Source: Rikenella microfusus (GTDB taxonomy: Bacteria; Bacteroidota; Bacteroidia; Bacteroidales; VadinHA17). From it: a stretch of 64,000 bases of DNA. The notes under the pieces are model-generated. The model had not been told where the DNA came from and did no database searches. It saw nothing but the letters and a program-made list of their open reading frames with translations. Shown in pieces: positions 1 to 64,000 of the stretch. The position numbers and the translations under genes are program-made. Numbering within the stretch: the stretch's first letter is position 1; each line of letters opens with the position of its first letter. Where the stretch lies: positions 1 to 64,000 of the forward strand of contig DZBJ01000011.1 in the NCBI GenBank assembly GCA_022736275.1, written 5' to 3'.

Positions 1-54
1 CTTTGCAGAAGCATAATATTTTGTAACTTTAACAGTGCAACAAAACACCTTCAG

Positions 55-465
55 ATGAACCAGCTTGTGGTGCGCGATAAGGCGCAGGAATTTGTGTCCC
101 GCTCCCTCGGCGGTCTCTTGCTGCTCTCAGTAGGTCTGCAGCTCTTTATCTATAGTCCCAAGAGACCAATATTCTGGATGCTGGCTGTGACCTTCGTGCT
201 GGCCGCCATCCTTTTCTTCACAATGTTCTTCGGAGTCCTTATAAGCAGACTGACCTCCAACGCGGGTGTCCTGACAATTCGATGGAATACAAAGATCTTC
301 AAAAAGCACGTCCGGATTGATGAGATCGCTGAAATAACCGAAGATAAGCGCTTCATCCGCATAAGGCAGAAAAATGGCAAAAGCATCCGCCTGCCGGTCA
401 GACTGATGGAGCCTGACAAACGCAGTGCTGTCCGGAAATTCCTAAAGGAGGCCACAGGTCTCTGA
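55..465 (+). CDS. Small membrane protein with PH-like C-terminal domain
   Basis: 136 residues. Two hydrophobic segments (about 18-32 and 38-65) are followed by a soluble part (about 75-130) with alternating beta-type runs such as VLTIRWN and FIRIRQKNGKSIRLPV. This layout is typical of small bacterial proteins with a pleckstrin-homology-like (bPH) domain behind two membrane helices, so it is probably an inner-membrane protein. No catalytic motif is visible and the function is unknown. A TAACTTTA element at 22-29 resembles the Bacteroidota -7 box, which would give a short leader. Its stop codon overlaps a possible tiny ORF at 462. Confidence 0.7.
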   Translation: MNQLVVRDKAQEFVSRSLGGLLLLSVGLQLFIYSPKRPIFWMLAVTFVLAAILFFTMFFGVLISRLTSNAGVLTIRWNTKIFKKHVRIDEIAEITEDKRFIRIRQKNGKSIRLPVRLMEPDKRSAVRKFLKEATGL

Positions 466-608
466 CACTTAAGCAAGCAGCTTTATTCTTTTTTCTCCTG
501 TTACCTGCATTTGCCATACCTGCAACACCAAAAGAGATAGTCGTCAGCCAGGGGCTCCCGGCTTTTTTGCAAAAAAAATCACAAAATATTATTGCAGAAT
601 TAAAATAA
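462..608 (+). CDS. Possible 48-codon exported peptide with CTG start (tentative)
   Basis: An open frame whose first usable codon is CTG at 462, overlapping the TGA of the preceding gene as CTGA. An AAAGGAGG Shine-Dalgarno-like run (444-451) lies 10 bases ahead. The peptide would begin with Lys and a hydrophobic core (ALFFFLLLPAFA) followed by AIPATP, which looks like a signal peptide with a cleavage site, leaving a mature part of about 30 residues (KEIVVSQGLP...). There is no ATG, GTG or TTG at the 5' end. It could be a real small secreted protein, the remnant of a longer exported protein, or chance. I do not recognise a family. Confidence 0.25.
   Translation: MTLKQAALFFFLLLPAFAIPATPKEIVVSQGLPAFLQKKSQNIIAELK
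547..568 (+). terminator. Possible hairpin terminator
   Basis: GCC-A-GG, loop, CC-C-GGC (547-562) followed by six T (563-568). The stem is short with one mismatch. It lies inside the tentative small ORF at 462-608, so the two readings partly compete. It could end the transcript of the PH-like gene. Confidence 0.4.
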
Positions 609-612
609 TGAT

Positions 613-632
613 TTACTTTGCATCACAAAGTA
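613..632 (+). promoter_or_regulatory. Promoter -7 box overlapped by inverted repeat (operator 1)
   Basis: TTACTTTG at 613-620 resembles the Bacteroidota -7 element, with a TTG about 18 bases upstream (592-594). It is embedded in a perfect 7-bp inverted repeat, TACTTTG-N5-CAAAGTA (614-632), followed by CT. The same repeat core recurs at 1594-1610 before creD. The likely ligand is the winged-helix protein at 1280. Confidence 0.65.
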
Positions 633-647
633 CTACAAAACCGAATC

Positions 648-1283
648 ATGAACCAGTCAGATCATCACCTTGAAGACATCCAGGTCATCAGGAAATTAAT
701 GGAGGAGTCGTCAAGATTCCTGTCGCTCAGCGGTTTATCGGGCATCATTGCCGGACTGCTGGGCATTGCCGGGGCTGTAGTCGCACAGGTGATCATAACA
801 AAAAACTCCGCCACAGCGGAATGGTACGTGCAGCCGCTGGCGGGCGGACCGGAGGGTTTGCTTTCCTGCCTTCCACTCTTTTCTGCAATGGGAGTGGTTC
901 TTGTACTTGCTTTCTCTGGAGCAGTTGTTTTTTCTTTGCACAAAGCCAGAAGGAGCGACCGCAGGATATGGACGCCGGTGACCCGCAGGATGCTGGTAAG
1001 TCTGCTGATACCTCTTGGCACCGGCGGCCTGTTTATACTTCTGACTGCAGCGACCGTACCGGCCAGCGTGACGGCTGCATCGTCGCTGATATTCTACGGA
1101 CTCGCGGTGGTTAGCGCAGGTAAATTCACTTTCGGCGAGATACACTGGCTGGGGGTGCTCGAGGTCATGACCGGACTAGCCTGCCTTGTGCTGCCTCAAT
1201 ACACAATAATATTATGGGCCACGGGTTTCGGAGTGATCCACATAGCATACGGCCTCTTCATGCACCTCAGGTACAGGGGATGA
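648..1283 (+). CDS. Multi-span membrane protein cotranscribed with a winged-helix regulator
   Basis: I start at the ATG at 648 (MNQSDHHLEDIQ) because the upstream TTG at 618 lies inside the promoter and operator. The product has about 211 residues: a short polar N-terminus and six or so hydrophobic segments (for example LSGIIAGLLGIAGAVVAQ, MGVVLVLAFSGAVVF, LVSLLIPLGTGGLFILL). Related proteins sit next to the same kind of regulator in other Bacteroidota, and I know of no assigned function. Its stop overlaps the next start as ATGA, so the two are translationally coupled. It might sense or control a membrane state that the regulator reports on, but this is only inference. Confidence 0.75.
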   Translation: MNQSDHHLEDIQVIRKLMEESSRFLSLSGLSGIIAGLLGIAGAVVAQVIITKNSATAEWYVQPLAGGPEGLLSCLPLFSAMGVVLVLAFSGAVVFSLHKARRSDRRIWTPVTRRMLVSLLIPLGTGGLFILLTAATVPASVTAASSLIFYGLAVVSAGKFTFGEIHWLGVLEVMTGLACLVLPQYTIILWATGFGVIHIAYGLFMHLRYRG

Positions 1284-1576
1284 AAACAATCCTGGCAAAT
1301 TTCAACAAGGCTTTCGAGAGCCGCGTCAGGCTGGGGATCATGTCAGTCCTGGCGGTCAGCAACAGTATGGACTTCACGGGATTGAAGGAGACGCTGGCGG
1401 TGACTGACGGAAACCTCGCCAGCCACCTCAGGGCACTGGAGGAGGCGGGTTACATAACCCTGGAAAAGAGCTTTATAAACCGAAAACCAAATACAAAATA
1501 TACAATTACTGAACAGGGACTTGAGAGCTTTAAAAGCCACCTGCAGGCCCTGGAGGAACTCATAAACAAGAAGTGA
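1280..1576 (+). CDS. Winged-helix (MarR/HTH_34-like) transcriptional regulator
   Basis: 98 residues starting at the ATG at 1280 within ATGA; the longer frame back to 1214 only overlaps the upstream gene. The fold is a compact winged helix: an N-terminal helix (FNKAFESRVRLGIMSVLAV), a helix-turn-helix around residues 27-55 (DFTGLKETLAVTDGNLASHLRALEEAGYI) and a wing with SFINRKPNTKYTITEQG. This matches the small single-domain regulators often found beside creD-type membrane proteins. The repeats ACTTTG-N5-CAAAGT lie before its own operon and before creD, which suggests autoregulation plus control of creD. No effector domain is present. Confidence 0.85.
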   Translation: MKTILANFNKAFESRVRLGIMSVLAVSNSMDFTGLKETLAVTDGNLASHLRALEEAGYITLEKSFINRKPNTKYTITEQGLESFKSHLQALEELINKK

Positions 1577-1591
1577 TTTTTTTTATCCTTA

Positions 1592-1610
1592 TAACTTTGA
1601 AATACAAAGT
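1592..1610 (+). promoter_or_regulatory. creD promoter -7 box overlapped by inverted repeat (operator 2)
   Basis: A perfect -7 box, TAACTTTG (1592-1599), overlaps the inverted repeat ACTTTG-N5-CAAAGT (1594-1610), again followed by ACT as at 614-632. The two sites share both arms and the 5-base spacing but differ inside the spacer. It sits in the 55-base gap between the regulator and creD. Confidence 0.7.
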
Positions 1611-1631
1611 ACTTTAATAATAATTAATGAA

Positions 1632-2933
1632 ATGGACAACGAAACTGTAAAACAGGAAAAATGGTACCAGTCGATTACCGTCAAGATGGTACTGCTTGCA
1701 ATTATGGGCCTTATGTTGCTCATCCCTCTGGTTCTGATCATGGAGGTAATACGTGAACGTGCGCAGAATGCAGATGCCGCTCGTCTCGAGATAGGAGCTC
1801 TCTGGGCTTCGGCACAGACGGTCACCGGTCCGGTGCTGAATGTACCCGGCACCAAGGTCATTAACGAGGATGGCAGGTATGTCACAACAACAATGCATAT
1901 CCTCCCGGATGATCTTACAGTCAACGGCGTGCTCATGCCTGAGATCCGTTACCGCGGTATTTACGAGACCGTGGTCTATGACTCTGACCTGAAGATATCA
2001 GGCAGCTTCTCCCTGGCGGGCTACGAGCACCTCAATGACTATACCTGGCAGTGGGACAAGGCGTATGTTTCACTGGGCGTTTCCGACAACAAGGGTATCA
2101 GTGACAAAGCTGAGCTGTCAACAGGAGGAAAAGTCATCGGGGCGATGCCCGGGGCCGGACAGGCGGACCTTTTCGAAAAGGGGATATCATTCCCGATGCC
2201 AATTGATCAGGCAAAGAGCAGCGAGTTCAATGGCCAATTCAGCCTCAGCCTGGGACTTAAGGGAAGCGGAAGCATAGCATTCTCGCCCGTTGGCAGGAGC
2301 ACTACGGTAAACCTTAAATCTGACTGGGAGGCCCCGAAGTTCACCGGCAACTTCCTGCCTGCCGAACGTAACGTTTCTGACAGCGGCTTCACAGCCAGTT
2401 GGACCGTAACCCATCTTAACAGGAGCTTCCCGCAGGTGTGGGCCGGACAGAGCTACATCCCTTCCGACGATGCATTCGGGGTGGACCTGATAATGGAGGC
2501 TGACCACTACACCAAGGCCGAGCGCAGCGCCAAGTACGGACTGCTTTTCATTGCCCTCACCTTTCTTGTGCTATTGATAATCGAGCTCAGATCGGCACAG
2601 CGGATACATATCTTTTATTACCTGCTGGTTGCCCTCGCGCTGATACTTTTCTTTTCACTTCTCACAGCCCTCAGCGAGCATATCGGTTTCAACCCGGCCT
2701 ACCTGATCTCAGCCGCCGCAACCATCGGCCTGCTGACAACATTCTTCTACTCACTTCTGAAAAAAGGCTGGATGGTGCTGCTTATCAGCGGCTTGCTTAC
2801 CTTGCTGTATGTCTTTATCTTCTTCCTGCTGGCAATGAAGGACTATGCCTTCCTGGTCGGGAACATCGGGCTGTTCGTGCTTCTTGCAGCGCTGATGATT
2901 TTCTCTGCCAGGTACAGGATTTTCAGGGAATAA
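1632..2933 (+). CDS. creD: CreD-family inner-membrane protein
   Basis: 433 residues, close to the family's usual 440-470. An N-terminal membrane helix (about 17-37, VKMVLLAIMGLMLLIPLVLI) is followed by the typical RxRxQ-like stretch, a large periplasmic domain (about 60-295) with TGPVLNVPG and LPDDLTVNG, and a C-terminal bundle of five or six helices (about 300-430). CreD in E. coli belongs to the CreBC regulon and affects envelope integrity and colicin E2 tolerance; its biochemical activity is unknown. Here control appears to come from the upstream winged-helix regulator rather than a two-component system, because the operator at 1594 covers its promoter. Confidence 0.9.
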   Translation: MDNETVKQEKWYQSITVKMVLLAIMGLMLLIPLVLIMEVIRERAQNADAARLEIGALWASAQTVTGPVLNVPGTKVINEDGRYVTTTMHILPDDLTVNGVLMPEIRYRGIYETVVYDSDLKISGSFSLAGYEHLNDYTWQWDKAYVSLGVSDNKGISDKAELSTGGKVIGAMPGAGQADLFEKGISFPMPIDQAKSSEFNGQFSLSLGLKGSGSIAFSPVGRSTTVNLKSDWEAPKFTGNFLPAERNVSDSGFTASWTVTHLNRSFPQVWAGQSYIPSDDAFGVDLIMEADHYTKAERSAKYGLLFIALTFLVLLIIELRSAQRIHIFYYLLVALALILFFSLLTALSEHIGFNPAYLISAAATIGLLTTFFYSLLKKGWMVLLISGLLTLLYVFIFFLLAMKDYAFLVGNIGLFVLLAALMIFSARYRIFRE

Positions 2934-2993
2934 AGGTTGGTTGGAGAATCCATTAAAGGCATATCAGCCGTAAGGGGAATTTTTCCTGAACTC

Positions 2994-3045
2994 AGGAGCC
3001 GGAGCAGGACATCTCACGCTGTCCGGTCCGGCTTCCTTATTTTTT
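2994..3045 (+). terminator. Rho-independent terminator after creD
   Basis: AGGAGCCGGA (2994-3003) and GGACA pair with TGTCC and TCCGGCTTCCT (to about 3036). A T-rich tail, TTATTTTTT, follows to 3045. The stem is long and GC-rich. It separates the creD unit from the glpD operon. Confidence 0.75.
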
Positions 3046-3137
3046 ACTCCCACCGGGATGAAGCAAAACAAAGTGGATATAATGTATTCTGAGCTTTTTG
3101 AAGTAACTTACAGGGGTGCTTTAAAACGCCTGCATCA

Positions 3138-4790
3138 ATGCTGTTAAAAAGGTTTATTGAAGAAGAGAGCAAGGAGAAATTTGACCTGATCATTATCGGA
3201 GGCGGCATCACGGGGGCGGCTGTGGCCTATATTGCCGCCGCAAGAGGCCTTTCCGTATGCCTGTTTGAAAAGAATGACTACGGCGGCGCCACCTCGGCGG
3301 CCACTTCGAAACTCATCCACGGCGGACTGCGCTACCTGGCCAACGGCGAGCTGAAGCTAGTGCGGGAATCGTTGCGCGAGAGACGGATCCTCGGAAACAT
3401 TGCACCCAATTTTGTCTATTCCCTGCCCTTCCTTATGCCGATGTACAGGAGATGGAAGGGAAATATCTGGAAGATGCTCGCCGGTATGTACATCTATGAC
3501 GCCCTATCCTATGACAAGAAGGACACATGGGACAAGAGCAAAAGACTCCAGAACCACAGGCTCATCTCATACAGGAAAACAATAAGACTGGAATCCAACC
3601 TAAGGAAGGAGGACCTTCGTAATTCCTTCTATTTCTTTGATTACCAGAGCATTTTTCCTGAGAGACTGACACTTGCCTTCATTAAATCGGCCGCGGAGTA
3701 CGGAGCCAGGGTCTCGAACTACACTCCCGTGGAGGGTTTTGTCTTTGGCGAAGGCAACAGGATAACAGGGGTGAAGGTCAGGGATACATTTACCAACACG
3801 ACAAGGGAGGTGCAGGGCAAACTCATCGTCAACTGCGGCGGCACATGGGCTGACAAGATACTCAACATGGCTGCAGGAAAGGATTCACCGGTCCTTAAGG
3901 TAAAGCGTTCAGAGGGAATACACATAATCACCAAGAAGATTGCAGGCAACCACGTGGTCTCGCTGCAGAAGAAAGATGGCGGACACATGATGATTATGCC
4001 CTGGCGTGACCACTCGCTGATCGGCACCACTGACAAGGAATTTCACGGTGACCCTGATGATTACCGTGTCTCACCGGAGAGTATTGATGAGGTCATTGAC
4101 AATGTGAATAAAAATTACGGCCGGAAGATCTCTCGTGCCGATATCATCCATGCCTATGGCGGTCTCCGTCCGCTGGTTGATGACCAGACCAAAGGCACGT
4201 ATGAGACCTCAAGGAAGTACGAGGTATATGATAATGCCACAGACGGCATCGATGGTATGATCACCGTCGAGGGCGGCAAGTATACCACCAGCAGGAGCCT
4301 GGCACGGGAGGTACTGAGACTGATCTCGGCCAAGCTGAACAGGACTCTCTCCGACTCGGTATCTGACAATCTGTATCTGTCGGGCTGTGAGATCAGGGAT
4401 ATGAGGCAGTTCATGATCAGGCAGCACCTCAACTACCGGGATTTCAGCCGCAACACTGTGGAGTATGTAAGCAGAAATTACGGCACCGAGAGCAAGGTCG
4501 TCTTCCAGATTGCCAGGGATGACATCCGCTTTGCCGAGGTCATAAGCCATGATGGAGAAATACTTGCCGAGGTGGTCTACGCCATAAGATATGAGAGCTC
4601 CAAGACTCTGCGGGACATCATGCTGCGTAGAACCGGAACCGGAACGCTTGGTAATCCGGGCATGGAGATAGTCGATAAGGTTGCCTCCGTGGCTGCGGAA
4701 ATGCTCGGCTGGGATGGCAGCAGGAGAGATGAGGAGATCGCGCAGATGATGAAGGTTTATGAACTATATCAGAGGAATGGAGAGAGATAA
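3138..4790 (+). CDS. glpD: FAD-dependent glycerol-3-phosphate dehydrogenase
   Basis: 550 residues. It oxidises sn-glycerol-3-phosphate to dihydroxyacetone phosphate at the membrane, passing electrons to quinone. The N-terminal Rossmann motif is at about 18-30 (LIIIGGGITGAAV), followed by the family signature SKLIHGGLRYL (about 58-68). Further on are the ITVEGGKYTTSR stretch and the C-terminal helical DAO_C domain (about 410-545). It is first in a three-gene operon: the next gene begins inside its 3' end and an FGGY kinase follows. No GlpF or GlpT lies nearby, so the operon may serve lipid synthesis as much as glycerol catabolism. Confidence 0.92.
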   Translation: MLLKRFIEEESKEKFDLIIIGGGITGAAVAYIAAARGLSVCLFEKNDYGGATSAATSKLIHGGLRYLANGELKLVRESLRERRILGNIAPNFVYSLPFLMPMYRRWKGNIWKMLAGMYIYDALSYDKKDTWDKSKRLQNHRLISYRKTIRLESNLRKEDLRNSFYFFDYQSIFPERLTLAFIKSAAEYGARVSNYTPVEGFVFGEGNRITGVKVRDTFTNTTREVQGKLIVNCGGTWADKILNMAAGKDSPVLKVKRSEGIHIITKKIAGNHVVSLQKKDGGHMMIMPWRDHSLIGTTDKEFHGDPDDYRVSPESIDEVIDNVNKNYGRKISRADIIHAYGGLRPLVDDQTKGTYETSRKYEVYDNATDGIDGMITVEGGKYTTSRSLAREVLRLISAKLNRTLSDSVSDNLYLSGCEIRDMRQFMIRQHLNYRDFSRNTVEYVSRNYGTESKVVFQIARDDIRFAEVISHDGEILAEVVYAIRYESSKTLRDIMLRRTGTGTLGNPGMEIVDKVASVAAEMLGWDGSRRDEEIAQMMKVYELYQRNGER

Positions 4791-6408
4791 AAGCTATCGT
4801 CAGATACTCAAATGGGGTGACAAGAGAGAAGCGGAGGTAGACCATCACATGGTCGCTCTGATAAAGGAGAAGTTCGGACTCACTGACGCCGACTTCAGTG
4901 AAAAATATCTTCCGGGAACAGAGGAGGTAAAACTTGAAAAACCGTCGCTCCTCAAGCCGGCACAGGCAGAATTCCTTAAAAGTGTATCGGGCGGGGAGAA
5001 TGTCCTGACTGACGATTTCCACCGTGCGCAGTACTCCTGCGGCAAATTCTACGGAGAGCTTCTTGACCTCAGGCTGAACCAGGTGCCTGATCCTCCTGAC
5101 GCCGTTGTCTCACCCCGCAGCCATGACGAGGTAGTTAAGATAGTGGGTTTCTGCAATGATGAGAGGATAGCAATCATACCTGTCGGGGGCCAGTCATCAG
5201 TCACCGGGGCACTTAGGGCCCCGCATGGCGGTATAGCCCTTGACCTGACAGAGCATATCAACAGGATACTGAAGATAAACAGTGTCAACAAGACTGTCAC
5301 CGTTCAGGCCGGCATGTATGGTCCTGCACTGGAGGAGGAGCTGAACAGGCACGGGTACACCTGCGGCCACTTCCCGCAGTCATTTGAGTATTCCACCGTG
5401 GGCGGATGGATCTCAGCCAGGGGAGCGGGACAGGCCTCAACGGGGTATGGCAAGATCGAAGACATGGTTGTGGCCCTTACTGCAGTCACCCCTGCAGGAG
5501 TGATAGAGACCAGGGATTTTCCGCGCACGGCACAGGGATGGGATCTGTTCAGGCTCTTTGCAGGTGCCGAAGGAACCCTGGGGGTGATAACCGGGGTCAC
5601 CCTGCATATTTTTAACCACGCTCCGCAGAACACCACCCTGGCCGCTTTCATCTTCAGATCGTTTGAGCAGGCGGTGGAGACAATGCGGAGGATGATACAG
5701 AGCGAATACGGCAGGCCCCACCTGTTCAGGATCTCAGATCCGGAGGAGACTGACATTGCCTTCAGGACAAGCGGGTTCGACGGCACCTTCGCAGACAGGG
5801 TCCTGAAGAGGCTTGGCTTTAAGACCGGCAGCCGCTGCCTGATGTTTGTAACGGTGGAGGGAGAGAAGGATTATGCCGGGTTCGTCATGGGGAAGATAAA
5901 AAAGAGTGCGCGCGCCGGGAAGGGCATGTATATTGGAGCCGGTCCCGTCAGGAAGTGGCTTGCCCAGAGATACTCAAGCGCCTACCTGCGCGATCCGCTG
6001 ATGGATCTCGGCATCATGTCAGACACCCTCGAGACAGCGGTGACATGGGAGAACCTGCTGAAGGTCTGGAGGGCTGCGCATGAATATGTCAGACGCCGGC
6101 CGAAGGCCTTCATGATGATACACATCTCACATGTATATGAGAACGGGGCCAATCTCTATTTCACCTTCCTCACCCCGATGGAAAAGGGGAATGAGAGAAA
6201 GGACTTCCTGCAGTTTCACAGCGGCCTGGTTGATACAATCGTTGAGCACGGCGGTTCCATATCACACCACCACGGTGTGGGCAGGGTGCTCGCCCCGTGG
6301 ATGGAAGGCCACCTTGGAAGGAACTCCATGGAGCTGATGAAGGCAGTGAAGAGACATCTTGATCCGAATAATATCATGAATCCCGGCGGTATGCTGGGGC
6401 TGTTATAG
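4759..6408 (+). CDS. Alkylglycerone-phosphate-synthase-like FAD flavoprotein
   Basis: 549 residues from the ATG at 4759; an ATG at 4777 gives 543 and an equally good N-terminus (MERDKSYRQILKWGD). It has a PCMH/FAD_binding_4 domain at about 110-290 with PVGGQSSVTGAL, the flavin pyrophosphate loop, and FPQSFEYSTVGGWISARGAG. The C-terminal FAD-oxidase domain carries YLRDPLMDLGIMSDTLETAVTW and a triple histidine (residues 503-505) in SHHHGVG. An HHH loop is characteristic of alkyl-DHAP synthase, which exchanges the acyl group of acyl-DHAP for a fatty alcohol. A generic GlcD-type 2-hydroxyacid oxidase is the alternative. The overlap with glpD (32 bases) and the following kinase fit a DHAP/glycerolipid role. 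Confidence 0.75.
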   Translation: MNYIRGMERDKSYRQILKWGDKREAEVDHHMVALIKEKFGLTDADFSEKYLPGTEEVKLEKPSLLKPAQAEFLKSVSGGENVLTDDFHRAQYSCGKFYGELLDLRLNQVPDPPDAVVSPRSHDEVVKIVGFCNDERIAIIPVGGQSSVTGALRAPHGGIALDLTEHINRILKINSVNKTVTVQAGMYGPALEEELNRHGYTCGHFPQSFEYSTVGGWISARGAGQASTGYGKIEDMVVALTAVTPAGVIETRDFPRTAQGWDLFRLFAGAEGTLGVITGVTLHIFNHAPQNTTLAAFIFRSFEQAVETMRRMIQSEYGRPHLFRISDPEETDIAFRTSGFDGTFADRVLKRLGFKTGSRCLMFVTVEGEKDYAGFVMGKIKKSARAGKGMYIGAGPVRKWLAQRYSSAYLRDPLMDLGIMSDTLETAVTWENLLKVWRAAHEYVRRRPKAFMMIHISHVYENGANLYFTFLTPMEKGNERKDFLQFHSGLVDTIVEHGGSISHHHGVGRVLAPWMEGHLGRNSMELMKAVKRHLDPNNIMNPGGMLGLL

Positions 6409-6415
6409 AAAGATT

Positions 6416-7984
6416 ATGCAATCATTGGAAGAGCTTATACTGACAATCGACTGTGGCACACAGTCGATCAGGGCGGTTTTGATTGACCTCCGGGGCAATG
6501 TGCTGCAGCTGGCCAGAACCGAGATCGAACCATACTTCTCCGTAACACCGGGATGGGCTGAGCAGTACCCTGAATATTTCAGGGACAGGATGTTCGGCAC
6601 CCTGCAAAAACTGTTCAGTGAGACGGAGTACAGCAAAGATCAGATTAAGGCTGTGACTATCACCACCCAGCGTTCAACCCTGATCAACCTCGACAGTGAG
6701 GGAAAATCATTGCGACCGGCAATATCATGGCTTGACCAGAGGCTTTGCGCCGTGGGCAGGTATCCAGGCTGGCTGACCCAGATGGCTCTGAGGCTGGTGG
6801 GCATGAGGGAGGCGGTGATACACACCGTCAAGCAGGGCGAATGCAACTGGATCATGCAGAACACGCCTGAGGTTTGGGAGAAAACCAGTAAATTCCTGCT
6901 CCTCTCCGCTTACCTTACCTGGGTACTGACGGATGAATTTACGGATTCGGTGGGGTGCACCGTGGCTTATCTGCCTTTCGACTATAAAAAGCAGCAGTGG
7001 ACTGACAAGAGCCACATGAATTATAAGATGTTTCCCGTTGAGAGGGAGAAGCTTCCGACACTTGTCAGGCCCTCTGAGATACTGGGATACATCAGCAGGG
7101 AGGCATCTGAGAAGTCCGGCATTCCACAGGGGCTGCCACTTATTGCCGCCGCAGCCGACAAGGCCTGTGAGGTTCTTGGCTCGGGAGTTATCACCCCTGA
7201 TGTGGCATGCCTCAGCTACGGAACCACGGCCACGGTGCAGACGACGCACCGGAAATACCATGAGGTTGTTCCTTTCTTCCCCTCTTATCCGAGTGCCATT
7301 CCTGACTCTTACAACACCGAGGTACAGATTTACAGGGGTTACTGGATGATAAGCTGGTTCAAGAAGGAGTTCGGGCTGAAGGAGATACAGATGGCTGAGC
7401 AGAGCGGGAGCCATCCGGAGGTCTATTTTGACGCCATGGTTGACGAGGTGCCTGCCGGATCGATGGGACTCACACTGCAGCCCTACTGGTCGCCCGGACT
7501 GAAGGTCCCCGGCACTGAAGCCAAGGGGGCCATCATAGGATTCGGTGACGTGCACACAAGGGCACATGTGTACAGGGCCATTCTCGAAGGACTGACATAT
7601 TCGCTGAAGGAGGGTCTTCTGAGAACGGTAAAGCGAACAGGGGTGCCGGTGAACAGGGTTGTTGTCTCGGGCGGCGGATCGCAGAGCAGGCAGGCAATGC
7701 AGCTGACAGCCGATATTTTCAACATGGAGGCCATCAGGCCTCATACCTATGAGACCTCGTCACTGGGTGCCGCCATCTGCGCGGCCGTAGGGATGAAATA
7801 CTTTGATGATTATGCAGCGGCAGTTGACTCCATGACACGTGCCGGTGAAAAGTTCTCTCCCGAACCCGGTAATGTTGAGATTTATGCCCGGCTGTATGAG
7901 AAGGTCTATTCAAAGATGTACAGGCACCTTCAGCCTCTTTATGAGCAGATAAGGAATATTACCGGCTATCCGCAGAAGGTATGA
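6416..7984 (+). CDS. FGGY-family carbohydrate (glycerol-like) kinase
   Basis: 522 residues. The N-terminal phosphate loop is ILTIDCGTQSIRAVLID (about 8-24), followed by the substrate-side TPGWAEQYPEYF. The C-terminal ATPase half contains VVSGGGSQSRQAMQLTADIF and TSSLGAAICAAVGMKYF (about 415-465). It phosphorylates a sugar or polyol with ATP. Its place directly after glpD and the AGPS-like gene (7-base gap) makes glycerol or dihydroxyacetone the best guess, although its sequence is not that of a classical GlpK. Substrate cannot be settled from sequence. Confidence 0.85.
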   Translation: MQSLEELILTIDCGTQSIRAVLIDLRGNVLQLARTEIEPYFSVTPGWAEQYPEYFRDRMFGTLQKLFSETEYSKDQIKAVTITTQRSTLINLDSEGKSLRPAISWLDQRLCAVGRYPGWLTQMALRLVGMREAVIHTVKQGECNWIMQNTPEVWEKTSKFLLLSAYLTWVLTDEFTDSVGCTVAYLPFDYKKQQWTDKSHMNYKMFPVEREKLPTLVRPSEILGYISREASEKSGIPQGLPLIAAAADKACEVLGSGVITPDVACLSYGTTATVQTTHRKYHEVVPFFPSYPSAIPDSYNTEVQIYRGYWMISWFKKEFGLKEIQMAEQSGSHPEVYFDAMVDEVPAGSMGLTLQPYWSPGLKVPGTEAKGAIIGFGDVHTRAHVYRAILEGLTYSLKEGLLRTVKRTGVPVNRVVVSGGGSQSRQAMQLTADIFNMEAIRPHTYETSSLGAAICAAVGMKYFDDYAAAVDSMTRAGEKFSPEPGNVEIYARLYEKVYSKMYRHLQPLYEQIRNITGYPQKV

Positions 7985-8097
7985 GGTTTACGGCGGTCTG
8001 GCTCATAAGGTTTACTGCAGTTTAGTCATCGTACTTCGGGCGGATCGGTTCATGAGGCATCTTGCGCTTTAGTGCATGAAGTATCCGGCCGTGAAGC

Positions 8098-8856
8098 TCA
8101 GACAATCCTGATTTCTATCTGTCCGCCTATGCCAAGTTTGTCCCCGGCTATGATAACCACTGATATTATCTGAGGTTGTCCGAGGGCCTTCTCCGTCACC
8201 TCATAAACCAGGCCTTCGTTTTTGACCTGGTTGCAGAAGGCGGTGGCAAAAGCATCAGCCCCGGCGCCCGAATGACATGCTATCATGCAGGCGTCTGCCA
8301 TTCCGAAGCTGAGCGAGTGGCCCACGGTGCCCGATGAGCAGCAGAGCGCCAGCGGTGTCTCCTCAGGTTTTATCTGCATGGCGATCTTCTCCGACAGGGG
8401 TGAGGCGCCGGCATGAACGGCCACAGTCACTGGCGCCGTCAGCTTCATGAAAATATCGCCACCGTTCTCGACTATCACCTCTCCGGCCTCATATTCAGCC
8501 AGCAGGTCACGGCAGACATATTCAGCCACGGCGCCGGCCACCGCGCTCATAGGGCCGGTACCTGCCGCCAGTGCCGCCTCGCTCATCTCTGTTATTATCC
8601 GGTGCTCCCCGCCTGGGGCAACCACAGGTGTCAGTGAGTCCCTGAACTCAGGGCAGGAGGCAATGTGTTTTTCCAGTATGCCCCGGTAGTAAAGAATACG
8701 ATCGGTGGTGAATCGTCCGGCATCCTCCCTGTAGTGGTCCATGTCAATGGCTACCCACAGGTCCGTCTCAAGGTAAGCCGACCGGAAGCTTGTCCACCGC
8801 TTGTTGCCCATGGCCTCGCGGTAAAGGCGCGGCTGGTATAAGGGGCTCTTAGCCAA
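8098..8856 (-). CDS. UPF0280 (COG2122) ApbE-like protein of the homocysteine cluster
   Basis: 252 residues of the UPF0280 family, which has an ApbE-like fold. Recognisable stretches are AAGTGPMSAVAGAVAEYV, VIVENGGDIFMKL, CSSGTVGHSLSFGMADACMIAC and GADAFATAFCN. In Methanosarcina acetivorans the relative MA1715 has been linked to efficient sulfide assimilation into homocysteine. Here it overlaps the 3' end of the NIL-ferredoxin gene by 8 bases and is last in a three-gene minus-strand operon with DUF39, the same trio reported in anaerobes. The biochemical step is unknown; sulfur transfer or flavin-related chemistry has been considered. Confidence 0.88.
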   Translation of the reverse strand: MAKSPLYQPRLYREAMGNKRWTSFRSAYLETDLWVAIDMDHYREDAGRFTTDRILYYRGILEKHIASCPEFRDSLTPVVAPGGEHRIITEMSEAALAAGTGPMSAVAGAVAEYVCRDLLAEYEAGEVIVENGGDIFMKLTAPVTVAVHAGASPLSEKIAMQIKPEETPLALCCSSGTVGHSLSFGMADACMIACHSGAGADAFATAFCNQVKNEGLVYEVTEKALGQPQIISVVIIAGDKLGIGGQIEIRIV

Positions 8857-9259
8857 GATCTATGGAGAAGAGTTTAAGTGGACAGGCGGTGAGGCACAGT
8901 TCGCATACCACGCACTTTTCAGGCTCGAACGAGAGCTCGGCCGTCTTTCGGTTCATCGTCAGCGCTCCGGCAAAACAGACGGCCGAGCATGCACCGCAGT
9001 GGATACAGAGGTCCTCACGGTAGGTGATGGTGCGGTCAATAGGCACACACTCCACATTCTGCTTCTGCATGTATGCCATCCCCTCCTTAAGCACCTTTGC
9101 CGGTGCGGTCATCTCCATCACCAGGTGGCCTATCTTGCCTGGTGATACATCTGCCTTGACGATGTTCACCATTATGTCATACTTCTTGATAAGGTTATAT
9201 GTTATAGGCTCACCTGTCGCGTCAGGCGGGAAGGTCAGCACAAATCTCCTGCTTTTCAT
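8849..9259 (-). CDS. NIL-domain protein with two [4Fe-4S] ferredoxin motifs
   Basis: 136 residues. An N-terminal NIL domain (about 1-72) is followed by two ferredoxin clusters, CIHCGACSAVC (about 88-98) and CVVCELCLTACP (about 116-127). It is the counterpart of M. acetivorans MA1822, which works with the DUF39 protein MA1821 to convert aspartate semialdehyde and sulfide to homocysteine, presumably as electron donor and sulfur-handling partner. It starts 19 bases after the DUF39 stop and overlaps the UPF0280 start, so all three are cotranscribed. Confidence 0.92.
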   Translation of the reverse strand: MKSRRFVLTFPPDATGEPITYNLIKKYDIMVNIVKADVSPGKIGHLVMEMTAPAKVLKEGMAYMQKQNVECVPIDRTITYREDLCIHCGACSAVCFAGALTMNRKTAELSFEPEKCVVCELCLTACPLKLFSIDLG

Positions 9260-9278
9260 CTGTTCCTGCTTTAAATGA

Positions 9279-10430
9279 TTATAGTCTGATCTCCAGGCTG
9301 TTCAGTCCGGATGTCTTTTGAAAGTGCTCAACAGGCTCCGTCAGAAGGAAACGCCCTGCGGTTATCTCCTCCCTGAGGATCTCTGCTATCTCACGTGCCA
9401 CCTTGATGCTTGAAAGCGGTGCCGTGCGGATCTTCATACCGTTGACGGTTATCTCCCCGGAGTAGAGTGACTGATAGTCTGTACGTCCCAGGATGTCGTG
9501 ATCAGGAGATCCGTAATCCATGATATTGGTCTCTATCTGGCTGTTGCGCACCATCACCCTGCGGGCCATATCCTCGTCAAGCACGGGAATGGGTATGCCA
9601 ACGCCTACGAACATTGATACGCCGTATTTTTCAAAGTATGCCGCGCGCATGAAGCGCGTGCTCATCTCCGCCGCATTGCCTATCAGGGCCAGCGTTGCCG
9701 AATTGCCGACCGGGACACCGTGTTTGTTTACCGGCTTGCCGGTGTTGAACTGGGTGCCGTGCCATGCCACATAGCCCGTGGTGCCTCCGAAGAAGATGCG
9801 TGTCCCGACGCCAATGGTGCGCATCTCCGGGTCATTGAGCAGAGGACTCAGCTCACCAGAGGTGGAGAAGTTGGCATTGCCAAAGGCCGGGAGGAGGGTT
9901 CCCATATAGGTGTGCTTGATTTTACCTGTGCTGTTGACGGCAACGTTGTAGTTCTGATAGGCGTTCCGGGGATTGAACATTATCATCTCATTGACGGTCT
10001 CCTTGCTGATATATGTCTTCACCTCGGTGCGGGGGTAGCAGTCGGTGCCCTTGGCTGTCGCCTGCAGAAGCACATCCTTGCCGGCTATGAGCTCTTCAAT
10101 GACGTGTGCCCCGCCATACTCATCGTGTGGCAGCGCTGTCTCCGTAGCCCCGATATAGGCATCAACGGCTGCGATACCTGCACAGACGGGAACATTATTG
10201 AGGGTGATGCGCTCCATGCGCATCGGGGGATTGGTGTGGCCGAAGTTGATGAACATACCTGACGAGCACATAGGTCCGAAAGTTCCGGTAGTGACAACAT
10301 CAACCCTTTCGGCTATTTCGGCCGGCGTTGCTTCACGACCCATGGCCGATACCTGTTCGGCGGTAAGCACTACCGCCTTGCCGCTGCGGATCTTCTCATT
10401 GATCTCCTCAACAGTCCTTTTCTTCGTCAT
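9279..10430 (-). CDS. DUF39 (COG1900) homocysteine biosynthesis protein
   Basis: 383 residues from the ATG at 10430. The frame opens at a TTG at 10445, but ATG is preferred and leaves about 40 bases from the predicted start of transcription. Characteristic stretches are VTTGTFGPMCSSGMFINFGH, TLNNVPVCAGIAAVDAYIGA and KGTDCYPRTEV, with cysteines at 55, 83 and 131 in this numbering. As I recall, two cysteines at nearly these positions are essential in the M. acetivorans homologue MA1821. The protein forms homocysteine from aspartate semialdehyde and sulfide with the NIL-ferredoxin, bypassing O-acetylhomoserine. AhcY at 41620 recycles homocysteine in the same organism. Confidence 0.9.
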   Translation of the reverse strand: MTKKRTVEEINEKIRSGKAVVLTAEQVSAMGREATPAEIAERVDVVTTGTFGPMCSSGMFINFGHTNPPMRMERITLNNVPVCAGIAAVDAYIGATETALPHDEYGGAHVIEELIAGKDVLLQATAKGTDCYPRTEVKTYISKETVNEMIMFNPRNAYQNYNVAVNSTGKIKHTYMGTLLPAFGNANFSTSGELSPLLNDPEMRTIGVGTRIFFGGTTGYVAWHGTQFNTGKPVNKHGVPVGNSATLALIGNAAEMSTRFMRAAYFEKYGVSMFVGVGIPIPVLDEDMARRVMVRNSQIETNIMDYGSPDHDILGRTDYQSLYSGEITVNGMKIRTAPLSSIKVAREIAEILREEITAGRFLLTEPVEHFQKTSGLNSLEIRL

Positions 10431-10474
10431 GATATATTTTTTCAAGTAACTTTAACCGTTATAAAAATAAACTT

Positions 10475-10482
10475 CAAAGATA
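10475..10482 (-). promoter_or_regulatory. -7 box of the homocysteine operon
   Basis: On the minus strand the sequence reads TATCTTTG, a perfect match to TAnnTTTG. It touches the first base of the divergent EEP gene (ATG at 10482), so the two transcription units share about 50 bases of control region. No clear -33 TTTG is seen. No riboswitch would fit in the roughly 40-base leader. Confidence 0.5.
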
Positions 10483-11327
10483 TGCTTAGATCAGTTATCG
10501 CCGCAGCTGTTATTTCAATTCTTTTCTTTTCATGTGTACCGGATGATGACCGTGCCATTGATGTCATGACCTTCAACATCAGGTTTGATAACCCGCGTGA
10601 CAGCGTAAATGCCTGGCCCAACAGGGCTGCCATGGTCGCCGGTTTTATCAATGACCAGATACCTGATCTTCTCGGGATGCAGGAGGTTCTCTGGCACCAG
10701 TATGAATACCTCGATTCCTCACTGGCTGGTTACGGTTCGGTAGCAGCAGGACGTGATGACGGCATTCAGGGCGGGGAGGCCTGCCCGGTCTTTTACCGGC
10801 TCGGCAGGTTTGACATTCTTGCCAGCGGCACCTTCTGGTTGTCGTCGACGCCTGATGTTCCAGGGTCAGTTGGCTGGGGTGCGGCACTGACGCGCATAGC
10901 CACATGGGTCCGGCTGTATGATAAGACCGTAAGTGACACTCTCTTATACATGAATACTCATTTTGATCACATCAGTGACTCGGCAAGGGTGATGAGCTCC
11001 GGAGTGCTTCTGGCGAGAGTCAGGGAGCTGGCCGGCGACAATGAGTTTATTATCACGGGCGATTTCAACGCACGGCCTGAGAGCCTTGCCATGTCAAGGA
11101 TGACCGAAGCAGGGTTTGCCGTGGATTCATATACGATCTCCGAAACCCCGCCGGCAGGCGAGAGCTATACTTTCAACGGATGGAAGTCTGATCCGGGTGA
11201 GGGCCGGATCGATTATATCTTTGTCAGGAACGGGATGAAGGTTTCGTCGCACGCAACCCGCCGTGTGATTGACGATGGCGTTTTCATCTCCGATCACTGG
11301 CCGGTTACGGCAAGGGTCACCCAATAG
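10482..11327 (+). CDS. Exported endonuclease/exonuclease/phosphatase-family lipoprotein
   Basis: 281 residues. The N-terminal signal ends in a lipobox-like ILFFSC (Cys 18), so it is probably a lipoprotein facing the periplasm or surface. The DNase-I-like fold is shown by DVMTFNIRFDNP, LLGMQEVL (catalytic Glu), FIITGDFNARPES and the terminal SDHWPV. These supply the metal-binding Glu, Asp/Asn and His of the family. Exported Bacteroidota members may hydrolyse nucleic acids, phospholipids or sugar phosphates, and the substrate is not predictable. It is transcribed divergently from the homocysteine operon and ends 32 bases from the convergent chimeric ORF. Confidence 0.85.
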   Translation: MLRSVIAAAVISILFFSCVPDDDRAIDVMTFNIRFDNPRDSVNAWPNRAAMVAGFINDQIPDLLGMQEVLWHQYEYLDSSLAGYGSVAAGRDDGIQGGEACPVFYRLGRFDILASGTFWLSSTPDVPGSVGWGAALTRIATWVRLYDKTVSDTLLYMNTHFDHISDSARVMSSGVLLARVRELAGDNEFIITGDFNARPESLAMSRMTEAGFAVDSYTISETPPAGESYTFNGWKSDPGEGRIDYIFVRNGMKVSSHATRRVIDDGVFISDHWPVTARVTQ

Positions 11328-11359
11328 CAAGAGGTTCTATTGACACCTTCAGCAAAGTG

Positions 11360-13741
11360 TCACAGATTGGGGCAGGCCTCCTGCAGTGCCCGTTCCATGA
11401 TGACATCTCTTTTTTCAAGAAAGGAATGATATGTTTCTGTCACAGGAATGTCAGGCATTATCGGGGCCCGCTTATCCATACCGCTGACAGCAGCAGCATA
11501 GGTGCCGCGGCCCATTGTTATTATTATCCGTGAATTATCAAGTGTAAATTCTGTACCCCTGCCGGCATTGCATTTATAAGTTGATCCGGAGGGAGTGCCA
11601 ATGAACTTGCCTATTCCATTGTACCTGAGAAGAGCACAGAAGTGCCCGTTGGTTGATCCGCAGCTGCCGTCAATAAGTGTGTAAAGATTTCCGGTAAAGT
11701 GATTGGTTGCCAGCGGAACAGGCTGTGCCAGCTCCTCATATCTCCCGTAGGACCCGGCGAAATACGGGACGGGTTTTTCTTCAAGGTATGACAGTAAAAT
11801 GACTGAACAGAATGGATCACCTCCGCCATTGCCACGGAGGTCAAGTATCAGATTCTCTATGCCCTTCTCTTTTATCAGGAGGAAGGATGAGTCCATAAAA
11901 TGCCTGAAGTAATCTACCTTGTCATAATAAATAAATGTCTCAACGGTCATCAGGGCTGTGTTTTTCCCTTCAATAATCTCCAGTCTGAGAGGAGGACTCC
12001 CGAAGTGAGCAAAGACAACTTTTCTCACTGATTCAATAGTAGCCGGTGTAATCGTCTTTGTCTCTGATGTTTTTCGTCCCGGCAAAGCATATTTTATCAC
12101 GTATTTTTGCGGAAAGCCGAAGTAGCTGGCATAAAACATCGGGAATCGCCTCGTGAGCTGTGCATCTTTGAACATCGGATTGAAGGCATCAGCAGATGTG
12201 ATTGTTCTCAGGCATTTAATGACAGTGGCTGCCGGAAGACCATTTATCTCCTGTAATATGCTTCCTCTCGGAACCTCCATGGAATCCCTATAACTACCGG
12301 TGACCACAACCTGATCGTCAATGAGCTTGATCTTAAGAGGAAACATATTTTCCGGGTGTGCATTAAAGAAACCACCGGGCATCCATGTAGCTGTATGCAT
12401 ACAGCCAATTTCAGCGGTTACAGGAGCGAGGAGGCGGAAAAATTCTTCGAGCCTCATTTGATCACCAATTCGATTATAGCTGAGCTCGAATAGACTGTCC
12501 ATCTTTGCTTTGGACGAGTATTCATAGAGGCAGCAATGGTTCTCTTCGAGGAGTCGTCTGAACTGGAGGAAATCTTCCTGCAGCTCTTTCTGGCCTGGAA
12601 GCTCTGTCTGGCCGGCAGGACTGACCTCTCCGAAGATCACGTCTGCCAGTCCGTTGCCCAGCTCCTGGCTCGACTGTGATATATGTATTATGGCCGGGAT
12701 GTTCTCAACTGACCAGTTAATTGTGTAGGGAAAGCTGGAGACGACGACCAGGATGGTATTGCGATTGGCAGCATGGACGAGTTTTACCAGGTCCTCCTGT
12801 TCCAGAGACAGTGCCTGCCGGTCAACATCCTCGCGGCCGTCGCTGGCCACATGGTTCTGACCCCATCCAAGGCCATAGCTGAGCGGGTGGTTTTCAACGC
12901 ATACGATGGCTACATCAGCCTCGCGTGCAGCAATGACTGCCGAGTCGGCCTTGTTGGAGGCTGCAAAGAGGATTTTCGTGTCGGTGCCCACGGCATTTCT
13001 TATGCCCTGCAGGGCGGTGATACGGTAAGGAGGTGTACCTGAATACCAGTCTGAGACCACCAGGTTGGCAGAAGGACCGATCACGGCGATGGTTTTATAA
13101 TTATTCTTCTGTAAAGGGAGGGTCTGGCTGTCATTTTTCAGGAGCACCACCGATCTCGAGGTGGCAAGGCGTGCCAGTTCCCTGGTCTCATCCTTTTTCC
13201 ATGGCGGAACCGTATCGGCAATCCCAATACTCCTGAACGGGTTTTCGATGTCTGTAGGTGAGTCAAGCAGTCCGAGCTTCAGCAGTACCCTCAGCGTTCC
13301 CCGTATGGCACGGTCGATCTCAGCTTCGCTTATGAGTCCCTCGCGGAGTGCTTGGGCAAGCGGATCCCTGAAGTTATCGAGGAACATCGTGGTTCCTGCG
13401 TCAAGGCACCCTTTTGCGGCGGTCTTAAGATCGGGATAATACTTGTGGTGTGTCAGCCAGCGTGTCTCTTCAGACTCCAGTGAAGCTACCTGGCGGAGCA
13501 GTTCCGGGTCCCACATCTGGGCAAGGCCAATTGCCTGCGGAAAGGTGGTGGTAACCGATGCTCCCTTGCCTCTGACGGCCCAGTTGGCAGGACCGCTAAG
13601 CGCAAGTCCGTGTAGTCCCTCAACGATCCTGGTGCCGTTTACGCCAAGCCGCGGCACTGACGGTCTGGTGGAGAGGCAGTTGATCTTCTCATCGAGGGTC
13701 ATCAGCGAGATGAGAATGTCAAGACGAGCCTCATCAGGCAC
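11360..13741 (-). CDS. Chimeric ORF: GH3 glucosidase remnant fused to S41 peptidase
   Basis: 793 residues from a GTG at 13741. Residues 1-95 match the N-terminus of a GH3 enzyme (SLMTLDEKI, TTFPQAIGLAQMWDPELL) but lack a signal peptide. At residues 95-97 (EETRW then LTHHKYYPDL) the frame jumps to the part after the catalytic nucleophile, so roughly 180 residues are missing, including the nucleophile Asp. Residues 97-376 are the rest of the GH3 domains, ending at FGEVSPAG. From about 385 (KELQEDFLQFRRLLEENH) to the end is a complete-looking S41 peptidase core with Ser in GSCGSTNGHF near 690. The GH3 part must be inactive; the S41 part lacks its own export signal. It is either a decayed fusion or an assembly artefact. 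It overlaps the upstream permease by 8 bases. Confidence 0.75.
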   Translation of the reverse strand: MPDEARLDILISLMTLDEKINCLSTRPSVPRLGVNGTRIVEGLHGLALSGPANWAVRGKGASVTTTFPQAIGLAQMWDPELLRQVASLESEETRWLTHHKYYPDLKTAAKGCLDAGTTMFLDNFRDPLAQALREGLISEAEIDRAIRGTLRVLLKLGLLDSPTDIENPFRSIGIADTVPPWKKDETRELARLATSRSVVLLKNDSQTLPLQKNNYKTIAVIGPSANLVVSDWYSGTPPYRITALQGIRNAVGTDTKILFAASNKADSAVIAAREADVAIVCVENHPLSYGLGWGQNHVASDGREDVDRQALSLEQEDLVKLVHAANRNTILVVVSSFPYTINWSVENIPAIIHISQSSQELGNGLADVIFGEVSPAGQTELPGQKELQEDFLQFRRLLEENHCCLYEYSSKAKMDSLFELSYNRIGDQMRLEEFFRLLAPVTAEIGCMHTATWMPGGFFNAHPENMFPLKIKLIDDQVVVTGSYRDSMEVPRGSILQEINGLPAATVIKCLRTITSADAFNPMFKDAQLTRRFPMFYASYFGFPQKYVIKYALPGRKTSETKTITPATIESVRKVVFAHFGSPPLRLEIIEGKNTALMTVETFIYYDKVDYFRHFMDSSFLLIKEKGIENLILDLRGNGGGDPFCSVILLSYLEEKPVPYFAGSYGRYEELAQPVPLATNHFTGNLYTLIDGSCGSTNGHFCALLRYNGIGKFIGTPSGSTYKCNAGRGTEFTLDNSRIIITMGRGTYAAAVSGMDKRAPIMPDIPVTETYHSFLEKRDVIMERALQEACPNL
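12582..12613. repeat. 18-bp-period direct repeat at the GH3/S41 junction
   Basis: AGCTCTTTCTGGCC (12582-12595) and AGCTCTGTCTGGCC (12600-12613) match at 13 of 14 positions. They encode GQKEL and GQTEL, exactly where the GH3 sequence stops and the S41 sequence begins. Microhomology of this kind is what one expects at a recombination or slippage joint. Confidence 0.7.
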
Positions 13742-14846
13742 GTTTGCGGTAGGCCCTGATAGCCAGCGTAATGAAGGCCAGTGCCAGAACTGTCAGCGCT
13801 ACCATGTCACGGGCAATATCCTGAAATCCGGATCCTTTAAGCATGACCATACGGTTTATGCGCATCAGGTAGGCCACCGGGTTCACATAATTGAACTGCT
13901 GCGCCCAGACCGGCATGCTCTCGGAAGGGGTGAAGATGCCGCTCATAAGGATGAAGATCATGACAAAGAAGAAGGCGATGAAGAGAAACTGCTGCTGGGT
14001 GGAGGCCATGGTTGAGAAGAAGAGCGCCAGTCCCAGCACCGCAACCAGGAATATCGCCGCGCAGGCAAAGAAGAGGAGGATACTTCCCTCGAAGGGTATG
14101 TCAAAGGCAATCCATCCCACGATCAGTCCCAGCGCCAGGTCGAACAGGCCGATGATAAAAAAGGGTATGACCTTGGAGGCTATCAGCTCCCATTTCTTCA
14201 CTGGCGTAACGTTAATCTGCTCAATGGTTCCGATCTCCTTCTCACGCACCAGGTTTAACCCGGCCATGAGGAGGCCGATTGCGGTAATGAGGATCACCAG
14301 TATGCCCGGAAGCATATAGTACTTGTAGTTGAGATCAGGGTTATACCAGTAGCGGGACGAGACGCTGATGCCCGGGATAGCAGCCGGCGCAAGACCTGAG
14401 CTTATGATTACATCACGATTGTAATCACGTACTATGGAAACCAGGTAATTCCAGCCCAGTTGTGCCGAGGTGGCATTGACGGCGTCGGCGAGCACCTGCA
14501 GCGTCGGCTTGCCGATGCCTGCCAGCCCCTCCGAGAAATCGTCAGGGATTATCAGTACAATATCGGCATCACCGGACAGCAGAAGCTGATCAGCACCAGC
14601 CTGTCCGGCAGGAGCCCCGCTGATCCTGAAGAAAGAGGAGCCGCTAAGTTTGGATATGAGCTCACGTGACGCAGGCGACCTGTCGTAGTCGGTCACCGCA
14701 AGGTCAATGCGCTTGACCTCGAAGGTGATTGCCGGCACCAGGATCAGCATCTGTAACAGCGGTACTGCAATGATCGCTCTGGCCATGAAGGGATTACGGC
14801 GTATCTGCCGGAACTCTTTTTTCAGAAGGAAGAGCAGCTTTCTCAT
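13734..14846 (-). CDS. ABC-2 type transport permease (YbhR-like)
   Basis: 370 residues: one N-terminal membrane helix (about 25-42), a long extracytoplasmic region (about 45-175), then five helices from GILVILITAIGLLMAGL onward. The ABC2 signature VREKEIGTIEQINVTPVKKWE is at about 200-222. It pairs with the similar permease encoded just upstream (ATGA overlap at 14843-14846) and with the two ATPases to form a heterodimeric exporter of the E. coli YbhGFSR drug-efflux kind. Its stop lies 8 bases inside the chimeric GH3-S41 frame, which is unusually tight for two unrelated genes. Confidence 0.88.
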   Translation of the reverse strand: MRKLLFLLKKEFRQIRRNPFMARAIIAVPLLQMLILVPAITFEVKRIDLAVTDYDRSPASRELISKLSGSSFFRISGAPAGQAGADQLLLSGDADIVLIIPDDFSEGLAGIGKPTLQVLADAVNATSAQLGWNYLVSIVRDYNRDVIISSGLAPAAIPGISVSSRYWYNPDLNYKYYMLPGILVILITAIGLLMAGLNLVREKEIGTIEQINVTPVKKWELIASKVIPFFIIGLFDLALGLIVGWIAFDIPFEGSILLFFACAAIFLVAVLGLALFFSTMASTQQQFLFIAFFFVMIFILMSGIFTPSESMPVWAQQFNYVNPVAYLMRINRMVMLKGSGFQDIARDMVALTVLALAFITLAIRAYRKRA

Positions 14847-15964
14847 CTCTCTCCCTCCCCGAGTCTTACCTTGAACTTCCTTGCGCTGAGTACCATGAAG
14901 AAGATCGTCATGACAACCAGGATAAGCGTCTCCTTCCAGATGTAGGTGAATCCCGCTCCCTTGATCATGATTGACCGTATGATTTCGACGAACCAGCGGG
15001 GCGGCAGGATCATACTTACATAATCATAGATCTTCGGCATGTTCTCAATGGGAAAAATAAATCCCGAGAGCAGCAGGCTGGGCAGCATGAGCGCCAGGAA
15101 TGAAATGAAGATGGCGTTTTCCATCTTCTGCACAGATGATGAGACGAAGATCCCGATCGACAGTCCAAGCAGAATGTAAAGCATCGTCCCGGCTATCAGC
15201 AAGGCGATACTCCCCCTCACAGGGAGCCCGAAGACGAACCAGGCCATAAGCAGGATGACGATGACATTCACAAGTGAAAGGAAGAAATAGGGTGCCACCT
15301 TGCCGATAATTATCTGCCATGGCTTAAGTGGTGACACCAGCAGTACTTCCATTGTGCCGAACTCCTTCTCACGCACAATGGTGACCGATGTCATCAGTGC
15401 GGTTATGAGGATAAGGATCAGTGTAATAACACCCGGTACGAACATAAAATAGCTTTCAAGGTTTGGATTGAAGTACATCCTTACCTCCGGGATTATCACT
15501 GGCATGCCCTGGCTCACCTGTCGTGTCAGCTGTGAGGAATAGTCGTTGATGATGGCTGTGGTGTATGCCGTCACCAGGTTGGCGGTGTTTGGTTCCGAGC
15601 CGTCGGCGATGATGCTGACGGAGGCATTGCCTTCACGGGCAAGCGAGGCCCCAAGGTTCGCGGGAAATATTATTGCTGCTTTTATCTTTCCCTGTTTGAA
15701 TGCGGGGTCGATCTCCTCATATGACCCCAGGTTGTATCGTATCCTGAAGAATTCAGATGCTTCAAGCTTGTGCGTGAGCTCTGCGGAGACCTCGTCCCTT
15801 GCGTTGTCAAGGATGGCGATGCCTGCGTTGGTAAGGTCAGTACGCACCGCATACCCGAAGATGAGTATCTGTGCTGCCGGTATGCCGAACAGGATGATCA
15901 GCGTCCGGTAATCGCGGAAGATATGGAGGAACTCCTTCTTTACAAATGCCATGAACCGTTTCAT
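14843..15964 (-). CDS. ABC-2 type transport permease (YbhS-like)
   Basis: 373 residues with the same plan as its neighbour: helix at about 22-40, extracytoplasmic domain to about 175, then five helices beginning VPGVITLILILITALMTSVT. The signature VREKEFGTMEVLLVSPLKPWQ follows at about 197-217. It starts within the ATPase stop (15961-15964 overlap), so the order is ATPase, ATPase, permease, permease. The protein forms half of the transmembrane channel of the efflux pump. Confidence 0.9.
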   Translation of the reverse strand: MKRFMAFVKKEFLHIFRDYRTLIILFGIPAAQILIFGYAVRTDLTNAGIAILDNARDEVSAELTHKLEASEFFRIRYNLGSYEEIDPAFKQGKIKAAIIFPANLGASLAREGNASVSIIADGSEPNTANLVTAYTTAIINDYSSQLTRQVSQGMPVIIPEVRMYFNPNLESYFMFVPGVITLILILITALMTSVTIVREKEFGTMEVLLVSPLKPWQIIIGKVAPYFFLSLVNVIVILLMAWFVFGLPVRGSIALLIAGTMLYILLGLSIGIFVSSSVQKMENAIFISFLALMLPSLLLSGFIFPIENMPKIYDYVSMILPPRWFVEIIRSIMIKGAGFTYIWKETLILVVMTIFFMVLSARKFKVRLGEGER

Positions 15965-16704
15965 GCTGTCTCAGTTTTTGGCCTGGCAATCTTCACGAAG
16001 AGCTCCTCTATGGTCTCTGTGCCGTATTTTTTCCGCAGTACGGCCGGCGTGTCAAGGGCTTCAATCCTGCCCTCGTTCATGATTGTTATCCTGTCGCAGT
16101 ATTCGGCTTCATCCATGTAGTGGGTGGTGACAAAAACCGTTATGCCCCTCGAGGCCGTTTCGTAGATCATCTCCCAGAACTGCCGGCGGGTGATGGGGTC
16201 AACGCCGCTTGTAGGCTCATCAAGGAAGACAATCTCAGGGTCATGGAAGACCGCCACGGCAAAGGCGAGCTTCTGCCTGAGTCCGAGGGGGAGTGATCTG
16301 ATCAGCATGTCGCTGTAGTGGCTGAAGCTGAGTCTTTCAAGCAGCGCTTCCCTGCGGGGACGGATCTCTTTCATTGTCATGCCGTAGATTCCGCCGTACA
16401 GCTCAATGTTCTCGCTCACGGTGAGATCTTCGTATAGGGAGAAGCGCTGCGACATGTAACCGATGCGCTTTTTTATCTCTTCAGGACGACCGGCATCGAT
16501 GCCTGCAACCGTCACTTTGCCGGATGTGGGGCGGGAAAGACCGCACAGTATCCTGATAGCCGTTGTCTTGCCCGCGCCGTTGGCGCCGAGGAACCCGAAG
16601 ATATCTCCCTTATATACATCAAAGGTAAGGTGGTCATTTGCAACGAATGCCCCGAACCTCTTCACCAGGTCTTTTACTTCTATGACTTTTTCCTTCTCCA
16701 TCAT
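15961..16704 (-). CDS. ABC transporter ATP-binding protein
   Basis: 247 residues, one nucleotide-binding domain. Walker A GANGAGKTT is at about 37-45, a signature-like region SLPLGLRQKLAFAVAVFHDP follows, then Walker B EIVFLDEPTSGVDP and the His switch in VTTHYMDEAEYCDRI. The signature motif reads LPLGLRQK instead of LSGGxxQ, a common variation in the second half of YbhF-type pumps. It energises the two downstream permeases. A 106-base gap with GGTCTGA repeats separates it from the preceding ATPase gene, the only real gap in the operon. Confidence 0.92.
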   Translation of the reverse strand: MMEKEKVIEVKDLVKRFGAFVANDHLTFDVYKGDIFGFLGANGAGKTTAIRILCGLSRPTSGKVTVAGIDAGRPEEIKKRIGYMSQRFSLYEDLTVSENIELYGGIYGMTMKEIRPRREALLERLSFSHYSDMLIRSLPLGLRQKLAFAVAVFHDPEIVFLDEPTSGVDPITRRQFWEMIYETASRGITVFVTTHYMDEAEYCDRITIMNEGRIEALDTPAVLRKKYGTETIEELFVKIARPKTETA

Positions 16705-16785
16705 TAATTCTGTTTCATGCTTCCCCTGACCTTCTCCTGCTGTCCTTTGAATTATATGACCTCTGCAGCTTTGCGAAAGAAGAGA

Positions 16786-16822
16786 CCATCAGACCTCAGA
16801 CCTTCAAACATCAGACCTCCTT
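16786..16822. repeat. GGTCTGA direct repeats in the gap between ATPase genes
   Basis: On the minus strand GGTCTGATG, GGTCTGAGG and GGTCTGATG follow each other around the stop codon of the upstream ATPase gene. The stop TGA is itself part of the first copy. This looks like slippage at the 3' end of the gene; no function is evident. Confidence 0.5.
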
Positions 16823-17797
16823 CTTCATCAGTTCAAGGAAAACATCCTCGATGCCGGGCAGGATCTCCCTGATCTCAGCCCCGGGAAGTCCGGAGGATGC
16901 CAGAGCAGCAACAACCTCCCCGGATGTGATACTCTCCGGGATGGTTATATGGACAGAGTCACCGAAGGGCTCAGGGCTCAGGCCGAAGGCACTGACCGAC
17001 AAAGGAGCGTCAGTGGCACGGGGCTCATGGCTATGAGATAAGGGCTCAGGGGAGAGGGCCTGGATGAGGGAGCGGAGTGCCAGGAGAAGCCTGTAGCGGT
17101 CGGGGTGGGTGACGGCATACAGTTTTTTGCCGTACGAATGGCGGATACTGTCAGGGGTATTTATGCCGAGGAGGGTACCGTTCTGGATCAGGGCTATGCG
17201 GTCACAGCGCAGGGCTTCGTCCATATAGGGAGTCGAGACGATGATGGTGATGCCTTCCCCCTTCAGTTGTGTCAGCATCTCCCAGAATTCCGTGCGTGAG
17301 ACGGCGTCGACCCCGGTGGTGGGTTCGTCGAGGATCAGGATCCTGGGCTTGTGGATCAGTGCGCATGAGAGCGCCAGTTTCTGTTTCATGCCGCCTGAGA
17401 GGCGTCCGGCCTGCCGTTTTTTGAATGGCTCTATCTGCCTGTAGATCGGCTCAATGAGGTGGTAGTTCTCCTTTATGGTTGTACCGAAGATGGTGGCGTA
17501 GAAATTAAGGTTCTCCTCCACTGTGAGGTCTGTGTAGAGGCTGAAACGGCCGGGCATGTAGCCGATATGATTGCGCAGTTCCCTGTAGCGGCTGACGGTG
17601 TTCAGGCCGAAGAGGATCATCCTGCCCCCTGCCGGCATGATCAGGGTGGCGGCTATGCGGAAGAGGGTTGTCTTGCCTGCCCCGTCGGGACCGATGAAGC
17701 CGAACAGCTCGCCATGGCCAACGGTGAATGAGAGGTCGTCGAGGGCGGTTACCCTGCCGTACCGGTGGGTGATGTTATATGCCTCGAGGGCTTCCAT
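16811..17797 (-). CDS. ABC transporter ATP-binding protein with repeat-derived linker
   Basis: 328 residues. The ATPase domain (1-225) has GPDGAGKTT, the signature LSGGMKQKLALSCALIHKP, Walker B ILILDEPTTGVD and the switch His replaced in STPYMDEALRCD (Pro in place of the usual His). Residues about 240-285 are a Ser/Pro/Glu-rich stretch (SPEPLSHSHEPRATDAP, then LSPEPFGDS) encoded by GGGCTCA repeats, followed by a typical C-terminal domain. The missing switch His suggests that one ATP site of the heterodimer is weak. It begins 1 base after the HlyD gene. Confidence 0.9.
   Translation of the reverse strand: MEALEAYNITHRYGRVTALDDLSFTVGHGELFGFIGPDGAGKTTLFRIAATLIMPAGGRMILFGLNTVSRYRELRNHIGYMPGRFSLYTDLTVEENLNFYATIFGTTIKENYHLIEPIYRQIEPFKKRQAGRLSGGMKQKLALSCALIHKPRILILDEPTTGVDAVSRTEFWEMLTQLKGEGITIIVSTPYMDEALRCDRIALIQNGTLLGINTPDSIRHSYGKKLYAVTHPDRYRLLLALRSLIQALSPEPLSHSHEPRATDAPLSVSAFGLSPEPFGDSVHITIPESITSGEVVAALASSGLPGAEIREILPGIEDVFLELMKKEV
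16967..17048. repeat. GGGCTCA repeats inside an ATPase gene
   Basis: GGGCTCA occurs in tandem at 16967-16973 and 16974-16980 and again at 17021-17027 and 17042-17048. The copies code for the SPEP-type linker of the ATPase. Such local expansion is consistent with slippage and with a tolerant surface loop. Confidence 0.6.
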
Positions 17798-17798
17798 C

Positions 17799-18680
17799 TC
17801 AGTTGAAAATTGCTTCTCCGGGCATGCCTGACTTTATTGATCCATCGTTGGGGACCTCTATTGCCACGGCGTAGACGAGTGTGACCCGTTCCTCCTTTGT
17901 CTGTATGATCTTTGGGGTGAACTCGGCTTTTTCAGAGACATGTTTTACTGTTCCGGTGAAGTCTTTGAATCCCTTCTCCCCGTCATCGATGCGCACCGTG
18001 CACTCTTCTCCCAGTTTCACCTCTGCAAGCCGGGCGCCGCTGACCCACACCTTCAGCTCCATGCTTTTCATGTCGGCAATCTTCACAAGAGGTTTGCCTG
18101 CTGCCGTCATCTCGTGTGCCGAGGCGTATTTCTCAATGACGGTGGCCTCGAAGGGAGCGCTGATGGTACTGCGTGTTATCTGCTCGTTGAGGAGGGCGCG
18201 TCTGGCTTCGACGCCCAGCATCTCCGCCGCCACGGCACGGTGCTGGGTGTTATTGGCTTCGGACTGGCGGCGGAGCACCTCCATCTGGCCCGTGAGGTCA
18301 TCGAGCTGTTTCTGCGTGGCGGCGCCGTCAGCGAGCATGCGGCGCGTGCGGTCAATGTTGACATTGAGGTTATCCATCTGCTGGCTGATGACCGCATCCT
18401 GCGCCGCAATGCCCGCCAGGCGCGCCTGCGCCTGCGCGGTCACCGCATCAAGCTCGGCACGCTGCAGCACCGCCATAGTGGTGTCGGTGACGGCGATGAC
18501 GGCGCCGCCCGCCACCACCATGCCCTCGGTGACAGGCATAAGTACTATCGTGCCCGACGTCTCGGAGGAGATGATAACCTCATCAGCCTCGAAGGTGCCC
18601 CAGGCATCGGCATCACTCTCCCCGCGGCCGCAGCCGGAGACAAGAAGCAGAAAAACGACTGGTATGAGATACTTCTTCAT
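17799..18680 (-). CDS. HlyD-family periplasmic adaptor lipoprotein
   Basis: 293 residues. The signal peptide ends in a lipobox (LLLVSGC, Cys 17). The biotinyl/lipoyl-like half motif GTFEADEVIISSETSGTIVLMPVTEGM is at about 28-58, a coiled coil spans about 70-155 (rich in Ala, Gln, Arg), and the second lipoyl half follows (TISAPFEATVIEKYASAHEM). The beta-barrel lies after about 190. It links the inner-membrane ABC pump to the TolC-type channel encoded just upstream. Confidence 0.92.
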   Translation of the reverse strand: MKKYLIPVVFLLLVSGCGRGESDADAWGTFEADEVIISSETSGTIVLMPVTEGMVVAGGAVIAVTDTTMAVLQRAELDAVTAQAQARLAGIAAQDAVISQQMDNLNVNIDRTRRMLADGAATQKQLDDLTGQMEVLRRQSEANNTQHRAVAAEMLGVEARRALLNEQITRSTISAPFEATVIEKYASAHEMTAAGKPLVKIADMKSMELKVWVSGARLAEVKLGEECTVRIDDGEKGFKDFTGTVKHVSEKAEFTPKIIQTKEERVTLVYAVAIEVPNDGSIKSGMPGEAIFN

Positions 18681-18687
18681 ATGTAGT

Positions 18688-19971
18688 TTATTTGTTGTTG
18701 CCTGTTATATAAATGTAGTCGACCCGGGCACGTGATATGCCTATCTGCCTAATTGCGGCACTGATGACCGCCTGCTTCTCGCTGTTGAGCTCTGTGAGAT
18801 ACTGCGAAGCCGTGATGGTCCCGTTCTCAAGCTGCGAGGCTGCGACACCGGCAATCTTCCTTCGGATACTGATCAGCTCGTCGTCCTGTTCTGCAGCCTC
18901 GAGCAGGCCGGTGATCTCCGCCATCTTAACCGTGAGCAGCCTCTGAAGTGACTCCTCGGTTGAGAGGCGCCTGATATCAATGAGCTGCTGCTGTATGGAG
19001 AGCGACTGACGCTCATTGCTGTTTTTGTTCCAGTCGAAGATGTTCCATTTGATCCCGGCACCAGCGGAATAGTAGAAATCCGCCGTTTCGGAAAAAAAAT
19101 TGTTTCCCGGCGGGTTACCGTACGCAGCCTGTGCAAAACCGAAGGCTTTGGGCATGCGCTGGCTTTTCAGAAAATCTTTTAAAACCTCCAGCTGACGGCT
19201 GCGGACATTCAGGAGGCGAATATCCGGATTGTCAATTGTTTCGTCGCCGGAGATGGTGATTTCCGGCAGATGGAAAGAGGCATCGTGCAATCCGGCCATA
19301 CCCGTTATCTGCTCCAGGGCCCTGACAAGCGATTCGCGGCGGTGGGTGAGCTCGGTCAGTTGCTGCCCGGCCTTGATTTTCTCAGCCCTGAGCACATCAA
19401 CAGTGACAGGGGCTACAACGCCGTTGGCAACTCCCGAGGCAGCCTCCGCTATCCTTCCGTCAATATCCGAGATCAGGAACCCGGTCACCTCCATCTGGCA
19501 GTCGACAATCAATATTGAGAAGTAGTAGTTGTTTACCTGCTCACGAAGCCTGTAGATATCAGCCTCATTCTGTTGCATATTCAGTTCCCTGACAACCTGT
19601 TCCACAGCCCTGGCACTGCGGGTGACGCCTCCGTCCCAGATAACCTGGCTGACATCGAAGCTGGTCCGGTACTGCTCATGGGGTATTACCGGAATCACTC
19701 CGGGAGGTACGGGCAACTGGCCGTAAATCTCTGCGATATCAAGGATATCGGAATTATAGACAAAACTCCCGTTCAGGTCAAGGGCAGGCAGGTAGGCCGA
19801 GGCAAGATTCCTGTCGCGGAGTGATGACATCTCTGTTAAGAGGACCTGCTCGCCCGACAGAGGTGTGGCGACAGCAGCCGAGTCATAGCACTGCCACAGT
19901 GTCACGCTCGTCTGAGACCATGTGACGGTCAGTGAGAGGAGCAGCATGGCGACGGCAAATATCCTTTTCAT
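18688..19971 (-). CDS. TolC-family outer-membrane efflux protein
   Basis: 427 residues with a cleavable signal (LLLSLTVTWSQ). The two OEP repeats are recognisable by long amphipathic helices (for example the region around RLREQVNNYYFSILIVDCQME and the C-terminal EESLQRLLTVKMAEITGLLEAAEQD). It forms the outer-membrane and periplasmic tunnel for the ABC exporter. Its start overlaps the TetR stop by 4 bases, placing the regulator first in the operon. Confidence 0.9.
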   Translation of the reverse strand: MKRIFAVAMLLLSLTVTWSQTSVTLWQCYDSAAVATPLSGEQVLLTEMSSLRDRNLASAYLPALDLNGSFVYNSDILDIAEIYGQLPVPPGVIPVIPHEQYRTSFDVSQVIWDGGVTRSARAVEQVVRELNMQQNEADIYRLREQVNNYYFSILIVDCQMEVTGFLISDIDGRIAEAASGVANGVVAPVTVDVLRAEKIKAGQQLTELTHRRESLVRALEQITGMAGLHDASFHLPEITISGDETIDNPDIRLLNVRSRQLEVLKDFLKSQRMPKAFGFAQAAYGNPPGNNFFSETADFYYSAGAGIKWNIFDWNKNSNERQSLSIQQQLIDIRRLSTEESLQRLLTVKMAEITGLLEAAEQDDELISIRRKIAGVAASQLENGTITASQYLTELNSEKQAVISAAIRQIGISRARVDYIYITGNNK

Positions 19972-20603
19972 TTCTTTCGGTTTTTTAATGCAGCGAAGAG
20001 CAGTCCGGACGCAAACTCTTTCCGCTCACGCATGTATTCGTTGAACTTCTTTCTCTCCCTGAATTCCGGCATGAGAACGGAAATCATGCCATATGCGGCC
20101 ATCGGGAATACGGAGAAGGATACTATGGTGACCATCAGCTGGGACATATCTGATTTTTTTATGCCATACCCTTTGAGCTCCTTTGCATGCTGTTCATAGA
20201 GCATAGTCTTCAGGTCCCTGAGCCTGACAGTCTCACTGATCGATTCAGAAAACTCAGGATTCTGCGATATCTCACTCAGCAGGAAAAGAGGCAGTTTGGG
20301 ATTTTTTATCATGAACTCAATATGCTCATCGAGGAACTTCTTTATCTTTTCCTTGAAGGTCATATCCTCCTTCATGATAGAGATGATCTTTGCAAACATC
20401 TTTTTCATCAGCACAACGAAGACTGCCTTGAAAAGCTGGTCCTTGCTGCGAAAGTAGTAATGGAGGAGCGCCTTATTTATTCCGGCCCTGTCCGCTATCT
20501 CCTGCATCCTGGCTCCGGAATGGCCTTTCTCCTCGAATATCTCGCTGGCTGCCATAAATATCTTTTCCTTTGTATGGCTGTCAGCATCCCTGGTCTTGAT
20601 CAT
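19968..20603 (-). CDS. TetR/AcrR-family regulator of the efflux operon
   Basis: 211 residues. The N-terminal helix-turn-helix (about 12-58) reads EKIFMAASEIFEEKGHSGARMQEIADRAGINKALLHYYFRSKDQLF in three pieces, the classic TetR DNA-binding domain. The rest is a helical ligand-binding domain. As first gene of the seven-gene efflux operon it probably represses its own promoter. The three 13-bp repeats at 20608-20646, starting 5 bases before its start codon, are the likely operator. Confidence 0.92.
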   Translation of the reverse strand: MIKTRDADSHTKEKIFMAASEIFEEKGHSGARMQEIADRAGINKALLHYYFRSKDQLFKAVFVVLMKKMFAKIISIMKEDMTFKEKIKKFLDEHIEFMIKNPKLPLFLLSEISQNPEFSESISETVRLRDLKTMLYEQHAKELKGYGIKKSDMSQLMVTIVSFSVFPMAAYGMISVLMPEFRERKKFNEYMRERKEFASGLLFAALKNRKK

Positions 20604-20607
20604 TATA

Positions 20608-20646
20608 TTTAACCTTATAGTTTAACCATATAGATTAACCGAATGG
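20608..20646 (-). promoter_or_regulatory. Three 13-bp direct repeats, probable TetR operator
   Basis: On the plus strand the copies are TTTAACCTTATAG (20608-20620), TTTAACCATATAG (20621-20633) and a weaker ATTAACCGAATGG (20634-20646), with exact 13-base spacing. They lie between the start codon of tetR and its expected promoter. Direct rather than inverted repeats are unusual for TetR operators. Confidence 0.65.
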
Positions 20647-20740
20647 TCAAAATTATATGTTTATAATTGAATTTGCAAGAATTCCACTATTTTTTTATTT
20701 TTGATAATCAATAAATTTTTCTCACCCTGATACCAGACCA

Positions 20741-21484
20741 ATGAAAAAGTTTACAGGCAAACTGCTGCGGTGGATGTTGGGAATCGTGTTATTCCTTATC
20801 GCGCTCTCAATCCTCTACCTGATTGTCTTCATATCCACCGTAAGGAAGATGACTCCCGCAGAAACGTCGCAGTTGACCGAAGACGTCTATGCCATAAGGG
20901 ACAGGTATGTGAATATGTATCTTATCAGGGACGGGAATGATTTTATCGCAATTGATGCCGGCATCAAACCGGGCACAATCAGGTCCCAGATGAAGAAGCT
21001 CGACGTAGATCCCGACAGGGTTAAGGCTGTTTTCCTGACACACACTGACTCCGATCATGCCGGGGGTGTATCCCTCTTTAAAAACGCAGTCGTCTACCTG
21101 CATGAAGACGAGGAACAGATGATAAACGGAGAGACCGGCAGGGTAATGTGGATCGGAAATAAAATAAACGTTCCTGATTACCGGCTTCTTGATGACAGGG
21201 TCATAAGAACAGGCGGTCTGAAGATTGACCCGGTGCCAACCCCGGGTCACACAACAGGGCTCACATGTTACAGAGTGAATGACAGGTATCTCTTCACAGG
21301 TGACGCAGTAAGCCTTCAGAACGGGGAGATCGGACTCTTCCCCAAATACATCAACAAGAATAGTCGCAAAGCGCGAAAGTCAGTTGACAATATAATCGGC
21401 CTTGAGGGTGTACAGTATGTCTTTACAGGGCATCACGGCTACTCCGCAGATTATAATTACGCTGTCCGTGGCTATAAGAAATAG
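20741..21484 (+). CDS. Membrane-anchored MBL-fold metallo-hydrolase
   Basis: 247 residues. An N-terminal helix (about 12-33, MLGIVLFLIALSILYLIVFI) anchors the enzyme, with the catalytic domain probably outside the cytoplasm. Zinc ligands are visible in LTHTDSDHAGG (HxHxDH with the second His replaced by Asp, that is H-T-D-S-D-H), PTPGHTTG, FTGDAVS and FTGHHG. The H-to-D change is found in several subfamilies and need not abolish activity. Substrate unknown. It is transcribed divergently from tetR, and the shared 137-base gap contains the TetR repeats, so it may belong to the same regulon. Confidence 0.85.
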   Translation: MKKFTGKLLRWMLGIVLFLIALSILYLIVFISTVRKMTPAETSQLTEDVYAIRDRYVNMYLIRDGNDFIAIDAGIKPGTIRSQMKKLDVDPDRVKAVFLTHTDSDHAGGVSLFKNAVVYLHEDEEQMINGETGRVMWIGNKINVPDYRLLDDRVIRTGGLKIDPVPTPGHTTGLTCYRVNDRYLFTGDAVSLQNGEIGLFPKYINKNSRKARKSVDNIIGLEGVQYVFTGHHGYSADYNYAVRGYKK

Positions 21485-21562
21485 GCTGTCTGCAGGGGGG
21501 TATAAAATCGTGACGGAGAGAAACCGGCACTATTGTCCTGAATGATTCTATTAATAATGATG

Positions 21563-21570
21563 TAAATTTG
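21563..21570 (+). promoter_or_regulatory. -7 box of crcB
   Basis: TAAATTTG, a perfect match to TAnnTTTG, 18 bases before the crcB start. No clear -33 element. The resulting leader (about 10 bases) is too short for a fluoride riboswitch. Confidence 0.5.
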
Positions 21571-21587
21571 CGTCAGACTTTTGGCGA

Positions 21588-21965
21588 ATGCTTAAAAACA
21601 TCCTGATTATCGGCTCCGGAGGCTTTCTGGGCAGCATAGCCCGCTACCTGGTGTCACAGCTTAACCTTACCGTGACTTTTCATTCTGTCCCGGTGGGAAC
21701 CCTTCTGGTAAACATCCTGGGGAGCTTTGCAATAGGATTTCTTACGGGAATTGCAGAGAAAAGCATGATACTGACTCCGGAGTGGAGACTCTTTCTGATG
21801 GTAGGGTTATGTGGCGGTTTTACAACTTTCTCGGCTTTTGCCAATGAGAACCTTATGCTGATGCATAACGGCCAGTTTCTATCTGTACTGCTATACACAG
21901 GCTTAAGCATCTTCCTGGGTTTACTTGCAGTATACCTTGGCTATGTCCTCACCAATCTTCTCTGA
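21588..21965 (+). CDS. crcB: Fluoride exporter CrcB/Fluc
   Basis: 125 residues, four membrane helices, the usual Fluc size. Family signatures are GGFLGSIARYL (about 10-20), GTLLVNILGSFAIGF (about 38-52), with the pore Asn, and GLCGGFTTFSAFANE (about 73-87), with the conserved phenylalanine pair. It works as an antiparallel dimer exporting F-. It is followed after 2 bases by a DUF190 gene, a frequent partner. Confidence 0.95.
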   Translation: MLKNILIIGSGGFLGSIARYLVSQLNLTVTFHSVPVGTLLVNILGSFAIGFLTGIAEKSMILTPEWRLFLMVGLCGGFTTFSAFANENLMLMHNGQFLSVLLYTGLSIFLGLLAVYLGYVLTNLL

Positions 21966-21967
21966 TC

Positions 21968-22327
21968 ATGGAAAAGATATCGCATTCAATAATGAAGGTT
22001 TATGCCAGCTCAACTGACAGGCTGGGATCACAGTTGCTTTATGAGGCCGTAGTCTACCGGGCCAGGGAAGCTGGTATCTCAGGAGCTACAGTTTACAGGG
22101 GAGTTATGGGCTACGGACTGAGCAGCCATATTCATTCTTCAAAATTCTGGGAGCTCACCGAAAAACTACCTGTAGTCATAGAACTGATAGACAGCCAGGA
22201 GAAGATCGAGGCTTTCTATAACCTGATATCGCCTGAGCTCTCTGCTCTTCCCAAAGGCTGCCTGGTTACAATCAACCCGGTGGAGGTAAAACTTCATAAG
22301 CATGGTGTGAAACCGCACCATCGCTGA
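21968..22327 (+). CDS. DUF190 protein, partner of CrcB
   Basis: 119 residues of the DUF190 family, which has a PII-like ferredoxin fold. Typical stretches are LLYEAVVYRAREAGISGATVYRGVMGYG and LPVVIELIDSQEKIEAFYNLI. DUF190 genes are regularly next to crcB, and a role in regulating the channel or sensing a nucleotide has been suggested but not shown to my knowledge. Confidence 0.9.
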   Translation: MEKISHSIMKVYASSTDRLGSQLLYEAVVYRAREAGISGATVYRGVMGYGLSSHIHSSKFWELTEKLPVVIELIDSQEKIEAFYNLISPELSALPKGCLVTINPVEVKLHKHGVKPHHR

Positions 22328-22462
22328 AAGAAATATCAGCCAAGGCAAGTCCTCGGTGACCTGTGAACCTCAGATCACAGCTCCGTGGCTGCAAACAGGA
22401 TGTCAGGATGCGCCCCGCAAACACTTGATTTATGCGACAAATTAAAAAAAACATTAAAAAAA

Positions 22463-22502
22463 TTTGGAAGTTAATGTTATTTATATCTAACTTTGTGTTA
22501 GA
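22463..22502 (+). promoter_or_regulatory. Promoter with palindrome over the -7 box
   Basis: TTTG (22463-22466), 21 bases, then TAACTTTG (22488-22495), a textbook Bacteroidota promoter. A palindrome TCTAAC-N5-GTTAGA (22486-22502) covers the -7 box. The likely ligand is the XRE regulator encoded second in the operon. Confidence 0.7.
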
Positions 22503-22522
22503 AATAATTAACATCAAGGATT

Positions 22523-22921
22523 ATGAAAAAGGAATTTCTTGCTTTGCTTGTATCTGTTCTGGTGGTTGCTGCAACCGTAGTATGGTTCTTCATTGTTGAA
22601 AAACCAATCCCGGCCACAGAGATTATCAATTTTGGGGTGATCGTTGTACTTGTCGGATTTGTTCTCTATTTCGCTTACAGGCGTTTCTCATCGGCAAACA
22701 GGGGTGAGCCGCAGGAGGATGAATTGTCAAAGAAGATAATGCAGAAAACGGCTGCATGGTCTTATTACATCTCTCTCTTCATGTGGTTATTCATGGGATG
22801 GATCAGTGACCGCCTGTCGATGGATATGGGAGAGGTGATTGGTACCGGTATCCTTGGCATGGCAGTAATTTTCTTCGGTTGCTGGATTGCGGTAAAACTA
22901 AGAGGCATCCGCAATGAATAA
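22523..22921 (+). CDS. Four-helix membrane protein paired with an XRE regulator
   Basis: 132 residues with two N-terminal helices (about 6-24 and 32-50), a polar loop ([20 protein letters not shown]) and two C-terminal helices (about 80-96 and 106-126). It resembles the DUF2178-like proteins that accompany small XRE regulators of the YozG type. Function unknown. The next gene starts 8 bases before its stop. Confidence 0.8.
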
Positions 22922-23111
22922 CCGCATCAAGGAGTATCGGGCGCGGCACGACCTGACACAGGATGACCTGGCAAAAAAGGTTAACGTGAGGCGTGAAACG
23001 ATTGTCTTCCTGGAGAAGAACAAGTACAATCCGTCACTGAAGCTGGCCCATGACATTGCCAGAGTCTTCGGTGTGCCGATAGAGCAGGTTTTTGTTTTTG
23101 ATGGTGAGTGA
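22914..23111 (+). CDS. Small XRE-family (YozG-like) regulator
   Basis: 65 residues, essentially one helix-turn-helix: [58 protein letters not shown]. It lacks an effector domain. It is coupled to the membrane-protein gene and is the obvious candidate to bind the palindrome TCTAAC-N5-GTTAGA at the operon promoter, with the membrane protein perhaps controlling it. Confidence 0.93.
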
Positions 23112-23316
23112 CTTTCCGGTCTGACCATTAATGACGTGGCCGGAGGATAAGCAATTCAGCGTTGCGGCTCCGTCTGACCGGTGATTTGACGGCATAGCTC
23201 CGGTGCGAGATCGTGGCTGACGCTCTTTCCTTAGTATTTCACTTGCACTTATCATCATTAAGTTCTAAATTTATGGTGCATTTCCTCCTTTTATTGTGCA
23301 ACATAAATTTTGAGTC

Positions 23317-24855
23317 ATGCTGGTCAAGACCTTCAGCGCTGCCGTATTTGGCATTGAGGCAGTACCCGTAACCATAGAGGTTGACGTCACCCGTGGTGTC
23401 CGTTATATGCTTGTAGGGCTTCCTGACGCTGCAGTCAAGGAGAGCCAGCAGCGCATTGAATCGGCAATGCGTGCAGTGGGGTTAAGATGGCCCGGCAGGC
23501 AGGTAATCATCAACATGGCCCCGGCTGACATACGCAAAGAGGGGTCCTCTTATGACCTCCCGCTGGCGGTTGGAATCCTGGCTGCCTCGGAGATGGTCAG
23601 TGCCGGCAGGCTGAAGGGCATGCTCCTCACCGGTGAGCTGTCACTTGACGGTGCCGTGAAGCCCGTAAGGGGTGTTCTTCCCATGGCACTGCAGGCGCGT
23701 GCCTCTGGTTTCAGCGGCATGATGGTGCCGGCAGAGAACGCCGGTGAGGCTGCGGTGGTAAGCGGGATCGATGTCTACGGCGTCACCAGCCTGGATGAGG
23801 TGTTAAGATACATGGAGGGAAAGATCGACCTTCAGCCGCTGAATGTGGACATGCACAGTCTGTTCAGCATGCAGGGAAACAGATACGATTCTGATTTTGC
23901 CGATGTCAGGGGGCAGGAGAATGTCAAGCGGGCCCTGGAAGTGGCAGTCGCCGGCGCACATAATGCCTGCATGATCGGTCCTCCGGGATCGGGCAAGACC
24001 ATGCTCGCCCGCCGTCTGCCCTCGATACTTCCACCCCTGACGCTGGAGGAGGCCCTGGAGACCACCAGGATCCACTCGGTGGCAGGCAATATTGACAACC
24101 ACGTCCCGCTGATGACCCGCCGCCCCTTCCGGAGCCCTCACCACACAAGCTCAGACATCGCCATGGTCGGCGGCGGTTCCATACCACAGCCGGGAGAGAT
24201 AAGCCTGGCTCACAACGGCGTGCTCTTCCTCGATGAGCTGCCGGAGTTCAAAAGGAGCGTCCTGGAGGTGCTCCGCCAACCGCTCGAGGACAGGGTGATC
24301 ACCATTTCACGGGCCAGAATGAGTTGCGACTTCCCGGCCTCGTTCATGCTTATTGCTTCCCTGAATCCCTGCCCGTGCGGTTTTCATAATCACCCCGAGA
24401 AAGAATGCACCTGTGCCCCCGGCATGGTGCAGAGATATCTCAACCGCCTCTCGGGACCCCTTCTCGACCGCATCGACATCCATATAGAGGTTGTTCCTGT
24501 CAACTATGAGAAGCTTGCCGCAGCATCACCCTCAGAGCCGTCCGCTGCAGTACGTGAGAGAGTAGTAAAGGCCCGGGAGATACAGTCGGGTCGTTTTGCC
24601 GGCAACGACGGCATATACTGCAACGCCCAGATGACATCAGCATTGATACGCCGTCACTGCCACCTCGACGATACCGGAGGCAGGTTACTGAGGGCAGCAA
24701 TGGAGATGCGTGGACTTTCTGCCAGAGCCTATGACAGGATACTTAAGGTGGCCAGAACAATAGCTGACCTCGACGCATCGGAGACCATCAGGCCCGACCA
24801 CCTGTCGGAAGCCATAAACTACCGCAACCTCGACAGGGAGGGGTGGGCCGGATAA
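23317..24855 (+). CDS. comM: YifB/ComM-family Mg-chelatase-like AAA ATPase
   Basis: 512 residues, the usual length. The N-terminal ChlI/Lon-like domain (about 20-140) has [14 protein letters not shown] and [22 protein letters not shown]. The AAA domain follows, with Walker [14 protein letters not shown] near residue 220 and [23 protein letters not shown] near 305, then a zinc-like [15 protein letters not shown] insertion and the C-terminal Mg_chelatase_C region. In naturally competent bacteria ComM is a helicase driving branch migration of incoming DNA. ComF at 46207 is the other competence-type protein in the window. It stands alone here. Confidence 0.95.
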
Positions 24856-24999
24856 AAAACAGGATTACCGGGCCGGCAAGGTAAACGTCAGTGTTAAATT
24901 ACGGACAGCATAAAAATCATTTTAATGTTTTTTAACAATTATCTTTTTACTTAATTTGTAGCCGGGATAGGTATTACTTCACAACCGGCCGTAACAATT

Positions 25000-26127
25000 A
25001 TGGAGCTGATTAACAGATTAAGGCAAAAGCTGTCAGATGAACATTTGATGTTCGCTTACCGGGGAGAGGTGACAGGAGACAACTCAGTAGGCCTCCTTAC
25101 ACTTCTTGAGAGAGAGATGGAATTCTCGGATTTCAGCCTCCTCGGCCGCAAGCGACTCTTCATGTTTGTACTCGAGAACCTTCAGAATATAACCAGGCAC
25201 GGTGTAACGAAGAGTGAGGCGATAACCTCACTTGTCGTTTACAACAAGACTGCTGACGGCTACACGGTGAGTACCGGCAACGCCCTTAGAAAGAGCGAGG
25301 TGAAAGGTCTGAAAAACAATCTGGAAAAAATCAATAGCCTTGAGCCTGACAAGATCAGGGAGGTTTACAGAACCATGCTCCAGGATTCGAACATTGGCAG
25401 CAAGGGAGGGGCAGGTCTGGGTCTTATGGAGATGGCGCGCAAGACGGGGAACAAACTTGACTACGATTTCCTTCCCATTGATGACAAATACTCCTATTTC
25501 ATCCTGAGCAAGACAGTGGATGCAGGAGGGAAGGGCATCAGCCACCCTGACGGATCGCACACCTCGTTCGACACCAAAAAAGTAGCACAGCTTGAACGCA
25601 TGATGAAGTCGAACAGTATCTTCTTCATCTGGGCCGGACCACTGACACACGCCATCAGCAAGGAACTGCTCAATTTCAGTGAGACCACCATGCGGGAGGC
25701 CGAACTCGAACAAAACCTCCACAAGCGTGTCTTTGCCACACTGATTGAGCTTCTTCAGAACGTGGCGCAGCACAGCCCCGGGTTTGAAGCTGAGCAGAAC
25801 CATGGCATTCCTCTCGCAATGATAAGACGGACACCCGCATCATTCATCATCACCTCAGGGAACCTGATAAGGACCAGTGAAGCCGATCTTCTCATTCAGA
25901 AGCTTGACATGGTTAACAGATATGACGAAGAGGGCCTGAAAAAACTTCTGAAAGTAGCCCTTATGGGTCAGGACATGTCGATGGTTTCAACAGGTTACAT
26001 GGGTCTTCTGGAGATGGCCAGGAGGTCAGGCGGTAGGCTCACTTACAAGTTTGACGAGGTAAACGAAGAGTTTTCCTATTATACCATCACCGTAAGGGTC
26101 AGGGCTAAGGGACTAAAGGCTCACTGA
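25000..26127 (+). CDS. Tandem SiaB-type (DUF6272) kinase-like protein
   Basis: 375 residues made of two copies of a domain normally found singly (about 180 residues). Copy 1 (about 12-172) has FAYRGEV, the N-box-like ENLQNITRHG (Asn 63), STGNALRKSEV and SKGGAGLGLMEMARKTGNKLDYDF (134-157). Copy 2 (about 205-367) has FFIWAGPL, IELLQNVAQHSPG (Asn 254), TSGNLIRTSE and STGYMGLLEMARRSGGRLTY (330-349), in which part of the glycine-rich loop is lost. SiaB in Pseudomonas phosphorylates the switch protein SiaC in a PP2C/diguanylate cyclase pathway. No SiaC homologue lies nearby. Copy 2 may be regulatory. The 3' end overlaps convergent lpxH by 23 bases. Confidence 0.85.
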   Translation: MELINRLRQKLSDEHLMFAYRGEVTGDNSVGLLTLLEREMEFSDFSLLGRKRLFMFVLENLQNITRHGVTKSEAITSLVVYNKTADGYTVSTGNALRKSEVKGLKNNLEKINSLEPDKIREVYRTMLQDSNIGSKGGAGLGLMEMARKTGNKLDYDFLPIDDKYSYFILSKTVDAGGKGISHPDGSHTSFDTKKVAQLERMMKSNSIFFIWAGPLTHAISKELLNFSETTMREAELEQNLHKRVFATLIELLQNVAQHSPGFEAEQNHGIPLAMIRRTPASFIITSGNLIRTSEADLLIQKLDMVNRYDEEGLKKLLKVALMGQDMSMVSTGYMGLLEMARRSGGRLTYKFDEVNEEFSYYTITVRVRAKGLKAH

Positions 26128-26860
26128 CAAGCGCAAGCTCCTTTCCGTCATATACGGCATAGCTTGTGCGGCAGCTGAACCAGTCGCCCAGTATTATCAA
26201 TCTCCTTCCCGCTTCATCAAAGGTCATGGGCAGATGTCTGTGGCCGTAGATGTAATAACGTGCATTGCAGCCTCCGGCAGCGACCTCTCTTGTGTGGCGA
26301 ATGAGATCTTCCTTTTCTTCCCCCATGAAGGGAAGGGACAGATGTTTGGCCAGACGGCTGCTCTTTGACCAAGCATGTCCGAATGCCATTCCCCAGCGCG
26401 GGTGAATGGCTGAATAGATCACTCTCAGCGACTTTTTGCGGAAGAGGGCAAAGAGTAAGCGGGTGAGTGTACTCCGGCTTCCCAGGCCTTCGCCGTGAGC
26501 GATGTAGAATAGTTCGTCACCGATCTTCGTCCGGTAAGGTTCGGAATGGATGATGGCCCCGCACTCAACGGCCAGGTAGTCTTTCATCCACATGTCATGA
26601 TTGCCTGTAAAGATGTGCAGCTTGATTCCCCTGTCGGTGAGCGAGGACAGTGTGCCGAGGAATCTTGTAAAGCCCTTTGGAACCACGGTTTTATATTCCC
26701 ACCAGAAATCAAAGATGTCGCCAAGGAGATAGATGGAATAGGCATCATGCGAAGCCTGCTCCAGCCATCCGACAACCCTCTGCTCACGCTCATGCGGATC
26801 AGTCCCGGCAGCCAGCCCCAGGTGAAAGTCGGAGGCGAAGTATGTTTTAAGACCGGCCAA
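26105..26860 (-). CDS. lpxH: UDP-2,3-diacylglucosamine diphosphatase
   Basis: 251 residues of the calcineurin-like metallophosphatase fold. Metal ligands are visible in FASDFHLGL (D, H), LLGDIFDFWWEYK (GD), TGNHDMWM (GNHD), the inner His of FYIAHGEG and YGHRHLP near the C-terminus. The FHL/DFWW pattern is that of LpxH-type enzymes, which cleave UDP-diacylglucosamine to lipid X in lipid A synthesis on the inner face of the membrane. Downstream of, and probably cotranscribed with, the TlpA-like lipoprotein genes (8-base gap to the nearest). Confidence 0.9.
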   Translation of the reverse strand: MAGLKTYFASDFHLGLAAGTDPHEREQRVVGWLEQASHDAYSIYLLGDIFDFWWEYKTVVPKGFTRFLGTLSSLTDRGIKLHIFTGNHDMWMKDYLAVECGAIIHSEPYRTKIGDELFYIAHGEGLGSRSTLTRLLFALFRKKSLRVIYSAIHPRWGMAFGHAWSKSSRLAKHLSLPFMGEEKEDLIRHTREVAAGGCNARYYIYGHRHLPMTFDEAGRRLIILGDWFSCRTSYAVYDGKELALVSEPLVP

Positions 26861-26868
26861 GATGATTA

Positions 26869-28023
26869 CTATTTGTTGAACAGCTGATCCATCCTGATAT
26901 TCAGGTTACGCCCAGAGAGGTTGGTGTTGATGATGTTACCATCCGGATCGTAAAGCAGGTTGGAGGGTACGCTGTTTATGTTCATAAGGCGTGAATAGAG
27001 AGGATTAGCGGGATCAGGTTCCCTGACACTGATCCATGGTAGATCCTCAAACCTTACAACACTCTTCCACCTTTCTTCATCGGTGTCAAGGCTGACCTGG
27101 TAAATTTCGAGTCCCTTGCCGTGGTAAGCCGTGTAGATCGCCTTCAGCGCAGGCAGCTCATTGAGGCACTCCTGCGATGCGGTGCTCCAGAACGATACAA
27201 GCACATATTTGCCCCTGAGTGATGAGACACTGACCATATTGCCTTTCGTATCCGGAAGCAATGGTGTGGTGTTTGTCGCCGGGAGCTGTGATGCGAGGCT
27301 TGCCATGCGGTTGATATACATTCGGTTAAGCTCTGATGTGACATTCTCCTTCAGGGCCCGGACATGCCTCGAGACGGGGTACTTGACCGACAGTGAGTCG
27401 GATACGATCTTCAGGTACTGCAGGTCACGGGGCTGGTACAGGACATAGGTATTGTCATCTATTCTCTGGTAGAGTGCCTGGATCGAGGACATTGAGCTGA
27501 TATTCTCAACTATGAACGTTATGTTGAATTTGCGCTGTGCATCAACAATATCAACGAAAGCCTTTTCAAGTTCGGCGCCCCGTGCTGCCATCTCTTCGTC
27601 GCTGAGCCCCGAGTAGATCTTTCTGATGGAATCAAGCCTGGCCCTGGTTACCAGTAACTGCTGGTCGAGCAGTTTGATCTCATCGGATCCCGGCGAGCCG
27701 GATACGCTGTAGTTGGCCGGCAGAGGCGACTTCACGAAGTCGAGGCTGATATCCTCACCCGGCATAGCAAGAAGGCCTACGAATTCGCCGTTTTCAAGGC
27801 GCACCTGGAAGAATTCCGGACCGGTGATCTCAGCGATGAATTTAAAACGACCTCTCCGGATCTCTGCAGAATCGACCACGCTGCTGCGGTCAACCTCCGA
27901 CTTGTCGAGCCAGACCATGCCTTCCTTCCCTTCCCGGAAGTTTCCCTTTATGGTTACATTGCTTTCACTGTTGCAGCCTGCGATTATTGCAGCCGTTAAA
28001 AAGATCAAAGGATACTTCTTCAT
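26869..28023 (-). CDS. DUF4369/TlpA-like lipoprotein lacking the first redox cysteine
   Basis: 384 residues from the ATG at 28023; the frame extends to 28113, but only this start places the signal peptide (MKKYPLIFLTAAIIAGC, lipobox Cys 17) at the N-terminus. A DUF4369 domain (about 25-120) and a helical linker precede a thioredoxin fold starting at LPDTKGNMVSVSSLRGKYVLVSF. The active site reads FWSTASQECLNELP, where relatives have FWAxWCPPC: the first Cys is Ser and only the second remains. The cis-Pro loop (NSVPSNLL) is intact. It cannot form the usual intramolecular disulfide. It follows a paralogue with an intact CPPC, suggesting duplication and specialisation. Confidence 0.88.
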   Translation of the reverse strand: MKKYPLIFLTAAIIAGCNSESNVTIKGNFREGKEGMVWLDKSEVDRSSVVDSAEIRRGRFKFIAEITGPEFFQVRLENGEFVGLLAMPGEDISLDFVKSPLPANYSVSGSPGSDEIKLLDQQLLVTRARLDSIRKIYSGLSDEEMAARGAELEKAFVDIVDAQRKFNITFIVENISSMSSIQALYQRIDDNTYVLYQPRDLQYLKIVSDSLSVKYPVSRHVRALKENVTSELNRMYINRMASLASQLPATNTTPLLPDTKGNMVSVSSLRGKYVLVSFWSTASQECLNELPALKAIYTAYHGKGLEIYQVSLDTDEERWKSVVRFEDLPWISVREPDPANPLYSRLMNINSVPSNLLYDPDGNIINTNLSGRNLNIRMDQLFNK

Positions 28024-28069
28024 TATGATTACTGATTTCTGGTACAAATAAAGTAAAAATAGGGATTGG

Positions 28070-29305
28070 CTACTGTCCGCCCAGCAGCTCCTCAAGCTTT
28101 TTGCCGAGTTCATCTCCCCTGAGGTTAACTGCCACCACTCTTCCCTCGCGGTCGAGGAGATAGCTTGCGGGAATCTCCGTCAGGCCGAAACTTTTCACCA
28201 CCTCGGAGTCGCGGTATTTAAGGTCGCTTACATGTTTCCATCTTCCCAGCCTGTCTTTTCTTATCGCTTCTGTCCATTCCTCTTTCCTCAGGTCGAGTGA
28301 GACCTGGAATATGTCGAAGCCGAGCCAGCGCCATTGGTCGTACATTTTTACCAGGTTCGGGTTTTCCTCACGGCAGGGGGGGCACCATGCAGCCCAGAAA
28401 TCGACGAGCACCACATGGCCTCTCAATGATGAGAGCCTGAGCGTGTCGCCCCCGGGGTCAGGGAGTGCTATTTCCGGAAGGGGGTTCCCTATGGCCGGCA
28501 GTGTGCCTGCAGAGGCAGCGGTGCCCGAAGGTGCAGCACTCCTCAATCCTGCCACAAAGGTATGAAGGTCAACTACCAGGTCAGATTCCGGGTAAAGGGC
28601 GTGAAGCACCGAGTCAACCCTGAAAAACAGCTCAGGCTCTTTCGCCGGGTCAAAAATCGGTACTCCGGGCACCACATGCTGGTTCAGCAGATAGACTGAG
28701 ACCATTGATGAGCTGTTCTCTTCGAGGAGATTAAGTGCTTTCCCGCGGAAGCCGTCCACTATTGCGGCGGCTCTCCTGTCGAGGCTATCCATCAGCAGTG
28801 GCAGCCGGTTGCTGAGGATGCTGTCGTTATAGACATCGGTAAGCCTCTGCAGTTCATTGATAGCCTCCTGATGTTCCTTCCTGAAGCTGAGTATCAGGGA
28901 TGTTCCCTCCGATCCTTCGAGGTTCACGGGTGCATCAAGTGAGTTTCCGGCTGCCTTCAGTTCGATCTTCTCTCCCGGTGAGACAAGCAGCGTCAGAAAA
29001 TTGTCGCTTCCCATGCTCAGCATGTAAAAGGCAGGCCATTCTGTGACCGACCTGAAGCTGAATTTTCCCTCCTCATCCGGAACCAGCGAATCAACAGGCA
29101 CAAGGTATCCCGGCTTCACCTCCTGAAGCAGCAGGTATTCACCCGTTCCTGCCCCCTCAATTGTTCCCCTGATAATGAAGTCATTATTCGTGCATCCTGA
29201 AGCTACAGCAAGAGCAGCCAGCAGGAGAAGTGACTTTTTACATTGGCGGATCCTAAATTTTGCATCATAAATTATTCCCGACATTGCTGTCATTATTTCT
29301 TTCAT
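28070..29305 (-). CDS. DUF4369/TlpA-like thiol-disulfide lipoprotein with CPPC site
   Basis: About 411 residues from the ATG at 29305; ATGs at 29293 and 29284 are alternatives. The TTG at 29353 is excluded because it falls in the -7 box. The lipobox is LAVASGC. A DUF4369 domain is followed by a thioredoxin domain with the canonical FWAAWCPPCREENP and cis-Pro loop TEIPASYLL. Such proteins act as periplasmic reductases for cytochrome c maturation or for resetting oxidised substrates, fed by a CcdA/DsbD-type membrane protein not present here. It is first in an operon with its degenerate paralogue (46-base gap) and lpxH. Confidence 0.88.
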   Translation of the reverse strand: MKEIMTAMSGIIYDAKFRIRQCKKSLLLLAALAVASGCTNNDFIIRGTIEGAGTGEYLLLQEVKPGYLVPVDSLVPDEEGKFSFRSVTEWPAFYMLSMGSDNFLTLLVSPGEKIELKAAGNSLDAPVNLEGSEGTSLILSFRKEHQEAINELQRLTDVYNDSILSNRLPLLMDSLDRRAAAIVDGFRGKALNLLEENSSSMVSVYLLNQHVVPGVPIFDPAKEPELFFRVDSVLHALYPESDLVVDLHTFVAGLRSAAPSGTAASAGTLPAIGNPLPEIALPDPGGDTLRLSSLRGHVVLVDFWAAWCPPCREENPNLVKMYDQWRWLGFDIFQVSLDLRKEEWTEAIRKDRLGRWKHVSDLKYRDSEVVKSFGLTEIPASYLLDREGRVVAVNLRGDELGKKLEELLGGQ

Positions 29306-29350
29306 ATTGACTGAACTTTTTAAAAGCACTCTGGTTCTCTTAATGAAATG

Positions 29351-29358
29351 CAAAGATA
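29351..29358 (-). promoter_or_regulatory. -7 box of the TlpA-lpxH operon
   Basis: Minus strand TATCTTTG, followed by C. It decides against the TTG start at 29353, which overlaps it. The predicted leader is about 40 bases to the ATG at 29305. Confidence 0.55.
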
Positions 29359-29425
29359 TCTATTTTTCAGAGCCTTCGGGATGATTGTGCACACACAAAC
29401 CCGATAATAAATCTGTTTTTTTTGT

Positions 29426-29433
29426 TTACTTTG
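29426..29433 (+). promoter_or_regulatory. Probable -7 box of the glycogen operon
   Basis: TTACTTTG followed by C, close to TAnnTTTG. It implies a leader of about 75 bases before the debranching enzyme start at 29513. No good -33 element. No riboswitch recognised in the leader. Confidence 0.45.
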
Positions 29434-29512
29434 CACCTGGACTTATTTATTAATTTTAATAAACTTTATTTTCTGATTTCTTTTTCAGAATTTTAACGGA
29501 ACTTCATAAATT

Positions 29513-31462
29513 ATGGGATACATTAAGTTTGATAAGGCTCATGTAGTTAATCTTGAGTATTCATTAAGCCGTGAGATTTTACGGACCAACAGGGCGGGCA
29601 GTTATTCATCTACCACCATTGTCGGATGCAACACCCGCAAGTACCACGGATGGCTTGTCTGTCCGGTGGATGAGATGGGTGGTGAAAGGCATGTTCTCCT
29701 GTCGAGCCTTGACACCACCGTGGTCAGCAACGGCCAGAGCTTCAACACCGGCATCCGGAAATATCACGGCGATTACTACAGCCCGAAGGGTCACAAGTAT
29801 GTCGAGGATTTTGATATCCAGGATATTCCGGGCATGACATACAGGGTAGGCAACGTTTTCATGAAGCAGGAGCGCCTGCTGGTTCATTATGAGGAGCAGC
29901 TTATGATCAGGTTCACCATTCTCGATGCCGATGAGCCGGTCAAGCTTCAGTTCAGGCCTTTCCTGGCTTTCAGGAGCATTCACCAGCTCACCCATGCCAA
30001 CATGTGGGCAAATACCAGGGTTGAGCCGGTGACGGGCGGGATCAGGATACGCATGTATGACGGTTTTCAATGGCTCCATATGCAGCTGTCAGGCAAATCT
30101 GAATTTGTACCCGTGCCTGACTGGTACCAGGGTGTTGAATATACTGAGGAGCAGAAGCGGGGTTATGATTATTCGGAAGATCTTTTTGTGCCGGGCTTCT
30201 TTGAGGTTAATGCCGCGAAGGGTGACGTAATAGTCTTCTCTGCTTCAACAAAGGCTGAGACACCTTCTGGTTTCAAGACGAAGTTCACCCGCACGGTGAA
30301 GTCAAAGATACCGCGCAGCGATTTCGGCAACAGTCTGCGCAATGCTGCCCAGCAGTTCATTGAGAAGCGGGGAGAAGATACCAGCATCATTGCCGGCTAT
30401 CCCTGGTTCGGTGCATCGTGCCGCGATACTTTCATCTCACTCCCGGGGCTGGCCCTGGCGCGCACATCTGAGGATCTCTTTGCTGCCGTTCTTGACACCC
30501 AGGTGCGCCGGATGAAGGGAGGGCTCTTCCCGGGAATGGCAGACAGTGACAATCCTGCATTCAACAGCGCAGATGCGCCACTGTGGTTCTTCCAGGCGGT
30601 GTACAGTTACGGACTGGAGGCAAAGGTGGCCTGGAAACGCTATGGCCCTGCCATGAAGACCATTCTCGCCACCTACAGGGAGGGTACCTCTTTCGGTATT
30701 CACATGAGAGAGAACGGGCTGATCTATTCAGGTGCACCGGGCAAGGCCCTCACATGGATGGATGCGATGGTGAACGGTGTTCCGGTCACTCCCCGGAGTG
30801 GTTATGTAGTAGAGATAAATGCCCTGTGGTACAATGCCGTATGCTTTGCTCTTGACTGTGCTCGCGGTGCCAATGACAGGACTTTTATGAAGGCCTGGGA
30901 GAAGCTTCCGGAACTGATAAGCAAATCCTTTATTGAGACTTTCTGGGATGAGGAACACGGCTTCCTGGCTGACCATGTCAGTGATAATGAGATTAGGAAC
31001 ATGCAGGTAAGGCCGAATATGATCATTGCCACCTCGCTTCCTTACACCATTCTAACCAAGGAGCAGATGAAGAGTCTTCTTGATATCGTTAACAGGGTGC
31101 TGGTCACACCGCGGGGTATACGTACTCTCTCGCCTGCTGAGGAGGGTTACTGCGGCATTTACTTCGGAGACCAGGTGACACGTGACAAAGCCTACCATCA
31201 GGGTACGGTATGGCCCTGGCTGGTCGGACCCTTCTGTGATGGCTGGCTGAAAGTATACGGCGAGGGAGGAGTGTCACGGGTGAGGAAGCTGATAATGGCT
31301 TTCGAGGAGACGCTGACAGAGGCAGGTATCTCAACCATCTCCGAGATCTTTGACGGTGATCCCCCGCATACCCCCAGGGGAGCGATATCACAGGCGTGGA
31401 GCGTGGGCGAGGTGCTGCGCATATACACTCTCCTTGAAACGAATTATAAAGAAAACAGATAA
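29513..31462 (+). CDS. Glycogen debranching enzyme (amylo-alpha-1,6-glucosidase)
   Basis: 649 residues, the usual length of the bacterial GDE family. The N-terminal domain (about 15-230) starts with EILRTNRAGSYSSTTIVGCNTRKYHGWL, and the C-terminal (alpha/alpha)6 glucosidase domain (about 290-640) has IAGYPWFGASCRDTFISLPGL with the conserved acidic residues, YSGAPGKALTWMDA and DKAYHQGTVWPWLVGPF. It removes alpha-1,6 branch points from glycogen in the cytoplasm. It leads a three-gene operon with a GT4 glycosyltransferase (4-base gap) and a GH57 enzyme. Confidence 0.93.
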   Translation: MGYIKFDKAHVVNLEYSLSREILRTNRAGSYSSTTIVGCNTRKYHGWLVCPVDEMGGERHVLLSSLDTTVVSNGQSFNTGIRKYHGDYYSPKGHKYVEDFDIQDIPGMTYRVGNVFMKQERLLVHYEEQLMIRFTILDADEPVKLQFRPFLAFRSIHQLTHANMWANTRVEPVTGGIRIRMYDGFQWLHMQLSGKSEFVPVPDWYQGVEYTEEQKRGYDYSEDLFVPGFFEVNAAKGDVIVFSASTKAETPSGFKTKFTRTVKSKIPRSDFGNSLRNAAQQFIEKRGEDTSIIAGYPWFGASCRDTFISLPGLALARTSEDLFAAVLDTQVRRMKGGLFPGMADSDNPAFNSADAPLWFFQAVYSYGLEAKVAWKRYGPAMKTILATYREGTSFGIHMRENGLIYSGAPGKALTWMDAMVNGVPVTPRSGYVVEINALWYNAVCFALDCARGANDRTFMKAWEKLPELISKSFIETFWDEEHGFLADHVSDNEIRNMQVRPNMIIATSLPYTILTKEQMKSLLDIVNRVLVTPRGIRTLSPAEEGYCGIYFGDQVTRDKAYHQGTVWPWLVGPFCDGWLKVYGEGGVSRVRKLIMAFEETLTEAGISTISEIFDGDPPHTPRGAISQAWSVGEVLRIYTLLETNYKENR

Positions 31463-31466
31463 TGAT

Positions 31467-32771
31467 ATGCGTGTCCTGATGTTTGGATGGGAGTTCCCCC
31501 CTCATATTGCCGGGGGTCTGGGTACCGCCAGTTACGGGCTCACCCGCGGTCTTGCAGCACAGAAGGACGTGGAGGTGATCTTTGTCGTTCCCAAAGCTTA
31601 CGGCGATGAAGACCAGAGTATTGTGAGACTCATTGGCGCCAACACCGTCCCCGTCGCCTTCAAGAAGGTAAAGTACAATTACTTTCTCAAGCCGGTCGAA
31701 AAGATAGAGGTCTTCTCAAAGCTGGTTCCATATACTGATCCGGAGGACTTCTGGAAGATGACGCGCGGTGAGGTCGCTGACAGTGATGTGCTTGTGGAGA
31801 CCAACCAGCAGGGTAAGGTCGATTTCACCGGCAGTTACGGAGCAACACTCATGGATGAGATACACAAGTATTCCGTGGTGGCGCAGGTAATAGCCTCAGA
31901 GGAGGAGTTTGACGTCATCCATGCACACGACTGGCTCGCCTATCCTGCAGGTATAGCGGCCAAGGCAGTCTCGGGCAAACCGCTGGTCATTCATGTCCAC
32001 GCCACCGATTTCGACCGCAGCGGCGGTAATGTCAACCCCGTTGTCTACAACATGGAGAAGGAGGGGATGGATGCGGCCGACAAAATCATTGCGGTGAGCA
32101 ATCTTACCCGCGATGTTATCATTTCCAGGTATAACATTGACCCCGACAAGGTGGAGACGGTCTATAATGCGGTTGAACCGCTTCACCATTCGGAACTTGA
32201 TGTCCCCCCTCGGGCTTATGATGACAAGATCGTCACCTTCCTCGGACGCATAACCATGCAGAAGGGACCTGAATATTTTATTGAGGCGGCCAGGATGGTC
32301 CTGTCCCGCATGCCCAACGTCAGGTTCGTGATGGCCGGCTCGGGAGACATGATGGAACGCATGATGCGCCACGCGGCCTACCTGAGGATCACCGACAGGT
32401 TCCACTTCACGGGGTTTCTTCGTGGCAATGACGTCTTCACGATGTTGCGCATGAGCGATGTCTATGTCATGCCATCGGTATCCGAGCCATTTGGCATTTC
32501 GCCCCTCGAAGCCATGCAGTCAAATGTGCCTGTGATCATCAGCAAGCAGAGCGGCGTGGCAGAGCTTCTCACCCATGCAGTCAAGGTCGATTTCTGGGAT
32601 ATAGAGGCTATGGCAGATGCCATTTACGGTATCCTGACTTATCCGGCACTCTCAAGGATGTTTATCATGAATGGCAAGGAGGAGGTTGACAAGCTGAAGT
32701 GGGAAAAGGCTGCCAGCCATGTCAGGAGAATTTACACAGGTGTTTTGAAACAGACAAGTTATAAGATATGA
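31467..32771 (+). CDS. GT4-type glycosyltransferase of the glycogen operon
   Basis: 434 residues from the ATG at 31467; the frame runs back to 31350 inside the previous gene, but MRVLMFGWEFPPHIAGGLGTASYGLTRGL in two blocks is the natural N-terminus. The GT-B fold is shown by FDVIHAHDWLAYPAG in the first half and TFLGRITMQKGPEYFIEAA plus PSVSEPFGISPLEAMQSNVP (E-x7-E nucleotide-sugar motif) in the second. It probably elongates an alpha-glucan from a nucleotide sugar. Bacteroidota routinely place it between the debranching enzyme and the GH57 gene. The next gene overlaps by 4 bases. Confidence 0.9.
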   Translation: MRVLMFGWEFPPHIAGGLGTASYGLTRGLAAQKDVEVIFVVPKAYGDEDQSIVRLIGANTVPVAFKKVKYNYFLKPVEKIEVFSKLVPYTDPEDFWKMTRGEVADSDVLVETNQQGKVDFTGSYGATLMDEIHKYSVVAQVIASEEEFDVIHAHDWLAYPAGIAAKAVSGKPLVIHVHATDFDRSGGNVNPVVYNMEKEGMDAADKIIAVSNLTRDVIISRYNIDPDKVETVYNAVEPLHHSELDVPPRAYDDKIVTFLGRITMQKGPEYFIEAARMVLSRMPNVRFVMAGSGDMMERMMRHAAYLRITDRFHFTGFLRGNDVFTMLRMSDVYVMPSVSEPFGISPLEAMQSNVPVIISKQSGVAELLTHAVKVDFWDIEAMADAIYGILTYPALSRMFIMNGKEEVDKLKWEKAASHVRRIYTGVLKQTSYKI

Positions 32772-34237
32772 GCACTTCACAGAAAAAGGCCATCTGCCTT
32801 TATTTTCAGGTCCATCAGCCCTTCAGGCTCAGGCGCTACCGCTTTTTTGAGATGGGCCATGAGCACTATTACTATGACGATTTCATGAATGAGTCGATCC
32901 TTCGCAAGATCGCTTCAAACTGTTATCTGCCAACCAACAGGCTGCTTCTTGACCTGATCCGCAAGCACAAGGGCAAATTCAGGATAACCTTTTCACTGAC
33001 GGGTATTGTAATAGATCAGTTCAGGCTTTATGCCCCGGAGGTGCTTGCCTCATTCAGGGAGCTGGCAGAAACGGGCTGTGTTGAGTTTCTTGCAGAGACC
33101 AACTCTCATTCACTAGCCTCACTAATGAAGAGGGACAGGTTTGAACACCAGGTCAGGATACACCGTGAGAAAATGCTTGAATACATAGGGTATGCCCCGA
33201 CCTCTATAAGGAACACCGAGCTGATCTACTCCGATGAAATCGGCAGCTGGATGGCCGAGATGGGCTACAAGGCAACGGTTACGGAGGGAGCTAAACACAT
33301 CCTTGGCTGGAAGTCGCCCAACTTCATGTATTGCAACGCCATCAACCCGAGGCTGAAGGTGCTCCTCCGCAACTACACCCTCAGTGATGACATCGCTTTC
33401 AGGTTCTCGAACAAGGGATGGTCAAGCTATCCTCTCACGGCTGACAAGTATGCTTCATGGGTCAAAGGACTGGCCTCATCTTCAGACATAGTGAACATCT
33501 TCATGGATTATGAGACTTTCGGAGAGCATCAGAAGAAGGAGACGGGCATCTTCGACTTCCTTAAGCATATGCCCGATGCGATAATCAAAAAGACACCTTT
33601 CAGCTTCATGACGGTATCTGAAGCTGCAGACAATTATCAGCCGGTATCGCTGCTGCACGTTCCGTCTCCCATATCCTGGGCCGATGAGGAGAGGGACCTC
33701 ACCGCCTGGATGGGCAACGAGCTTCAGACTGCCGCGGTGACAAAGCTGTACAACCTGGCAGACAGGGTGATCGCGTGCAGTTCTGATTCACTGCTGCGCG
33801 ACTGGGTGTACCTGCAGTCGAGCGATCATTTCTATTACATGTCCACCAAGTTCTTCTCTGACGGAGCTGTTCACGCATACTTTAATCCTTATGAGAATCC
33901 TTACCAGGCCTTCATGAACTACATGAACGTGCTGAGTGATTTCGAGATAAGGCTCAATGCGATTTGTCCTGTTGATATTCATAATGCAGAGGTGAACCGC
34001 CTGTCGGAGTCAATCGGGAACAAGGACCTGCTCATCAGGGAACTCCAGGAGAAACTGGTTAAGCTTGAGAAGAAAACAGGTGCCTCAAGGCGGAAGAGTA
34101 CCGCTTCCAAAAAGAGAGCGGACACCGTGGCAGCCGCCAGGAAAACCGCAAGTGCAAAGCAATCATCAGAAAAAGTTACCGTGAAGAAAACGGCTTCAAC
34201 AAAGAGTGCCGTGAGGAAAAAATCCGGCACCAGATAG
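32768..34237 (+). CDS. GH57 alpha-glucan-active enzyme with basic Ala/Lys tail
   Basis: 489 residues. The GH57 catalytic domain (about 8-405) starts ICLYFQVHQPFR. The nucleophile is probably Glu 151 (RNTELIYSD) and the acid/base Asp 247 (FMDYETFG). It is an amylase or 4-alpha-glucanotransferase acting on cytoplasmic glycogen or maltodextrins. Residues about 411-434 form a short coiled coil. Residues 435-489 are a disordered tail with about 19 Lys/Arg in 55 and repeated KKTAS/RKTAS units, resembling histone-H1-like or AlgP-like tails. Such a tail is not part of the GH57 fold and may bind polyanions or anchor the enzyme. Confidence 0.9.
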   Translation: MSTSQKKAICLYFQVHQPFRLRRYRFFEMGHEHYYYDDFMNESILRKIASNCYLPTNRLLLDLIRKHKGKFRITFSLTGIVIDQFRLYAPEVLASFRELAETGCVEFLAETNSHSLASLMKRDRFEHQVRIHREKMLEYIGYAPTSIRNTELIYSDEIGSWMAEMGYKATVTEGAKHILGWKSPNFMYCNAINPRLKVLLRNYTLSDDIAFRFSNKGWSSYPLTADKYASWVKGLASSSDIVNIFMDYETFGEHQKKETGIFDFLKHMPDAIIKKTPFSFMTVSEAADNYQPVSLLHVPSPISWADEERDLTAWMGNELQTAAVTKLYNLADRVIACSSDSLLRDWVYLQSSDHFYYMSTKFFSDGAVHAYFNPYENPYQAFMNYMNVLSDFEIRLNAICPVDIHNAEVNRLSESIGNKDLLIRELQEKLVKLEKKTGASRRKSTASKKRADTVAAARKTASAKQSSEKVTVKKTASTKSAVRKKSGTR

Positions 34238-34303
34238 TTGTTGCGGTTTTTGGTTTTTGTTCAAATCTTATACGCTGAGGCGCATTAATTCGTTATTAAC
34301 CTT

Positions 34304-37300
34304 ATGGAGAAGAAAGCTGATTTTTTATTTGAGACAAGCTGGGAAGTTTGCAATAAGATAGGCGGTATTTATACTGTCATTTCAACCAAGGCTCTGAGCG
34401 CAGCTCATGAGTTTGGCGATAATTATGTGCTTATCGGGCCTGATGTATGGCGCGATGACCAGTCGAACCCGGACTTCACGCCCGATGACACTATGTTTCA
34501 GGCATGGAAGCCGATGGCGGCACAGGAGGGACTGAATGTAAGGACGGGGAGATGGAACATCAGGGGAAATCCACGTGTGATGCTCATCGATTTTACCCAA
34601 TACTTCGGACAGCAGGATGAGATATTTGCACGTTTCTGGGAGACTTACAAGCTTGACAGCATATCAGGTCAATGGGATTACATAGAGCCCGCCCTCTTTG
34701 GTTATGCTGCGGGGAAGGTGATAGAGAGTTTTACCAACTTTTACCGTGAGTATCCGAGGGTCATCGCTCAGTTTCATGAGTGGATGACAGGCATGGGAGT
34801 GCTTTACCTCGAGAAAAATGCACCATGGATCACCACCTCCTTCACAACCCATGCCACGGTCCTGGGACGCAGTATTGCCGGTAATAACAGGCATCTCTAC
34901 GGCAGGATGAATGAGTATAACCCGGGGCAGATGGCATACGAGTTCAACGTTACCTCGAAACAATCGCTTGAGAAGATCAGTGCTGCACAGGCCGACGTCT
35001 TCACCACGGTGAGTGAGATCACCGGGCGTGAGTGTGAGGCATTCCTGGGCAAGAAACCCCACGTGATAACACCCAACGGTTTCGAAGACACCTTTGTTCC
35101 CAACCCCGATAACTATGATTCGGCACGGAAGGCGGCACGCGACAGACTGCTGTCCGTTGCCCGGGCACTCCTTGGGTATGATCTTCCTGAAGATACACTG
35201 CTGGTGTCAACCAGCGGAAGATATGAATACAGGAACAAGGGCATTGACCTGTTCCTCTCCGCGCTCGGGGCTATTGACAGGAAGGCTGACACCTTGCGCC
35301 CGTGCGTGGCATTCATACTTGTCCCCGCTTATCACAGGGGACCCAGGCAGGACCTCATCTCTGCCATGAATAACGGGACATCCATAACCGAAGGCGACAG
35401 ATACCTGACCCACGGGTTGCACTATGTCAGTGATGATCCTGTGATAAATCAGCTGGGAAGGGAAGAGATCCATAACACTCAACAGGAAAAAGTCAAGGTA
35501 ATTTTTGTGCCGTCATATCTCAACGGCAATGACGGAATCTTCAACATGTCATATTATGATCTGCTGATCGGATTTGACCTGACTCTATATCCGTCATACT
35601 ATGAGCCGTGGGGTTATACTCCTCTAGAGAGCCTCATGTTCAGGGTACCGACAGTTACCACCAACCTTGCAGGTTTTGGAATGTGGGTCAGTTCCTACTT
35701 TGACAAACCCGGCAACGGATGCCTGGTGCTTAACCGTACCGATGACAATGAGAAGGAGGTGATCTCCGGCATGGAGGAGTTCATCCGCAGGTTCATGCAG
35801 ATGAGCCCTCAGGATGTGGATGCCGCCCGGGAGAAGGCGTGGGAGATATCACGCATCGCCAACTGGAACAAACTCTTCCGTTATTACATGGAGGCTTACA
35901 GCTTCGCCCTTGACAACAGCGAGGAGAGACGCGATCAGCCACGGGAGTACGCACGTATACTTGAGGCAACGGAGGTGCAGGTCAGAAAACCCTTCCAGGC
36001 ACCTGTGTGGAAGGATATCTATGTTCAATCAGAACTGCCTGAACGCATCAGTTATCTGAAAGAACTGTCGGGCAACCTCTGGTGGTCATGGAACAGTGAT
36101 GCAGAGTTTCTCTTTCGCCGGATGGACCCGACATTGTGGGAAGAGGTGAACCATAATCCAAAGAGGCTCCTTGAGTCCATTGACTATAAGCGTCTGCTGG
36201 TGCTTGCTGATGATGAGGTATTCCTTGACGACTCTGACAGGATCTACAGGGAGTTTACCGAATATATGGCCAGGCCCGATAATCATGATCTGCCCTCAGT
36301 GGCCTATTTCAGCATGGAGTTTGGTATTCACCCAAGCCTGAAAATATATTCCGGAGGACTTGGAGTGCTTGCCGGTGACTACCTGAAGGAGGCGAGTGAT
36401 TCAAACGTCAACATCACTGCCCTGGGACTGCTTTACAGGTACGGCTATTTCAGGCAGAAGCTTGGCCCGAAGGGCGAGCAGCAGGCCATTTATGAGGCTG
36501 AAGACTTCTCGCAGCTGCCTGTTTCAATGGTGACAGACAGCAACGGCGGTCATCTGACCATACAGCTCACATGGCCAGGGCGAACAGTGAAGGCGCGCAT
36601 ATGGCTTGCCGCAGTAGGAAAGGTTAAGCTATACCTCCTTGACACTGACTTCGAGGACAATATTCCGGAAGATATAGCCATAACTCATTATCTCTACGGC
36701 GGCGATAATGAAAACAGGTTCAAGCAGGAGCTGATCCTGGGCATTGGGGGCATGCGTGCGCTCCTCGCCCTGGGTATAAAGCCTGACGTATATCACAGCA
36801 ATGAGGGTCATTCAGCCTTCATCGGTTTCGAAAGAATGCGGCATCTGATTGAGGAGGAACACCTCACCTTTGAAGAGTCAATGGAGATTATAAGGGCATC
36901 AACCCTGTTTACCACCCATACGCCGGTACCGGCGGGGCATGACGCTTTCGATGAAGATCTGCTGAGGAAGTACATATCGCATTATCATACAAGGCTGAAT
37001 ATTACCTGGGATCAGCTGATGGCTCTCGGCCGCTGCAAGGAGGACCATGACCGCAAGTTCAATATGAGTTTTCTTGCTACCCGCTTCTCACAGGAGATGA
37101 ATGGTGTGAGTCAGTTGCACGGTCACGTCTCCCGAGGTCTCTTCTCAAAACTCTGGCCCGGATACCTGCGTGACGAACTTCACATTGGACATGTTACCAA
37201 CGGGGTGCACTATTCCACATGGGTAGCGCCGGAATGGGAGCAGGTCTATGAAACAATTACGGGAGAGCGGCACTTTGACCAGGTTGACCATGAACAGTGG

Positions 37301-38533
37301 GCGAAGATTTACCAGGTTGAGGATGAGAAGGTATATGAGATAAAGATGAAACTTAAAAAGCGGCTCTTTGACAATATCCGCAAGCGGCTTCAATCTGACA
37401 TGATGGAAAGGCACGTCAGTCCGCGTACTCTCATGAACATTAGCTCTCATCTGAACGAAAAGGCCCTGACAATTGGTTTTGCCCGCCGCTTTGCCACATA
37501 CAAGAGGGCAACCCTTCTCTTCCGCGACCTCGACCGGCTTTCAAAACTTGTCAATAACCCCGAGAGACCGGTGCAGATCATCTATGCCGGCAAAGCTCAT
37601 CCTCACGACGGCGGAGGCCAGGATCTCATACGCCGTATAAACGAAGTTTCCCAGATGCCCCAGTTTGCCGGCAAGGTCATCTTCCTCGAGAATTATGACA
37701 TGGAGCTTGCACGCTACCTGGTGCGTGGAGTGGATATATGGCTGAACACTCCCACCCGTCCGCTGGAAGCATCAGGGACCAGCGGTGAGAAGGCAGTAAT
37801 GAACGGGACAATTCATTTCAGCGTGCTTGACGGCTGGTGGGTGGAAGGATATCATGCCTTTGCCGGATGGGCACTCCCCAAAAAGCGAACCTACGCCAGC
37901 CAGGATCTGCAGGATGACATTGACGCCGAGACCATCTACAATATGCTTGAGTACGAGATCATACCGGCCTATTACTCAAAGGATGAGTCAGGTATACCAC
38001 GTGAATGGACAAGCTACATCAAGAACACGATGGTAAAGGTGGCCCCTGAGTTTACCACCCGCCGCATGCTGAATGACTATATAAAAAAGTACTACACAAA
38101 GCTGTGGGAGAGGAGCAGACGTCTCAGGGCAGACAACTATGCCATCGCCCGCGAGCTGGCTGCATGGAAGATCAATATCACAAGAGAGTGGGAAGACATT
38201 GCAATAGTTAAATTCGATCTTAAGGATTCAGCCAGGCAGGTGTATCGCTCAGGTCACAACTATGCCTCGGAGATCATACTTGATATTAAGAATATTCCGC
38301 AGGAGAATGTTGGTGTGGAGATGGTGGTTACCCGTCTTTTGAAGAACGGCGAACATGCCTTTTTCACCAGTAAGGAGTTCAGATATATTGACCGTAAAAA
38401 AGGGCGGGTGATCTACAGTGTCGAATTCCAGCCTGAGATGGCCGGCACCTTCTTCTACGGGATACGTATCTATGCAAAACATCAGGAGCTTCCGCACAGG
38501 CAGGATTTCTGTCTCCTGAGATGGGTTGACTGA
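34304..38533 (+). CDS. GT3 glycogen synthase fused to alpha-glucan phosphorylase
   Basis: 1409 residues, two enzymes in one chain. Residues about 1-555 are a eukaryote-type GT3 glycogen synthase (FETSWEVCNKIGGIYTVISTKA; FHEWMTGMGVLYLE; LYPSYYEPWGYTPLES). From about 575 a DUF3417 cap (ISYLKELSGNLWWSWN) leads into a GlgP-type phosphorylase (about 650-1250) with HTPVPAGHDAF and the PLP site GTSGEKAVMNG, whose lysine is residue 1163. A C-terminal domain of about 130 residues of unknown role follows. The chain thus carries both glycogen synthesis (from nucleotide glucose) and phosphorolysis (to glucose-1-phosphate). It stands 66 bases after the debranching operon and converges on the branching enzyme with a 1-base gap. 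Confidence 0.93.
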   Translation: MEKKADFLFETSWEVCNKIGGIYTVISTKALSAAHEFGDNYVLIGPDVWRDDQSNPDFTPDDTMFQAWKPMAAQEGLNVRTGRWNIRGNPRVMLIDFTQYFGQQDEIFARFWETYKLDSISGQWDYIEPALFGYAAGKVIESFTNFYREYPRVIAQFHEWMTGMGVLYLEKNAPWITTSFTTHATVLGRSIAGNNRHLYGRMNEYNPGQMAYEFNVTSKQSLEKISAAQADVFTTVSEITGRECEAFLGKKPHVITPNGFEDTFVPNPDNYDSARKAARDRLLSVARALLGYDLPEDTLLVSTSGRYEYRNKGIDLFLSALGAIDRKADTLRPCVAFILVPAYHRGPRQDLISAMNNGTSITEGDRYLTHGLHYVSDDPVINQLGREEIHNTQQEKVKVIFVPSYLNGNDGIFNMSYYDLLIGFDLTLYPSYYEPWGYTPLESLMFRVPTVTTNLAGFGMWVSSYFDKPGNGCLVLNRTDDNEKEVISGMEEFIRRFMQMSPQDVDAAREKAWEISRIANWNKLFRYYMEAYSFALDNSEERRDQPREYARILEATEVQVRKPFQAPVWKDIYVQSELPERISYLKELSGNLWWSWNSDAEFLFRRMDPTLWEEVNHNPKRLLESIDYKRLLVLADDEVFLDDSDRIYREFTEYMARPDNHDLPSVAYFSMEFGIHPSLKIYSGGLGVLAGDYLKEASDSNVNITALGLLYRYGYFRQKLGPKGEQQAIYEAEDFSQLPVSMVTDSNGGHLTIQLTWPGRTVKARIWLAAVGKVKLYLLDTDFEDNIPEDIAITHYLYGGDNENRFKQELILGIGGMRALLALGIKPDVYHSNEGHSAFIGFERMRHLIEEEHLTFEESMEIIRASTLFTTHTPVPAGHDAFDEDLLRKYISHYHTRLNITWDQLMALGRCKEDHDRKFNMSFLATRFSQEMNGVSQLHGHVSRGLFSKLWPGYLRDELHIGHVTNGVHYSTWVAPEWEQVYETITGERHFDQVDHEQWAKIYQVEDEKVYEIKMKLKKRLFDNIRKRLQSDMMERHVSPRTLMNISSHLNEKALTIGFARRFATYKRATLLFRDLDRLSKLVNNPERPVQIIYAGKAHPHDGGGQDLIRRINEVSQMPQFAGKVIFLENYDMELARYLVRGVDIWLNTPTRPLEASGTSGEKAVMNGTIHFSVLDGWWVEGYHAFAGWALPKKRTYASQDLQDDIDAETIYNMLEYEIIPAYYSKDESGIPREWTSYIKNTMVKVAPEFTTRRMLNDYIKKYYTKLWERSRRLRADNYAIARELAAWKINITREWEDIAIVKFDLKDSARQVYRSGHNYASEIILDIKNIPQENVGVEMVVTRLLKNGEHAFFTSKEFRYIDRKKGRVIYSVEFQPEMAGTFFYGIRIYAKHQELPHRQDFCLLRWVD

Positions 38534-38534
38534 G

Positions 38535-40550
38535 CTAAAGGTCGCTGATGGTCTTTATCTTTTCCTGCAACAGCACTATGGCTGTTCTGGCGGGGAGGTA
38601 CAGCTTCAGGTGATGAGGTGCCGTCACCCCGTAACGGTTATGGTCAGGCATTGAGAAATAGGTCTGGTCTGAGTCTATCCGTCCCTGTCCGCCAAAGAGC
38701 GGATCGTCGGTGTCAAGTATGATCCTGAACTTACCCTTCACAGGTATACCGTAATCAGTAAATGAGACGGAGGGATTGAAGTTCATGACGGTGATCAGTT
38801 CTCCCCTCCTGAAGGCAATGATTTTATCAGCGTTGTTGACCGTGATGCTCTCCGTCATCTGCAACTGAGGCAGCCCGTGCTTTGTACCTGCGGCGATCAT
38901 TGCCCTGTCGAACTCATTCAGGAAGCGGTACCTTAGCAGTTCATCATCAGCAAGGCTCCATTGGCGGCGGGCGTACTTGTAGCTCCAGCCGTTCCCCTCC
39001 CTTGGGAAGTCAATCCACTCGGGGTGACCGAACTCATTGCCCATAAAGGTGAGGTAACCACCGCCTGCGGCGATGAAGGTAAACAACCTGATCATCTTGT
39101 GCAGAGCCACTGCCCGGTCAATGATGAGGTTTGGTGTCAGAAGACTCATGGAGAAATACATCTCCTTGTCTGCCAGCCTGAATATCAGTGTTTTGTCGCC
39201 TACCAGAGCCTGGTCATGCGATTCGCAGTACGAGACTACTCGTTCTTCAGCACGGTGCTGGGTAAGCTCATGCAGCAGGTATCCAAGGTCCCATGACTCA
39301 TCGGGAATCTCCTTGACCATCTTGATCCATATGTCGGGCACACCCATGGCCAGCCTGTAGTCAAACCCTATCCCACCCGAACTGACCGGAGCGGCAATAC
39401 CGGGCATGCCGCTCATCTCCTCGGCAATCGTTACAGCACCGCTGTTGAATTGATGAATCAGCTTATTGGCCAGGGTCAGGTATACGATGGCATCGGTATC
39501 CTGGTTGCCGTCAAAGTACTGTTTGTAGGAGACGAAATCAGAACCCAGGCCGTGGTCATAATAGAGCATACTGGTGATGCCGTCGAAACGGAAACCGTCA
39601 AAACGGTACTCCTCAAGCCAGTACTTACAGTTTGAGAGCAGAAAATGCGCCACTTTAGGCTTGCCGTAGTCATAGCAAAGCGAGTCCCAGGCCACATGTT
39701 TTCTCCGTGCTCCCGTATGGAAATAGAGGGCAGGGTCGCCGTCGAGCAGGCCCAGTCCCTCCAGCGTGTTGGCGACAGCATGGGAGTGGACGAGGTCCAT
39801 GATGACCCTGATGCCCATTCCGTGAGCCGTATCTATAAGTTCCATGAGTTCGTCGGGCGTGCCGAACCGTGACGAGGCTGCAAACAGGCTGGAGACATGG
39901 TAACCGAACGATCCGTAGTATGGGTGTTCCTGTATGGCCATCAGCTGGATGGTGTTGTAGCCGAGGTTTTTGACCCGGGGCAGCACATCAGCGGTGAACT
40001 CCCGGTAAGTGCCTGTCCTCTCCTCCTCGGTTGCCATGCCTACGTGGGCCTCATAAATGAGGAGTGACGGCGGCGGCGGCGGGGAGGTTTTTTTCATGAC
40101 ATAGCGCTCAGAGGGATGCCATACCTGCGCAGTGAATATCTTCGTCACCTCATCCTGGACGGTGCGGGTGGCATAGGCAGGGATGCGCTCGCCGCCGCCG
40201 CCCTTCCACCTCACATTCATCTTGTACAGGTCGCCGTGAGAAAGCATCCCTTCATCAAACTCACCCACCCAGTCACCATCATCGGTCCGGAGGAGCCTGT
40301 AACGCTCCTCCTCCTTCCACCCGCTGAAGGTGCCGACAAGAGTGACAGAGGTGGCGTTGGGGGCATGCTCCCTGAAGACCCATCCCTTTTCAGTGCGATG
40401 CAGCCCGTACCAGTGATGCCCGTTGGCAAAATCGGAGAGCTTGCTGCCTCCGGTGATCAGTGCCTCCCGGTCATTGCAGTAGTTGAGTCGGGCTTCAATG
40501 ACACTTTTGAATGGATCAAGCCAGGGATCAATTTCATAGAATCTTTTCAT
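38535..40550 (-). CDS. glgB: 1,4-alpha-glucan branching enzyme (GH13_8, eukaryote-type)
   Basis: 671 residues. The CBM48 domain (about 45-150) has HHWYGLHRTEKGWVFREHAPN in two blocks. The GH13 barrel (about 170-540) has VIMDLVHSHAV, the nucleophile Asp in GFRFDGITSMLYYDHG, the acid Glu in TIAEEMSGMPG and the transition-state His/Asp in CESHDQALVGDK; the alpha-amylase C domain ends the chain. The sequence is of the eukaryotic/GH13_8 branching-enzyme type rather than the longer E. coli GlgB type. It introduces alpha-1,6 branches. A run of five prolines sits in a loop at about 158. It is transcribed convergently with the synthase-phosphorylase gene. Confidence 0.94.
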   Translation of the reverse strand: MKRFYEIDPWLDPFKSVIEARLNYCNDREALITGGSKLSDFANGHHWYGLHRTEKGWVFREHAPNATSVTLVGTFSGWKEEERYRLLRTDDGDWVGEFDEGMLSHGDLYKMNVRWKGGGGERIPAYATRTVQDEVTKIFTAQVWHPSERYVMKKTSPPPPPSLLIYEAHVGMATEEERTGTYREFTADVLPRVKNLGYNTIQLMAIQEHPYYGSFGYHVSSLFAASSRFGTPDELMELIDTAHGMGIRVIMDLVHSHAVANTLEGLGLLDGDPALYFHTGARRKHVAWDSLCYDYGKPKVAHFLLSNCKYWLEEYRFDGFRFDGITSMLYYDHGLGSDFVSYKQYFDGNQDTDAIVYLTLANKLIHQFNSGAVTIAEEMSGMPGIAAPVSSGGIGFDYRLAMGVPDIWIKMVKEIPDESWDLGYLLHELTQHRAEERVVSYCESHDQALVGDKTLIFRLADKEMYFSMSLLTPNLIIDRAVALHKMIRLFTFIAAGGGYLTFMGNEFGHPEWIDFPREGNGWSYKYARRQWSLADDELLRYRFLNEFDRAMIAAGTKHGLPQLQMTESITVNNADKIIAFRRGELITVMNFNPSVSFTDYGIPVKGKFRIILDTDDPLFGGQGRIDSDQTYFSMPDHNRYGVTAPHHLKLYLPARTAIVLLQEKIKTISDL

Positions 40551-40606
40551 GTTACAATATATCTTTACTAAATTACAAAAAATGAACTATGCTTAACAGT
40601 CTTTGT

Positions 40607-40614
40607 TAATTTTG
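40607..40614 (+). promoter_or_regulatory. -7 box of ribF
   Basis: TAATTTTG, a perfect TAnnTTTG, 13 bases before the ATG at 40628. The mRNA leader would be only about 7 bases, nearly leaderless, so no FMN riboswitch is possible. Confidence 0.55.
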
Positions 40615-40627
40615 CCAATGTCAGAAT

Positions 40628-41569
40628 ATGATGGAGGTACACTACGGTTATAAAGGAATTTCATTTACCAGACCCGTCATTACCATGGGGGTCTTCGATG
40701 GTGTTCATCTTGGCCACCGTATGCTTCTCAGACGTGTGGTGGCCGAAGCGGAAAAGAGCGGATCGGATTCCGTGGCTGTCACTTTTGACCCTCATCCCCG
40801 CATTGTCCTTACCGGTGACCCTGCCCACCTCCGTTTTCTCACAGATATTAACGAGCGCATCGATCTTCTCAGGGAGACCGGTCTAGGGCACCTTGTCATA
40901 ATCCCTTTCACTCGTGAGCTGAGCCTTATGACGGCTTCTGAGTTTGTTGACAGTATTCTCTGCCGTCATCTCGGGGTCAGGCATCTGATCGCCGGGTTCA
41001 ACCATCACTTCGGAAGGCGCCATGAGGGTGACAGCGAGACTCTTCTCGGCTGTTCACAGAGCATGGATTTCAGGGTCACCAGGGAGGAGGCTTTCACCCT
41101 TGACGGAGAGACCGTAAGCTCTTCATCAATAAGAAAGCTAATTGAAGCAGGTGACGTCAACAGGGGGTCAGCCTTGCTCGGTTATGATTATTTTGTAAGA
41201 GGATCTGTCGTATCAGGAAAGCGGATAGGGAGGAATCTTGGCTTCCCCACTGCAAATATCTCACCCGCTTTTCCCTATAAGCTCATCCCGGGGAGCGGCG
41301 TCTATGCGGTGGAGGCAGAGATTGAAGGGGATGAGCGCAGGCATATTGCAATGCTGAATATAGGGCTGAGGCCAACCGTGAGTGACGGGGCGGTGCACAG
41401 GACGATAGAGGCCCACATCATTGATTATGATGCTGACCTTTACGGCAAACTGATAAGCATCAGGTTCCGTGAGCGCCTGCGAGACGAGATGAAATTTGAA
41501 AGTCTTGATGCCCTGGTCCGTCAGCTCTTCAGTGACCGTGAAAGGGCCATGAACCTGTTAAGACGGTGA
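40628..41569 (+). CDS. ribF: Bifunctional riboflavin kinase/FAD synthetase
   Basis: 313 residues; ATG at 40628 or 40631. The N-terminal FAD synthetase (adenylyltransferase) domain (about 15-170) has TMGVFDGVHLGHRMLLRRV, VTFDPHPR and the switch motif SSSIRKLIEAGDV. The C-terminal flavokinase domain (about 185-310) has GKRIGRNLGFPTANI with the PTAN motif and IEAHIIDYDADLYG. It converts riboflavin to FMN and FAD, which GlpD and the AGPS-like flavoprotein in this window need. Monocistronic by appearance; ahcY has its own promoter. Confidence 0.95.
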   Translation: MMEVHYGYKGISFTRPVITMGVFDGVHLGHRMLLRRVVAEAEKSGSDSVAVTFDPHPRIVLTGDPAHLRFLTDINERIDLLRETGLGHLVIIPFTRELSLMTASEFVDSILCRHLGVRHLIAGFNHHFGRRHEGDSETLLGCSQSMDFRVTREEAFTLDGETVSSSSIRKLIEAGDVNRGSALLGYDYFVRGSVVSGKRIGRNLGFPTANISPAFPYKLIPGSGVYAVEAEIEGDERRHIAMLNIGLRPTVSDGAVHRTIEAHIIDYDADLYGKLISIRFRERLRDEMKFESLDALVRQLFSDRERAMNLLRR

Positions 41570-41590
41570 ACAATCAGCTAAAATATTAGT

Positions 41591-41598
41591 TATCTTTG
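41591..41598 (+). promoter_or_regulatory. -7 box of ahcY
   Basis: TATCTTTG followed by C, 21 bases before the ahcY ATG. A leader of about 15 bases leaves no room for an S-adenosylhomocysteine riboswitch. Confidence 0.55.
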
Positions 41599-41619
41599 CA
41601 GACTTAAAAAATATAGATC

Positions 41620-43035
41620 ATGTCATTCATCAACAACGAACTTTCATACAAGGTAAAGGATATTGCACTGGCTGAATTCGGCCGCAAGGAGATAGATATT
41701 GCCGAGAAGGAGATGCCCGGCCTTCTCTCTATCAGAAACAGGTATTCGGCAACAAAGCCTCTCAGGGGTGCCAGGGTAACAGGTTCACTTCACATGACCA
41801 TCCAGACCGCCGTTCTCATTGAAACCCTTCGCGATCTCGGTGCCGATGTCAGATGGGCGAGCTGTAATATTTTCTCGACCCAGGATCATGCCGCCGCGGC
41901 CATTGCCGCCGCAGGCATCCCCGTCTTTGCCTGGAAGGGTGAGACACTCGAAGAGTACTGGTGGTGCACCGCCCAGGCGCTTTCATTTCCCGGCGGCAAG
42001 GGCCCCAATCTTATCGTTGACGACGGCGGTGACGCATCACTGCTCGTTCACATGGGTTTCAAGGCTGAGAAGGACCATTCAGTGCTTGCGGTCAAACCGT
42101 CAGGCAGGGAAGAGGAAATTATCATTGACACCCTTAAGGTGATCCTCGCAGAAGACCCGGAGAAATGGCACAGGACGGTGTCCGAGATGAAGGGTATTTC
42201 TGAGGAGACAACCACCGGTGTGCACCGGCTCTACCAGATGATGGAGGCCGGCGAGCTGCTGGTGCCTGCCATCAACGTTAATGATTCGGTAACCAAAAGC
42301 AAGTTCGACAATCTTTACGGCTGCCGCGAATCGCTTGCCGACGGCATCAAGCGAGCCACCGATGTGATGATCGCCGGCAAGGTGGTTGTGGTCTGCGGTT
42401 ACGGTGACGTGGGCAAAGGATCGGCACGATCAATGCGCTCCTACGGTGCCAGGGTCATTGTGACCGAGATAGATCCTATCTGTGCTCTCCAGGCAGCCAT
42501 GGAGGGCTTCGAGGTGAAGACCGTGGAGGAGGCCCTCACGGAAGGCAACATCTTTGTCACCGCAACTGGCAATCGCGATATCATCACACTGGAGCACATG
42601 AAGAAGATGAAGGATCAGGCTATCGTCTGCAACATAGGCCACTTCGACAATGAGATACAGGTTGACGCCCTCAATGGCTTCGCAGGAGTGCAGAGGATCA
42701 ACATCAAACCCCAGGTCGATAAGTATATATTTCCTGACGGACATGCCATCTTCCTCCTGGCTGAAGGGAGACTGGTCAATCTTGGTTGCGCCACAGGGCA
42801 TCCTTCGTTTGTCATGAGCAACTCATTCAGCAACCAGACACTGGCTCAGCTGGAGCTCTGGACCAAAGAGTATAAGATCGGGGTCTACAGGCTGCCGAAA
42901 CATCTTGATGAGGAGGTCGCACGTCTGCACCTGGCACAGCTGGGGGTCAATCTCACCAGGCTGACCAAAGAGCAGGCTGACTATATAGGTGTTGCTAATG
43001 AAGGACCCTACAAGCCTGACCATTACAGGTATTAA
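41620..43035 (+). CDS. ahcY: Adenosylhomocysteinase
   Basis: 471 residues. It reversibly hydrolyses S-adenosylhomocysteine to adenosine and homocysteine in the methyl cycle. Signatures are [33 protein letters not shown], the NAD-binding [21 protein letters not shown] (about 248-268), [14 protein letters not shown] and the C-terminal [11 protein letters not shown]. The long form with a C-terminal Lys/Tyr tail is typical. Its product homocysteine is the same metabolite made by the operon at 8098-10430. Confidence 0.97.
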
Positions 43036-43041
43036 AGGATT

Positions 43042-43527
43042 TTATTTCTTATTCCAGACCCTTACACTGGTGCCGGTATATCCGGTCTGATAATTCTTGA
43101 GGTAGTATTGCCCCGGACCTGACTGGGGAAGACCCGATGCCCCGAGAGCGTAATTTGTACTGCACTCCGGGCAAACGGCATATACCCCGTCCAGATTTAC
43201 AGCCACGCTGGCACCGTCGGTCGCATAACAGTGAGGGCAGGTACGGTCATAGGCGGAATATTCAAAACCCTGCAGCCCCGTGTTGTATACTATGATGCCG
43301 TTGTTGTCAAATCCGCCGGTGCCAAGGCCGAGATGCCTGTGCGAGGCTCCTATCAGAACGCTGGTTCCGGGGGAGTAGTACAGGTCAAAGAATTCAGGGT
43401 CAGAGAATCCAATGACAAAATCAACGGTGATGTCAGGAATAACCTCATTTTTCTCCCGGTCGCATGACATTGTCAGCATGAGAGACGCGGTGAAGATGAA
43501 AAAAATCTTTAACTTTGAAACAGACAT
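43042..43527 (-). CDS. Rieske-like lipoprotein with CxHC / CxxC ligands
   Basis: 161 residues from the ATG at 43527; the TTG at 43548 falls in the promoter. A signal peptide ends in a lipobox (LTMSC, Cys 22). The C-terminal half resembles Rieske domains: GFDNNGIIVYNTG, then CPHC (97-100) and CPEC (119-122) followed by a GP-rich loop and Tyr-rich strand. A Rieske [2Fe-2S] site needs CxH and CxxH; here the second His is Cys 122, so the ligand set would be C, H, C, C. A mononuclear zinc or iron site is also possible. Function unknown. Convergent to ahcY with a 6-base gap. Confidence 0.75.
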   Translation of the reverse strand: MSVSKLKIFFIFTASLMLTMSCDREKNEVIPDITVDFVIGFSDPEFFDLYYSPGTSVLIGASHRHLGLGTGGFDNNGIIVYNTGLQGFEYSAYDRTCPHCYATDGASVAVNLDGVYAVCPECSTNYALGASGLPQSGPGQYYLKNYQTGYTGTSVRVWNKK

Positions 43528-43545
43528 CAAATTATTACGTTTGTA

Positions 43546-43553
43546 CAAAAGTA
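43546..43553 (-). promoter_or_regulatory. -7 box of the Rieske-like lipoprotein gene
   Basis: Minus strand TACTTTTG, a perfect TAnnTTTG, 18 bases before the ATG at 43527. It supports that start over the upstream TTG. Confidence 0.5.
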
Positions 43554-43591
43554 GATATTTCTTTACTTAAAAGGCACATCAGGCAAACGTA

Positions 43592-44137
43592 ATGAAGCAT
43601 AGGATAGTATTTATCAGGCTCCTTGTCATTCTGTCAGCTCTCATTTTTGCCCTGCCGGCCACCGAGTGCAACGCTCAGCGCAATGCAACCAAAAAGGCCG
43701 AGAAGCAGCTGTTCGGCAAGACCGGGAATAGCAAGCCCTTTGAGGAGGGAAAACCCAAGGGTCAGGCGGGAAAGGCAATGAAGGAGCAGGAGAAGAAGGA
43801 GGCCAGGCGGGACAGGGAGGATGAAAAGCAGTTGAAGGAGCTGAGGAAGCAGCACTATGAGAGGCAGAGCGCAGAGACAAAAATGCGCATGGATAACAAC
43901 AGCAAAAACACTGAATCGAATTGCAAGGCCAAAAAGCAGAAACAGAAAAAGGAGCAAACGAAGCCGGAACTGAAGAAGCCGGAACAGCCGAAACCTCAGA
44001 AACAGAAGGCAAAGACGAAGACAAGGGATCCGAAGAAGCAACCTGAACTGAAGCAACAGAAGAAGAAGGCAAAGTCAAAGCTGAAGGATCCTAAAAAACA
44101 GCCAAAACTTAAACAGCACAAGATCAAAAAATACTGA
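43592..44137 (+). CDS. Exported Lys/Gln-rich low-complexity protein
   Basis: 181 residues. A signal peptide (IRLLVILSALIFALPATECNA, in the first 28 residues) precedes a strongly basic chain made mostly of K, Q, E, R and P. The last 60 residues contain two near copies of a unit, KAKTKTRDPKKQPELKQQ and KAKSKLKDPKKQPKLKQH. The middle has a region of the form YERQSAETKMRMDNNSK that resembles other small Bacteroidota basic exported proteins. It is probably disordered or alpha-helical in the periplasm; binding to anionic surfaces is a guess. It is 5 bases upstream of the next gene. Confidence 0.7.
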   Translation: MKHRIVFIRLLVILSALIFALPATECNAQRNATKKAEKQLFGKTGNSKPFEEGKPKGQAGKAMKEQEKKEARRDREDEKQLKELRKQHYERQSAETKMRMDNNSKNTESNCKAKKQKQKKEQTKPELKKPEQPKPQKQKAKTKTRDPKKQPELKQQKKKAKSKLKDPKKQPKLKQHKIKKY

Positions 44138-44142
44138 CGATT

Positions 44143-44679
44143 ATGGAAGACGGTGGGTTAGGGAGTCTGATTTTCTATATTATACTGGGTGTTATCGCTC
44201 TGGCGGGCTCATTCCAGAACAAGAACAAAAAGGGGAAGGCGGCTCCGAAGAAGGTGGTCCGGAACGAGCCTGAGGCAGAGGCATGGATACCTCCCGCACG
44301 AACAGCACCCACGCCGCCGCGCAGCAGGCCGCAATACATACCCATCGAGCCTTCAATGGAGGGCAGATATGATGATCCGGTGGCGAGGGCATTCAGCAGC
44401 GAGGGCTCATCAGCGGAGACAATGGCCGGCGCCTTTGCCATGGAGGGATCAATAGAGGATTCCATGGCGGCCGCATTTGCATCTGAAGGGGTCTCGGGAA
44501 TTCATGATATCCAGCTGAAAGATTTTATTCATACTGAGATATCTGACAGTGAGATAGGTGATGCACCGGAATATAATTACAACATCAGGCCGGGCAGTGA
44601 TATTCTGTCGGAAGGATTCGACCTGAACAAGGCAGTTATTTATTCTGCAGTGCTGAACAGGAAAGAGTACTCTGTCTGA
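44143..44679 (+). CDS. Single-span membrane protein with three AxAFxxEG repeats
   Basis: 178 residues. The N-terminal membrane helix (about 7-23, LGSLIFYIILGVIALAG) is followed by a basic patch (NKNKKGKAAPKK), a Pro-rich stretch and three consecutive units of about 14 residues (VARAFSSEGSSAET, MAGAFAMEGSIEDS, MAAAFASEGVSG). The C-terminus, FDLNKAVIYSAVLNRKEYSV, is a conserved ending I associate with uncharacterised Bacteroidota membrane proteins. Probably cotranscribed with the upstream Lys/Gln-rich gene. Function unknown. Confidence 0.7.
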   Translation: MEDGGLGSLIFYIILGVIALAGSFQNKNKKGKAAPKKVVRNEPEAEAWIPPARTAPTPPRSRPQYIPIEPSMEGRYDDPVARAFSSEGSSAETMAGAFAMEGSIEDSMAAAFASEGVSGIHDIQLKDFIHTEISDSEIGDAPEYNYNIRPGSDILSEGFDLNKAVIYSAVLNRKEYSV

Positions 44680-44707
44680 TATTCTGATTATTACAAAAGA
44701 GACGCGA

Positions 44708-44739
44708 TTTGTTTTTTAAATAAAAATTTGTTATATTTG
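44708..44739 (+). promoter_or_regulatory. Consensus promoter of greA
   Basis: TTTG (44708-44711), 20 bases, TATATTTG (44732-44739). Both boxes match the Bacteroidota consensus. The leader is about 55 bases. Confidence 0.7.
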
Positions 44740-44801
44740 TTCTTTGAAGAGTTCCGGTAAGCCGGGATTCTTCTTATTTTTTAACCTATTACTGAATAAT
44801 T

Positions 44802-45272
44802 ATGTCGGAATTTATCTATGTAACAGAAGAGGGCCTCCAGAAGATGAAGGAGGAACTTGATCTGCTCCGTAATGAAAGGCCGGCTATTGCGCGAATGATC
44901 GCAGAGGCACGCGATAAGGGTGACCTTACCGAGAATGCTGAATATTCTGCCGCCAAGGATGCCCAGGGCATGCTTGAAATGAAGATAGCCCGCCTTGAAG
45001 ACCAGGTAGCACGGGCACGTATCATTGACGGTTCAAGGATCAATACCACATCGGTGCAGATCCTTAACAGGGTCAGAATCCGTAACAGAACCAGCGGCCT
45101 GATCATGGAGTATCAGCTTGTGCCTGAAACGGAGGCTAACCTCAAGGAGGGAAAGATAGCCGCTACTTCGCCGATAGCACAGGGTATCATGGGAAAGAAG
45201 GTGGGCGATGTGGTGGATGTGAAAGTGCCCGCCGGAGTCATACCTTTTGAAATAGTTGAGATATCAATCTGA
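44802..45272 (+). CDS. greA: Transcription elongation factor GreA
   Basis: 156 residues. The N-terminal coiled coil (about 10-75, LQKMKEELDLLRNERPAIARMI and GDLTENAEYSAAKDAQG with the tip acidic pair) and the C-terminal FKBP-like domain (ATSPIAQGIMGKKVGDVVDVKVPAG) are complete. GreA enters the secondary channel of RNA polymerase and stimulates cleavage of backtracked RNA. The HIT gene follows after 13 bases. Confidence 0.96.
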   Translation: MSEFIYVTEEGLQKMKEELDLLRNERPAIARMIAEARDKGDLTENAEYSAAKDAQGMLEMKIARLEDQVARARIIDGSRINTTSVQILNRVRIRNRTSGLIMEYQLVPETEANLKEGKIAATSPIAQGIMGKKVGDVVDVKVPAGVIPFEIVEISI

Positions 45273-45285
45273 AAAGAACAGGAAC

Positions 45286-45684
45286 ATGGCATCTGTCTTC
45301 ACACGGATAATCAACGGCGAGATACCCTGCTACAAGGTTGCCGAGGATGACCGCTTCATTGCCTTTCTTGACGTCAGGCCACTGAAGCCGGGCCATACCC
45401 TTGTTGTTCCCAAGAAGGAGGTGGATTACATCTTCGATCTTGATGAAGAGAGTCTTGCCGGAATGATGCTCTTTGCACAGAAAGTGGCAAGGGCCATGAA
45501 GGAGGTGATAGAGTGCAGGAGGATTGGTGTTGCTGTGATAGGACTGGAGGTGCCTCATGCACATATTCACCTGGTGCCGATTACAAAGGAATCAGACCTT
45601 CTGTTCACGAACCCGCGGGTGGCATCCTCGCCCGAAGAGGCTGAAAAACTGGCCAGGTTAATTGGAGATCATATCCGGCTCTGA
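45286..45684 (+). CDS. HIT-family (histidine triad) nucleotide hydrolase
   Basis: 132 residues from the ATG at 45286 (MASVFTRIINGEIPCYKV); the longer frame from 45256 overlaps greA. The histidine triad reads HAHIHLVP (about 99-106). Such proteins hydrolyse nucleoside phosphoramidates and related nucleotides. It is cotranscribed with greA, a frequent pairing in Bacteroidota, and followed by two terminators. Confidence 0.93.
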   Translation: MASVFTRIINGEIPCYKVAEDDRFIAFLDVRPLKPGHTLVVPKKEVDYIFDLDEESLAGMMLFAQKVARAMKEVIECRRIGVAVIGLEVPHAHIHLVPITKESDLLFTNPRVASSPEEAEKLARLIGDHIRL

Positions 45685-45702
45685 GCCGGCACAAAAATAA
45701 AT

Positions 45703-45764
45703 CCCCGTCACGGCGGGGTAAAACAAAAAGAGACTGCCCCTTATGAGACAGCCTCTTTTGTTTT
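45703..45764. terminator. Bidirectional terminators between HIT and the Cys-rich gene
   Basis: A first hairpin CCCCG-N6-CGGGG (45703-45718) is followed by a long one. In the second, AAAACAAAAAGAG-A-CTG (45720-45736) pairs with CAG-C-CTCTTTTGTTTT (45749-45764). A and T runs on both sides make it work for both converging transcripts. Confidence 0.8.
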
Positions 45765-45775
45765 ATAAGAAGATG

Positions 45776-46096
45776 TTACTTCTTGCCCGGGCAGCATGGC
45801 TTTGTTGCAGCGGTACCTTCCTGGGCCGGAACCACTTCACCCTTTGTTTCGCCGCATGCAGCAGCTGAAGGGCACTTTGAGCAGTCTTTGCCGGCGGTGG
45901 CGGTGGTGGTGCAGGCCTTCTTGCATGCATCAGCGGTTGAACCGCATGTGTCACACTTGCCATCCTTGTCCTTGTCAACAAAGGTGCATTCGCTCCTGGC
46001 GTTCTTCTTCTCCTTGTCAGTTGTCTGAGCATATACCCCAGCAGCCGCAACCATCAGTGCGATGAGAACAAGGCTGCCAATCATCCATTTCTTCAT
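45776..46096 (-). CDS. Small secreted Cys-rich protein with DxDxDGxCD motif
   Basis: 106 residues from the ATG at 46096. The signal peptide (MKKWMIGSLVLIALMVAAAGVYA) is followed by a short mature chain with about 12 cysteines: ECTFVDKDKDGKCDTCG, DACKKAC, DCSKCP, AACG and a terminal CCPGKK. DKDKDGKCD resembles a calcium-binding loop of the EF-hand or thrombospondin type-3 kind, while the CxxC pairs suggest zinc, iron or heavy-metal binding. I know no family with an assigned function. It is monocistronic and convergent with the HIT gene. Confidence 0.75.
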   Translation of the reverse strand: MKKWMIGSLVLIALMVAAAGVYAQTTDKEKKNARSECTFVDKDKDGKCDTCGSTADACKKACTTTATAGKDCSKCPSAAACGETKGEVVPAQEGTAATKPCCPGKK

Positions 46097-46206
46097 ACTT
46101 GTGTAAATTGGTTTATTAGTAAACGTGTGCAATATAGAAAAGTTTTTATGAGTCTCATGCTATTTATCATAATTATCATAACTTTATACCAGCTTCTCGC
46201 TGTGAA

Positions 46207-46917
46207 GTGTCTCATATTAAAGATATTGGTGACGACTTTCTGAGTCTGTTCCTCCCGCGTCTCTGCCTTGGTTGCAGGGCTCACCTGGTACGGGGAGAAG
46301 ATGTGCTGTGCATGGAATGCCTTCTCTCGATGGCCAGGACTGATTTTCACCTGAGGCGTGACAATATGCTGGAGCAGTCTTTCTGGGGCAGGTGTCATGT
46401 TGAACGGGCTGCTGCCTTCTCTGTCTATAACCGCGGGAGCCGCATCAGGAAACTGATACACTCACTGAAGTATGACGGAAGGAAGGAGATCGGGAAGATG
46501 CTCGGAGAACTGTACGGATCAACGCTGGCAGGGAGCGGATTCATGGAGGGCATAGAGATGATAGTGCCTGTCCCGCTCAGCGCAGAAAGGCAAAGACAGA
46601 GAGGCTTTAACCAGAGCGAGTGTTTTGCGCAGGGACTCTCTGCCTCATGCCGCGTGCCTGTGAGGAACGACATCCTTCTGCGTACCGGCAGGTCTGAGTC
46701 GCAGACAAGGAGGGGCAGATATGAGCGATGGGAGAACGTCGAGGGTCTGTTTACAGTCCGCAAGCCATCTGAGATAACCGGGAAACACCTCCTGGTGGCT
46801 GATGATGTCATCACCACGGGGTCAACCATGGAGGCATGCGTCAACGCTTTGCTGGAGGCCGGGGGTGAAAGGATCAGCGTGGTGGCGCTGGCGGCAGCAC
46901 AGAAGCTTACCCTTTGA
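46207..46917 (+). CDS. comF: ComF-family phosphoribosyltransferase-like protein
   Basis: 236 residues from a GTG at 46207; no ATG lies upstream in frame. The N-terminal zinc ribbon (LCLGCRAHLVRGEDVLCMEC, about 19-38) and the C-terminal PRTase domain with VPVPLSAERQRQRGFNQSE and the PRPP loop VADDVITTGSTMEACVNAL (about 197-215) are complete. ComF is required for DNA uptake in competent bacteria. Its 3' end overlaps convergent ruvC by 11 bases. Confidence 0.92.
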   Translation: MSHIKDIGDDFLSLFLPRLCLGCRAHLVRGEDVLCMECLLSMARTDFHLRRDNMLEQSFWGRCHVERAAAFSVYNRGSRIRKLIHSLKYDGRKEIGKMLGELYGSTLAGSGFMEGIEMIVPVPLSAERQRQRGFNQSECFAQGLSASCRVPVRNDILLRTGRSESQTRRGRYERWENVEGLFTVRKPSEITGKHLLVADDVITTGSTMEACVNALLEAGGERISVVALAAAQKLTL

Positions 46918-47470
46918 CCCTGTCGCTGTTTTTTCGAACGAACTCTTCCCAGTTCCTGACACCCTTGCCGGCGACAGGCTTGGCGCTCTGGTAGAAGTGG
47001 CAGAGGGCCGCCCCCAGGGCGTCGGTGGCATCGAGAACCATCTTCTCGCCGCGGAATGTCAGTATGGTTCTCAGCATGGTGGCAACCTGCTCCTTACTTG
47101 CCTGTCCACGGCCGGTGATTGACATCTTTATCATCCTCGGCGCATACTCAAAAACAGGCAGGTCACGGTAAAGCGCAGCTGAGATGGCCGCGCCCTGGGC
47201 CCTGCCCAGCTTGAGCATGCTCTGCACGTTCTTCCCGAAGAACTGTGCCTCAATGGCAAACTCATCAGGGTGATACTGATCTATAAGGGCCAGGGTCTGC
47301 TCGAAAATGGTGCGTATCTTTTTGAAATGATCTTCCTTTTTACGAAGGTCGATAATGCCAAGTGCAATGACGGAGGGTGTTTTCCCCGTCACACTTATCA
47401 GACCATATCCGGTTACGGTGGTCCCGGGGTCTATGCCCAGGATGATCTTTTCCCCTTCACGGTTCTTCAC
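46907..47470 (-). CDS. ruvC: Holliday junction resolvase RuvC
   Basis: 187 residues. RNase-H-like fold with the catalytic acids in LGIDPGTTVTGYG (Asp 14), FAIEAQFFGKNVQS (Glu) and the C-terminal DATDALGAALCH. It cleaves Holliday junctions with RuvAB, which is not in the window. It overlaps the upstream S41 gene by 4 bases. Confidence 0.96.
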   Translation of the reverse strand: MKNREGEKIILGIDPGTTVTGYGLISVTGKTPSVIALGIIDLRKKEDHFKKIRTIFEQTLALIDQYHPDEFAIEAQFFGKNVQSMLKLGRAQGAAISAALYRDLPVFEYAPRMIKMSITGRGQASKEQVATMLRTILTFRGEKMVLDATDALGAALCHFYQSAKPVAGKGVRNWEEFVRKNSDRVKG

Positions 47471-48804
47471 TTCATAAAGGGTTGAGGCGGACCAAGAAAC
47501 AGGTTGCCCGGAAGCTGATCGCCTTCCGAGTATACACGGCTTCTCCTGACAGGGATGCTGCTTTTGGTCTTGGTGCCCTGAAGGACCCCGATGGCGGCAG
47601 CAAGCGATGCCTCCTGAGGATCGCCAAAATCGCGCGTGATGTCATCCGCTGCAAGAACGTCCGGCTCCATGCCCTCATAGAACCGTCCTTCGTCAGATGC
47701 GTTTACATACTCGAAGGTGATGGGGGCAAAGACATATTTATAGTCAGGATCGGGAACGCTGTTTGTCGGGAAGGGATAGCCCCATATATTCATCCCTGCA
47801 GGCTTGCCATATGTTGTGTCACCGACGAGGGTCACACTGACATAAGGCTTAAGGCTGTTGATCACAACCTCACTTGCCGAGGCGGAACTGCGTGAGGTGA
47901 TGAAGACCACACGGTCGAGTCCCAGGGGACTTTCCGTCCTGATAAACTTGTAACTCTCATTCCAGTCGGGCCCGACAAGACCGTTGTACTGCAGCTTGTA
48001 GCATATCTTTGTGGTGTCAGCAGGCTTCATCACCAGGCTTGAGAGTTGCTGGGCAATATCCATGTAGCCTCCCGTATTGTAGCGGAGGTCAATTATGAGA
48101 TCAGTTACATTGTTTGCTTTGAAAACTGCAAATGCCTCATTCAGCTCCTGTTCTGAAGGGTCAATGAATGTCTCGAAGGCAAGATATCCGGTCTTCCCGC
48201 TGGCCAGGTCAAGGATCTTTGCTGCCGTCACAGAATTGATTGTGAAGCTCGACTTGGTAGAGTTGAAGGTCACTGTGGTGCCGTCAGGCTTCTCGAAAAG
48301 GAATTTATTTGTGATACCTGCAGTTGAGGGTCCCAGCAGGGTGCTGTATGCCGCATCATTGCCTGAGATTAATATCGGGGCAATTGGTGTATCATTGATC
48401 TCCCTGACTATCCATCCTCTTCTTACTCCCTCAGGCCAGAGGTCAGACCCTTCGTAAAGGCTTGCCACCCTTACAATGTTTGAGTTGTCAAGGCTCATCC
48501 TGATGCCGTGTCCTACGAAGGAACCCTGCATTGAAGCCATAAAGCTGTCAAAGTCGCTGACAAAGCTCCACTTGTCTGTCGGACGGTGTCTCAGTGCATC
48601 GAGCAGCTCACCCGGATTGTCATAATCTGACAGTTTGACCGTTGGCATGGAAGTATACCAGAGGTAAGCGTATTTCATCAGGTCATAAAGACCGTAACGG
48701 GCCCTCTCATCGAATGTATATTCATCAGGAACAGGATCGGGATCCTTTTCACAGCTGTAGAGGAGGGGAATTATCAGTATGGTTATTAGCAGAATGCGTC
48801 TCAT
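47467..48804 (-). CDS. S41-family peptidase lipoprotein
   Basis: 445 residues. The lipobox is IPLLYSC (Cys 18). An N-terminal helical domain (YTFDERARYGLYDLMKYAYLWY) is followed by a PDZ-like region (SFVGHGIRMSL, GVRRGWIVREINDTPI) and the S41 core. The core has LIIDLRYNTGGYMDIAQQLSSLV and TSRSSASASEVVINSLKPY, with the likely catalytic Ser in the ASASE stretch and Lys in GKPAG. This is a Bacteroidota-type exported peptidase, probably surface or periplasmic. Compare the S41 part of the chimera at 11360, which belongs to a different subfamily. Confidence 0.9.
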   Translation of the reverse strand: MRRILLITILIIPLLYSCEKDPDPVPDEYTFDERARYGLYDLMKYAYLWYTSMPTVKLSDYDNPGELLDALRHRPTDKWSFVSDFDSFMASMQGSFVGHGIRMSLDNSNIVRVASLYEGSDLWPEGVRRGWIVREINDTPIAPILISGNDAAYSTLLGPSTAGITNKFLFEKPDGTTVTFNSTKSSFTINSVTAAKILDLASGKTGYLAFETFIDPSEQELNEAFAVFKANNVTDLIIDLRYNTGGYMDIAQQLSSLVMKPADTTKICYKLQYNGLVGPDWNESYKFIRTESPLGLDRVVFITSRSSASASEVVINSLKPYVSVTLVGDTTYGKPAGMNIWGYPFPTNSVPDPDYKYVFAPITFEYVNASDEGRFYEGMEPDVLAADDITRDFGDPQEASLAAAIGVLQGTKTKSSIPVRRSRVYSEGDQLPGNLFLGPPQPFMK

Positions 48805-48852
48805 ATTGCAAGTAATTTTCGTTCAGTAGTAACAAAAAATGTGCCGTTTCGT

Positions 48853-49737
48853 TCAGGTTTTTCCTGCCCGGGACTGGAAAAGCACGCTTCCTGTTATGAG
48901 CAGTAGTCCCAGCGGTGTTGTGTACCAGACGGGTTCGTCAATAATGAAATGGAGGAGGATCAGTGAGATGAAGGGGGCAAAATAGACGAGGTTGCTTACC
49001 TTGTCTGTTGTCTCAGCCAGTTGCAGGGCTCTCAGCCATAGCCAGAAGGTGATGCCCATCTCGAAGATGCCGCAGTACACTGATGCTGCGACTCCCTTAA
49101 GGCTTACCGTCTCACTGAAAGATCCGCCGGCAATCATTATGGCCAACATATAAATTGACCCGAAGAGGAAGTTGGTGAAGAGCTTAACCGATTCATCCCT
49201 TTTGTCGCGAACGTTCAGCACGAAGTAGAGTGCCCACAGCACGCCGCTGACCAGTGCAAGAAGGACACCGGCGGTATCTGATTTGCCGGGATGAAAGAGA
49301 GCCCCCTGTGACGCTATGATGTAGACACCGGCCAGGCTGATGAACAGTGCGATGAAGCTTCGGGCTGGTATCCGCTGATGCAGCAGCGGTATTGAAAAGA
49401 ATACAAGGATAATGGGCCATATCATGTTTATCGGCTGCGCCACCTGTCCGGGCAGCCGGCTGTACGCCGTAAGAAGTATCAGATAATAGCCTACGGGGGT
49501 GATCAGGCCGAGAAGGGCAGACCACAAAATATCACGGGGGGTCATCCTCCACAGGAGCCCAAGCTTCCCGGAGGAGACAACAATCAGCAACAGCACGGCT
49601 GTGGAGACCAGCGTGGTTATGCCAAGCATGGTCACGATGCTTAACTCTGAAAGGGCCAACTTGAACGCAGTGGGGATGGTTCCCCAGAGGATGACGGCAA
49701 GAGCTGCATACAGGTATGCCCGGGAGCTCTTTTTCAT
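48853..49737 (-). CDS. EamA/DMT-family transporter
   Basis: 294 residues with ten predicted helices in two EamA repeats (about 8-140 and 150-288). Typical stretches are LYAALAVILWGTIPTAFKLAL, the QPINMIWPIILVFF region and TDKVSNLVYFAPFISLILLHFI. It likely exports or imports an amino acid, nucleotide or other small metabolite; the substrate is not readable. It begins 5 bases after serS. Confidence 0.9.
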   Translation of the reverse strand: MKKSSRAYLYAALAVILWGTIPTAFKLALSELSIVTMLGITTLVSTAVLLLIVVSSGKLGLLWRMTPRDILWSALLGLITPVGYYLILLTAYSRLPGQVAQPINMIWPIILVFFSIPLLHQRIPARSFIALFISLAGVYIIASQGALFHPGKSDTAGVLLALVSGVLWALYFVLNVRDKRDESVKLFTNFLFGSIYMLAIMIAGGSFSETVSLKGVAASVYCGIFEMGITFWLWLRALQLAETTDKVSNLVYFAPFISLILLHFIIDEPVWYTTPLGLLLITGSVLFQSRAGKT

Positions 49738-49742
49738 ATGTG

Positions 49743-51017
49743 TCAGCTAATCAGCTCGAACCCGGTGTATGGCACCAGTGCGGAGGGTATTTTTATGCCT
49801 TCCGGAGTCTGGTTGTTCTCGAGGAGCGCGGCCACGATGCGGGGCAGTGCGAGGGCGCTGCCGTTAAGGGTGTGACAGAGGGTGGTCTGTTTGGCCCCCT
49901 TCTCCCTGAAACGGCACTTGAGCCTGTTGGCCTGGAAGGCTTCAAAGTTCGAAGTGGAGCTCACCTCAAGCCAGCGCTGCTGCGCAGCAGACCAGACCTC
50001 AAAGTCGTAGGTCATGGCCGAGGTGAATGACATGTCGCCGCCGCACAGTCTGACAATCCGGTATGGCAGCTCAAGCTTCACCAGCAGGCTCTCAACATGG
50101 TTTACCATCTCCTTAAGCGATTCATATGATTTGTCGGGGTGAGCTATCTGAACAATCTCAACCTTATCGAACTGATGAAGCCTGTTAAGTCCTCTTACAT
50201 GCGCACCCCATGAGCCTGCTTCGCGGCGGAAGCAGGGGGTGTATCCCATATTCCTGACAGGGAGTTCGACAGCATCGAGGATCACATCGCGGTATATATT
50301 TGTGATGGGTACCTCAGCCGTGGGTATCAGATAGAGGTTGTCAATGCCGGCATGGTACATCTGCCCCTCCTTGTCGGGAAGCTGCCCGGTGCCGAAGCCG
50401 GAATCCTCGTTCACTACTATCGGCGGTTCAATTTCACGGTACCCGGCTTTTCCACCCTCGTCGAGGAAGAAGTTGATCAGGGCTCTCTGCAGCCTGGCGC
50501 CTTTACCCTTATAGACAGGGAAGCCTGCGCCGGTGATTTTTATCCCCAGGTCAAAGTCTATGATATCATATTTCTTTATCAGATCCCAGTGCGGCACTGC
50601 TCCCTCATGCAGCTCCGTTATGGTTCCTCCGCTGCGGATGATGACGTTGTCTTCGGCACTTTTGCCAGGGGCAACCATGGGGTGAGGCAGGTTGGGCATC
50701 TTAATCAGCTCTGACTGCATCTCACTGCTTACCTCGTCAAGGGTCTCGGAGAGTTGTTTCTGCTTCTCCTTCAGTGCGCCTATACCACTTTTGGCAGCCT
50801 CGGCTTCAGCTTTTCTCCCCTCTTTCATCAATGATCCTATTGAGCGCGAGAGGTTATTCAGTTCAGCCTGAACAGCATCACCTTCTGTCTGCAGCTCGCG
50901 GCGGCGGCGGTCGAGGTCAAGCACATGCTCAACAATTGCGGTGGCATCGAAATTCTTGATCCTGAGCCTCTCGATGACAGATGAGGATTGTTCCCGAATG
51001 AGGTTAATGGTTAGCAT
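49743..51017 (-). CDS. serS: Seryl-tRNA synthetase
   Basis: 424 residues. The N-terminal coiled-coil arm (about 30-100) binds the long variable arm of tRNA-Ser. The class II core has motif 2 in TPCFRREAGSWGAHVRGLNRLHQF (two blocks) and motif 3 in LNGSALALPRIVAALLENNQ. Complete and of normal length. The eamA gene follows immediately and may be cotranscribed. Confidence 0.96.
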   Translation of the reverse strand: MLTINLIREQSSSVIERLRIKNFDATAIVEHVLDLDRRRRELQTEGDAVQAELNNLSRSIGSLMKEGRKAEAEAAKSGIGALKEKQKQLSETLDEVSSEMQSELIKMPNLPHPMVAPGKSAEDNVIIRSGGTITELHEGAVPHWDLIKKYDIIDFDLGIKITGAGFPVYKGKGARLQRALINFFLDEGGKAGYREIEPPIVVNEDSGFGTGQLPDKEGQMYHAGIDNLYLIPTAEVPITNIYRDVILDAVELPVRNMGYTPCFRREAGSWGAHVRGLNRLHQFDKVEIVQIAHPDKSYESLKEMVNHVESLLVKLELPYRIVRLCGGDMSFTSAMTYDFEVWSAAQQRWLEVSSTSNFEAFQANRLKCRFREKGAKQTTLCHTLNGSALALPRIVAALLENNQTPEGIKIPSALVPYTGFELIS

Positions 51018-51054
51018 ACCGGAGTGATTGTAATTATTTAAGGAGCGTAAAATT

Positions 51055-51102
51055 AAAACAAAAACTCCTGAAAAGAGACGCTTGGGCGTATATTTTCAGG
51101 AG
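51055..51102 (-). terminator. Terminator after rpmA
   Basis: A perfect 10-bp inverted repeat, CTCCTGAAAA (51065-51074) and TTTTCAGGAG (51093-51102). Read on the minus strand it is followed by TTTTTGTTTT (51064-51055). It separates the rplU-rpmA operon from serS. Confidence 0.85.
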
Positions 51103-51126
51103 CCTGTATCTTGCAGTGACCCTTAC

Positions 51127-51387
51127 TTATTCTGCTGCGGGCATTACCGAGACATAAGATTTGTTGTCACTCTTTTTTCTGAACACTATCTTTCCGTCAA
51201 TAAGGGCAAAGAGAGTGTGGTCTCTTCCTATTCCCACGTTTTCACCGGGGTTGTGTGTGGTTCCGCGCTGGCGAACGATGATACTGCCGGCCTTTACTGT
51301 CTGTCCTCCGAAGAGCTTGACACCAAGCCTTTTGCTTTCTGAATCGCGGCCGTTGCGTGAACTGCCTACACCTTTCTTGTGTGCCAT
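51127..51387 (-). CDS. rpmA: Ribosomal protein L27
   Basis: 86 residues. The start [22 protein letters not shown] is the standard bacterial N-terminus without the extra cleaved peptide seen in Firmicutes. [17 protein letters not shown] and [16 protein letters not shown] follow. L27 touches the peptidyl transferase centre. Cotranscribed with rplU (26-base gap). Confidence 0.97.
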
Positions 51388-51413
51388 ATCCTGATCTTTT
51401 TACTGTTTATCGG

Positions 51414-51854
51414 TTATTCTTTTTCCGGTTTCTTAGCGCTCTTTGCCGGTGCCTTCTTTGCCTCTGCCTTCGCTTCTTCGGAGACTGGCGCTTCGGTTAC
51501 TTTCTTCTCAGCCCTGGGAGCAGCTTTCTTCTTACCTTCTCCCCTCGGACCGATACTCAGTATCTCAACCTGGGTGAAGTCCTGACGGTGTCCGCTCCTT
51601 TTCTGATACCCTTTTCTTCTCTTCTTCTTGAAGATTATGACCTTGTCACCGCGCGGGTGGGCCAGGACCTTGCCCTCAACCACCGTATTTTCGATGACCG
51701 GTTCCCCGACGGTGACTGTTCCGTCATTATCCAGAAGGAGAACCTTTTCAAACTCTACATTATCGCCTTCTTCTGCATCCAGACGGTGAACGAAGATCTT
51801 TTTTCCTTCTTCCACCTTGAACTGCTGACCGGCAATTTCTACGATTGCGTACAT
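51414..51854 (-). CDS. rplU: Ribosomal protein L21 with charged C-terminal tail
   Basis: 146 residues from the ATG at 51854 (MYAIVEIAGQQFKVEEGKKIF); the frame extends upstream to 51950 but only through the leader. The L21 fold fills residues 1-102, including KRRKGYQKRSGHRQDFT. A tail of about 40 residues rich in K, A, E and P (KKKAAPRAEKK, AKAEAKKAPAKSAKKPEKE) has no counterpart in E. coli L21. It is first in the rplU-rpmA operon with a leader of about 90 bases. Confidence 0.95.
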   Translation of the reverse strand: MYAIVEIAGQQFKVEEGKKIFVHRLDAEEGDNVEFEKVLLLDNDGTVTVGEPVIENTVVEGKVLAHPRGDKVIIFKKKRRKGYQKRSGHRQDFTQVEILSIGPRGEGKKKAAPRAEKKVTEAPVSEEAKAEAKKAPAKSAKKPEKE

Positions 51855-51947
51855 TTTCAATCTCTCTTTTATAACTCCGTGAGGCGGACATGCTCCTCTG
51901 TGCATGACACTTCTGCGGCCCCCTCCGGATCTTTGTTTTTCGGACTG

Positions 51948-51977
51948 CAAAGATATAAAAATTAACTTATTTACAAA
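51948..51977 (-). promoter_or_regulatory. Consensus promoter of rplU-rpmA
   Basis: Minus strand TTTG (51977-51974), 18 bases, TATCTTTG (51955-51948). It predicts a leader of about 90 bases, in which CATGC and GCATG can form a small hairpin (around 51887-51905). A protein-binding leader is possible but I cannot match it to a known L21 leader. Confidence 0.7.
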
Positions 51978-52097
51978 TCGCTGAGATTAATTTATCACCA
52001 ACAAGCTGTGGATAAAAATTTCAAACACGGCGATGACAAAGATTCTTATTCTTTATATTTGTCATATCGGCCTGCCGGCTTGTAAACCAGGTTAACT

Positions 52098-52706
52098 ATG
52101 CAGAATAAGCTTATTCGACTGAAAGTCATTGGTATTTCTTACAGTCAGACTCAGTCCGGAGCCTATGCTCTCATTCTGGCGGAGGAGAAGGGTGAACGGC
52201 GGATACCAATAATTATCGGGGGCTTTGAGGCTCAGGCCATTGTCATTAAGCTTGAAAACCTTGAGCCACCCAGACCGCTGACTCATGATCTGTTCAGGAG
52301 CTTTGCCCTGGCCTGCGGTGTAACTGTAGAGCAGGTTCTCATCAATAAGCTTCGCGAAGGCATTTTTTATTCCGAGATAGTTTGCACTGACGGCGAGAGG
52401 CGCTTTCAGATCGATTCGCGGACCTCTGACGCGGTTGCCCTGGCCCTGAGATTCGAATGCCCCATCTTCATTGAGCCGCAGATACTGAATGAGGCGGGCA
52501 TTGTCATGAGCGCCAGCGCGGAGGAGGAGCAGAAGAAACAGGGGGAGACTGCACTACAAAAGAAACCGGCCGTCTCGAACGAATACGGCGAGTTCGCCGT
52601 CGAGGAGCTCAGGGAGATGCTCTCAGATGCCATAACCCGTGAGGATTATGAGCATGCAGCATCTATCCGTGATGAGCTGGCAAGGAGAAAAGGTCAGTCA
52701 GAATAG
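52098..52706 (+). CDS. Bifunctional-nuclease-family (DUF151) protein with UVR-like tail
   Basis: 202 residues. The BFN/DUF151 domain (about 5-135) has IPIIIGGFEAQAIVIKLE, RPLTHDLFRSF and DSRTSDAVALALRFECPIFI. A linker leads to a C-terminal helical hairpin (VEELREMLSDAITREDYEHAASIRDELARRKG, in about 160-200) of the UVR type, as in UvrB/UvrC. Plant BFN1-like relatives have RNase/DNase activity; bacterial function is poorly known. Confidence 0.9.
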   Translation: MQNKLIRLKVIGISYSQTQSGAYALILAEEKGERRIPIIIGGFEAQAIVIKLENLEPPRPLTHDLFRSFALACGVTVEQVLINKLREGIFYSEIVCTDGERRFQIDSRTSDAVALALRFECPIFIEPQILNEAGIVMSASAEEEQKKQGETALQKKPAVSNEYGEFAVEELREMLSDAITREDYEHAASIRDELARRKGQSE

Positions 52707-52824
52707 GCCGGGGAAGGGGATGAGGGATCCGGTGAATTCACGGCAGCGTGACGGTTTACGGCTGCGGCCGGAAGAATGAGTGGCACAGGTGATGAGTGCC
52801 GTTAACCAGTTTGGTTTGTAAAAA

Positions 52825-53619
52825 ATGAAGCAATACCTTGACCTGCTGAGCCATGTGATGGAGCATGGCGTTGAAAAGAGAGACCGTACCGGCACCGGAA
52901 CCGTCAGCACATTCGGCTACCAGATGCGCTTTGACCTGGCCGACCGTTTCCCGCTGATGACAACCAAGAAACTGCACCTTAAATCGATTATTCACGAACT
53001 GCTCTGGTTCCTCAGCGGAAGCACAAATATTAAATACCTTCAGGAAAACGGGGTCAGGATCTGGAACGAGTGGGCCGATGCCGAAGGTAACCTCGGTCCG
53101 GTATACGGATCCCAGTGGCGCTCATGGCCGGCGGCTGACGGCACAACCATTGACCAGATCATTGCGGTTGTCAGCTCCCTTAAGAGCAACCCCGACTCGC
53201 GCAGGCATCTGGTCTCAGCATGGAACGTGGGTGAGATAGAGAAGATGGCTCTTCCTCCCTGCCATATCCTCTTCCAGTTCTATGTTGCCCGGGGGAAAAT
53301 CTCATGCCAGCTCTACCAGCGCAGTGCCGACATCTTCCTGGGTGTGCCTTTCAACATAGCATCCTATGCTCTGCTGACCCTGATGATGGCGCAGGTGACA
53401 GGCTATGAGCCCGGAGAGTTCATCCACACTCTCGGAGATGCACACATATACCTTAATCATATTGACCAGGTGCGGCTGCAGCTCTCCCGCGAACCCCGCC
53501 CCCTGCCGGTGATGACACTAAACCCGGGGGTGAATGATATTCTTGCATTTAAGTTTGAGGATTTTACTCTGACCGGCTATAATCCTCATCCTGCTATAAA
53601 AGGAGAAATTTCTGTCTGA
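52825..53619 (+). CDS. thyA: Thymidylate synthase
   Basis: 264 residues, the same length as E. coli ThyA. The catalytic Cys is residue 146 in [10 protein letters not shown], with the dUMP-binding [20 protein letters not shown] and the C-terminal [10 protein letters not shown]. It methylates dUMP to dTMP using methylene-tetrahydrofolate and yields dihydrofolate, which the next gene product (FolA, 1-base gap) reduces. A small hairpin GGCAC-N9-GTGCC (52782-52800) lies 25 bases before the start; its role is unknown. Confidence 0.97.
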
Positions 53620-53620
53620 G

Positions 53621-54109
53621 ATGATCACCATAATTGTTGCCATTGACCGTAAAAATGGCATAGGATTCAGGAACGGACTCCTGGCACACCTGCCTGGTGA
53701 TCTGCAGCGGTTCAGGAAGATCACAATGGGACATTGCCTGATAATGGGAAAAAAGACATGGGAGTCACTGCCCGTCAGACCCCTGCCCGGGAGGAAGAAT
53801 ATCGTGCTTACTGACAATGAACTTGACTGCTTCGACTGTGCCGATACCGCCAGGTCGATTGAGGAGGCCATCAGCCTCTGTGAGCCCGGAAAAGAGATCT
53901 TCATCATCGGAGGGGGGGCAGTCTACAGGCAGTTTATGCCCCTCGCCGACAGGCTGATGGTGACACATATGCATGAGGAGTTCCCTGCTGATACCTTCTT
54001 CCCGGAGATAGATCCGGATGAATGGTACCCCTCCGAAATGAAGGCTTATCTGTCTGAAGATCAAGATACAATAAGCTTCACCTATACAACCTACCTTCGC
54101 CGGAAGTAA
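53621..54109 (+). CDS. folA: Dihydrofolate reductase
   Basis: 162 residues. Signatures are IIVAIDRKNGIGFRNGLLAHLPGDLQRFRKIT (substrate loop and acidic residue, seen here as Asp in PGDLQRF), MGKKTWESLP, IFIIGGGAVYRQFMPLADRLMVTHMH. It regenerates tetrahydrofolate for ThyA and is translationally coupled to it. Complete. Confidence 0.97.
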   Translation: MITIIVAIDRKNGIGFRNGLLAHLPGDLQRFRKITMGHCLIMGKKTWESLPVRPLPGRKNIVLTDNELDCFDCADTARSIEEAISLCEPGKEIFIIGGGAVYRQFMPLADRLMVTHMHEEFPADTFFPEIDPDEWYPSEMKAYLSEDQDTISFTYTTYLRRK

Positions 54110-54195
54110 CTTTTTTTTCATTTTGACGTTAAACCTTGAGTATTTTCTGGAGTCTCAGAGATACAGACAGACACAAAACACTAAAAAACACTATT

Positions 54196-55041
54196 ATGAA
54201 AGCAAAGTCACTAATCCTTATTTTGATTCTCACAGGTTTCGCAATGACCTCATGTCAGAAGTCGGAACCGCTTGAGACCTCAAGCCTTGAGGCAGCAGAT
54301 GATGCTGCCCTTTCAGAGGCACTGTTTGATGATGTATTTGCCTCACTGGAAATTGCAACGGGTCTGGCCGAAGCGGGATTGAAATCCGGCTCGGTATCAG
54401 ATACCTGTCCGCTTATTACCATCACTTCCTCAGGAGAGGACTTCTGGCCCCGCAACATTGTGATCGATTACGGGACCGGCTGCGAAGGAGTTTATGAAGT
54501 AGTGCGCAGCGGCAAGATAATAATTACCCTGTCAGCTCCCAGGCGCGAAGTGGGCTCGGTAAGAAGCGTTACCTTTCAGGACTATTATGTCAACGGGGCG
54601 AAGATAGAAGGGACCAAGACCGTGACCAACCTCGGCCCCAACAACAATCAGAATGTTGTTTTCGCCGTGGAGCTCACCGGGGGCAAGATCACTTTTCCTG
54701 ACCAGAAGACCATTACCCGTGAGTTCGAGCGTCAGCGTGAATACATTGAAGGCTATGCCACATGGACCCCCTGGGACGACAAATGTCTCATCTCGGGTGT
54801 TGCAGCAGGAATCAATCTCGACGGCCTGAGCTATACACACACCATCATCAATTCACTGGAATGGCATGCCGCCTGCAGGTTCCTTGTGCGCGGAACCATC
54901 GGGTTTGAGATCGAGGGGATAGAACCGTTCGAGCTTGATTACGGCGACGGCGAATGTGATGCCATTGGGGAACTGTCAAGGGGTGATGAAACGAAGGAGA
55001 TCACACTACGGTTCCGCCATCCGAAGTACATAGTACAGTAA
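54196..55041 (+). CDS. Uncharacterised lipoprotein
   Basis: 281 residues from the ATG at 54196, which places the signal (MKAKSLILILILTGFAMTSC, lipobox Cys 20) at the N-terminus; the frame extends to 54136. The mature part begins with an acidic helical stretch (SLEAADDAALSEALFDDVFASLE), then beta-rich segments such as NIVIDYGTGCEGVYEVVRSGKI and a C-terminal half with four further cysteines. It resembles hypothetical lipoproteins common in Bacteroidota; I can assign no function. A strong terminator follows. Confidence 0.8.
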   Translation: MKAKSLILILILTGFAMTSCQKSEPLETSSLEAADDAALSEALFDDVFASLEIATGLAEAGLKSGSVSDTCPLITITSSGEDFWPRNIVIDYGTGCEGVYEVVRSGKIIITLSAPRREVGSVRSVTFQDYYVNGAKIEGTKTVTNLGPNNNQNVVFAVELTGGKITFPDQKTITREFERQREYIEGYATWTPWDDKCLISGVAAGINLDGLSYTHTIINSLEWHAACRFLVRGTIGFEIEGIEPFELDYGDGECDAIGELSRGDETKEITLRFRHPKYIVQ

Positions 55042-55097
55042 GATGAATCAAATTCCTGAGAAGCGGCATTCAACTGCCCCTGATCGGTAGATACAGA

Positions 55098-55127
55098 AAT
55101 CCCGGCCTGATGCGCCGGGATTTTTTT
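55098..55127. terminator. Terminator between the lipoprotein gene and clpX
   Basis: AATCCCGGC (55098-55106), loop, GCCGGGATT (55114-55122), followed by T to 55127. It ends the plus-strand lipoprotein transcript. A shorter A run on the other side could also serve clpX, whose stop it abuts. Confidence 0.85.
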
Positions 55128-56340
55128 ATGATGCCTTGAGGATTTTCATGTCAACCCTCTCAAGCTTTCGGGAAGCGTAGTCGGGTGTCACAGTGAACTC
55201 TTTGGTGTCTCCTGATGGGAGCTCGAACATGGCATCCATCATGATGGCCTCGCAGATCGCACGGAGCCCCCTGGCACCAAGCCTGAACTCAACAGCCTTG
55301 TCAACAATGTAGTCAAGTGATTCCGGAGTGAAGGTCAGTTCGATGCCATCCATGGCAAACAGTTTTATATACTGTTTGGTGATTGCGTTCTTCGGGTCTG
55401 TGAGGATAGCCCTGAGTGCCTTCGCATCAAGCGGTGAGAGGTGAGTCAGCACCGGCAGGCGGCCTATTATCTCCGGGATGAGGCCGTAGGCTCGGAGATC
55501 CTGGGGAGCGATATACTTAAGGAGATCCTCCTTGTCATAATGATCGCGCGAACGACTGGCTGTATATCCTACAACGGTTGTATTCAGCCTGTGTGCAATT
55601 TTCTTTTCTATGCCTTCGAACGCTCCGCCGCATATGAACAGTATGTTCTTTGTATCAACGGGGATCATCTTCTGTTCAGGGTGTTTCCTCCCGCCCTGGG
55701 GTGGGACGTTTACTATGGCACCCTCAAGCAGTTTAAGAAGGCCCTGCTGTACACCCTCACCCGATACATCACGGGTGATGGAGGGGTTATCACCCTTGCG
55801 GGCTATCTTGTCGAGCTCGTCAATAAACACAATACCCTTCTCTGCTGCCTTGACATCATAATCGGCGTTCTGCAACAGACGTGTCAGCAGGCTTTCTATA
55901 TCCTCACCCACGTAGCCAGCCTCGGTAAGCACCGTGGCATCTACGATGGTGAAGGGCACATTGAGCATGCGGGCAATGGTGCGGGCAAGAAGGGTCTTAC
56001 CCGTGCCTGTCTCACCTACCAGGACGATATTTGATTTTTCTATCTCAACATCATCACTGTCAGCTCTCTGCATCAACCTCTTATAGTGATTGTATACAGC
56101 TACCGACAGTATCTTCTTGGCTTTGTCCTGTCCTATAACGTACTGATCAAGGAAACTCTTTATCTCTGCCGGCTTGCGTAGCTTGATGCTGTCAAGGTTA
56201 AAACTCGATTTGCTGCCCAGCTCCTCCGACATTATGTTGTGAGCCTGTTCAATGCAGTGGTCGCATATATGACCTTCAAGACCCGCTATGAGCAGGTTTG
56301 CCTCTTTCTTTGTGCGTCCGCAGAATGAGCACTTATCCAT
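55126..56340 (-). CDS. clpX: ATP-dependent Clp protease ATP-binding subunit ClpX
   Basis: 404 residues. The N-terminal C4 zinc-binding domain has [15 protein letters not shown] and HICDHC; the AAA+ domain has Walker [13 protein letters not shown], pore loop GYVGEDIE, Walker [11 protein letters not shown] and the IGF-loop region. It unfolds tagged proteins and feeds ClpP, encoded directly upstream (9-base gap). Confidence 0.97.
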
Positions 56341-56349
56341 CAGTGCCGT

Positions 56350-57027
56350 CTATTTCTTTGTTCTTGTGAGGACCTCGTCAATCATGCCGTACTCCTTTGC
56401 TTCGGCAGAGGTCATCCAGTGGTCGCGGTCAGCATCCTTCTCAACCTTTTCCACCGGCTGGCCGGAATGCAATGCTATGACCTCGTAAAGCTCCTTCTTG
56501 ATTTTCAGTATCTCTTTGACAACTATCTCAATGTCAGAGGCCTGTCCCTCTGCACCTCCCATCGGCTGGTGAATCATGATGCGCGAATGCTTCAGTGCTG
56601 ACCTCTTGCCTTTGGTGCCGGCAGTAAGCAGTATGGCGCCCATGGAGGCGGCCATACCTGTGCAGATGGTTGCCACATCAGCCGAGATGTACTGTATGGT
56701 GTCATAAATGCCCATCCCTGCATGAACAGCACCGCCGGGTGTGTTGAGGTAGATCTGTATGTCCTTGCCCGGATCTGCCGAATCAAGATAAAGCAGCTGG
56801 GCCTGAATGATATTTGCAACATAGTCATCTATCGGTAGGCCCAGAAAGATGATACGATCCATCATCAGACGCGAAAAGACGTCCATTGACGCCACATTCA
56901 GCTGGCGTTCCTCGATGATGGTGGGAGAGATATAACCGTTGCTTGCCGAGATGTACCGGTGCATGGTAAGACTGCTGATACCGAAACGGTCGGCAGCATA
57001 TTTTTTGAAATCATTGCTGTCTGACAT
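56350..57027 (-). CDS. clpP: ATP-dependent Clp protease proteolytic subunit ClpP
   Basis: 225 residues. The catalytic Ser is residue 128 ([11 protein letters not shown]) and the His residue 153 (MIHQPMGG), spaced by 25 as in E. coli; the Asp lies in the DADRDHWM region. An N-terminal extension of about 30 residues precedes the mature enzyme and is probably processed. Middle gene of tig-clpP-clpX. Confidence 0.97.
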
Positions 57028-57080
57028 GACTCTCTTTATTGGTTGAATGCCAAATATACGAAATTATCGCCTTTAAGGTT

Positions 57081-58412
57081 TCACTTCTTCTCAAAGAGCT
57101 TGTTGAACTCCTCTGCCGAAACCTTCCTGTCATCGACCTTCACGACGTCGATAACAATATCAAGAACCCTTGTGTCGAGCACCTTTTCGGCAATGCGGCG
57201 GGCCTCATCCTCCTTCTTCAGCATATCAGTGGCGAATGATGTGATCTGCTCGTCGGTGGCATAGTAGAGGCCGTACTGCGTGAACTGTGCCCTGGTGAAT
57301 TCCTTTGCTTCGGCCAGTATCTCCTCATCGGTGATCTTCAGTTCATTGTCCTTAGCGGCCCTGTTCTTGATAAGCTGCCAGCGAAGGTCATTGCGGAAAT
57401 GATCCCAGTCCTTCTCGATATCTTCAGCAGTGGTTTTCTCATTGACTCTCAGGAGCCACCTCTTAAGGAACTCCTCGGGGAGATCGAATGACACTTTCTG
57501 CAGAAGCATGTCACGCGCATCAGTCCTCAGCTTGTATTCTGTCTCGCGGCTGAAATACTGCCTGATCTCGTCGGTTACCTTTGCCTCGAACTCACCGGCC
57601 GAGGTGACTGTTCCTTCGCCATAGACCTTATCCCAAAGCGCCTGGTCATTCTCTGCCGGCATGAAGCGCGTAACCTCTCTTACTGTTATTGTAAAGGGTC
57701 CGTTGATTTCCGTAACCATCTCCTTCGGCTTCCTGAGAAGCCCTGCTATCTCATAGTCGTTCGGGAAGGCGGTGCGGATGTCGAATGTGACGGTGTCGCC
57801 TTCAGCCCTGCCGATGAATCCCTTTTTAAGTTCTTCGTCCTTCACCATGTCAACTGAGAGCGAAGCATCTGCATTTGTTATGCTGCCGTCGGCTGACTCT
57901 ATTGAGCCCTTGAGCACGTCCTTCTCTTCAGACCTGTCGATTTTAACGAACTCGCCGTTTCTGCGGGCATAGTTGTCGACATAATCGGCAATCATCTTCG
58001 CATCAGGTTCAATGAGGTAACGGGTGAGCTTCTGCTTTTTCGAGAGACTGATCTCGAACTCAGGGGCAAGACCCAGTTCGAATGTGAAGCTGAACTCCTC
58101 GGATTTCTCAGGGTCGAAAGAGTGCTCGTCGTGCTTTGGGATGGGATCGCCAAGAATGTCTAGCTTTTCGTTTTTGATGAAATCGGAGAGGCTCTCTGAC
58201 ACTACCCTGTTAATCTCATCCACAAGGAGGGTGGTGCCGTACATCTTCTTAATCATCTGGAAAGGGACGTGGCCCGGACGGAACCCCCTGACTGTGGCGG
58301 TCCTCCTGTATTCCCTGAGCTTCTTTTCAACTTTCTCTTCGTAATCGGTCTTAACGATATTGATCCTGACGGTTGCATTCAGCGCGTCAATGTTCTCTCT
58401 GGTGACATTCAT
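57081..58412 (-). CDS. tig: Trigger factor (ribosome-associated chaperone)
   Basis: 443 residues. The N-terminal ribosome-binding domain carries a diverged signature, GFRPGHVPFQMIKKMYG (E. coli GFRxGKVP); the PPIase-like middle domain (about 150-245) and the helical C-terminal arms (about 260-430) follow. The PPIase domain is weakly conserved, as usual in Bacteroidota. It guides folding of nascent chains and is cotranscribed with clpP and clpX. tRNA-Leu lies 124 bases upstream on the same strand. Confidence 0.92.
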   Translation of the reverse strand: MNVTRENIDALNATVRINIVKTDYEEKVEKKLREYRRTATVRGFRPGHVPFQMIKKMYGTTLLVDEINRVVSESLSDFIKNEKLDILGDPIPKHDEHSFDPEKSEEFSFTFELGLAPEFEISLSKKQKLTRYLIEPDAKMIADYVDNYARRNGEFVKIDRSEEKDVLKGSIESADGSITNADASLSVDMVKDEELKKGFIGRAEGDTVTFDIRTAFPNDYEIAGLLRKPKEMVTEINGPFTITVREVTRFMPAENDQALWDKVYGEGTVTSAGEFEAKVTDEIRQYFSRETEYKLRTDARDMLLQKVSFDLPEEFLKRWLLRVNEKTTAEDIEKDWDHFRNDLRWQLIKNRAAKDNELKITDEEILAEAKEFTRAQFTQYGLYYATDEQITSFATDMLKKEDEARRIAEKVLDTRVLDIVIDVVKVDDRKVSAEEFNKLFEKK

Positions 58413-58535
58413 CCTGTAAAAATTTACTATCTGGTTAAAAAACCGCTTTAACCTGCACCTGCATTGCTCTTCCTGATCACCTTCTTCGGAGGGTAAGGCT
58501 GAGCTGGCCGGCTGTCAGAGCGGTTCTGATGTTTA

Positions 58536-58618
58536 GTGCGGATGAAGGGACTCGAACCCCCACGCCCTGAGGCACAAGATCCTAAGTCTTGCTCGGCTAC
58601 CAATTACGACACATCCGC
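58536..58618 (-). tRNA. tRNA-Leu (anticodon UAG)
   Basis: 83 bases. The acceptor stem GCGGATG pairs with CATCCGC plus discriminator A. The anticodon arm is CAAGA-CTTAGGA-TCTTG, giving anticodon TAG with G37, as expected for CUN leucine tRNAs. A long variable arm and the T-loop GTTCGAGTC confirm a class II tRNA. CCA is not encoded. Confidence 0.95.
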
Positions 58619-58629
58619 AAAATGTGGCG

Positions 58630-58659
58630 CAAAATTAGCAAATATTACGAAGTTACAAA
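58630..58659 (-). promoter_or_regulatory. Consensus promoter of tRNA-Leu
   Basis: Minus strand TTTG (58659-58656), 18 bases, TAATTTTG (58637-58630). Transcription would start a few bases before the mature tRNA and may continue into tig. Confidence 0.7.
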
Positions 58660-58674
58660 AGCCTCTGGCTGAAA

Positions 58675-59409
58675 TTACCTCCTGAGTTCGAAGTTCTTAC
58701 CGAGGTAGACGTTTCTTACCTGCTCATCGTCAGCTAGCTGTGATGATGTGCCCTGTTTGAGTATTTTACCCTCGAAGAGCAGGTAGGCACGGTCAGTGAT
58801 GGAGAGGGTTTCGTGGACGTTATGGTCGGTGATCAGGATGCCTATATTCTTGTCTTTCAGGTGAGAGACAATCATCTGAATGTCTTCCACGGCTATGGGA
58901 TCGACGCCGGCGAAGGGCTCGTCAAGGAGGATGAATTTAGGATTCAGCGCCAGTGCACGGGCTATCTCCGTGCGGCGTCGCTCGCCCCCCGAGAGCTGAT
59001 TCCCAAGGCTCTTGCGTATGCGTGTGAGACCGAACTCCTCCAGGAGCAGTTCCTGGCGCTCCTTTCTCTCCTCTTTTTTCATGTCTGAGAGCTCCATGAC
59101 AGCCATGAGGTTATCTTCCACACTCAACTTGCGGAATACGGAGGCTTCCTGGGCGAGGTACCCTATACCCATCCGTGAGCGGCGGTACATAGGATAGCCG
59201 GTGATCTCCGTGTCGTCAAGCCATATCCGGCCTCCGTTCGGCCTTATCAGTCCAACCATCATATAGAATGTGGTAGTCTTGCCTGCACCGTTGGGTCCCA
59301 GTAACCCGACGATCTCACCCTGCTCCACCTCAACGGAGACCTCATTGACGACTGTCCGGGTCTTGTAGCGCTTGACGAGGTCTGTGGTATGGAGTTTCAT
59401 TTTGTTCAT
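58675..59409 (-). CDS. lptB: LPS export ABC transporter ATPase
   Basis: 244 residues. Walker A is [16 protein letters not shown] (about 38-53), the signature [19 protein letters not shown] and Walker [17 protein letters not shown], with the switch His in [10 protein letters not shown]. The GERRR form of the signature region is characteristic of LptB, which powers LPS extraction by LptFGC. It follows tatC by 14 bases; the pair is common in Bacteroidota. Confidence 0.95.
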
Positions 59410-59423
59410 TGTGGCTCAACTTT

Positions 59424-60278
59424 CTACGCTTCAGATGCTGCTTCGGCCGCCGCATCTTTCTCGGCACGTAATCTGACAACCCTTGATGCAATAAAGATAC
59501 TCACTTCGTACAAGAGGAGCAATGGTATTGATACCAGTATCAGGCTGAAAACGTCGGGAGGGGTGATAACAGCCGCCACAATGAGGACGATCACTATGGC
59601 GTGCTTGCGGTACTTGCGCATGAACTCCGGGGTGACGACCCCTATGCGGGCAAGAAAGTAAACAACTATAGGCAGCTCGAAGGTTATGCCTGCCGACAGG
59701 GCCACGGAGGTGACCGAGCCAATATAGGATGTGATGTTTATCTGGTTATTGACCAGGTCACTTACCCGGTAGGAGCCCAGGAAGTTGATTGACAGCGGTG
59801 TTATTACAAAGTATCCGAAAAGAATTCCCATAACGAACAGCAGTGAAGCCATTGTGACGGCTCCGCGGGCATACTTCCTCTCTTTTTCGTAGAGGGCAGG
59901 GCGGAAGAACGACCAGAACTCCCAGAAGACATAAGGAAAGGCCATGATCAGTCCAGCCACGAGAGATATATTTATATGTGTGGTAAACTGTCCCGACATC
60001 TTGATGCTGATGAGCTCAATCGGATCCTGGTTGATGCAGAGCACGGGTGCGTTCACTGCATCCGCCAGGCGGCAGAGGAGCCTGTTTGTGACAAAATCAG
60101 GATTGTTGGGAGCCAGGATGACGTTATCAAAAATGAAATTCTTGAACATGAATGCCAGGATGGCACCTGCCACAACGGCAATAAGGGCCCTGATAATATG
60201 CCATCTCAGCTCCTCGAGGTGCTGGAGAAAACTCATCTCACCCTCTGCATCCTTTTTTTTTCTGCTCCTGAGCGCCAT
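59424..60278 (-). CDS. tatC: Twin-arginine translocase subunit TatC
   Basis: 284 residues from the ATG at 60278. The TTG at 60305 overlaps a -7-like CATCTTTG, and an ATG at 60239 (MSFLQHLEELRW) is an alternative. Six helices; the family signature EMSFLQHLEELRWHIIRAL at the N-terminus and FRPALYEKERKYARGAVTM are present. The periplasmic loop between the first two helices is enlarged and has two Cys (LLCRLADAVNAPVLCINQ), as in other Bacteroidota TatC. It recognises RR signal peptides. Confidence 0.93.
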   Translation of the reverse strand: MALRSRKKKDAEGEMSFLQHLEELRWHIIRALIAVVAGAILAFMFKNFIFDNVILAPNNPDFVTNRLLCRLADAVNAPVLCINQDPIELISIKMSGQFTTHINISLVAGLIMAFPYVFWEFWSFFRPALYEKERKYARGAVTMASLLFVMGILFGYFVITPLSINFLGSYRVSDLVNNQINITSYIGSVTSVALSAGITFELPIVVYFLARIGVVTPEFMRKYRKHAIVIVLIVAAVITPPDVFSLILVSIPLLLLYEVSIFIASRVVRLRAEKDAAAEAASEA

Positions 60279-60386
60279 TGACTGCGTCTGACTACAAGCA
60301 TGCAAAGATGCTAATTCTTATGGTTTGAAACAATACCTCCCGAGGCAGAGGGCGTATGATGACATTTGTCTTATTATGATAAAAGA

Positions 60387-60418
60387 TTTGACAAGTAATT
60401 AAATTTAAGTTAAATTTG
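60387..60418 (+). promoter_or_regulatory. Consensus promoter of recQ
   Basis: TTTG (60387-60390), 20 bases, TAAATTTG (60411-60418), both boxes perfect. It implies a leader of about 70 bases. The rest of the 216-base gap to tatC shows nothing else. Confidence 0.7.
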
Positions 60419-60493
60419 ATTGAAGGGTTTAAAGACTATGCACAAAATTCATAACTTGTTGTTACTATTACTTTCCGGTTTAATACCAGGGGA

Positions 60494-62686
60494 ATGAGGG
60501 GAAATTCTGTCTATACTGATGCTTCCATACATGATTATCTGAAGCGTTACTTTGGTTTTGATAATTTCAAGGGTAACCAGCAGGGTATTATCAGGAGTGT
60601 GCTCAACGGTAATGACACATTTGTGCTTATGCCCACCGGTGGCGGCAAGTCGCTCTGCTACCAGCTGCCCGCAGTGATGATGGAAGGAACCGCAGTGGTC
60701 ATCTCGCCGCTTATTGCCCTGATGAAGAACCAGGTTGACGCGATGCGCAACTTCAATACAACCGATGATGTGGCGCACTTCCTCAACTCATCACTTACCA
60801 AGACGGCCATTGCCAAGGTGAGGCAGGATGTGATGCAGGGTAACACCAAGCTTCTCTACGTGGCCCCGGAGTCACTGACAAAGGATGAGAACATCGAGTT
60901 CCTCAAAAGCATCAAGGTCTCATTCTATGCTGTTGATGAGGCTCACTGCATCTCCGAGTGGGGGCACGACTTCAGGCCGGAGTACCGCAGGATAAGGCCT
61001 ATTATCGACACGATAGGGCGTGCACCTATCATCGCACTCACAGCCACTGCCACACCAAAGGTTCAGCATGATATCCTCAAAAACCTGGGGATCAGTGACT
61101 CTAATGCGTTCAAGTCATCTTTCAACAGGCCCAATCTCTATTATGAGGTCAAGGCAAAGCAGGATGCCACCAGGGAAATAATCAAGTATATAAGGAACAA
61201 TCTCGGCAAATCAGGTATCATCTATTGCCTCAGCCGCAAGAAGGTGGAGGAGCTTGCGGAGACTCTCAAGGTCAATGATATCAAGGCACTGGCATATCAT
61301 GCCGGCATGGATTCCGCGACGCGTACCCAGAACCAGGATAAGTTCCTGATGGAGGATGTTGACGTCATTGTGGCTACCATTGCCTTCGGCATGGGCATCG
61401 ACAAGCCTGACGTGAGATATGTCATTCATTATGACATGCCCAAGAGCCTTGAGGGTTACTACCAGGAGACAGGCCGCGCCGGTCGCGACGGCGGGGAGGG
61501 GAGATGCATCGCCTATTACAGCTATGATGACATCGTCAAGCTCGAGAAGTTCATGCAGGGCAAGCCTATAGCCGAGCAGGAGATAGGCAAGCAGCTGCTG
61601 CTTGAGACGGTCTCCTATGCCGAGTCATCTACCTGCCGGCGCCGGATACTGCTGCATTACTTCGGCGAAGAGTACGGGCAGGAGAACTGCGAGGCATGTG
61701 ACAACTGTCTCCATCCCAAGACCCAGTTCGAAGGTCAGGATTATGTCGTGAGCATGCTTGAGACCGTGCTGGCGGTGAAGGAGAAGCACAAGGCGGACCA
61801 TATAGCCAAGATTCTCGCGGGCACCATGAACTCCGCCATAAAGTCGTACAAACACCATAAGCTTGAGACCTTCGGCCTGGATGAGGAGAAAGACGAACGA
61901 TTCTGGAACATGGTCATCAGGCAGGCGCTGATCAACAAGCTGCTTAACAAGGATATAGAGAACTATGGCCTCCTGGGGCTGACTCCAAAGGGGCACCAGT
62001 TCCTTGAGAATCCCCAGAGTTTCATGCTTAATGAGGATCATGATTATACCGAGACTGATGATGAAGAGGCCTCCTTCGGTGCGCGTACTGCGGCAGCCGA
62101 TGAGGAGTTGCTCAGTATCCTGAAGGACCTCAGGAAGAAGATATCGAAGCAGGCAGGTCAGCCTCCCTACAACATCTTCCAGGATCCCTCGCTGGAGGAG
62201 ATGGCGATACAGTATCCCGTCACCCTCGAGGAGCTTCAGAACATCACTGGTATTGGTGCCGGCAAGGCACAGAGATACGGCAGGGAGGTTGTGGAGGTGA
62301 TAGCCAGTTATGTGGCTGAAAAGGAGATCATCAGGCCGCAGGACATGGTTGTCAGGTCAGTGGTCAACAAATCGGGACTGAAGGTATACATCATTCAGAG
62401 CATAGACCGCAAGATGCCCTTTGAGGACATTGCCAATGCCAAGGGACTTGAATACGAGGATCTCCTCTCCGAGATTGAAGCCATAGTGAGTTCGGGTACC
62501 AAGCTGAGCATCGACTACTATGTCAATGCTGTCATTGATGACGATCGTCAGCAGGACATCTACTCCTATTTCATGGAGGAGGCTGAGAGCGGATCTCTGG
62601 AGGAGGCCATCCGTGAGCTTGCCGGCGAGTTCGAGGAGGAGGAGATCAGGCTGGTACGGATCAAGGTGCTGTCGGAGGGGAATTAA
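60494..62686 (+). CDS. recQ: ATP-dependent DNA helicase RecQ
   Basis: 730 residues, longer than E. coli RecQ (about 610). The helicase core has GNQQGIIRSVLNG, Walker A MPTGGGKSLCYQLPA, DEAHCISEWGHDFRPEY and TGRAGRDGGEGRC; a zinc site (CRRRILLHYFG, CEACDNC) and winged-helix RQC domain follow, then HRDC (about 525-610). A C-terminal extension of about 110 residues with a helix-turn-helix-like segment (PFEDIANAKGLEYEDLLSEIEAIV) ends the chain. It resolves recombination and replication intermediates, together with RuvC in repair. Confidence 0.95.
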   Translation: MRGNSVYTDASIHDYLKRYFGFDNFKGNQQGIIRSVLNGNDTFVLMPTGGGKSLCYQLPAVMMEGTAVVISPLIALMKNQVDAMRNFNTTDDVAHFLNSSLTKTAIAKVRQDVMQGNTKLLYVAPESLTKDENIEFLKSIKVSFYAVDEAHCISEWGHDFRPEYRRIRPIIDTIGRAPIIALTATATPKVQHDILKNLGISDSNAFKSSFNRPNLYYEVKAKQDATREIIKYIRNNLGKSGIIYCLSRKKVEELAETLKVNDIKALAYHAGMDSATRTQNQDKFLMEDVDVIVATIAFGMGIDKPDVRYVIHYDMPKSLEGYYQETGRAGRDGGEGRCIAYYSYDDIVKLEKFMQGKPIAEQEIGKQLLLETVSYAESSTCRRRILLHYFGEEYGQENCEACDNCLHPKTQFEGQDYVVSMLETVLAVKEKHKADHIAKILAGTMNSAIKSYKHHKLETFGLDEEKDERFWNMVIRQALINKLLNKDIENYGLLGLTPKGHQFLENPQSFMLNEDHDYTETDDEEASFGARTAAADEELLSILKDLRKKISKQAGQPPYNIFQDPSLEEMAIQYPVTLEELQNITGIGAGKAQRYGREVVEVIASYVAEKEIIRPQDMVVRSVVNKSGLKVYIIQSIDRKMPFEDIANAKGLEYEDLLSEIEAIVSSGTKLSIDYYVNAVIDDDRQQDIYSYFMEEAESGSLEEAIRELAGEFEEEEIRLVRIKVLSEGN

Positions 62687-62772
62687 CTCAGGCAGTAGAG
62701 GGGCGAGCGATTAGGAATGACCCGGTGGGTCATTACCGCGAGCAGCCAGACTGCAGGGGAGGCAGTAATGGA

Positions 62773-62900
62773 ATTTTCGATTTCAGATTTTCGACTGTGT
62801 CCGCCCACTGGCGGATTGTCGATTTAGTCAGAAATCGCAAATCGTCAATCCTTATGACTTTACAGACCTTTGGAATTTATACTTTACGGACTTTTAACTT
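62773..62900. repeat. Intergenic palindrome and short tandem repeats
   Basis: ATTTTCGA occurs twice (62773-62780, 62787-62794). A nested palindrome follows: TCGAC, then TCCGCC-CACT-GGCGGA (62800-62815), then GTCGA (62818-62822). Further on, ACTTTAC(A/G)GAC(C/T)TTT occurs at 62857-62871 and 62881-62895 (period 24). The arrangement looks like a small dispersed repeat element left between recQ and the glycosyltransferase gene; only one copy is in the window. Confidence 0.5.
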
Positions 62901-62904
62901 TGCG

Positions 62905-63993
62905 TCACCTTTTCCTGAACCTGTGTGCTGCGGGGAACAGGCTCATTACTCCCACGGCCATAAAGTAGAAGGGATATATCAATTCTGACAGCACAAACGG
63001 AGCGAGGGACATTTTACCCTCTCTTTTTTTTATGTTGTGTGCGGTGATCAGGTAATCAGGTACCATCCGCAATCCGTAGAGGCCAGCCAGCAACGGGATA
63101 TGTTCAACGGATATGACTGAGGCCACTGCGGCTGCGGCGACGGCGGCGTTGCACGCCGCCGTGGCTGCGGCGAGGGTGAGGGTGGCAGCGTCGTTGTAAT
63201 GGAGTGTCTTTGATGCCCAGCGCGCGCGCTGACGCAGCAGCGCCGCAGCCGTGACCGCTCCCGCGGTCTCCGCCGCCGCCGCACTGCCGGCTGCATAGCC
63301 GATCCTGCCACCGGCACGCTTGACGGCATGCAGCAGGAAAATGTCATCGCCCGAGGGCAGGTCATCACGCAGCTCACCGGCATGCCGGAGATAAACCTCC
63401 CTCCGGAATGACATGCTGGCGGCACTGCACATCACCGGATATCCCGCGAGAACGGCCGCCCCGGTTATCGCCTGCAGCGCCGAGAACTCGAACCTGCCGA
63501 AGAGTGCTGCGAAACCTTTTGCCGGACGCTGGTAAACCTCCCCCACGATCAGGTCAGCGCTCCCCGCCCTGCCATCGCCGGCGTGAGTGCTGACCCACCC
63601 CGGCCCCACGGTGCAGTCTGCGTCTGTTGTCAGAATCAGCTCCCCCGATGCCTTCTCCACACCATGCCTGATGGCCCGCTTCTTTCCCGAGAATGGATTG
63701 TAGATCAGCTTCATCACTGTTAATGACTGCAGCTTATTCTTTGCAATTAACTCACTGACAACAATGGGTGTCCTGTCGGTGGAGTTGTCATTCACTATTA
63801 GTATTTCGAGAAGACCAGACGGATAGTCCTGAGCGACAAGGCACTCCAACAGGTTTGCGATATTTTTTTCTTCATTCCTTGCCGCCACCACAACAGTTAC
63901 CATCGGAAGGGCTCCGGCGGCAGAGGGTGAGTGATCACGCTTTCCCCACAATATCAGCCACAGGATAAATATACCCAGGGAATAAACAGCCAC
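62905..63993 (-). CDS. GT2-family glycosyltransferase (5' end beyond window)
   Basis: At least 362 residues. The only visible start is a GTG at 63993, 7 bases from the window edge, with no stop in between, so the true start is probably outside. An N-terminal helix (VYSLGIFILWLILW) is followed by the GT-A domain with VTVVVAARNEEKNIANLL, VNDNSTDRTP and the DxD-like TDADCTVGPGW; the acceptor motif appears as QRARWASKT (QxxRW), then three C-terminal helices. It is a processive or membrane-linked sugar transferase. A very Ala-rich stretch (about 255-300) is GC-rich compared with its surroundings. Confidence 0.85.
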   Translation of the reverse strand: MAVYSLGIFILWLILWGKRDHSPSAAGALPMVTVVVAARNEEKNIANLLECLVAQDYPSGLLEILIVNDNSTDRTPIVVSELIAKNKLQSLTVMKLIYNPFSGKKRAIRHGVEKASGELILTTDADCTVGPGWVSTHAGDGRAGSADLIVGEVYQRPAKGFAALFGRFEFSALQAITGAAVLAGYPVMCSAASMSFRREVYLRHAGELRDDLPSGDDIFLLHAVKRAGGRIGYAAGSAAAAETAGAVTAAALLRQRARWASKTLHYNDAATLTLAAATAACNAAVAAAAVASVISVEHIPLLAGLYGLRMVPDYLITAHNIKKREGKMSLAPFVLSELIYPFYFMAVGVMSLFPAAHRFRKR

Positions 63994-64000
63994 CGGTATG

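Follow-up and report, generated by a model that had tools for sequence, protein, structure and literature searches.

Organization of the fused gene

The window, by which we mean the whole analysed stretch of 64,000 nucleotides, contains an open reading frame (ORF) of 793 codons in which the remains of a glycoside hydrolase family 3 (GH3) gene run, without a change of frame, into an S41 peptidase gene. The ORF occupies the space (hereafter the slot) between an ABC-2 type permease gene and a facing Exo_endo_phos gene. The features of the locus are as follows:

10482..11327, plus strand: Exo_endo_phos gene, the facing border of the slot (Pfam and flank comparison)
11360..13741, minus strand: fused ORF, 793 codons, GTG start
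11363..12580, minus strand: S41 peptidase part, residues 388-793 (77-79% identity to the intact S41 of G013 and G021)
11654..11656, minus strand: codon of Ser696 in GSTNGH, the presumed S41 nucleophile (weak tricorn protease alignment)
12581..12613, minus strand: joint 3, from GH3 'SPAG' to S41 'QEDF' (orthologue comparison; approximate breakpoint)
12611..13453, minus strand: remaining GH3, residues 97-377 (end of the N-domain and most of GH3_C)
13445..13460, minus strand: joint 2, internal GH3 deletion between in-phase LTQ and VTQ motifs (orthologue alignment)
13454..13735, minus strand: GH3 N-domain remnant, residues 3-96 (orthologue alignment)
13733..13741, minus strand: joint 1, from the permease stop (13736-13734) into the GH3 remnant (comparison with G008)
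13734..14846, minus strand: ABC-2 type permease gene, the upstream border of the slot (Pfam and flank comparison)

The original prediction, a chimera of a gutted GH3 gene and an S41 gene in one 793-codon frame, was borne out by the ORF and by Pfam, which placed GH3_C at residues 198-386 (E = 1.8e-40; 139.5 bits, cut-off 31; profile positions 1-172 of 200) and the S41 domain at residues 617-721 (E = 3.7e-12; 46.6 bits, cut-off 24). The GH3 N-domain stayed below the threshold (14.9 bits, cut-off 27, residues 63-93 only), compared with 126.5 bits in the intact GH3 of the same-genus genome G008, and a whole-genome search with PF00933 gave no match at the fused gene while listing four other places. 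Residues 3-377 resemble the GH3 beta-glucosidase/xylosidase family, with 73-82% identity to G008 and G017 (blocks 3-95 and 99-378), and residues 3-95 are 78-85% identical to G008, G017 and L035. Members of that family have several features that are missing from the fused ORF: the nucleophile Asp, the greater part of the N-domain, the last part of GH3_C and the Fn3-like tail. Having lost this Asp and the bulk of its first domain, the GH3 half cannot, judging from its sequence, work as a glycosidase.

The other half is similar to S41 peptidases of the tricorn/C-terminal processing type in that its S41 domain scored above the cut-off and the STNGH motif, present in all six S41 rows of alignment A1, is retained, but it differs from them in having neither an export signal nor a start codon of its own and in sitting behind GH3 remains. 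Its match with tricorn protease was weak (E = 0.00068), and the role of the serine is taken from that alignment; from the tricorn active site, Ser696 would be the S41 nucleophile. With this presumed serine kept, the S41 domain appears complete, and the product would be a putative peptidase. Within the one ORF, GC3 was 0.62-0.65 in the GH3 part and 0.48 in the S41 part (11363-12580), the S41 genes of G013 and G021 having 0.565 and 0.646, respectively; the drop between the halves is suggestive of different histories, short of being decisive. The predicted structure of the chimera was poor (mean pLDDT 61.2, pTM 0.37), and that of the intact G008 GH3 used as a control (11 rows) was equally poor (mean pLDDT 52.5, pTM 0.49), so the structure says nothing either way.

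The three joints

At joint 1, the permease ORF (14846-13734) and the fused ORF overlap by 8 bases, and the ORF coordinates confirmed the proposal that a cut GH3 N-terminus adjoins the permease gene with such an overlap. The GH3 codons for 'DEARL' are reached from the permease stop, and the GH3 start codon is gone together with the signal-like peptide (29 residues in G008).

At joint 2, 152 codons (456 bp) were lost after residue 96. The original prediction had placed a gap of about 180 residues, including the nucleophile, at residue 95; the internal loss with its Asp stood, and the size did not. The lost stretch includes the TDGG Asp (D242 in the G008 segment), which we presume to be the GH3 nucleophile and which is invariant in all 11 aligned GH3 rows. 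In G008, the lost stretch starts with TQN and ends with LV, followed by TQH, giving two identical residues at both ends in one codon phase, and the window reads CTG ACA CAC CAC AAG at this joint. A deletion between two such in-phase motifs (TQN ... TQH) keeps the frame without selection. The choice between selection and artefact that had been offered to explain the open frame was therefore too narrow, the more so as the sister genomes G003 and G010 have undergone similar deletions (see below).

At joint 3, the sequence switches from GH3 to S41 at about residues 377-388 (SPAG, residues 374-377; QEDF, residues 388-391), close to the expected switch at residues 376-386 and, as expected, at a 14-base near repeat (12600-12613 and 12582-12595; 13 of 14 bases identical, offset 18). 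This is the sole such pair in the ORF at offsets of 14-40, and none of 60 dinucleotide shuffles had one. An 18-base near-tandem unit lies between SPAG and QEDF. The loss at this joint comprises 162 GH3 residues after SPAGR (in G008), including the Fn3-like domain, and about 36 S41 N-terminal residues with the signal-like peptide. The exact 39-base pattern across the joint had 0 matches in the viral contigs in which it was sought. Compared with intact GH3 and S41 orthologues, the fused ORF is without the hydrophobic N-terminus of either, and the claim that its product has no signal peptide holds in this comparison.

The slot in related genomes

Among 60 genomes searched, the window's own included, intact orthologues were found in four of the same genus, of GH3 in G008 and G017 and of S41 in G013 and G021, and in all four they stand as separate genes in this slot. 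The gene order in G013 and G021 is an hlyD-like gene, two ABC ATPases, two permeases, S41, Exo_endo_phos and then four further genes, and the flanks in the window are collinear with it across 11 genes, the chimera excepted. Since intact orthologues of each half occupy the same slot of relatives, the GH3 and S41 material can be taken from these sequences as native to the locus. Split genes at the same place mark a fusion born by deletion, and each half is indeed intact in the slot of two relatives. Two separate intact genes here in relatives had been named beforehand as evidence against the fusion; on that count what we found lies halfway, none of these relatives having both. Intact GH3 and S41 were not seen together in any of the 21 other genus genomes searched.

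The contents of the slot, with gene names assigned by Pfam, turn over across the genus: VOC, DUF1801, SiaC, lipocalin, GH3, S41 or nothing. It contains VOC, DUF1801 and GH3 on one contig in G017; a lipocalin gene and GH3 in G008, where two contig ends each carry part of the one lipocalin gene; VOC and DUF1801 in G009; VOC, DUF1801 and SiaC in G001; and SiaC in G002 and G014. It is empty in G016 (14 bp) and G006 (80 bp). In G018, SiaC is located beyond the Exo_endo_phos gene, and neither G018 nor G019 gave a permease above the threshold used. The tree of the flanks placed the window nearest to G015, the contig of which breaks off at the slot: 93 bases follow the Exo_endo_phos gene, and there is no S41 in them; the fusion is known from one genome. 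Note that GGCAGTAGGCAATAGGCAGT-type repeats follow the Exo_endo_phos gene in G015 (L095, 1-93) and, less regularly, in G010 (L083, after 2203), with none in the window when up to 3 mismatches were allowed; such repeats could destabilise the slot or hinder its assembly.

Similar deletions were found in two sister genomes. In G003 (L084, about 3355-4085), the VOC gene is shortened twice: 18 residues are missing from its start, and 93 codons have been deleted in frame at a shared CAG. At its cut head it meets a SiaC gene from which the first 52 residues are absent, so that this slot holds another chimera-like ORF. The VOC gene of G010 (L083, about 2678-3073) has lost 148 codons in frame, from between IQKL and IRKL. 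Together with that in the window GH3, all three internal deletions in the slot are in frame, for which the chance is 1 in 27 if the frame is random, although this was counted post hoc and out-of-frame deletions are harder to recognise. A filter on the slot favouring frame-keeping deletions as it decays would explain why all three are in frame, and the fusion would then still be translated, as an S41 protein relocated from the periplasm to the cytoplasm; we give this reading the least credence of those considered here.

These comparisons also bear on an assembly artefact, in which the bin mixes strains with GH3 or S41 in the slot and the assembler joined both. That the genus genomes searched had at most one of the two genes, never both, would fit such a mixture, as would an assembly of 187 contigs with 2.63% contamination, the breaks of G008 and G015 contigs within the slot or close to it, and the odd near-tandem repeat at joint 3. 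However, mixing two alleles makes neither joint 2, which lies within one GH3 gene, nor joint 1, which lies between permease and GH3. Assemblers typically join on longer overlaps than the near repeats at these joints, the longest of which spans 14 bases and includes one mismatch; moreover, the flanks are collinear with those of relatives, and the like in-frame deletions of the sister genomes come from other assemblies. We regard an artefact as unlikely.

Distribution of the fusion

The original prediction had raised the recurrence of the fusion in related strains and the presence of intact GH3 and S41 genes elsewhere in its own genome. There was no second fusion among the 60 genomes. In the family (117 genomes, as many as 8 candidates scored per genome) and in a sample of the order (393 genomes, no more than 2 per genome), the fusion was detected once each, both times in the window's own genome. 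Horizontal import of the whole fusion was rejected because no relative in the family set or the order sample carries it. In the same family, G024 has orthologues of both halves on one contig, far apart. Elsewhere in the window's own genome, the closest GH3 stretches show 29-44% identity, the 44% stretch covering residues 4-104, and the lost GH3 middle had no counterpart there beyond paralogues of 30-37% identity. Only the fused gene among seven S41 places in this genome matched the S41 half in a protein search. A second gene with an S41 domain lies in the window at 47776-48195 on the minus strand. Separately, the S41 orthologue on L105 (G449) has one in-frame TAA in the matched stretch, and this copy may be decaying.

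Rates of change and selective constraint

Faster protein evolution on the window branch was not found in either half (GH3 branch lengths: window 0.151, G008 0.186, G017 0.206; S41: window 0.133, G013 0.141, G021 0.178). Likewise, omega on the window branch did not differ from the background in any of the three blocks (GH3 N, 0.097 vs 0.035, 2dlnL 0.88; GH3 C, 0.056 vs 0.058; S41, 0.100 vs 0.100). The control tip G008 gave a foreground omega of 0.33 in the GH3 N block (2dlnL 7.67), above the 0.097 of the window. In the S41 profile, 2dlnL was 3.96 at 0.3, and values up to about 0.3 were not rejected; the GH3 omega curve was not smooth and had its optimum at the lowest value tried, and the S41 bound alone was used. 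Invariant columns broken in the window numbered 1 of 32 (GH3 N), 3 of 87 (GH3 C) and 1 of 120 (S41), where other rows broke 0-4, 0-5 and 1-11, respectively (18, 18 and 8 rows, short and fragmentary rows excluded). Two of the three broken GH3 C columns are radical changes (G to E, P to R). The absence of acceleration and of raised omega indicates that the fusion is young or that its product is still constrained, and both fit equally.

The latter would be expected of a working chimera, in which the S41 part is under selection in the cytoplasm and GH3_C serves as an accessory module for sugar binding or folding. The long open frame, the omega values equal to the background for S41 and nearly so for GH3 C, the conserved columns broken no more often than in other rows and the retained Ser696 are consistent with this reading. 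Against them, the S41 bound is loose, so that about a fifth of the branch could be neutral, and the synonymous sites of GH3 are saturated; the export signals of both halves are gone, GH3_C is itself cut, its broken columns are mostly radical, and no relative shares the fusion. A working chimera is more doubtful, in our view, than an error of assembly.

Origin of the fused gene

As the material is native to the locus, as joint 2 explains its own frame, and as the same process is seen in sister genomes, we conclude that the ORF is probably a real and recent fusion born by deletion, most likely a remnant rather than a new enzyme. An ancestor would have had the order permease, GH3, S41 and Exo_endo_phos, an order seen in no genome. 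Deletions, at least one of them at a short in-phase repeat, would have taken the GH3 start with its signal peptide, the catalytic middle with the nucleophile, and the GH3 tail with the S41 start and signal peptide. The remainder reads as one frame, which may be translated only after the permease, via the overlapping GTG or by re-initiation. Without export, the S41 domain would end in the cytoplasm, and its role has probably been lost too. Weighing against a remnant, no decay is visible in the substitutions, and the frame has been kept over 793 codons.

Gene fusion by deletion is already described in print. In the cases of one preprint, pieces of genes that were once apart have come together in a single ORF through a deletion, the split arrangement being ancestral (Kaul et al. 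2026, PMC12803068). The window ORF would likewise be made of fragments of separate genes joined by deletion, whereas the cases described there come from many isolate genomes and ours from one draft genome; in addition, the window ORF differs in holding three joints, one of them gene-internal, and in an S41 catalytic domain that looks complete. In Mycobacterium tuberculosis, multigene deletions create chimeric ORFs (Gallant et al. 2020, PMC7671302). The window ORF would similarly be a chimera from a deletion between genes; one chimera there was shown as a protein, whereas the present fusion is known from its sequence. The literature searched gave neither 'glycoside hydrolase family 3' paired with 'S41 peptidase' nor anything on microhomology fusions.

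The locus offers a clear snapshot of how deletions in a spot of gene turnover can make a long chimeric ORF, which gene finders would annotate as a two-domain enzyme. Such a gene in a MAG should not be read as a new glycosidase-peptidase. For the debate about how deletions give birth to genes, the present one is a further case, and it comes from beyond the well-sampled isolates.
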